Below are positions 1 to 26,316 of a stretch of 26,316 nucleotides of DNA, piece after piece (within the stretch, counting starts at the first letter, position 1; every line of letters begins with the position of its first letter). The position numbers were made by a program, and so were the translations under genes. Under the pieces are notes generated by a model. That model saw only the letters and a list, made by a program, of their open reading frames with translations, was not told where the DNA came from and made no database searches. Source of the DNA: a virus; IMG/VR virus record IMGVR_UViG_3300035701_000245, positions 1 through 26,316 of that record. The stretch is one strand, 5' to 3'.

Positions 1-206
1 AAGCCGAAGCCGCCAGAGTGGTCTTCGACTGGCCGGTCGTCCATCTCCTTCCACCGGCCGTCCCAATAGTGGACCTCCTGTTGCATGAGAATTGCCCCGC
101 CGACCCCGTGGCCGAGGTTGAACTCGACGCCGTTCGGAATTGGGCGCACAGGGTAGTGGCCCCACCAGTCGGGGGCGATGACCGCCATGCGCTGGCTAGG
201 CTTCAT
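1..206 (-). CDS. Start of an unrecognised protein (partial)
   Basis: An open frame begins at ATG 206, four bases inside the previous stop (ATGA), and runs off the window edge after 68 codons. The start reads MKPSQRMAVIAPDWWGHYPVR; further on come GVEFNLGHGVGGAIL, QQEVHYWDGRWKEMDD and a Gly-rich end. The Trp/Tyr-rich section suggests a beta-structured tail-tip protein. I do not recognise a family; the operon position is the only functional clue. An ATG seven codons in is another possible start. Confidence 0.55.
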   Translation of the reverse strand, partial: MKPSQRMAVIAPDWWGHYPVRPIPNGVEFNLGHGVGGAILMQQEVHYWDGRWKEMDDRPVEDHSGGFG

Positions 207-652
207 TGCGGCTCCGGAGCGAGTTCGACGGAGAATCCGAGTTGCGCTATCGTCTTGAACGAGAATATGTTCAGGATGAGATAGTCGCCGTGATTGATTG
301 TCGTACTTCCCCAACCTGTCACCCCGCCTGTGGCAATCTTGCCGCCCAGGAGCCGCGGCCTGTTGCCGCCGCACATTGTCGTCGCCGGTGGGTAGCCTGA
401 GCCTTTCAGGATGTCCACGACTGCCTCGCCGTTGACGTCCGACATGATGGCCCAGGAGACGACCCGGTAGCGCAGGCCCGTTCCGGGCAGGCACCGGACA
501 CGCCCGAATGCGTGGACGGCCACAGCGGGGTCGAAGGCGCATAGCGTGTGATTCACCTTCGAGGACGATGGAGTGCCAAGCGCCTTGAGCCTCTCAAGGT
601 CCTTGTTGTGCTGGCCCACAATGCGGACTAGCTGGCCCTGGTCAATCTGCAT
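203..652 (-). CDS. Beta-sandwich tail-tip / receptor-binding candidate
   Basis: The start ATG (652) shares one base with the Gp37-like stop (TGATG), so I reject the longer frame to 805. The 149-residue protein begins with a helix (residues 1-25, QGQLVRIVGQHNKDLERLKAL), possibly a short coiled coil, then a beta domain: RVVSWAIMSDVNGEAVVDILKG, a Pro-rich turn, TGGVTGWGSTTINHGDYLIL and LGFSVELAP. The order of WxIxxDVxGxxVVDI, a 'P....' loop, GWGxxxxxxGDxL and a last strand is common in tail-tip or decoration proteins of many phages I remember. It could be a small receptor-binding or tip domain. The start helix suggests a trimer. Confidence 0.65.
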   Translation of the reverse strand: MQIDQGQLVRIVGQHNKDLERLKALGTPSSSKVNHTLCAFDPAVAVHAFGRVRCLPGTGLRYRVVSWAIMSDVNGEAVVDILKGSGYPPATTMCGGNRPRLLGGKIATGGVTGWGSTTINHGDYLILNIFSFKTIAQLGFSVELAPEPQ

Positions 653-1803
653 CAGTCGGGTTTCCCTTCGAGCGCCTTCGTGATGGTCACGGTCGCCTCG
701 ACTGTCTCCCGACCTTCCTGGTCGCCGGAGACAACGAAGGAGTCTACACGGCCATCGAACTCCATGCCACGGTATCGGACTGTCACCACATCGCCAAAGC
801 CCCAATCGACCCCAAACCGGGTGAGTGGGGTATCAATGAGCGAGCCGGAGAATATGACCCTCGGCCTGCGCTCCTGCATGGCGTAGTACGCCCGCCACGC
901 CACCCCCAGGAGGGTTGTCTCCTCGGTGGCTGGCTCGATGCCTTCGTGAACGTTGAACGGGGAGAGGTATCCACGGGCCGGGTCGTTCTCTGGGTCCACC
1001 ATCCGGGAAGTCCCATCCCCAGGCCCGAGGCCGTAGACGATATTCTCCTCCTCGGAGTAGTCAAACTTCAGGGCCGGGTTCTGGAGGTTGCCCGCTTCCT
1101 TGGCGAAGGTGAGCGGGGCGAGGTTCGTCGCTAGGGTGCGGTCCACGCCACGGTTCGGGCACCACGTCTTGAACTGGAATTGCGCCGGGCCGACATACTC
1201 GCAATCGAACCACACGGGCGTGCTGGTCCAGTTGTTGTCGGACGAGGGCCACATCGACGCCTCTGCCAACTGCTTGCAGACCTCAAGGACGTTGCGGTAC
1301 TGGAAGGTCCTCACGACCGACCGGGCATCGCCCTCGTCCGGGGCCACCGAGAATTGAGCGGCGGGGTAGGCACGCGTCCTGAGTGGATACCACACATTCT
1401 GGACGAGCGTCCCCATGTTCTCCCGAACGACCGCCTTCATCGAGTCGTCGGCGGGGCCGCTCTTGCTCCACATGCTCTCCGGGGTGTTGTATGCCACGAC
1501 ACGCCGGGCCAGCAGGTCTATCTGGTCCGGGCCGTCCAGTTGCAGGTACACCCGCCCTTCGCCGTCCTCGGTCCACTCCCACGCACGCAGGAAGCCAATG
1601 CCAAGGAGAATGGGACCGGCCCCAATCGGCGTCCGGTAGAACTCAAGGATGCGGTCGACGGCCAACAAGCTCCTGTCGATGTCGCTCGTCTGAATGGAGA
1701 ACCAGCCGAGGTCGTTGGCTTGGCGTGCGTAGCTCCATGAGATGACGCTCTCAAGCTTCCCCATCAAGATTCCGTCAGCCGAGCGGACGAGAATGTGGCT
1801 CAT
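652..1803 (-). CDS. Tail protein, Siphovirus ReqiPepy6 Gp37-like
   Basis: This 383-residue protein starts at ATG 1803 (ATGA overlap). It contains WSYARQANDLGWFSIQTSD near the start, a repeated pattern of hydrophobic strand, FLRAWEWTEDGEGRVYLQL and GPDQIDLLARRVVAYNT, then a middle with ALKFDYSEEENIVYGLG and a late GFGDVVTVRYRGMEFDGRVD. This is the layout of Siphovirus_Gp37-like proteins (PF14594), tail-tip proteins related to the phage Tal/gp27-like hub fold. It probably closes the tail tube below the distal tail ring. No peptidoglycan hydrolase domain is visible. The order Dit, then Gp37-like protein, then tip protein is as expected. Confidence 0.8.
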   Translation of the reverse strand: MSHILVRSADGILMGKLESVISWSYARQANDLGWFSIQTSDIDRSLLAVDRILEFYRTPIGAGPILLGIGFLRAWEWTEDGEGRVYLQLDGPDQIDLLARRVVAYNTPESMWSKSGPADDSMKAVVRENMGTLVQNVWYPLRTRAYPAAQFSVAPDEGDARSVVRTFQYRNVLEVCKQLAEASMWPSSDNNWTSTPVWFDCEYVGPAQFQFKTWCPNRGVDRTLATNLAPLTFAKEAGNLQNPALKFDYSEEENIVYGLGPGDGTSRMVDPENDPARGYLSPFNVHEGIEPATEETTLLGVAWRAYYAMQERRPRVIFSGSLIDTPLTRFGVDWGFGDVVTVRYRGMEFDGRVDSFVVSGDQEGRETVEATVTITKALEGKPD

Positions 1804-4295
1804 CGGATGCTGTCAAACGACCAATCAGACAGCGGCCATCTCAGACTGACTTCCTCGGAGCCTGAGCCGCCTGTGCCGTGGAAGGCAATTGAATTGTCGC
1901 CGGGGAGCAGGTAGAAGTCACCGAAGTCGCTGTCGGGGAGCAGGCCGTACATCACATTGCCCCGCCACTCGGAGAATGCTCGCAAGAGGCCGGGGCGTAG
2001 GTCTACCAACACCCGCTCCCCTGTCTCGACGCCGAGATTGAGCCGCACCACTTTGCCTGTGTCTTGATTCTCGATGTACTGCAAGGAGAGAGGACCGAGC
2101 ACGTCCAGAATGGGATACGCCGCCGCCTTCCCATTGTTCCGGACGACGCTTACGCTGGCGATAGAGCTGACCACCGCCCCGCCATAGCCAAGGAACAGCT
2201 TCTCGAACTTCGAGGCGATTGCGTAGACAGCATACCCAACGGCGATGTCAAGGTGAGCGAAGGTCGTCCCGTTCCATGAGCAAACCTGAGAGCAGAGGGT
2301 GTCGCCCGTGGCGCTGGTGAAGTCGCCGCCTAGGTAGACGTTGCCTTTCTTGTCAACATCCAAGGCGAACACGCCCGTGCCGCCTGCCACTCCGGCCCCG
2401 TTCCCGCCGAGTGGGTACAGGTCTGTACGGTTCCAGACCGCCACCCTTGCCGCAGTCCAGAAGCCAGCGGTCGAGAATGTGCCGCCGAGGTAGAGCTTGC
2501 CGTCGAGGCCCAGCTTGAGTGCCTTGCACGGACCGTTGAGGCCAGACTCGGCAATGGCCGTGAACCCGCCCGCTGCCGTGTACTTGCAGATGCGGGGCAG
2601 GGCGTTGTCTAGGTGCGTTTGCTCTTGCACGAAGTCGCCCCCGACAAAGATGGTGGAGCCGTCGAGGTCCACCTCCAGGGCGTTGACGTTCCCATCCAGG
2701 CCTGAGTGCGTTCCAATGACTGTCCAGGTATCCAGGCCCGGGCCGTTGTACTTGACGATGTGGTACGCGTTGTCACCTGCAACCGTGCTAAGGAATGTGC
2801 CGCCGATGTAGCACACCCCGGTCTTGTCGGTTGCCAGGGCAAAGACGTCTGCGGACACGCCAGGGGAAGCCGTGTTCTTCACTTTGTGGAAAGTGTTGGT
2901 ATCCGTCTGGTAGCGGGTGAGCCGGTTCATGGTGACAGCACCTACGGTCGTGAAGGTGCCACCGATGTACACATCGCCGTCAGGGGCGAAGGCAATCGCA
3001 TACACCGTCCCATTGTCGATGTCATTCCCGGCCCCGCCGAGGATGTTCCACGCCGTGCCATCCCACCGGGCCACGTGGCGGCAGGCCACGCCGCCGATGT
3101 TCAAGAAGTCGCCGCCTGCATACACGTCCCCGTTGGGGTGAACCTTGAGCACTCGAATGGGGAAGGACGCCGACCCGAAGCCTTGCCACACGCCCGCCAG
3201 CCGGGCCACCAAGTAGGCATGGCCAGTCGTTGGGACGGTGTTCACCGACAGCTTCTTGACGTCCTGGCTGTCCGGATGCCAATACGGGTCGGGGGCAAGG
3301 AGCCGGACGCCAAAGGCGTTCATCGTCGGGTCACGGAGGTCGCCCTCCCACTCCATGCCGCTCTCATAGATGGCCTCAAGGTCCATCGGGCATGGCCCAT
3401 CCTCATACCGGATGAGGCCAGCCTGCGGCTTCGTCACAAGGTCCGGCTTGAACGCGTCGACCAGGGCCGACCGTGCCTTGTGGAGTTCCTTCAAGCTCTG
3501 CGGGTCGCACTCGTCCCGGTCGTGCGTGCGCCGGGCCGTGAATGTGACTTCCACCGCCCTCGGCAGGGCCTTGACCGATTGCAGGACGGCACGCTCCTGC
3601 CCGGAGTACAACTGCGTCCCAAGGGCCAACGGGGGCATTCCCAAACCGGACGCCTCGGTGGGGTACAGGTTGACATCCACGCCACTCGACAGGTCCACGA
3701 ACCTCCCGCCCCGGCGATACGACTTGGTCCGTGTGGAACGGGAGGCATGCCGCTGGCCTTCCCATTCAAAGTACGGGCTGCCGTCATGGACTGGCAGTTC
3801 AAACTCCACGTCGCCATCGCAGTAGGTTGTCGGATAGCCTTTCAGTTCCAGTTGCGCTCCGTCGATATAGAAGTCGGCAAGGTGATTGCGGTACGTCGCC
3901 ACACCCAGCCGGAGTGCCGTCTCGACCGCGGTGCCGAGTGTCCCGACCACCCACAGCCTCTGCCAATACTCATCGTTGAGCTCGACTGGCTTGCTGACCC
4001 ATTGCAGGCTGTTCGTGTGCGACCGCAGGAGGCAGTACACCGTCCCTCGCCCCCGTGCGTACGCGGAGCCACAGACAGGGGAGTTGGTCAGGCCGATGTT
4101 GACTTCGTAGTACGCACCTTCCTGCGGCACGCCGCCCGGAGTGACGCAATGGATGGACGCCCGCCCGAACCGGGAACGCTCCAAGGTACGGGTCATGGTC
4201 GTCCCAGCTAGTGCGGCCCAGCCAGTCGTGTCGAGGCCCGCCGAAGGGTTCGTGCAGTAGTTCTTGGTCGCCTCGGGGAGTAGGACTTCAAGCAT
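1800..4295 (-). CDS. Distal tail protein with CBM-like N-terminus and inserted beta-propeller
   Basis: This 831-residue protein is a strongly expanded Dit. Residues 9-160 resemble a jelly-roll carbohydrate-binding module (NYCTNPSAG and GW at the start, FYIDGAQLE late). Residues 165-360 look like the Dit N-terminal core with ...DRDECDPQSLKELHKAR and a PDPYWHPDSQ end. From about 385 to 706 there are seven evenly spaced motifs, Y/F-x-GG-D/T-F: near 392, 443, 496, 550, 602, 654 and a degenerate 701, about 52 residues apart, so a probable seven-bladed propeller. The last ~115 residues (GPLSLQYIENQDTGK, LLPGDNSIAF) match the Dit C-terminal galectin-like domain. It would form the hub at the tail tip and bind host surface glycans. 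Confidence 0.8.
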   Translation of the reverse strand: MLEVLLPEATKNYCTNPSAGLDTTGWAALAGTTMTRTLERSRFGRASIHCVTPGGVPQEGAYYEVNIGLTNSPVCGSAYARGRGTVYCLLRSHTNSLQWVSKPVELNDEYWQRLWVVGTLGTAVETALRLGVATYRNHLADFYIDGAQLELKGYPTTYCDGDVEFELPVHDGSPYFEWEGQRHASRSTRTKSYRRGGRFVDLSSGVDVNLYPTEASGLGMPPLALGTQLYSGQERAVLQSVKALPRAVEVTFTARRTHDRDECDPQSLKELHKARSALVDAFKPDLVTKPQAGLIRYEDGPCPMDLEAIYESGMEWEGDLRDPTMNAFGVRLLAPDPYWHPDSQDVKKLSVNTVPTTGHAYLVARLAGVWQGFGSASFPIRVLKVHPNGDVYAGGDFLNIGGVACRHVARWDGTAWNILGGAGNDIDNGTVYAIAFAPDGDVYIGGTFTTVGAVTMNRLTRYQTDTNTFHKVKNTASPGVSADVFALATDKTGVCYIGGTFLSTVAGDNAYHIVKYNGPGLDTWTVIGTHSGLDGNVNALEVDLDGSTIFVGGDFVQEQTHLDNALPRICKYTAAGGFTAIAESGLNGPCKALKLGLDGKLYLGGTFSTAGFWTAARVAVWNRTDLYPLGGNGAGVAGGTGVFALDVDKKGNVYLGGDFTSATGDTLCSQVCSWNGTTFAHLDIAVGYAVYAIASKFEKLFLGYGGAVVSSIASVSVVRNNGKAAAYPILDVLGPLSLQYIENQDTGKVVRLNLGVETGERVLVDLRPGLLRAFSEWRGNVMYGLLPDSDFGDFYLLPGDNSIAFHGTGGSGSEEVSLRWPLSDWSFDSIR

Positions 4296-4298
4296 CTG

Positions 4299-5957
4299 TC
4301 ACCGCCTGCCAGCAAGAGCTTGCATCATTCGGAAGTCAGCGAGAATGGGCTCCCGTGGGGCCGAGGTATTCACCGTCAGGTTGTACGCATTGCTTGCCCC
4401 TGCCCCGCCCCCTGCCCCGCCCATCCCAGGCGGGGCCGCCCGCACAGGAGCCGCCACCGCCGCCCCTATTGTTGGGGCCGCCAATGATTGAACCGCCCCC
4501 ATCGCCTCGGCAATCCCCCACAGCGTCTTCTCGAAGGGCGAAGGAGATTTGCCGACCAGCCATTCGGGGAGCTTGACGTTGTTCAGCCAGTCCGAGAAGC
4601 CATTCATCACCTCAAGGAACGGGGCCATGAAGTCGGCCACGTCTTGAATCGCCGTTCCCAGCCATTCGAATACCGGGGCCAACTTCTCGCTTATCCACTT
4701 CCAAACCTTCTCGACCACGGGGAGTATAAGGTTCGTGAAGATACCCCACAGCGTCCGCAGGGCGAAGCCAAGGACCGCCGAGATGACGTTCGCCACGGTC
4801 GTGATAATCGGCAGGATGTAGACCGAGAACCATTGCCACAGGAGCTTGAGCGCCGGGAACACTACGTCCGTCAGAATGGTGATGACGGTCCGGAAGTACG
4901 GCCCCAACTTCTCGTTCAGGTAGGTGGCGACGGCGACGATGGCGGGCTGGAGCGTCGTGGTCCAGAAGGCGGCAAGGTTGCTCCCCGCCGTCTGCATCTG
5001 GCCAAAGAACGACACCGCCGCATCAATCATCCCCGGAAGGTGCTCCCCAATCCAGGTGGCAACCTCGATGACAGCGGGGATGACGCTTGTCTTGAACACC
5101 TCGACCAATTGCGGCAGGTACTGCTGGGCCAACTCGCCAAGCTTCGTGATGAGTGGAAGGAGGGCCGGAACCAACGCCATCCCGATTTGGTCTTTCGTGT
5201 TCGTGATGGTCGTCTGGAAGGCCTTCATCGCCCCGGCCGCTGTGTCTGCGATGTCGGGCATTGCGGCGGTGTTCTTGGCGAGGGCGGCGGTCGCCGCCGA
5301 CATGAGCGCCGCCTGACGCTGTTCCTTCGTGAGTTCTGCCGCTGTCGTCCCAACCGACTTGGCGTAGTCGTCCATCACTTGCGTCAGGTCGATTTGAATA
5401 CCGAGGTTGTCGAGAATCATCACGCTCTCCCGACCAATGCCCCGGATGAAGTCGCTTGTCAATTGCCCCACGTCCTGCCCGGTGGCGGACGCGACCTTTC
5501 CGATGAGTGGAATTACAGGGGCGAGTTTCTCTGAAAGGGTCGAGCCGAGCAGTTGACTGGCGAGGTTGAAATTCTCCATGAGCTTGACGTCAGGGATGGT
5601 GCCACGGGCCGCCTCAGACAGCGTCCGCAGGACCTCAGCCGGGTCCTTCCCCATTGCCGTGACGATGCCTTCAAACGCTGTCTGGATGTCGTACAGCGGG
5701 GCGGCGTCAATCGCCATCTTGATTGCTAGGCCGCCGAGCGCCCCGGCGACCCCCAGCGCCGCCGTCCCGATGGCCGCAACCGCTGTGACAGCGATACCCG
5801 CCGAGGACACAAGGCCGCCAAGGGAGATGGCCCCAAGGCCGCCAATCTGCTTGTGGGTTTCATTGACGGCTCCCCCCATGCCGCCAATGTCCTTCAAGAA
5901 CTTGTCGTAGTTCTTGACGATTGCTTCGACGCCATACGGCGGGAGCTTCATACCCAT
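4299..5957 (-). CDS. Tail tape measure protein
   Basis: At 552 residues this is a short tape measure. It has a Gly/Ala-rich hydrophobic stretch at about residues 42-83 (likely membrane-active on DNA entry), long amphipathic helices, further hydrophobic segments rich in Trp and Leu (about 330-440) and a flexible Gly/Ala/Pro section before an NAYNLTVNTSAPREPILADF end, typical of tape measures. It sets tail length and is ejected into the cell. At about 1.5 angstrom per residue, the tail would be near 80 nm, shorter than lambda's. I see no lytic transglycosylase or peptidase domain. The start is ATG at 5957 because of GGAGG; a GTG three bases upstream is possible. The distal tail gene follows three bases after the stop. 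Confidence 0.85.
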   Translation of the reverse strand: MGMKLPPYGVEAIVKNYDKFLKDIGGMGGAVNETHKQIGGLGAISLGGLVSSAGIAVTAVAAIGTAALGVAGALGGLAIKMAIDAAPLYDIQTAFEGIVTAMGKDPAEVLRTLSEAARGTIPDVKLMENFNLASQLLGSTLSEKLAPVIPLIGKVASATGQDVGQLTSDFIRGIGRESVMILDNLGIQIDLTQVMDDYAKSVGTTAAELTKEQRQAALMSAATAALAKNTAAMPDIADTAAGAMKAFQTTITNTKDQIGMALVPALLPLITKLGELAQQYLPQLVEVFKTSVIPAVIEVATWIGEHLPGMIDAAVSFFGQMQTAGSNLAAFWTTTLQPAIVAVATYLNEKLGPYFRTVITILTDVVFPALKLLWQWFSVYILPIITTVANVISAVLGFALRTLWGIFTNLILPVVEKVWKWISEKLAPVFEWLGTAIQDVADFMAPFLEVMNGFSDWLNNVKLPEWLVGKSPSPFEKTLWGIAEAMGAVQSLAAPTIGAAVAAPVRAAPPGMGGAGGGAGASNAYNLTVNTSAPREPILADFRMMQALAGRR

Positions 5958-6196
5958 CACTTCCTCCGCTTGGCCTGGGACTCAAGCGCCTTGTTCCGGG
6001 CGTCGTCAACGTGCGCGTCAATCATCCCCGACAGCCGATACCAAGCCACCGTCCGGGCCATCAGGTCACGGTCATACTCCCCGTTCGTCCACCGTTCCAG
6101 GTCCAGTCCGGCCCGGATGCAAGCTTCGAACTCCTCAAACCTCTGTGAGTAGGTGATGCCATGCCTAAGCCGGTGGCGTATCCCTACCCGTTGTAT
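5957..6196 (-). CDS. Tail assembly chaperone extension (gpT-like part, via frameshift)
   Basis: The open frame from about 6196 to 5957 has no plausible start codon before an internal ATG, yet it reads as protein: HGITYSQRFEEFEACIRAG, LERWTNGEYDRDLMAR and AWYRLSGMIDAHVDDARNK. The acidic-then-basic helical layout resembles the T domain of gpGT fusions, which recruits tail-tube protein. If the ribosome moves +1 in the 6165-6240 region, the long form is about 259 residues. Its stop shares one base with the tape-measure ATG (TGATG), and that gene's Shine-Dalgarno lies inside the extension; such coupling is the best evidence that this frame is translated. Confidence 0.65.
   Translation of the reverse strand: MQRVGIRHRLRHGITYSQRFEEFEACIRAGLDLERWTNGEYDRDLMARTVAWYRLSGMIDAHVDDARNKALESQAKRRK
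5963..5967 (-). promoter_or_regulatory. Shine-Dalgarno site for the tape measure gene
   Basis: GGAGG lies five bases before the ATG at 5957 and favours it over the GTG at 5960. Confidence 0.65.
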
Positions 6197-6737
6197 CGGG
6201 ACGCCGCTCCTCTTGACTCCGAAAGGAGTCTTCGGCTTTGGCCACCTCCGCTTGCGTGAGGCCGGAAGCCATCGCCAATAGGACGAGGTCTGGCCCGGCG
6301 ACCGCAATAAAGGACTTGTACAGGAGTTCGACGTCCATCGCGTCCGACAAGTCCCACTCGTCCAGCGAGAGGTTGCCCCGCTTCGCCATGTAGGCGAGCC
6401 GGGGAAGCCACTCCTCCATCGGGGGTATTGGAGCCACCAGCTCAACACCGAACATGAGCAGGGCTTCGGTTGTCCGCTGGCCCCTCTCATGATTCGCCTC
6501 CTCGATGGCCCGAAGATAGGCCGGGTGGAGGGGGTTCTCCTCCTCCCGGCCCAATGCCTCAATGAACTGCTTCGGGACGTCCGGCTGGGGTACGGTCTGC
6601 GAGACCTGGTCCAGCAGTTTCGCACTCACCGGACGGATGCGTGCGCGGATGCCGGTCGAAAGAGTGACGGCCGCTCCGACTTCTTTCTGCGCCCTTGCCA
6701 CTTCAACTGCGGCGTGTCGCCGCTGGCCCGTAGTCAT
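6165..6737 (-). CDS. Tail assembly chaperone, short form (gpG-like)
   Basis: This 190-residue helical protein lies between the tail tube and the tape measure, the usual place of the lambda gpG type chaperone, which coats the tape measure before tube assembly. It has VTLSTGIRARIRPVSAKLLD at the start, a central segment with Pro-Pro-Met-Glu-Glu-Trp-Leu-Pro, and an EWDLSDAMDVELLYKSF helix. The start is well supported by AGGAGG. The frame ends in TAG at 6165 while another frame stays open to 5957, so a frameshifted longer form is expected (see the next entry). I cannot exclude a standalone protein, but the context is strong. Confidence 0.75.
   Translation of the reverse strand: MTTGQRRHAAVEVARAQKEVGAAVTLSTGIRARIRPVSAKLLDQVSQTVPQPDVPKQFIEALGREEENPLHPAYLRAIEEANHERGQRTTEALLMFGVELVAPIPPMEEWLPRLAYMAKRGNLSLDEWDLSDAMDVELLYKSFIAVAGPDLVLLAMASGLTQAEVAKAEDSFRSQEERRPDTTGRDTPPA
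6198..6230 (-). promoter_or_regulatory. Candidate +1 frameshift signal in the tail chaperone
   Basis: In mRNA sense there is a perfect hairpin GACTCC-TTTC-GGAGTC (6230-6215), then AAGAGGAG (6214-6207, Shine-Dalgarno-like), six bases and an in-frame CCC codon (6200-6198) followed by G. tRNA-Pro could slip from CCC to CCG, moving to the frame of the extension. SD-like stimulators act in prfB recoding. Exact site is inferred. Confidence 0.4.
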
Positions 6738-6742
6738 AGGTT

Positions 6743-6748
6743 CCTCCT
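6743..6748 (-). promoter_or_regulatory. Strong Shine-Dalgarno site for the tail chaperone
   Basis: The minus strand reads AGGAGG five bases before the ATG at 6737, in a 30-base gap after the tail-tube gene. Confidence 0.7.
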
Positions 6749-6767
6749 GTCCGAGGATGCGTCAGGT

Positions 6768-8294
6768 CTACATCTTGCCGACGACGACAATCCCGTCTGA
6801 GCCGGTTGGCCCGGCCAGTCCTGCCGCCACCACCAACTCAGGGTCATTGTGGCAGGGAGCCACGACCGTGAACCGCTGGGCGTTCGGCATGATGGCCGAA
6901 CCCTGCGGCATCAGTTGGAAGTCCCGCCCGCCGTTGAATGAGGCGAAGATGCGCCCAAGCGGTGCCGCCGTCGAGTGGCTAAAGTACATGACGCTGTCAT
7001 TGGCGATGTGGATTGCGTAGACGACGCCAGCGTTGTCGCCGGAGAACCGCTTCCACGTCCAGTTCAGGCCCTTGTTTCGGGTGTAGAAGATGCGGCCATC
7101 GGAGGTCCCAATCCACCACTCGACTTTGCTCTTGACCGCCACCGTGCGGATGTTCACGCCGATGCCGACCGGGCTGGTCGTCAGGAGCAGGAAGTTCTTG
7201 CCGTCCTCCGTGTACATGATGACGCCCTGATTGCCAACCGCCACCCAGAACCGCTCGCTGTAGGCGTCAATGTCGTTGATTTGCGACACCGGGGCGAGCG
7301 ACCCGTTCTCGAGCACGGTCACGCCAGCGGTCGGGTCGGTGAGCTGATAGATGCGGCCATTAAGGCCGCCCAGCAGGGACTTCGTCCCGTAGGTGTGGAT
7401 GCAGGTCGGGCCAGCGCCGGTGACGAAGCCGGTCGTCACACGGGTGAAGGCGGCATCCTTGCCGAAGGCGTCAAGGTCGGCTACCGGGGTGATGTGAATA
7501 CCATCCGTCGCCGCCGCCGAGCAGGAGATGACCACATACCCCTTGAGCAGGTCAATGCCGGACGGGGCAAGGGCGGTCGTGATGGTATCGATGTCTTGCG
7601 CTCGCCAGTTCAAGCCGCCGTCCAGCGAGTACACAACGTCCGGGGGCGTTCCCGGGGAGCCGCCAGCCGCGGTGCTGACCAGGAAGATGCGGCTACACCC
7701 ACCGGAGGGTGCTCCGCAATCCCCACCGCAGTTCACGGCGTCGTCCACGGTGCCAGCGACGATTTCGGTCGTGACAATGTCGTCGGCCTTCCGGCTCCAG
7801 ACAGCCGGGGTTGCGTCATAGATGTTCCCCGCCGACAGTTCGACGGTCTCATTCACCGCCGCGGTGTCGGCGTCTTGGAGCGAGCCAAGGTCTTCTGTGC
7901 CGTAGGAGGTCAGGATAGCCTCCTCCAGGAACAGAATCTTCTTCCAGGCCTTGGGGTCGGAAAGGTCCTCGCAATCCCCGAAGTGGAGTTGCACGTCGAC
8001 CGGGCACCGGGTCTTCGCCAGCCGCATGAGGCGGGAGCGAAGGTCAAGCGCAAAGCGACCTTCGAGCGTGATGGTCGCCCGCTCATCGCCGGTCTGGAAC
8101 TGGCCGATGCGGACGTACTGGCCTGGGCGAGTGGGGTGGGGGACCTCAATCTTGGTCACGTCGCCCATCGGCTTTGTCAGGGACATCGCCCTGAGCGTGC
8201 TCATGTACTCAAACGGGTTGTCCGGCCCTGCTCGACCTTCCTGCAAGAACACGCGGGACAGGCCAGTCGTTGCCGGAATGAAGTCGCTACCCAT
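6768..8294 (-). CDS. Tail tube-like protein with C-terminal Asp-box beta-propeller
   Basis: The 508-residue protein has two parts. Residues 1-150 look like a phage tail tube: a Phe/Glu N-terminus, GDVTKIEVPHPTRPGQY, the strand FQTGDERATITLEGRF and CPVDVQLHFGDC. From about residue 215 it has repeated Asp-box-like turns: SLDGGLNW (223), TEDGKNF (362), TRNKGLNW (405) and SFNGGRDF (452), the pattern of BNR/sortilin-type beta-propellers. Four evident boxes suggest five to seven blades, others having decayed. Fused ring domains could stud the tail and bind host glycans. The gene is followed by the tail chaperone, as for a major tail protein. A separate minor tail protein remains possible, but no other tube gene is visible. 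Confidence 0.65.
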   Translation of the reverse strand: MGSDFIPATTGLSRVFLQEGRAGPDNPFEYMSTLRAMSLTKPMGDVTKIEVPHPTRPGQYVRIGQFQTGDERATITLEGRFALDLRSRLMRLAKTRCPVDVQLHFGDCEDLSDPKAWKKILFLEEAILTSYGTEDLGSLQDADTAAVNETVELSAGNIYDATPAVWSRKADDIVTTEIVAGTVDDAVNCGGDCGAPSGGCSRIFLVSTAAGGSPGTPPDVVYSLDGGLNWRAQDIDTITTALAPSGIDLLKGYVVISCSAAATDGIHITPVADLDAFGKDAAFTRVTTGFVTGAGPTCIHTYGTKSLLGGLNGRIYQLTDPTAGVTVLENGSLAPVSQINDIDAYSERFWVAVGNQGVIMYTEDGKNFLLLTTSPVGIGVNIRTVAVKSKVEWWIGTSDGRIFYTRNKGLNWTWKRFSGDNAGVVYAIHIANDSVMYFSHSTAAPLGRIFASFNGGRDFQLMPQGSAIMPNAQRFTVVAPCHNDPELVVAAGLAGPTGSDGIVVVGKM

Positions 8295-8577
8295 GTTTCG
8301 CCTCCTGTCGCTTGTATAGTTCCACTATCCGTCCGACCATTGCCGACCGGACCGCCCCCGACAACGCCGTGGGGTTCTTCTGCACGTCAAGCCAAGTGAG
8401 TATGCCCGTCTCAACGAGCTGATTGTTGAGCTCCTTCTTCACCTCCTCCAGGTCCAGGCCGTCGAAGTCAGGCGGCCCTATCGGAATGCCTCGCCCTGCG
8501 GCAGAGTCAGGGTCCGTGTCTCGGACCAGGAAGACGGTCTTTCGTCCTCGGTTGTCGGTTGTGATGACTGTTCTCAT
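8287..8577 (-). CDS. Small conserved phage protein between connector and tail tube
   Basis: This 96-residue protein starts at ATG 8577, overlapping the connector stop as ATGA; the longer frame to 8889 is rejected. It contains GRKTVFLVRDTDPDSAAG, a Gly-Ile-Pro-Ile-Gly-Pro-Pro-Asp segment, then a helix-rich half (LEEVKKELNNQLVETGILTW) and a basic end. I remember the same pattern in other phage operons as a hypothetical protein at this position. It is short enough to be a stopper, tail completion or chaperone protein. It overlaps the tail-tube gene by eight bases. No catalytic residues are evident. Confidence 0.6.
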   Translation of the reverse strand: MRTVITTDNRGRKTVFLVRDTDPDSAAGRGIPIGPPDFDGLDLEEVKKELNNQLVETGILTWLDVQKNPTALSGAVRSAMVGRIVELYKRQEAKHG

Positions 8578-9845
8578 ACGAGTGCCATCCTCGGAGCCCT
8601 CTTGGCAAGGCCGGTGAGCCGACGCCACACGACAAGCTCCCCCTTCCGGGTGCCGAAGGGGTTCGACGCGTCCTTGTCCGGTAGGTAGAATGACGGCCCA
8701 CCAGAATCGGTTCGGCTGTAGTCCTGCCGCAAGTCCTTCGCCAGCGAAGCCAGATTGCCACAGGCGCAGAACGGACGCTCCAGCCGGGACACGGCAAGGT
8801 AGGCGATGCACTCGGCATACCGCTGGTCGAGCGGGTCGAGGCTGGTGCCTGCAAGGTAGGCTTGCGACATATCCCCGGCCTGATACCAAACCTTCACCAT
8901 GTCGGGGTCAATCGGCATGGGGTCAGCAGTTGGCACCCATGCGGACGTTGTGGGGTTCCAGTCTGCCGCTACCGGGACCGCAATGCCGAGGCTCACGTCA
9001 CGGACGTGCAGGCACCCGCATTGGTAGACTGTCGAGCAGGACTGGCAACCGCTCCCGCCGCACACCGGGCACCCCAGCGAGCCGTATTCACGGGGCTCCC
9101 AATACAGCTCCGATGAGTGGAGAGAGTAGTCGGTGAATCGCCGATAGACATCGAGCGAGGCGACATAGATAGTCCCGGTGATGTCGAGCGCCGTCTGCCC
9201 CGCCGTCGAAGGGAAGACGTCTTGCTTGACCGGGTCAATCACCTGCCAGAAGTCGAAGGTACAGGTCAGGGTGCCCGCCACAATGGCCGCCGTCTTGGGC
9301 CGGACCTCCCACTCCTCTGTGTTCTTGCCGGTGAAGTAGACGGCCACCTCTTGGATGTCGGCTTGCGTGAGCGTGGTCGCCCTCGTCCCGGTATAAAGCT
9401 CGTTGAACCCATCGCCATCCGGGTCCGACGCCGTGAGTGCCATCGCTCCAATCAGCGTGACGTTGCGCCGCCCTTGAGCAATGAACTTGCCCCAATCGAG
9501 CTTGACGCTCTTCGGGTCGTAGCGGGTATTGACGCCGACCCCGAACCACTCCCGCCTGTGATGCCGGTCGGCCTTGTGCATCTCCCGCTCGAACCACATC
9601 GGGGCGGGCCAGTAGCCAAGGAAGTCCGCAATCTCCCGCTCGGCCTCTGCAATGGCACGGGCCAAGTCTTCCCGGCTGACCTTGTCCGAGCCTTGGTACG
9701 CCTGTTGCCACCAGACATCGGAACAGGCACCACCCAGGGGAAAGAATACCGAGCCTGCCGCCCCGCAGAAGTGGACCGGGCTGATACCCATAATGCGAGC
9801 GAACCGGTCGAGGGACAGGAGCGTAGGAGTGGATGCTCTACTCAT
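8574..9845 (-). CDS. Head-tail connector-like structural protein
   Basis: This 423-residue protein begins with an SLDRFARIMGISPVHF segment and a KVSREDLARAIAEAEREIADFLGYWPAP helix (residues 55-82). The helix and the 'xxxYWPAP' end resemble the N-terminal connector-fold segments of gp6-like proteins; I recall similar long phage proteins from structural operons. The middle contains a DPDGDGFNELY loop (141-151) that looks like a calcium-binding DxDxDG loop. Residues 259-278 carry six cysteines (CPVC, CQSC, CGC) that could bind metal or form disulfides. It sits between the membrane protein and the tail genes, the right place for a connector. The function is inferred; the gene itself is certain. 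Confidence 0.6.
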   Translation of the reverse strand: MSRASTPTLLSLDRFARIMGISPVHFCGAAGSVFFPLGGACSDVWWQQAYQGSDKVSREDLARAIAEAEREIADFLGYWPAPMWFEREMHKADRHHRREWFGVGVNTRYDPKSVKLDWGKFIAQGRRNVTLIGAMALTASDPDGDGFNELYTGTRATTLTQADIQEVAVYFTGKNTEEWEVRPKTAAIVAGTLTCTFDFWQVIDPVKQDVFPSTAGQTALDITGTIYVASLDVYRRFTDYSLHSSELYWEPREYGSLGCPVCGGSGCQSCSTVYQCGCLHVRDVSLGIAVPVAADWNPTTSAWVPTADPMPIDPDMVKVWYQAGDMSQAYLAGTSLDPLDQRYAECIAYLAVSRLERPFCACGNLASLAKDLRQDYSRTDSGGPSFYLPDKDASNPFGTRKGELVVWRRLTGLAKRAPRMALV

Positions 9846-10200
9846 TCCCCACCGCCTTCGACAGCAGGATTGCTAGGGCAGATAGCGCAAACGGGAGCGA
9901 GAGGGTCATCGTCGGCCAGGGGGCAAACACGACCAACAGCGCGCCACCTATCCCGACCCACACGCTTGTACACCACAGACAGCAGAGGGCCTTGCCGACG
10001 ACGTTCAGGCCGTAGGGATTCGATGACGCGTCGTAGCGCACGCCCAAGAGATGCCGCAACCGACAGAGAATGTCCCAAGGTCCTTCCTCGCTGGTAAGCA
10101 TCAGGGCAATCCGGAACACCGCCCCACCTAGAATAATGAGGCCCACCGGGCCGACACTCCACCAGTCCGATGGGCCGAGCAATCCAGTCGCTTGTCCCAT
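9838..10200 (-). CDS. Small membrane protein, DUF1360-like
   Basis: This 120-residue protein has three likely membrane helices (about 17-37, 78-95 and 97-115). Between the first two lie TSEEGPWDILCRLRHLLG and a Cys cluster, CCLWCTSVW (73-81). The EGP(F/W)D-x-LR-x-x-x-G followed by C-x-x-C-x-S-V-W pattern is what I recall for DUF1360/YjcA-like proteins, which also occur in phages. Function is not known. It starts three bases after the triple glycosyltransferase and overlaps the connector gene by eight bases, so it could anchor a glycan step in the membrane, or act in host takeover or lysis timing; these are guesses. Confidence 0.65.
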   Translation of the reverse strand: MGQATGLLGPSDWWSVGPVGLIILGGAVFRIALMLTSEEGPWDILCRLRHLLGVRYDASSNPYGLNVVGKALCCLWCTSVWVGIGGALLVVFAPWPTMTLSLPFALSALAILLSKAVGNE

Positions 10201-10203
10201 GCC

Positions 10204-13035
10204 TTACGCTTTCTTGGGCCGTCCCGGCTTGCGCTTGGGAGCCGCCTCCGGGGTTGTCGCAATCGCCACGGGTTCGGGGGCAGCCTCTTTCACCAGCGGC
10301 GGGATGACGGTCGGCTTCTCATCCACGATGGTGAACAGGTGCGTCTGCGCCTGGATGTCGTCACGGTGGACAAGGAAGACTTCACCACCGCCCCGATAGC
10401 CGTACTTGATTCCGGTATGCCCTCCAACGACTGAGTGCAGGCCCGTGTTGGGGTGAGTGTACTTCGCCAAGGAGTAGTCTGCGTCGGACATTGTTGCGCT
10501 CCCGTTGGGGGACGAAGGAATAGCCAAGACCATGCCCCGGTCGGGGCTAGTCTGCTCAAGTGAGACAGGGGAACGACCGTTGCCTTTGCACCCGCATCCC
10601 ACAGCTTTCTCCTCGCCCCATTTCGCCCGGATGTATTCTACAATGCTTCTGTGCTCTTGCAACCCGGTCTCCCGCCGTGAGCCGGTGGAGAACCGGTACA
10701 CCAGCAGTTCGTGAGCGACACGAATGTAACACTTCCCGGCCCGCACCATCCGGTAGTGATACTCCACGTCCTCCCAGGACTTCATCACCTCATCGAACCC
10801 GCCAATCTCGTCGTGCCATGCCTTTGGAATGAGACAGGTCACGTTGCACCAAAGCCACGGCTGAGGCTCCTCCGGCTGCTCGAGCGCACGCTCGCAGTCG
10901 AAGTCGAACGCCCGGTAGCCGATGACGGCCTCATTCGTCTTGCGGTTCCAGTCGTACACCCGTTCCTGCAAGTCGGCGGCGAGCTTCGTCGGGTCGTGGA
11001 TTTCGGCCCTGCCCCGATAGTCCGAGTACACGATAGCGTTGTCAATGCGCCACGCTTCGAGCATCATCTCCAACGCCTGCGGGAGCAGGTAGTCGTCGGC
11101 GTCAAGGAACAGCAGGAAGGGTGCCCGGGCCGCCGCCGCCCCGAGGTTGCGTGCGTGACCTGCGCCCGAACTCTTGCCGGGAAGGAGCCACCGGACATAG
11201 GGGTAGGCGTCCCGAAGCCGGGTCTCCACCTTCTCGGTGTTGTCCATGACGGCCAGCACTTCCCACCGCCTGAACGTCTGCGCCTCCAACGAGTCAAAGG
11301 CATCCCACAACCACTTCTGATGCTTGGGGCCGACCGGGATGACAACGCTCACCATCGGTTCGTCGTACTGCCTGACAGGGTGAGAGTAGCGGCGGGCCGG
11401 GGCATGAGACGCCATCGGATGCTTGCCGTCGCCGTCTTGTCCCGCCCACGGGTGCCACGCCAGCCAGTCCACCTCCCGGTACTCGGCATTCCCGGTGACG
11501 CCGCCTGTCATCCAGGAGTAGTGGAACAGGCCTTCGTTCGTTACCTTCCTCGCCTCCCAGCCATACGCCCCTGAGCGGAGCCAGAACTCGGCGTCTTCCG
11601 ACCCCGCCCCCATAGGGGCATACCGCTGTCGGTAGCCTCCCAACCGCCGCCACATCTCTACCCGGAAGGTGCAGGCCGTGGGGACTTGATTCGCCCGGAG
11701 CAATTGCCGGGCAAAGTCCCAATCCCCCGGCCAGGACGATATGCCATGCGTTCCATCGGGCTTGTGGAAGTGCAGTCCCGTGTAGGTGATACCGAGGTCG
11801 GGACGCTCCTCCATCGGTGGGATAGTCACCGCCAAGAACCGTTCGTCCAGCCAGTCGTCGGCGTCGAGACAGGCGACGTACTTCACGCCACGCTTCCACG
11901 CGTACTCAATGCCGGTGTTACGGGCGATGGCGACACCCTGATTGTCCTGCTTGACGTAGACGACCCTCGGGTCACGGGCGTGCCACTCATCGACTCGCTG
12001 GTGGGTCAGTCCCTTGTCTTCGGTGCCATCGTCCACGACTATGATGTGATTCAGCAGGGGGTAGGTCTGCTTGACGGCGCTCTCGATTGCCCGCCCGACC
12101 TTCTCCCCATAGTTGAATGTGGGAATGATGATTGCCGCCGAGGGTGCCTGAACCTTCACCGCCTCGTTGTAGGTTTGCGCCACCTTCGCCACTTGCTTCT
12201 CCCAGGTGAACGACTTCGCAATCTCCCGGCCGTTGTCGCCCAGGATGGCCGCGTGCTTCATGCAGAACGCCAGCCCTTCCGCTAGGTCGTCCTCGTCACG
12301 GGGCCGGGCAAGGTAGCCGTTGACCCCATGCTTCACCATATCGAGGATGCCGCCGTGAGCGTAGCCGAGAATGGGGACGCCGGACGCCATCGCCTCAAGC
12401 GTCCCGATGCCAAAGGTCTCCTTCGTCGTGGCGAGATACACCCCGCTCCGCTTGACGAAGTTCCGCATCTCCAAGTGGGGCTGCACGCCAATGGTCCGGA
12501 TGTTGTGGAAGTCGCCCGGAGGGGCAAAGGTGGTCACGAATCGGTATTGCGGGAACCGCCGAGCGAGGATGCCGACCGGGAGCGGGTTGCATACGTCAGC
12601 CGCCCGGTTCTTGTTCCACAGGATGTATCGCTCACGTTCGATAGGCTCGCCCCACTCCTTCAGGTCAATCCCGTGCCCAATGACCACAGGGTCAATCCGC
12701 ATGTCACGCCGGAAGGTTTCAGCTACCCACTCCGAAGGGACAGTCACCTTCCGGGCGGCCCGACAGCAGTACAACACCCGCTGATTCGCTCCCCACTCCC
12801 AGGTTGCGGCGTCGTAGTCTGCGGTCCAGTACAGGCCGTGGGTGTGGGCGACGTGTACCGTGTCCCGTTGGGCCAGTCCAGCGTGAACGGCCACAATGTC
12901 GAGCATGGCGTTGGGGTCGTTGACGACCTTCCAACCGAAGTCGGGCAGGTAGCGAATGTACGCCTCGACCACTCGCCGGATACCGCTCTCGTCGCCCCAC
13001 GTCTTGTCGTTCGGGACCATGAATACTTTATTCAT
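10204..13035 (-). CDS. Triple glycosyltransferase (GT4-GT2-GT2) with extra C-terminal module
   Basis: This 943-residue protein starts at ATG 13035 (ATGA overlap), not at the longer 13128 start inside the previous gene. Residues 1-295 are a GT-B fold GT4 enzyme with the E(x7)E motif (E206 and E214 in KETFGIGTLEAMASG). Residues 299-500 are a GT-A fold GT2 domain with DDG (335-337) and DADD (391-394). Residues 561-790 are a second GT2 domain with DADD (645-648) and a WEDVEYHYR helix. Residues 810-943 add a Cys pair (CGC), a small beta-like module and a basic KRKPGRPKK end. It could assemble a short glycan on one chain. The target is not evident; the C-terminal module may dock it to a virion protein. 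Confidence 0.85.
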   Translation of the reverse strand: MNKVFMVPNDKTWGDESGIRRVVEAYIRYLPDFGWKVVNDPNAMLDIVAVHAGLAQRDTVHVAHTHGLYWTADYDAATWEWGANQRVLYCCRAARKVTVPSEWVAETFRRDMRIDPVVIGHGIDLKEWGEPIERERYILWNKNRAADVCNPLPVGILARRFPQYRFVTTFAPPGDFHNIRTIGVQPHLEMRNFVKRSGVYLATTKETFGIGTLEAMASGVPILGYAHGGILDMVKHGVNGYLARPRDEDDLAEGLAFCMKHAAILGDNGREIAKSFTWEKQVAKVAQTYNEAVKVQAPSAAIIIPTFNYGEKVGRAIESAVKQTYPLLNHIIVVDDGTEDKGLTHQRVDEWHARDPRVVYVKQDNQGVAIARNTGIEYAWKRGVKYVACLDADDWLDERFLAVTIPPMEERPDLGITYTGLHFHKPDGTHGISSWPGDWDFARQLLRANQVPTACTFRVEMWRRLGGYRQRYAPMGAGSEDAEFWLRSGAYGWEARKVTNEGLFHYSWMTGGVTGNAEYREVDWLAWHPWAGQDGDGKHPMASHAPARRYSHPVRQYDEPMVSVVIPVGPKHQKWLWDAFDSLEAQTFRRWEVLAVMDNTEKVETRLRDAYPYVRWLLPGKSSGAGHARNLGAAAARAPFLLFLDADDYLLPQALEMMLEAWRIDNAIVYSDYRGRAEIHDPTKLAADLQERVYDWNRKTNEAVIGYRAFDFDCERALEQPEEPQPWLWCNVTCLIPKAWHDEIGGFDEVMKSWEDVEYHYRMVRAGKCYIRVAHELLVYRFSTGSRRETGLQEHRSIVEYIRAKWGEEKAVGCGCKGNGRSPVSLEQTSPDRGMVLAIPSSPNGSATMSDADYSLAKYTHPNTGLHSVVGGHTGIKYGYRGGGEVFLVHRDDIQAQTHLFTIVDEKPTVIPPLVKEAAPEPVAIATTPEAAPKRKPGRPKKA

Positions 13036-13730
13036 CGCCGTTCCCAGGTGGAGACGAGATACATAGCGTGACGCTCCATGACCACCTTCCAGATAGGGCC
13101 GCCGTGTTCCATGTAACCCTGCGCCCATGACTCAAGCGACGACAGGTTGGCAATGTCGCCCCACTCGCCCTGGAATGCGAGCAGGTACGATGCTGGGGCA
13201 ATTCTGCCAAGGAACTCGGCCCGGTCCTGCAAGCTCGCTTCCGAGATGCCAAAGCAGGAGACAAGCAGGTCGGGCTTAGCGTGGTAGCCGACTTCGACTT
13301 GGCAATTCACGCCACGGTGCTTGAGATGCCGGAAGGCGAAGTCGGAGAACTCCGGGAAGTCCACAAGGTAGTAGGTGCCACGGAAGCCGAGGGCCGACGC
13401 CACGACCGCCATCGCCCCGTAGCCTGACCCGAACTCAACGATGCTGTCTAACGACCTGAGCGACACGCCGGGGTGTAGGCGTTCCCATTGCCACAGGTGG
13501 TAACGCTGATGCAGGAGATTCGACTCGTCCTCGCAATCCCACCTGGGGTCGGGGACGCCTGCCTGCTTCATCTGCGCCACTTCCCCGGCCAGGATTTCGC
13601 CGGGGCCAACGTACATGGTGGCGACGCAGGTGGAGAGACGCCAAGGGTGCTGGTAGGCAAGGGGGTCTGCGAGTTCGTGCTTCAGCAGTTCGCCCCGGTA
13701 GAATGTCCAGGCCAACTCAGGGGTTGGCAT
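13032..13730 (-). CDS. SAM-dependent methyltransferase, probably sugar-directed
   Basis: This 232-residue protein contains a class I methyltransferase core: motif I as VEFGSGYGAM (residues 98-107) and an acidic residue at the end of the next strand (YLVDFPEF, D124). The N-terminal ~90 residues are aromatic and helical and may bind the substrate. The layout of N-terminal region, ESN-x-H helix and the FGSGYG motif is like proteins annotated as putative sugar O-methyltransferases. The start overlaps the DegT stop by 14 bases, and the stop overlaps the next gene as ATGA. O-methylation of a sugar made or attached by the neighbouring enzymes is the best reading; methylation of another molecule is not excluded. 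Confidence 0.7.
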   Translation of the reverse strand: MPTPELAWTFYRGELLKHELADPLAYQHPWRLSTCVATMYVGPGEILAGEVAQMKQAGVPDPRWDCEDESNLLHQRYHLWQWERLHPGVSLRSLDSIVEFGSGYGAMAVVASALGFRGTYYLVDFPEFSDFAFRHLKHRGVNCQVEVGYHAKPDLLVSCFGISEASLQDRAEFLGRIAPASYLLAFQGEWGDIANLSSLESWAQGYMEHGGPIWKVVMERHAMYLVSTWERR

Positions 13731-14928
13731 GGAGCCAATCCTCGAACACCTGGGCGACGTACTCCATATCGTCCGGCGTCAGGTCCTGGTGACAGCCGAT
13801 GTACAGACCGTCTCGCTCAAGCCATTCCGCAATTGGGTAGTGCGTGGGGTCGAGCATGCCCTTGTATATCGGCTGGTGGATGATAGGCATCAGGTCGCGT
13901 GTCTCAATCCCCGCCTCATTGAGATAGGGCCGAAAGGTTGCCTTCGGCATACGCTTCGGGTCCATCACAAATGGGTACATCATCCAGGCGTGCTCGTTGC
14001 CGTCTGCCACCTCCGGCAGGAACAGTCCGGCCGCCGCCACGGTATTGAGTGCTTGGAGCCGGGCCGTCAGGTGCCGGGCGTTGCGCCGACGCGTGCTCAA
14101 CATCTCATGGTGCGTCTCAAGCTGGGCCAGTCCCAAAGCCGCCTCCATCTCTGTGATGCGGAAGGAGTGGCCTGCGTGGGTGAAGCGGAACGACCGCCCG
14201 GGGTTGGGCCGTGGGCTGAACCACTCGTCTACATTCAGTTCCGAGATGTCGAGGCCATGATTGACCAGCGACCGAATCTTCTGCGCCAACTTGGGGTCGT
14301 TGGTCGTGCACATGCCGCCGACACCCGTGGTCAGAAGGTGGGCGTTGTAGAACGAGAAGCACCCGACATCCCCCATCGAGCCGACATACTTGCCCCGGTG
14401 CTTGACGAACATCGTCTCGCAGCTATCCTCGATGACGGCCAGCCCATGCCGCTTGGCGACTTCCATGAGAGCGTCCATCTCGCAGGACTGGCCGTACAGG
14501 TGGGCCGGTAGGATTGCCACCGTGTCGTCGGTGATGGCCGCCTCGACCAGGGCCGGGTCAATCCCGTAGGTGAGGGGTTCGACGTCGACAAACACGGGCT
14601 TGAGCCGGTTGTGCAGGATGACGTTCACCGTGGCTACGAAGGTGGAGGCGGGCACAATGACCTGTAGGCCGTCCGGCCAGCCCCTGAGTTCTTTCAGGGC
14701 CTGAACAGCTACGTGCAGGGACGATGTGCCGGAGTTCGAAAGGACCGCATACCGGGTGTTGTGATAGGCGGCGAACTCACGTTCAAAGGCCATCGAGAGT
14801 GGGCCATACGAGATGCGCCCCGACCGGAGCGCCCCAAGCACCAACTCTTCCATCCGGGGGGTGCTCTTGAACGTCCCCGTTGTCACCTTGCGGACGGTCT
14901 GCCGAAGGTAGGCCTTGCTGTCGTCCAT
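13717..14928 (-). CDS. DegT/DnrJ/EryC1/StrS-family PLP enzyme with Lys-to-His change
   Basis: This 403-residue enzyme has the sugar aminotransferase fold: an SYGPLSMAFEREFAAYHN start, the substrate/PLP loops NSGTSSLHVA and PASTFVATVN, a VIEDSCE motif (Asp that binds the PLP ring), and FSFYNAHLLTTGVGG. In most family members the last motif has the Schiff-base lysine at the position where this protein has His197. The same change is known in ColD and E1, PLP- or PMP-using sugar 3-dehydratases. It therefore probably makes a 3-deoxy sugar or is inactive, rather than aminating one. The start is ATG at 14928 (TGATG overlap), not the upstream TTG. It belongs to the four-gene sugar cassette. Confidence 0.85.
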   Translation of the reverse strand: MDDSKAYLRQTVRKVTTGTFKSTPRMEELVLGALRSGRISYGPLSMAFEREFAAYHNTRYAVLSNSGTSSLHVAVQALKELRGWPDGLQVIVPASTFVATVNVILHNRLKPVFVDVEPLTYGIDPALVEAAITDDTVAILPAHLYGQSCEMDALMEVAKRHGLAVIEDSCETMFVKHRGKYVGSMGDVGCFSFYNAHLLTTGVGGMCTTNDPKLAQKIRSLVNHGLDISELNVDEWFSPRPNPGRSFRFTHAGHSFRITEMEAALGLAQLETHHEMLSTRRRNARHLTARLQALNTVAAAGLFLPEVADGNEHAWMMYPFVMDPKRMPKATFRPYLNEAGIETRDLMPIIHQPIYKGMLDPTHYPIAEWLERDGLYIGCHQDLTPDDMEYVAQVFEDWLHANP

Positions 14929-15647
14929 CACAATCCCCAATGCTTCAGGAGGCCAAGCGACCTCATCTCGTCCACGTCCTCGGGCTTTAGTTCGTCCAGC
15001 AGGAGCTTGCCGGAGTCGCCGCCCCTGAACGCCAGGGTGTGATGCAAGGGCGGGTCTTCCGTGCCAAGGACAATCACCTCGTCCCTGAGTTCCCGTAGCC
15101 GTGGGGTGCCGTTGAGCTCAATCTCCCACGGCGTCTCGTCCTCGACCAGGATGCGGAGCAAGTGCTCCTTGCGCCAGAGAGCGCACATCAGCGAGCAATG
15201 GTACTGACTGTCGGGGTCAGAGATGACCAGCCGGACCTTGCCCGCCGTGCCGTACTGCTTGGCGAAGCCGCTATTCTTCCGGTCGCCGGTCAGGTCGAAC
15301 CGGGCCACGTAGTGGAATTGGTCCATATAGGCCGACGCAATATTGAACGCCTCGACGTCCACCGTGCGGGTGAGCCAGTAGTCTTCCAGCATCAGGCCGA
15401 ACACCTCATAGGGCTGCACCATCAGGAACTTGATAAGCGCATTCGACCACTTGTTGAGTGGGAAGGAGGCGAAGCCGCCGAGCGAGTGGAACAGGAAGTT
15501 GGGGGGCAGGGAGAACTGGGGCTTGCTGAACCCGCCGACGATGACGACCGGCTGGGGGTTCCAGTACTTCTCCATGAGATAGGCGAAGGGCCGTAGAGCT
15601 TCGAGGTACTTGTCCGAGGTCAGGACGTATATCGGTGCCTGTGCCAT
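14928..15647 (-). CDS. Glycosyltransferase-like protein, start of carbohydrate cassette
   Basis: This 239-residue protein starts at 15647 (MAQAPIYVLTSDKYL); a longer frame to 15845 would run into the capsid gene and is rejected. It has a Rossmann-like start (IYVLTSDKYLEALRPFAYL), a VVIVGGF strand, an FSLPPNFLFHSLGG loop, and an MLEDYWLTR motif near residue 85 whose acidic pair could bind a metal or nucleotide sugar. I remember similar phage proteins annotated only as hypothetical or as putative glycosyltransferases. Its place next to a DegT-family enzyme, a methyltransferase-like gene and a triple glycosyltransferase supports sugar transfer. The exact donor and acceptor are unknown. The stop shares one base with the next ATG. 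Confidence 0.6.
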   Translation of the reverse strand: MAQAPIYVLTSDKYLEALRPFAYLMEKYWNPQPVVIVGGFSKPQFSLPPNFLFHSLGGFASFPLNKWSNALIKFLMVQPYEVFGLMLEDYWLTRTVDVEAFNIASAYMDQFHYVARFDLTGDRKNSGFAKQYGTAGKVRLVISDPDSQYHCSLMCALWRKEHLLRILVEDETPWEIELNGTPRLRELRDEVIVLGTEDPPLHHTLAFRGGDSGKLLLDELKPEDVDEMRSLGLLKHWGL

Positions 15648-15666
15648 GCCGCCATGATACAGCAGA

Positions 15667-15692
15667 ACGGCCCCCTGTGGAAGCGGGGCCGT
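15667..15692 (-). terminator. Terminator-like hairpin after the capsid gene
   Basis: On the minus strand ACGGCCCC (15692-15685) pairs with GGGGCCGT (15674-15667) around a ten-base loop, giving a perfect eight-base GC-rich stem. The sequence after it is TTCTGCTGT, only weakly U-rich, so termination is probably partial. It would reduce expression of the downstream sugar and tail genes relative to the capsid gene. Confidence 0.55.
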
Positions 15693-15697
15693 CTGCC

Positions 15698-15713
15698 GAA
15701 GTCGGGAGACTTC
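15698..15713 (-). promoter_or_regulatory. Hairpin 1 after the capsid gene
   Basis: GAAGTC/GACTTC form a perfect six-base stem with a four-base loop, 13 bases beyond the capsid stop. It may protect the capsid mRNA 3' end or assist the second hairpin. Confidence 0.5.
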
Positions 15714-15726
15714 TAGATTGAGCGGC

Positions 15727-17181
15727 TTACCAAACGTGCTTGTAGTACTGGTCAGGCCGCATCGACACACCACCGTCAGCGAAGTACGGGCTGGTCGGGT
15801 CGCTCGAGCGGAAGTGCTGGAGCGGGCGATACTTGATTGCGTCAATACGGCCCGCTAGCTGGGGAGTCCGCAGAACGAGGCGGCTCTCCACCTTCACGCT
15901 GAGCTTGTAGCACCATTTCACGTACTCCACCGCCCAGAAGAACATGCCATCGTCGGACCAGAACTGCTGGCTGCCTCCCAGCAGGGCAATGTCCGGGGCC
16001 GCCTTCCGATAGTCGACGTACTCCATGTACGTCACCGGCAGGCCGCCCATGATGGTCAGGGGAATGAAGTACAGCGAGGACGCGTACTCACCAGCCTTGA
16101 TTGCCGCAGGGCCGGTGATGTTGGTCGCCTCATAGATGCCGTCCGAGAGCAGGACCGGGTAGCGCCGCCCGTTGATGTCCAGGTACATTCCCTGGCGCAT
16201 GGCGTCGCGTGCCGCAATCATGTTCTCGCCCCCGAGCGTAATCATCACGTTCGAGTCGACGACCGTCTGGCCGCACTTGTTGGCGTTGTACTGGCAGGGC
16301 CAGATGTCGCTCAGGGTGAACCACAGCTCCGGCCGCATCGAAATGATGTACTGCACCGGTTCCAGGCCCATGCGCTGAGCGTTGAAACGCAGGAACGCCT
16401 CCATGGTGGAGACGTGCCGCACGATGTCATACAGGCTGTTGGGCGGGTCTTCGACGTTCTGGTAGCCGAACGTCTTGACGTCCGAGTCGAGGGCAGCGCA
16501 GGCGCTGTTCGTCTCGGCGTCCACTTGGCCGGTGGCAATCTGCCGGTCCAAGCCTGCGAAGGGCTTGTAGCCGCCGCCCGCATTGCCCGTGGCTGGGTTG
16601 CCCTGGAAGGACCAGACGTTCAGAATCCGCTCCAAGGAGACGCCCGCCGCCACCATCTCGGACTTCGTGACGACATTCAGGACGTCCGACTCATCCATGC
16701 CTGCCGGGGTCATTCCCGTGAGGCCGAGCAGTTTGCCGTACAGCATCAGGTCCGTGTAGTCGCCCCGGTTGCGCTTGAGCATCACATCGTTGATTTCGAT
16801 GGTGCGCGTATCCCGTGCGACACGGCCAAAGCTGGCCGTCAGGTTGCACCCCTTCATCATCGTCACCGGGTTGTCCGAGCAGGGGAAGGCGGCTTCTGCG
16901 CCGACGTCTGCCGAGAATCCGGTGATGGATGCAAAGAACGGGGTCGTGTAGACGGTCGGTATCCAGGGGATTGCCCCCAGGATGCCTTGCGGTCGGATAT
17001 GCGCCGAGACGACTTCACGCTCAATGCTCTGCGAGCCAAAGAGCGAGCCTTCGCCGTGGAGTTCCACCGCCGTCCCAAAGTTCGCCGGGGTCTTGGTCTT
17101 CAGGTCGTCTTTCTTGTCCATGCGTTCGAGGATGGCCGTCTGCTTGGTCAGCAAATCAACCAATTGAGCTTCAAGCTCCAT
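15727..17181 (-). CDS. Major capsid protein
   Basis: This 484-residue protein forms the icosahedral shell. Evidence is position (after the protease/scaffold candidate), length and family-like segments: a short charged coiled-coil N-terminus, a hydrophobic region around IPWIPTVYTTPFFASITGF, a central helix with many aromatic residues, and a C-terminal segment of RTPQLAGRI, KYRPLQHFRSS and YFADGGVSM (within residues 438-484) that I associate with HK97-fold capsid proteins of uncultured phages. The N-terminal ~45 residues could act as a short delta domain removed by the protease, but no cleavage site is evident. The gene has a strong Shine-Dalgarno site and is followed by two hairpins before the carbohydrate genes. 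Confidence 0.8.
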   Translation of the reverse strand: MELEAQLVDLLTKQTAILERMDKKDDLKTKTPANFGTAVELHGEGSLFGSQSIEREVVSAHIRPQGILGAIPWIPTVYTTPFFASITGFSADVGAEAAFPCSDNPVTMMKGCNLTASFGRVARDTRTIEINDVMLKRNRGDYTDLMLYGKLLGLTGMTPAGMDESDVLNVVTKSEMVAAGVSLERILNVWSFQGNPATGNAGGGYKPFAGLDRQIATGQVDAETNSACAALDSDVKTFGYQNVEDPPNSLYDIVRHVSTMEAFLRFNAQRMGLEPVQYIISMRPELWFTLSDIWPCQYNANKCGQTVVDSNVMITLGGENMIAARDAMRQGMYLDINGRRYPVLLSDGIYEATNITGPAAIKAGEYASSLYFIPLTIMGGLPVTYMEYVDYRKAAPDIALLGGSQQFWSDDGMFFWAVEYVKWCYKLSVKVESRLVLRTPQLAGRIDAIKYRPLQHFRSSDPTSPYFADGGVSMRPDQYYKHVW

Positions 17182-17188
17182 TGCCTTG

Positions 17189-17195
17189 CTCCTTT
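17189..17195 (-). promoter_or_regulatory. Strong Shine-Dalgarno site for the capsid gene
   Basis: The minus strand reads AAAGGAG seven bases before the capsid ATG at 17181. This is among the best ribosome-binding sites in the window and fits the high output needed for capsid protein. Confidence 0.75.
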
Positions 17196-17211
17196 CGTGG
17201 ATGGAATAGCC

Positions 17212-18855
17212 TTACTTCTTGGGCGGCTCAGCAATCACCTTGTCGAGCCAGGGAATGCCGGTCACCTGACTCGCCTCCTTGGACTCAACCGGTGTCACCA
17301 CCTTGAAGTCCGGGGCGAGCTTGGCCGCTTCCTGGCCTCGCACCGACAAGTTGCGCATCACCAGCGCCGCAAGGCTGGCCGCAGGCGTGTCCGCCGCCTT
17401 CTCGACAATGCGCTGCTCGTCCTTCGCCTTCTCTTTCGAGACGGCGGCTTCGACGGCACCGAGGCGAGCCGAGAACGGCTCCAGGACGGCGGTGACCGCC
17501 CCCGCAATGGCCTCGGCCGTCAGGGGGATAGGCGCATCCGCTGTCGGTTGCTCCCCTTGCGGAGTCAACTTCTCATCGGGCTTCGGTTCCGATGCCGGGG
17601 CCTTCGGTGCCTCCGGTGCAGGTTCGCCTTCCTTGGATGCCAGCCCGGCTTCCTTCGCCAGACCAGCCTTGTCTTCAAGTTCCTTCTCAAGCGCCAGAAT
17701 GCGCTCGTCGGACAAGCCGACTGTCTTCAGGTAGGCTTTCTTGTCAGCGGGCAGTCCCATGTTCTCACCTTCCTTCATGGCATAGAAGCCGGTCAAGGGG
17801 TTGGCGGCTCGTTGGAGTGGCAGGTCGGAGATTTCAACCGACCGGTAGCGGGTGATGACACCTTTCTCTTTCGGGTCGTAGCGCACGCTGGACCGCCACA
17901 TTCCATGGCTGACCCGGATTGCGCTGATACCCATCACGGCCTCGGCCTCGGCCTCGTGGCCCTTGTCGATGGTGCCTGCGGCGATGACGAAGCCTGCATC
18001 GTCGTAGGCGAGCATGTCAGCCTGACCGTAGCGGGTGCCCGGGACGTGGAAGTGCCAGAGTTCGGGGTACGGGGCTTCCTTGGCCTCCACCGCCGCAATG
18101 AACTCCTTGTGCGCCGCCTCGGAGATGATTTCAGGAGGCGTGTCCTGGTCCATGTACTTGTTGGAATAGATGGCGAGCCACCGATAGGTGTCTGCCTCCT
18201 TCCACACCATCAGGCCGCCGGTGGGCCGAAGGACTTCGCTGTCGTATCGGAGGTCCTTACGGATGCGGTCCTCCCCGCCCTCCTTGACCCCGACCAACCG
18301 TGAGAGAATGGCCTCCTTCATCTTGCCGATGACGCCTTTCGCTTTCACCGTCTCACCCAGGCGGGTGTCGAGTTCACGGACAAGGGAATTGAGGGCCTGC
18401 TCCTTGTCGGCGATGTCGGGGGAGTACAGAATATTGCCAGCCAGCGTCTGGAACTGGCGGGTCAATTCTTGCACCCGCTCACCCATCGCCTCGGCAACGA
18501 TGTACTCATCCACGTCCGCAAAGGAAGTGGCCCCAAGGGGAATGTAGGACACCATCGCCGGGCCTTCGTCGTACATCTTGGTCTTGACTTCGGCCGCTGC
18601 CACCTCGCCCACTTCGTCCTCCTTCTCCTTGTTGGCCGCCGCCCACTTCACGGCCTCATCCTTGGACCACTTCGCTTTGTCGAAGATGTAGGTCTGCACC
18701 ACCATCGAAGTCCCGCCAGCCTTGAGCTTCCCCACCACCGCCTTGATACCCTTCGATGCGGCCCCAATGTCGATAGTCCGGAAGGTGTTCGGCTTGAACA
18801 CGCCGGGGTCTTTCACTCGTACCCGTACGCTGTTCTCGTTCACGTCGACGGGCAT
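17212..18855 (-). CDS. Prohead protease fused to scaffold-like region (candidate)
   Basis: This 547-residue protein has GGGAG six bases before its ATG. Residues 10-75 resemble the N-terminal part of phage XkdF/protease proteins (YIFDKAKWSKDEAVKW). Residues 225-357 follow the order of HK97-type (peptidase S78-like) prohead proteases: an LWHFH strand (H268/H270), YDDAGFVIAAG, an ISAIRVSHG segment with a candidate nucleophile at S316, then YRSVEISDLP and AANPLTGF, the usual 'EvS...PAnP' end. After about residue 375 the sequence becomes Ala/Glu/Lys/Pro-rich and helical, as in scaffolds. Scaffold plus protease directly before the capsid gene is the expected arrangement. The catalytic residues are inferred by pattern alignment, not by a structure. 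Confidence 0.65.
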   Translation of the reverse strand: MPVDVNENSVRVRVKDPGVFKPNTFRTIDIGAASKGIKAVVGKLKAGGTSMVVQTYIFDKAKWSKDEAVKWAAANKEKEDEVGEVAAAEVKTKMYDEGPAMVSYIPLGATSFADVDEYIVAEAMGERVQELTRQFQTLAGNILYSPDIADKEQALNSLVRELDTRLGETVKAKGVIGKMKEAILSRLVGVKEGGEDRIRKDLRYDSEVLRPTGGLMVWKEADTYRWLAIYSNKYMDQDTPPEIISEAAHKEFIAAVEAKEAPYPELWHFHVPGTRYGQADMLAYDDAGFVIAAGTIDKGHEAEAEAVMGISAIRVSHGMWRSSVRYDPKEKGVITRYRSVEISDLPLQRAANPLTGFYAMKEGENMGLPADKKAYLKTVGLSDERILALEKELEDKAGLAKEAGLASKEGEPAPEAPKAPASEPKPDEKLTPQGEQPTADAPIPLTAEAIAGAVTAVLEPFSARLGAVEAAVSKEKAKDEQRIVEKAADTPAASLAALVMRNLSVRGQEAAKLAPDFKVVTPVESKEASQVTGIPWLDKVIAEPPKK

Positions 18856-18877
18856 TGCTGTCTCCCATCACGAAAGC

Positions 18878-18904
18878 GGGTCGCCCTTGGGACAGGTCCG
18901 ACCC
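18878..18904 (-). promoter_or_regulatory. Hairpin before the protease/scaffold gene
   Basis: The minus strand can fold with a GGGTCG/CGACCC outer stem (18878-18883 with 18899-18904) and an inner CCT/AGG pairing. It lacks a following U-run, so it is not a standard terminator. It sits in one of the few real gaps of the operon (18856-18918). It may be an RNA processing or attenuation element. Confidence 0.35.
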
Positions 18905-18918
18905 AGGAACAGTCTACG

Positions 18919-19137
18919 TCACTTCCCGAACAGGCGCAAGATGGCCTGCTTCGCATTCTTCGGCTCCAAGGCGATGACTTCCGGTTCGGTCCATTGCAAC
19001 GGCTCGCCTTGCTCGTTGACAAGGAACTTCATCGTAATAATGCACAGGCCCGTGGAGTGGAGTGCCGCCTGCTGTAGCCGCCTGATAGGATTCAGCCACC
19101 ACTCCTTGACATCATTGGGGGAAGGGCCTGTCACCAT
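18919..19137 (-). CDS. Small conserved-looking protein, function unknown
   Basis: This 72-residue protein begins inside the end of the previous gene (seven-base overlap). It starts MVTGPSPNDVKEWW, continues with a helix, then a strand-turn section (MKFLVNEQGEPLQW), and ends in a helix with RLFGK. It resembles no domain I can name. Its place just before the protease/scaffold gene, and the 63-base gap with a hairpin that follows, make it the last gene of the small-protein group. I infer a minor virion or assembly factor. Confidence 0.5.
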   Translation of the reverse strand: MVTGPSPNDVKEWWLNPIRRLQQAALHSTGLCIITMKFLVNEQGEPLQWTEPEVIALEPKNAKQAILRLFGK

Positions 19138-19433
19138 AGGTCACGCTTCTTGTGCTCGTCAGGGTATGTCGGCTTGCAAGCCACCGACGATGCGATGCCT
19201 TCCGGTGATGTTCCCATCCCAGGAGTGGGCCACGGGCAGGCGTCCACCAATCCGGGAACGGGCGGCGGCGGGATGAGGCCGTGGCAAGGCCAGTAGTTCG
19301 ACCAGTAACCGATGGCGAAGTAATTGTCCGGAAACCAGCAGGGGCCGGTTGGGGTCGGAGGCGTGAACGATGGCCAGTAGTTTGACCAATGCTCGACCCA
19401 ATACCCGTCAGGAAACCACCCGGTCGCCGCCAC
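19131..19433 (-). CDS. Trp/Tyr/Pro-rich two-repeat small protein
   Basis: This 100-residue protein starts at a GTG that shares one base with the previous TAG (TAGTG). Its first half holds two copies of an aromatic repeat: WFPDGYWVEHWSNYWP at residues 6-21 and WFPDNYFAIGYWSNYWP at 33-49, followed by proline runs. The rest is polar with four more prolines and a cysteine. Short proteins with repeated G/N-Y-W-P units occur in phage structural operons that I remember, without known function. The unusual aromatic density suggests a surface that binds glycans or packs onto another virion protein; this is inference. There is no signal peptide. Confidence 0.65.
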   Translation of the reverse strand: MAATGWFPDGYWVEHWSNYWPSFTPPTPTGPCWFPDNYFAIGYWSNYWPCHGLIPPPPVPGLVDACPWPTPGMGTSPEGIASSVACKPTYPDEHKKRDLW

Positions 19434-20407
19434 TATGTCCCGTCCAGGGTGAGTATCACGGTTCGGTTGTTGCTGGCATCCACGGTGACAGATACCCGGT
19501 TCTTGGCGTCGGCCAAGTCCTTGAATGAGATAGTCGCCGTGCCGCCACCCGTGGACTTCAACGCCAGCACCGCAAAGAAGATGCGCAACATCTGCCGGAA
19601 GGTGTAGGTTCCTTCCACGACCTCGTCCAGGATGGCGTCAACCGCCGCAGGGGTGAGGGCCATTGCGTCGCCTGGGTCGGCCGTGCCGCGACTGCTCACG
19701 GCGGCATCGAGGTTGACCAAGTTGTCGAGCAGGTTCGCCCGGGCCAGGGTGAGGCGGGCCTCCAGGTCATCGACGTAGCCAATCACAGTCGTCAGGCTGG
19801 CAATGATAGAGTTCAGGTCAACGCTGTTCGCATCCATCTCCGTCCGGATGGCGATTCGCTCTGCCCCTGTCAGCGCCATCGCGTCCCCTGCCTGCGCCGC
19901 TGTCTTAGCGGGGTCGTAGGCACCGGTCAGCGTCATAGCATCGCCGGGGTCTGCCGTGCCTCGGGTGCTCAGGACGACATCCAAGTTCACTAGGTTGTCC
20001 AGGAGGTTGGCCCGGGTGAGAGTCAGGCGAGACTCCAACTCATCGACGTAGCCAATGATGGTGGCATAGCCGGTGTCAACGAAGGTGCTCAGGCCGCCAA
20101 TCAGGTCGGCGTCGACGGTCTGCCACTCGGCCATGCCGTCCCGCCCGGTGATGGCAGAGACGGTTGCGACGACATATGCCGCGTAGCGTTTCAAGACTTC
20201 GAAGCCGTTGGCGGTGGAGTTGACAACGGTCACCCGATACAGTCCGGTTGCGATGTTCGTTACCGTGGGGGCGTAACCCATCGCCACGCCGTCCTCTTCG
20301 ACGGTGACGGCCGGAAGGCTATCCGCATTCGTGGCCGCCCCGGTGGTCGGGTCGCTCGTCCCGAAGTGGAAGTAGAAGGTATCATCAAGCGCAACTAGGG
20401 CTGTCAC
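19433..20407 (-). CDS. Stalk- or fibre-like protein with internal duplication
   Basis: This 324-residue protein starts at GTG, overlapping the previous stop as GTGA. The N-terminal ~90 residues look like a beta-rich head domain. The centre (residues 117-161 and 208-252) holds two near-identical copies of a segment with an IGYVD(E/D)LE(S/A)RLTL helix, an ANLLDNLVNLD heptad-like helix and an SRGTADPGDAM turn. The Leu spacing fits a trimeric coiled coil. The last ~65 residues (FRQMLRIFFAVLALKS and then strands rich in Thr/Val) form a separate beta module seen at the ends of other phage virion proteins I remember. I infer a trimeric fibre or head spike. The neighbouring repeat proteins support a surface structure. 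Confidence 0.6.
   Translation of the reverse strand: MTALVALDDTFYFHFGTSDPTTGAATNADSLPAVTVEEDGVAMGYAPTVTNIATGLYRVTVVNSTANGFEVLKRYAAYVVATVSAITGRDGMAEWQTVDADLIGGLSTFVDTGYATIIGYVDELESRLTLTRANLLDNLVNLDVVLSTRGTADPGDAMTLTGAYDPAKTAAQAGDAMALTGAERIAIRTEMDANSVDLNSIIASLTTVIGYVDDLEARLTLARANLLDNLVNLDAAVSSRGTADPGDAMALTPAAVDAILDEVVEGTYTFRQMLRIFFAVLALKSTGGGTATISFKDLADAKNRVSVTVDASNNRTVILTLDGT
19652..19786 (-). repeat. Intragenic repeat, copy 2
   Basis: This encodes residues 208-252 of the stalk-like protein. A shorter echo (GDAMALTG, near residue 174) lies between the two copies, suggesting more than one duplication or slippage event. Confidence 0.85.
19925..20059 (-). repeat. Intragenic repeat, copy 1
   Basis: This encodes residues 117-161 of the stalk-like protein. 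It matches copy 2 in most residues, and the unit is offset by 91 codons. The helix ANLLDNLVNLD and the turn RGTADPGDAM are identical in both. Confidence 0.85.
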
Positions 20408-20838
20408 TTGACCCTCCGAACGACCGGCGACCCAATGGGCCGGGCCGCCCCGCCGCCGCCTGCGAACGAACCTGTGAACTCCGTCCCGGCCGCCCCGTAT
20501 CCGACGCCGAGCTTGACATCACTCTGAGCCGGGACGTAGAAGTCGCCTGTCTTCTCGCTGGCGGAACCGTAGACGACGCCGAACTCAACATCGGCTTCGA
20601 GTGGGTAGCCGACGCCGCCGCTGAGAGTGCCGACGAACTCTACGCCGCTTTCGCCGTAACTGACCCCGGCAAGCACTTCCGCTGGGAGCGGGAGAATCTC
20701 CGGGGCGTTGATAAGGTACACTTTCTGGACGACTGGCGTGGTCCTGACAACAGGCGGCAAGAAGTCCGCCATCCGGACATTCTTCGGTGTGGCGTGCCAG
20801 TCCAGAAGCGTTACCGGGTAGCGGACGACGCTAGGCAC
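20404..20838 (-). CDS. Three-repeat YG-motif protein
   Basis: This 144-residue protein overlaps the previous stop by eight bases. After a 50-residue N-terminal part it carries three imperfect repeats of about 24-28 residues, each with a Val/Leu-Gly-Val-x-Tyr-Gly core followed by a Gly-Thr/Phe turn: AGVSYGESG (57-65), FGVVYGSAS (86-94) and LGVGYGAAG (110-118). The spacing suggests three small beta hairpins or a short beta-solenoid/fibre segment. I recall such repeats as common in phage structural regions but know no assigned function. It precedes the stalk-like protein and overlaps it by four bases, so the two may form one surface appendage. The C-terminus is Gly-rich then basic. Confidence 0.6.
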   Translation of the reverse strand: MPSVVRYPVTLLDWHATPKNVRMADFLPPVVRTTPVVQKVYLINAPEILPLPAEVLAGVSYGESGVEFVGTLSGGVGYPLEADVEFGVVYGSASEKTGDFYVPAQSDVKLGVGYGAAGTEFTGSFAGGGGAARPIGSPVVRRVK

Positions 20839-21334
20839 CGACCAAGTTCCTCGCTGAGATGCCGCCCCTCATTCCGTCATAGCACTCCACCTTGTACTTC
20901 GTTACGGTGTTCGGGACGGCGAAACCGTAGTTGCCATTGGCGTCAGCCACCGTTGTTCCAATCAGCAGAGGCTGGTGAGCGTCTACCCAGTCCACAGAGA
21001 TGAGCCAGAGCTCACAGTACGCCCCGGCAATTGGAGTGCCGCCCGAGTCGTAGGCAATCCCGGCGATTGTGTAGCACGCCGCCTTCGTGCCGCCGAACCG
21101 GATGTCGTCGTCGTAGGATACCAACTTCATCACGGTCATCCCTGTTTCCTCGCCACCTATCAGGTCGCTCGGAGGCCACAGGTTGTAGGGGTTTCTCGCT
21201 CCCGGCGCATCTTCCCGGTCACGAATGTCTCGTTCGGGGGGAAAGGCATACTGGAAGTTGAGCGAGCGTTCAGGCCGCTTCGGGGTGGGCGTGTTCGTCG
21301 CACCCGTGAACAGTCCGATGATGTATCCGGGCAT
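20831..21334 (-). CDS. Protein with carboxypeptidase-regulatory-like (Ig-like) domain
   Basis: The start ATG shares one base with the zinc-ribbon stop, and GGAGGG lies upstream; that is why I do not use the longer frame beginning at 21457. The 167-residue protein has a proline-rich N-terminal half and then, at about residues 88-153, the pattern YTIAGIAYDSGGTPIAGA, a Leu-rich strand, TTVADANGNYGFAVP and YKVECYDG. This 'G.v.d..G.pi.ga.v...t.ta.G.Y.f.vp...y.v' order is the CarboxypepD_reg/SpaA-like beta-sandwich. In virions such domains decorate capsids or tail proteins and often bind surfaces. A surface decoration role fits the neighbouring repeat proteins but is inferred. Confidence 0.65.
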   Translation of the reverse strand: MPGYIIGLFTGATNTPTPKRPERSLNFQYAFPPERDIRDREDAPGARNPYNLWPPSDLIGGEETGMTVMKLVSYDDDIRFGGTKAACYTIAGIAYDSGGTPIAGAYCELWLISVDWVDAHQPLLIGTTVADANGNYGFAVPNTVTKYKVECYDGMRGGISARNLVGA

Positions 21335-21579
21335 CAGCGATACCCTCCCTTGCCGTCCGACACAAGCACCGGGACCGCGTTGTGGTACTCGCCAAGCATG
21401 GGGGTCGTCTCCCTGCTGTGGCAGTAGGGGCACGGCTTCCGTTCCGCCTCTTGCCAAGTCCGGGTCTCAACGATAAAGAACCGGTAGCAGACACAGCAGA
21501 CCATATCCCGTGGAGACGGCCCTCGGGTTTCCCGCCCTCCGGTGTGGAGGACCGAGCCGGTGTTGATATTGAATGCCAC
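21334..21579 (-). CDS. Small zinc-ribbon protein
   Basis: This is an 81-residue protein if started at GTG 21579, where AAGG lies nine bases upstream. An ATG at 21504 would give a 56-residue core instead. It contains two cysteine pairs: C28/C29/C31 (CCVC) and C50/C53 (CPYC), separated by a charged 20-residue stretch. That is a rubredoxin/zinc-ribbon-like four-cysteine knuckle. The frame also runs further upstream inside the previous gene, which I reject as antecedent read-through. The stop shares one base with the next ATG (TGATG), a sign of coupled translation. Its role is unknown; it could be a small structural or regulatory factor. Confidence 0.6.
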   Translation of the reverse strand: MAFNINTGSVLHTGGRETRGPSPRDMVCCVCYRFFIVETRTWQEAERKPCPYCHSRETTPMLGEYHNAVPVLVSDGKGGYR

Positions 21580-21589
21580 CGTATCGACC

Positions 21590-22018
21590 TTACTCGTCAA
21601 CGACGACGTGGCAGTCGTACAGCGATACCGCCGCAATGTTCCAGTTGACCAGCGACCCGCCCGCCGCAATGACGATGCCACGGGGGAAGGTGAGAAGCAC
21701 ACCTGCGCCGATGGCCGCCGCGATGTTGAGACGCCGGAAGAAGTTGAGCGGCACGGTCGGGGCCGTTCCCCAGGCCAGCGCCGTCTGCGTCAGGCCCGTG
21801 CTCTCAGCGGGGTCCTCCGCCAGGACTGTGACAGGCGAAGTCGGCGTGATGCCGATAGCCTGCGGACGCCCAATGCCAATGGGCGACTGCGTGGCCGCAT
21901 TCAGCCAGATACCTTCCTCCAGGAGTCGGGGGCGATTGCTCGCACCTGCCCTGACTTCCAAGCTGGCCGCCGTGGTCGTGGCGATACCTGTTCGGTTTGC
22001 CAAACTGTAAATTGCCAT
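21590..22018 (-). CDS. Conserved virion-type protein of unknown role
   Basis: This 142-residue protein begins MAIYSLANRTG and ends with a hydrophobic strand and VVVDE. GGGAGG lies seven bases before the ATG. It has segments such as SLEVRAG, a Gly-Ile-Gly-Arg-Pro turn near residue 50, FFRRLNIAAAIGAG and LLTFPRGIVIAAG. These suggest an all-beta protein with many short strands. I remember proteins of this look in structural regions of uncultured phages, generally without a function. It has no signal peptide or clear membrane helix. A decoration or spike-associated virion protein is a reasonable guess, inferred from neighbours only. Confidence 0.6.
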   Translation of the reverse strand: MAIYSLANRTGIATTTAASLEVRAGASNRPRLLEEGIWLNAATQSPIGIGRPQAIGITPTSPVTVLAEDPAESTGLTQTALAWGTAPTVPLNFFRRLNIAAAIGAGVLLTFPRGIVIAAGGSLVNWNIAAVSLYDCHVVVDE

Positions 22019-22069
22019 CTCATGCCTCCCATTGTTCGATAGTCTTCCAGAGCATAGCAGGACTTTGCC

Positions 22070-22579
22070 TTACTTGATAGTGTCCCGAGCGATGAGGTCG
22101 AACTCACGTTTGAGTTGCGCCTCGAACTTGGCGGCCCGGAGCTTGTGAATGGCCTCCGACCAATGGCGGGCTTGGATGCCGGGCCGGGGAGCGATGCCAC
22201 GCTTTGTCATGGCACGCCGACCCCAGATGACGGCCCGGCCCCGGCCCGGCCGTGAGCCGAGGACGCCGGGCCGGGTCTTCGACCTCCAATCGCCTGACAT
22301 CACCGCCCACCGAATCTTCGTGCCGCCGTCCAGATACATCCACACCCTCCCCGGAAGGGTCTTCAGGTTGGGGCCGACTGTGACGCCAATCTGCTCCGGG
22401 GTGTGGATTTCGTCCTTGGCGAACGTGGGCTTGTGCTTCCACGTCTTGGTCGTCTTCTGCATCAGGACTTTCATAACCGTGCCTTCGTCCCGAAGGGCCG
22501 TCCGCAGGCGCGACTTGATACCCGCCAAGTCGAACTTGGGGTTGCCTACGGGAGCGAACAGGAGCGTCGGACCTGACAT
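22070..22579 (-). CDS. HK97 gp10-like / head-tail completion candidate
   Basis: This 169-residue, strongly basic protein starts directly after the MuF stop, with GAGAGG a few bases upstream. It contains a segment around WMYLDGGTKIRWAVMSGDW and a late GIAPRPGIQARHW segment. The pattern of a 'G(T)xx(I)R' strand followed by a 'P(G)IxARxW/F' helix is what I associate with HK97 gp10-like and related neck or tail-completion proteins, which end in an Ile-x-Ala-Arg-x-Phe/Trp helix. Such proteins act at the head-tail joint. In this phage it sits much earlier in the operon than a neck protein normally would, so a minor head role is also possible. The gene is real by coupling and coding character; the family call is tentative. 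Confidence 0.6.
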   Translation of the reverse strand: MSGPTLLFAPVGNPKFDLAGIKSRLRTALRDEGTVMKVLMQKTTKTWKHKPTFAKDEIHTPEQIGVTVGPNLKTLPGRVWMYLDGGTKIRWAVMSGDWRSKTRPGVLGSRPGRGRAVIWGRRAMTKRGIAPRPGIQARHWSEAIHKLRAAKFEAQLKREFDLIARDTIK

Positions 22580-23197
22580 TCAACCTCTCGGAGAGGGCGG
22601 GCGTCCGGGGGATGCCGGAGCATCAGTCGGGACCAGCCGACAATCGCAATGCCATCCCCCGCACTCCAAACGCCGTGATTGAGGCATGGCTCCAGCGCCG
22701 CGCCATGTGGATGCTCGATGGACTCGCCCTTCGTAGGTCAGGCAGTCGGTGCAATGCTTCTCTGTCCTTCCAAGATACCAGACCATCTTTCTGTCGGCGC
22801 ACACGATGGTCTGCGCCGCTGAGCGGACGGCGTTGTAGCGGTTCGCCCAGATGTCGAGCCGGGACGAGACGGTCGCCCATGCCGCACGCTTGCCTTTCTC
22901 TCCCCCTGCGAGCTTCGCCGTCTGGCCCTCGATGTAGGTTGCTAGGCCATAGACCGACTGGATGTCTCGACCGACCTCGGCTTGCAGGCGCTGGCGTTGC
23001 TCGTCGGTCCGCTCTGCTGGGGTGAAACCGCACGCCCGCTCGCCTTCCTCCCATGCTTGCGTGTAGTGGAATGCCAGGAGCCGTTGCATCTCGCCAATGA
23101 AGTCCAGGAAGACGATACGCTGTTCGAAGTAGGCAAGGCCGTTGGTCCTGAGGCCACGCCGAAAGGAGTCTTCGGACTTCGTGACGAGTTCGTTCAC
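22580..23197 (-). CDS. Minor head protein, MuF/SPP1 gp7-like
   Basis: This 205-residue protein has the C-terminal signature of the phage Mu gpF/SPP1 gp7 minor head family: a WYLGRTEKHCTDC segment (residues 140-152), then a Thr-Trp, a Pro and an LECGGWHCDCR end (178-187). Cys149, Cys152, Cys179, Cys184 and Cys186 look like a metal-binding set. The N-terminal part is helical. Family members bind the portal, are packed in a few copies per head and may be ejected with DNA. It is shorter than SPP1 gp7 (about 300 residues), so the N-terminal region is reduced. The start is GTG, overlapping the portal stop as GTGA. The position directly after the portal is the usual one. The last 15 residues are Pro/Ser-rich and probably flexible. 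Confidence 0.85.
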   Translation of the reverse strand: MNELVTKSEDSFRRGLRTNGLAYFEQRIVFLDFIGEMQRLLAFHYTQAWEEGERACGFTPAERTDEQRQRLQAEVGRDIQSVYGLATYIEGQTAKLAGGEKGKRAAWATVSSRLDIWANRYNAVRSAAQTIVCADRKMVWYLGRTEKHCTDCLTYEGRVHRASTWRGAGAMPQSRRLECGGWHCDCRLVPTDAPASPGRPPSPRG

Positions 23198-24861
23198 TCC
23201 AAGACCACCTCTTCGATGCCTTCCTCCTGGCCCGCTTCTTCACCTCCGGGCGTTCCCGCCTCCGGGCCGCCAGCAGGCACGTTCTCTGGTGCCGCAGGTG
23301 GACTTCCCGCCGTGAGTGCCGCCGCCGCCAGCGCAGGGGGCACAGCGGCCTTCGCAATGGGTTCTTCCACCAGCGTTTCGACTGCCTTGAGCGCCTCCTG
23401 CATCATCTTCCGTGTGCGGAAGTCTTTCACCACCCCAAGGCCGGTGAGCAGTTCGACTTTCTTCTCCTCCACCAGGGGCTTGAGTTCGGTCTTGTCGAGT
23501 AGGAGCGGGTCAGGGACGCCGAGGTTGAGCATCGCCTTATAGTCGGGGTGATTGAACAGGGACAGGACGGATGTGCCATCGGGGAGCCTGCCGTCTTGCA
23601 ACTCAAGCTCCTCGTACTGAGCGTTGGAGATGTCGCCCGCCTGTAGCATCTGCTGCCTGACGGTCCGCATGTCGAGGGCCTTCGACCGCAGGTTGGTCTC
23701 CGCTGTCGTGCCGCGGACGGCCCGAATGTCTGCCACCTGCCTGTCCTGCGCGTCGTCCTGGTAATCGAACTCCATGTAGAGCGTCGGGGGCAGGAACTTC
23801 TGACCGATGGCCCGCTCAGTGATAGCGATAATCTGGCCGATGCCTTTGGTCCGTGCTTTCAGGTGCGCCACTAGCGCCTCGGCACGGGTACTCCCAACGG
23901 ACAGACCGGGCCACAACTCTCGGGGGTCTACGCCAAAGGCGAGAGCGATTGCCGCCATGCCAATCGTCGTGGACTGTTGCTCGTCAAAGCCATCCGGAAG
24001 GGACGACAAGGCAACGAGTTCGAGGCCAGCATCTGGGAGTGATTGAGAACCGACGACCGCCACCTTGGAGAACCGATTCAACTGCTGGCTGTCCATTGCG
24101 TCGTTCGCAATCTCCATCGCCGCCCGCACGTCCTCCGGGTCTAGGCCGCCCTTCGTCACCATCATTCCCCGGCTGGGCCGTGAGCCAAGCTTCTCTTGCT
24201 TGAACGTCAGGACGTCCATCAGGTGCTGGGATGTGTTGATACACCGGGAGATGGAGCAGAAGCCGACGCCAAGCATCTCAGAGATAGGCGACGGTTGCAG
24301 CGAGGCGTAGGCGACGCGGGTGTGATGGAGCCGGAACCTGTCGCCGTTCGTGTCGGTGTAGACGACAGGGTACTCCGGGTTCGACGTGCGGGCGCACCGA
24401 TACGAGTCAAGGTGGGCGACGCCGAAGGGCATCCCGATAATCGGGCCAGTCGGCTCTCCGTCACCTATGATTTCAGCGAACGCTCCGTTGTCTTGAGTGA
24501 GTAGGTCCTCCGTCCACTTCGTGACGAAGGTGTCGAACCCTTGGCCGAACTCGGAGGCGTCGAGCAGGATGCGCTCGAACTTCCACGCTTGGTCAACATG
24601 GGCCGTTACGTTCTCGTCCCAAGGCTCGACGTTGACAGGAATTGTTGCCATGCGGGAGCAGACGGCGTAGACGGCCCCTGCGAGGTAGTCGTTATTCTTC
24701 CAGAACTCCCTCAGCTTTGCGTCACGGGCCTTGCTCCACCAGCCGGGGATAGTCCCGACCCCGCCGACCATGTAGAGCATCAGGGAGAGGCCGAGGGGTT
24801 TGTCGTCCCTTACTCTGGACTGGATGGAACGTTCAATCGCCCTCTGCGTCTCACCTGCCAT
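23194..24861 (-). CDS. Portal protein
   Basis: This forms the dodecameric ring at the capsid vertex through which DNA enters and to which the neck attaches. The 555-residue protein has typical portal features: a Trp-rich N-terminal region with a FWKNNDYLAGAVYA helix, a QDNGAFAEII segment near residue 123 (the usual N/G-A-x strand), and an IALAFGVDPRELWP segment (the 'fGVpp' stem region). The last 50 or so residues are a low-complexity Ala/Pro/Gly/Glu tail ending in acidic residues, probably disordered. An ATG lies 12 bases upstream, but I start at 24861 because GGAGG sits five bases before that ATG. The stop overlaps the MuF gene start as GTGA. The function is well supported by motif and context. 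Confidence 0.9.
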   Translation of the reverse strand: MAGETQRAIERSIQSRVRDDKPLGLSLMLYMVGGVGTIPGWWSKARDAKLREFWKNNDYLAGAVYAVCSRMATIPVNVEPWDENVTAHVDQAWKFERILLDASEFGQGFDTFVTKWTEDLLTQDNGAFAEIIGDGEPTGPIIGMPFGVAHLDSYRCARTSNPEYPVVYTDTNGDRFRLHHTRVAYASLQPSPISEMLGVGFCSISRCINTSQHLMDVLTFKQEKLGSRPSRGMMVTKGGLDPEDVRAAMEIANDAMDSQQLNRFSKVAVVGSQSLPDAGLELVALSSLPDGFDEQQSTTIGMAAIALAFGVDPRELWPGLSVGSTRAEALVAHLKARTKGIGQIIAITERAIGQKFLPPTLYMEFDYQDDAQDRQVADIRAVRGTTAETNLRSKALDMRTVRQQMLQAGDISNAQYEELELQDGRLPDGTSVLSLFNHPDYKAMLNLGVPDPLLLDKTELKPLVEEKKVELLTGLGVVKDFRTRKMMQEALKAVETLVEEPIAKAAVPPALAAAALTAGSPPAAPENVPAGGPEAGTPGGEEAGQEEGIEEVVLE

Positions 24862-24866
24862 GTGGA

Positions 24867-24871
24867 CCTCC
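24867..24871 (-). promoter_or_regulatory. Shine-Dalgarno site that fixes the portal start
   Basis: On the minus strand GGAGG lies five bases before the ATG at 24861. It overlaps the upstream in-frame ATG at 24873, so the upstream codon is more likely part of the ribosome-binding site than a start. Confidence 0.65.
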
Positions 24872-24913
24872 ATCCCGTGCCTGTGCTAGTCTACAACACT
24901 TCTGCCACCAATC

Positions 24914-26221
24914 CTAGCCGCCGAGCCTCATCACCTTCGCCTTGCCGCCCCGCCGCCTGATGGAGCCGAGGCAATATCGGGTCGCGTCGAGCAGGTGAAA
25001 CGTCTCTTTCTCCGCAATCACCTCAGTCGGTTGCCCTGCCTTGTCGAGCTTGCGGGAGTAGACACCCACCTCATCGAGCCACCGCTTGCAAGAGCGGAAG
25101 ACAGTCAGATGCTTCTCAGCCATGACGCTGTAGACGATGTCAATTCCGACTTCGACGTCCCCTGTCACGGGTTGGAGAATAGGCAGGCCGCATGCCCCGA
25201 ACTCCCGCCGCCATTGGTCCTCCGAGGCAGCGCCGCCCCACCATCGTCTACATCGCCACTTCGCCATCTCATCGGCGTGCGCTTTGGCCGTGCGCTGGCC
25301 TTGCAAGTACTCGGCAATCAGGAACAGGTGACCATCGGGCCTTTCGGCAAAGCACACCCCTGCCTGATTGACGCCGCCGAAGTCAGTCCCGCCCCACCGG
25401 GGCCATTCGGGGGGCACTTCGAAGTCGTCGCAAACGTCTGTCTCTGTGTCGAAGGGCTGATAGATAAGGCCTTCCGGGATGTCGAACTCGCCCCGATAGA
25501 ACATGTTCAGCTTCCACCGGGGAAGGATTGCCGCCATGCGCTCGTACTCCTCCCGTGGGAAGTTGGGATTCTCGTAGGAGGGGAAGGACACGACCTCGAT
25601 GTCTTTCGAGCCTGCCCGCCAAGCGTCGTACACCTGGGACTTGACCCAGCCACGGTTGTAGAGCGTCGTCGCTCCGAGCACCCGCCCTTGATTGAGTGAC
25701 AGCCGCCGTTGCACCGCCTCCCAATGCTCCACCCGGAACTCGTCTTGCCCGCATTCGTCCAGCACCGCCGCCTTCGCCGTGGCGCTCTCGAGCGACCCCT
25801 CCGCCTGGGCTGAGCGTAGGATGATACGCCCATACATCCGGTCGTCGGCTGAGTGCGCCCAGAACCGTCCTTCGTTGTCGCATAGCTCGATGACTTTGGA
25901 GCCGGACCAGAACCGTCCCCGGTGGAGATACTCCTCGAACACCTTCCGCATCTCCGGCAAGAACTTGAGCTTGAACAGGTCATACGACGCCGTCGCCGCA
26001 AGGTAGTCGTTCTCGCCTGCGGGAAGGGCCGTCCGCTCCACCTCCCGGTTGAGCCACCAAGGCAGGAACGAGGTCTTGCCGCCCTGCGTGCCAGCGAACA
26101 CGAAGACAAAGCGGGCCTTGCTATCCCAGGCCCGCTCCTGCCCCGAGTGGAAGTGCACACGCACGTTCCCATCGGGGTCTATCCACGATAGGTCACGCCG
26201 GAGTGTCGTCAGGGGCATCAT
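24914..26221 (-). CDS. terL: Terminase large subunit
   Basis: This 435-residue protein is the packaging motor ATPase and nuclease that pumps DNA through the portal. The N-terminal ATPase shows a Walker A loop, AGTQGGKT, at residues 43-50, and a Walker B strand, AAVLDEC, at 151-157, with D155 and catalytic E156. The C-terminal RNase H-like nuclease shows its first acidic strand as GGTDFGG (D280), a probable second acidic site near E334/D335 and a late acidic helix, LLDATRYCLGS (D412). Length and motif order match intact phage large terminases. The start is the first of two adjacent ATGs, inside the end of the small-subunit gene, with a GGAAG about a dozen bases upstream. The next gene is the portal, as expected. 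I am confident of the function; the subfamily would need a phylogeny. Confidence 0.95.
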   Translation of the reverse strand: MMPLTTLRRDLSWIDPDGNVRVHFHSGQERAWDSKARFVFVFAGTQGGKTSFLPWWLNREVERTALPAGENDYLAATASYDLFKLKFLPEMRKVFEEYLHRGRFWSGSKVIELCDNEGRFWAHSADDRMYGRIILRSAQAEGSLESATAKAAVLDECGQDEFRVEHWEAVQRRLSLNQGRVLGATTLYNRGWVKSQVYDAWRAGSKDIEVVSFPSYENPNFPREEYERMAAILPRWKLNMFYRGEFDIPEGLIYQPFDTETDVCDDFEVPPEWPRWGGTDFGGVNQAGVCFAERPDGHLFLIAEYLQGQRTAKAHADEMAKWRCRRWWGGAASEDQWRREFGACGLPILQPVTGDVEVGIDIVYSVMAEKHLTVFRSCKRWLDEVGVYSRKLDKAGQPTEVIAEKETFHLLDATRYCLGSIRRRGGKAKVMRLGG

Positions 26222-26316
26222 GCTCGATAATGACTTCCCGCACCTTGACAGGGCCGCCGCCCGGCCCGGCTACCTCGACCTTCATGGGCTGGTCCAGGCC
26301 AAGGAGTTCCGCCCGC
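26193..26316 (-). CDS. terS: Terminase small subunit, C-terminal end (partial)
   Basis: This is an open frame entering from the window edge and ending in TGA at 26193-26195; only the last 40 residues are present. They read approximately RAELLGLDQPMKVEV, then a Gly/Pro-rich linker and an acidic tail. The LLGLD-(x)-P-K-VEV pattern is common at the C-terminus of phage small terminase subunits, where it follows the helical DNA-binding and oligomerisation part. The gene overlaps the large-subunit start by 29 bases, the usual terS-terL order. The protein would recognise the packaging site and load the large subunit onto DNA. The assignment rests on a short tail plus position, so it is likely but not certain. 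The N-terminal helix-turn-helix would lie outside the window. Confidence 0.7.
   Translation of the reverse strand, partial: RAELLGLDQPMKVEVAGPGGGPVKVREVIIEHDAPDDTPA

Follow-up and report, generated by a model that had tools for sequence, protein, structure and literature searches.

A variable sugar-gene island occupying one site next to the capsid candidate of uncultivated phages, most likely decorating the phage particle

The four sugar genes lying between the capsid candidate and the downstream neck/tail genes of an uncultivated virus represent one local version of a variable glycan-building island which, by a modest balance of the evidence, most likely decorates the phage particle. The window analysed here, meaning the whole stretch of DNA, is a 26,316-bp linear virus fragment from IMG/VR (IMGVR_UViG_3300035701_000245). 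Across its relatives the site and the core of the island are conserved, and this particular combination of four genes is one of the forms that a variable cassette takes. Given this fixed site, a constant glycosyltransferase core carrying its own C-terminal module and an exchangeable complement of sugar enzymes, a particle glycan with varying outer sugars is the best explanation.

The likely genes of the window are carried on the minus strand in the order terminase, portal, capsid candidate, cassette and tail genes (Table 1), with exactly four cassette genes separating the capsid candidate from the following block of conserved genes. All four ORFs were recovered in the order and on the single strand given by the first-pass annotation, which had also described their junctions as ATGA or TGATG overlaps. 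This description holds for the stop of gene A, which overlaps the DegT ATG (14928) as TGATG, and for the methyltransferase, which meets the ATG of the large glycosyltransferase at 13035 as ATGA, but not for the DegT gene, which shares a 14-base overlap with the methyltransferase start. A 974-aa glycosyltransferase frame beginning at 13128 was discarded as over-extended in favour of the start at 13035. The GC and GC3 contents of the cassette equal those of the neighbouring genes, and a recent import was therefore rejected. Upstream, the presumed major-capsid gene is 27-61% identical over 33 relatives and found no match in families, PHROGs or PDB, profile searches included; the same held for g8574, which may be head-tail connector-like, judged by its position only. 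No match was obtained for the portal by tblastn against known phages.

Table 1. Features of the window in their order along the minus strand.
Feature	Coordinates	Strand	Basis or remark
Terminase	26221-24914	(-)	
Portal	24873-23194	(-)	
Major-capsid candidate, 484 aa, conserved locus anchor	15727..17181	(-)	Position after terminase and portal, size, conservation
Strong terminator-like hairpin after capsid candidate	15661..15698	(-)	Folding energy -27.6 kcal/mol, z -4.57
Promoter-like -10 box TGTATCAT preceding gene A	15654..15661	(-)	7/8 matches to TGTATAAT
Gene A, predicted GT-A-fold glycosyltransferase, 239 aa	14928..15647	(-)	AlphaFold and Foldseek
His-type DegT enzyme, 403 aa	13717..14928	(-)	PF01041 E=7e-97
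Probable sugar O-methyltransferase, 232 aa	13032..13730	(-)	Weak NanM match and SAM motif
GT4-GT2-GT2 glycosyltransferase with C-terminal module, 943 aa, island core	10204..13035	(-)	Pfam; 20/20 complete islands
C-terminal CxC/beta module	10204..10602	(-)	In-frame GTG 10602 after GGGCGAGGAGAAAGCT
DUF1360/phrog_781 small protein flanking island	9838..10200	(-)	PF07098 E=7e-8; phrog_781 E=7e-8
g8574, 423 aa, conserved gene bounding island	8574..9845	(-)	Present in 42/48 relative records
Tape-measure-like gene	5960-4299	(-)	
Dit-like propeller protein	4295-1800	(-)	
Sipho_Gp37	1803-652	(-)	

The group of relatives was opened by a degenerate DegT pattern (AHxxTTGVGG), which retrieved IMG/VR contigs sharing the gene order. 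Scanning IMG/VR with the capsid candidate or gene A as single proteins gave no match; profiles of the two returned 59 and 15 loci, respectively, which came to 55 distinct loci after the removal of duplicates, one genome contig included. The 54 distinct capsid-candidate relatives in IMG/VR include none with a cultivated match, and tblastn of the capsid candidate, gene A and the methyltransferase against 50,697 phage records yielded no sequence relatives. The one clue to a host, a match to one Desulfuromonadales MAG contig 14.5 kb in length, is too weak to name it.

A sugar island sits at this position throughout these relatives, which bears out the earlier proposal that a set of glycan enzymes is tied to the head genes. 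The island between the capsid candidate and g8574 spans 2.7-25.2 kb in the 34 records with both ends intact, five further records being left out because the contig ends inside the island or its coordinates are permuted. Twenty islands are complete in the retrieved DNA. Every one of them has the large glycosyltransferase, 15 have gene A, seven DegT and four the methyltransferase, and in 15 the DUF1360/phrog_781 gene lies near the island end. The fixed four-gene composition envisaged by the first-pass annotation does not survive this count, all four genes occurring together in only three complete islands (L026, L032, and L090) and in L027, whose contig ends early and which stands outside the 20. 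At its smallest (L043-L045), the island consists of the large glycosyltransferase alone, 7-13 bp before g8574. The same annotation had proposed a search for co-occurrence, on the understanding that genes found apart and away from virion genes in most relatives would speak against it; for the most part this was not the case, the capsid candidate being found as well in 12 of the 15 loci with gene A (the exceptions being L097-L099). The locus belongs among phage glycosyltransferases associated with virion genes, its capsid anchor being assigned by position.

What fills the variable part of the islands is consistent with glycan synthesis. The 117 otherwise unlabelled island ORFs include 30 matches to NAD-dependent epimerase/dehydratase, 28 to GDP_Man_Dehyd, and 24 to Polysacc_synt_2 (these families overlap), together with 12 to Methyltransf_24, ten to GHMP kinase, eight to sulfotransferase, and seven to GT10 fucosyltransferase. 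The tally of the 116 flanking ORFs of the same loci is dominated by terminases, with two epimerase matches and none to Methyltransf_24, GHMP kinase, sulfotransferase, or GT10. The epimerase difference between island and flank corresponds to a Fisher p=4e-8, a value that is somewhat optimistic given that the sequences are related.

Within the window, gene A had no sequence-family match, and its assignment as a GT-A-like glycosyltransferase comes from its AlphaFold model (pLDDT 94.5), for which Foldseek returned GT-A glycosyltransferases in the PDB with a probability of 1.00, an E of about 1e-7 and a TMq of about 0.5. D89 and E177 are invariant across 28 homologues, the former lying in an LEDY motif that is a candidate DxD-type metal site. 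The methyltransferase is probably a sugar O-methyltransferase: its match to NanM (TIGR04371) is weak, at 20 bits below the curated cut-off of 44, and its SAM motif I (ExGxGYG) is invariant in 11 homologues at E99, G101, G103, and G105.

The assignment of the DegT enzyme to its family is secure, and the position of the PLP-lysine is occupied by His197 (FYNAH-LLTTGVGG versus FGNK-IITTGEGG). This histidine is kept in 13/13 DegT genes that immediately follow gene A; the search pattern itself fixes the residue, and its conservation was rechecked in the loci found via the capsid candidate. The same lysine-to-histidine change marks the characterised 3-dehydratases E1, ColD, and SpnQ, in which the histidine removes a proton and eliminates the C3 hydroxyl (reviewed in PMC8987622). 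The DegT enzyme of the window shares with them the DegT/aspartate-aminotransferase fold as well as this substitution, and is probably a PMP-dependent sugar 3-dehydratase. It differs in carrying GVGG where GEGG is the usual form, in lacking the four-cysteine Fe-S motif of E1 and SpnQ (C-X57-C-X1-C-X7-C), and in the lack of a partner reductase or 4,6-dehydratase among the ORFs found in the window. Given the missing cysteine motif and a score against RfbH (NF011936) of 210 bits, under the curated cut-off of 423, it would work in a ColD-like manner by its anatomy, yet is not assignable to any named member. Together, the His-type DegT enzyme and the SAM methyltransferase are compatible with a deoxygenated, methylated sugar. 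The set is not self-contained as had been suggested, for it lacks a maker of the keto-sugar: neither a 4,6-dehydratase nor an epimerase was detected among the scanned window ORFs, and the close relative L026/G001, with a record of 38.8 kb, showed neither; GDP_Man_Dehyd also had no match there. The keto-sugar substrate of the DegT enzyme must therefore be supplied by the host or by genes beyond the fragment.

Simple co-expression of the island with the capsid gene, the earlier suggestion, is not supported. The 79-bp gap between the capsid candidate and gene A holds a strong hairpin, which has a weak, poor T-run and was unlisted by a generic terminator scan, followed by the promoter-like box, with a sigma-70-like TCCACA-16-TATCAT arrangement upstream of gene A. 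Strict intrinsic terminators follow the capsid candidate in 31 of 54 loci; shuffled sequences give 3%, and other genes are followed by one in 0-13% of cases. A -10 box of the TGTATAAT type is present in 18/54 loci versus 8% in shuffles; relatives often display a true intrinsic terminator and then TGTATAAT. In L027, TGTATCATGG is identical to that of the window although the hairpins have diverged. With a hairpin and a -10-like box intervening, simple co-transcription is unlikely, and the island is probably a transcription unit of its own, apart from the capsid gene.

The large glycosyltransferase is a secure triple-domain enzyme (Glycos_transf_1 E=1e-15, Glycos_transf_2 E=9e-41, and Glyco_tranf_2_2 E=1e-12), and its C-terminal module combines a Cys motif (CxCGG) with a small beta domain, to which some relatives, and not the window, add a helix-hairpin-helix. 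The module is found in 38/48 relative records, 37 of them within a frame of at least 684 aa. In G003 it is encoded on its own (L101:3047-3592, MCNCDKK...), its start lying one base past the glycosyltransferase stop, and in L048 it seemingly also stands as a separate ORF. Comparison with known virion proteins gave no match. Apparent matches to known phages were dismissed, the helix-hairpin-helix hits being at chance level, as were Foldseek hits confined to Rad51-N-type helix-hairpin-helix, a part absent from the window copy; a very weak Foldseek match to DUF7210 of Thermus phage P74-26 was also recorded.

In the window, GGGCGAGGAGAAAGCT precedes an in-frame GTG at 10602, from which the module may possibly also be translated alone, as a 132-aa product. 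We tentatively propose, as a possibility falling well short of probable, a two-in-one gene in which the internal start would yield a free virion-associated protein and the full-length product a virion-tethered glycosyltransferase, the fixed core of an exchangeable particle-glycan cassette. There is about an even chance that the module is instead purely a fused domain, the conserved methionine and Shine-Dalgarno (SD)-like sequence being relics of gene fusion without a product of their own. Several results speak against such relics. An in-frame ATG, GTG, or TTG lies no more than three codons from the Cys motif in 25 of 28 fused versions (4.6 expected), the mean anti-SD pairing energy upstream of the internal start is -7.9 kcal/mol compared to -5.9 on synonymous resampling and -2.7 for other in-frame starts, and the same position serves as a true gene start in L101. 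In their favour, the resampled mean indicates that the amino-acid sequence alone explains part of the SD signal, the kinship of the sequences inflates significance such that the z-scores overstate independence, and three of the 28 have no start that close to the Cys motif.

The main rival to virion glycosylation, which we consider unlikely, is that the island remodels the host cell surface, by superinfection exclusion or by O-antigen or capsule conversion, its neighbourhood with head genes being incidental. A GT2 domain resembling GtrB-like O-antigen conversion PHROGs (E=1e-13), an island with its own terminator and promoter unit, and NDP-sugar enzymes, sulfotransferases, and GT10 typical of surface-glycan loci all point in this direction. 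An integrase is nonetheless present in only 5/48 records, which makes lysogenic conversion unlikely for most members; the core glycosyltransferase always lies between the capsid candidate and g8574 with a module unrelated to surface enzymes, and neither a flippase, a polymerase nor GtrA was detected among 20 scanned window ORFs. Hypermodification of the phage DNA by the glycosyltransferases is a far more improbable alternative. A passage of PMC12619734 cites Pyle 2024 for the existence of phage DNA-glycan pathways, and the third domain weakly resembles TAGT (TET-associated glycosyltransferase, PF20691), although at 17.5 bits the match misses the cut-off of 27.5, no thymidylate-synthase-type base-modification gene was found in 48 relative records, and the genes sit among head rather than replication genes. 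A Tet_JBP search with no matches was uninformative, its controls being silent too.

Virion glycosylation hence remains the preferred reading, and of the earlier proposal of a deoxygenated, O-methylated glycan on the virion or the host surface, the glycan enzymes, the fit of the His-type DegT and SAM enzymes, and the association with head genes have stood, whereas the self-contained nature, the fixed set, and the simple co-expression have not. In the scheme that we infer for its acceptor, sugar order, tether, and selective reason, the DegT enzyme would take an NDP-4-keto-6-deoxyhexose supplied by the host and strip its C3 hydroxyl, the methyltransferase would cap a hydroxyl, and a head or neck protein would receive a short oligosaccharide assembled by the GT4-GT2-GT2 and GT-A enzymes. 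The C-terminal module would tether the large glycosyltransferase to a virion precursor, and initiation at the internal start may in addition yield the module as a protein of its own. Swaps of the middle genes would alter the outer sugars. Counting against a virion role are a module unlike known virion proteins, a capsid anchor assigned by position, and a probably separate transcription of the island, the last being also compatible with a role outside virion assembly. Sulfotransferases and NDP-sugar genes occur in cell-surface pathways too.

Few systems are known in which phage particles are glycosylated. Should the proposed role hold true, particle sugars would be under diversifying selection across an uncultivated phage group, as bacterial surface sugars are, and what these sugars evade or bind would become a testable question. 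A conserved internal start, if real, would be an unusual coupling of a structural protein to a particle-modifying enzyme. The island would likewise provide a natural collection of glycan enzymes, with His-type DegT enzymes among them.

Three further known systems invite comparison. In the C/Nu3 arrangement of phage lambda, an in-frame internal start gives the C-terminal part as a separate protein; the likeness lies in a single reading frame with a putative internal start, the second product here being predicted only, and the upstream part is a protease in lambda and a glycosyltransferase here. The gtr serotype-conversion cassettes of temperate phages share the GtrB-like GT2 domain, from which the present system departs in its triple-domain fusion with a unique module, in the absence of an integrase from most relatives, and in the lack of GtrA among the 20 scanned window ORFs (small ORFs and the relatives lying outside that scan). 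Mycobacteriophage capsid and tail-tube subunits carry glycans, according to passages in PMC12619734 (citing Freeman 2023) and PMC11256854. Che8 and its relatives, analogous to the phages described here, encode glycosyltransferases with a proposed role in capsid or tail protein modification, whereas the present system, with its predicted glycan, is distinguished by a fixed-site island beside the capsid candidate in which NDP-sugar, sulfotransferase, and methyltransferase genes are swapped.

The large glycosyltransferase, which forms the core of the sugar-gene island as a GT4-GT2-GT2 fusion, is encoded in the relative locus L101 by two ORFs, the GT4 part being divided from the GT2-GT2 part by an HNH-type homing-endonuclease-like ORF. 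The neighbouring genes also vary among relatives: the methyltransferase homologue of L014 carries a fused N-terminal P-loop sulfotransferase-like domain (YVIGYPRSGTTW), some islands contain a second DegT type with the motif SHTISTGEGG (an E1-like His motif), and the DegT of L028 is instead of the Lys type.

Features in the window and in relative loci
Feature	Location	Strand
HNH-type homing-endonuclease-like ORF	L101:833-1540	
Sulfotransferase-like/methyltransferase fusion	L014:656-2179	
Second DegT type	L062:20119-21336	(-)
Second DegT type	L079:14819-15961	
ORF with collagen-like repeats	L026:1806-5012	
Rax2-like/Dit-like tail gene	window 4295-1800	

In L026, which is closely related to the window, the head region holds an ORF of 1068 aa whose collagen-like repeats match PF01391 (E=7e-56), and a tail gene of the window fuses a Rax2-like beta-propeller (PF12768, E=6e-16) to a Dit-like C-terminal domain. 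The capsid locus occurs twice in the 143,142 bp IMG/VR record from which L046 and L052 derive, so this record possibly represents an assembly that was joined or concatenated.

The mRNA of gene A, the GT-A-fold glycosyltransferase, may be translated as a leaderless transcript, given that the gene's ATG lies 6 bases past the end of a -10-like TATCAT and that no clear Shine-Dalgarno sequence precedes it (window 15661-15647). The sole match in bacterial genomes was a 14.5-kb phage-like contig (L100, JAQYVZ010000046.1) in a Desulfuromonadales MAG, where the capsid candidate is followed by an epimerase-like ORF and gene A; as a hint at the host this contig is weak, and too weak to name one.
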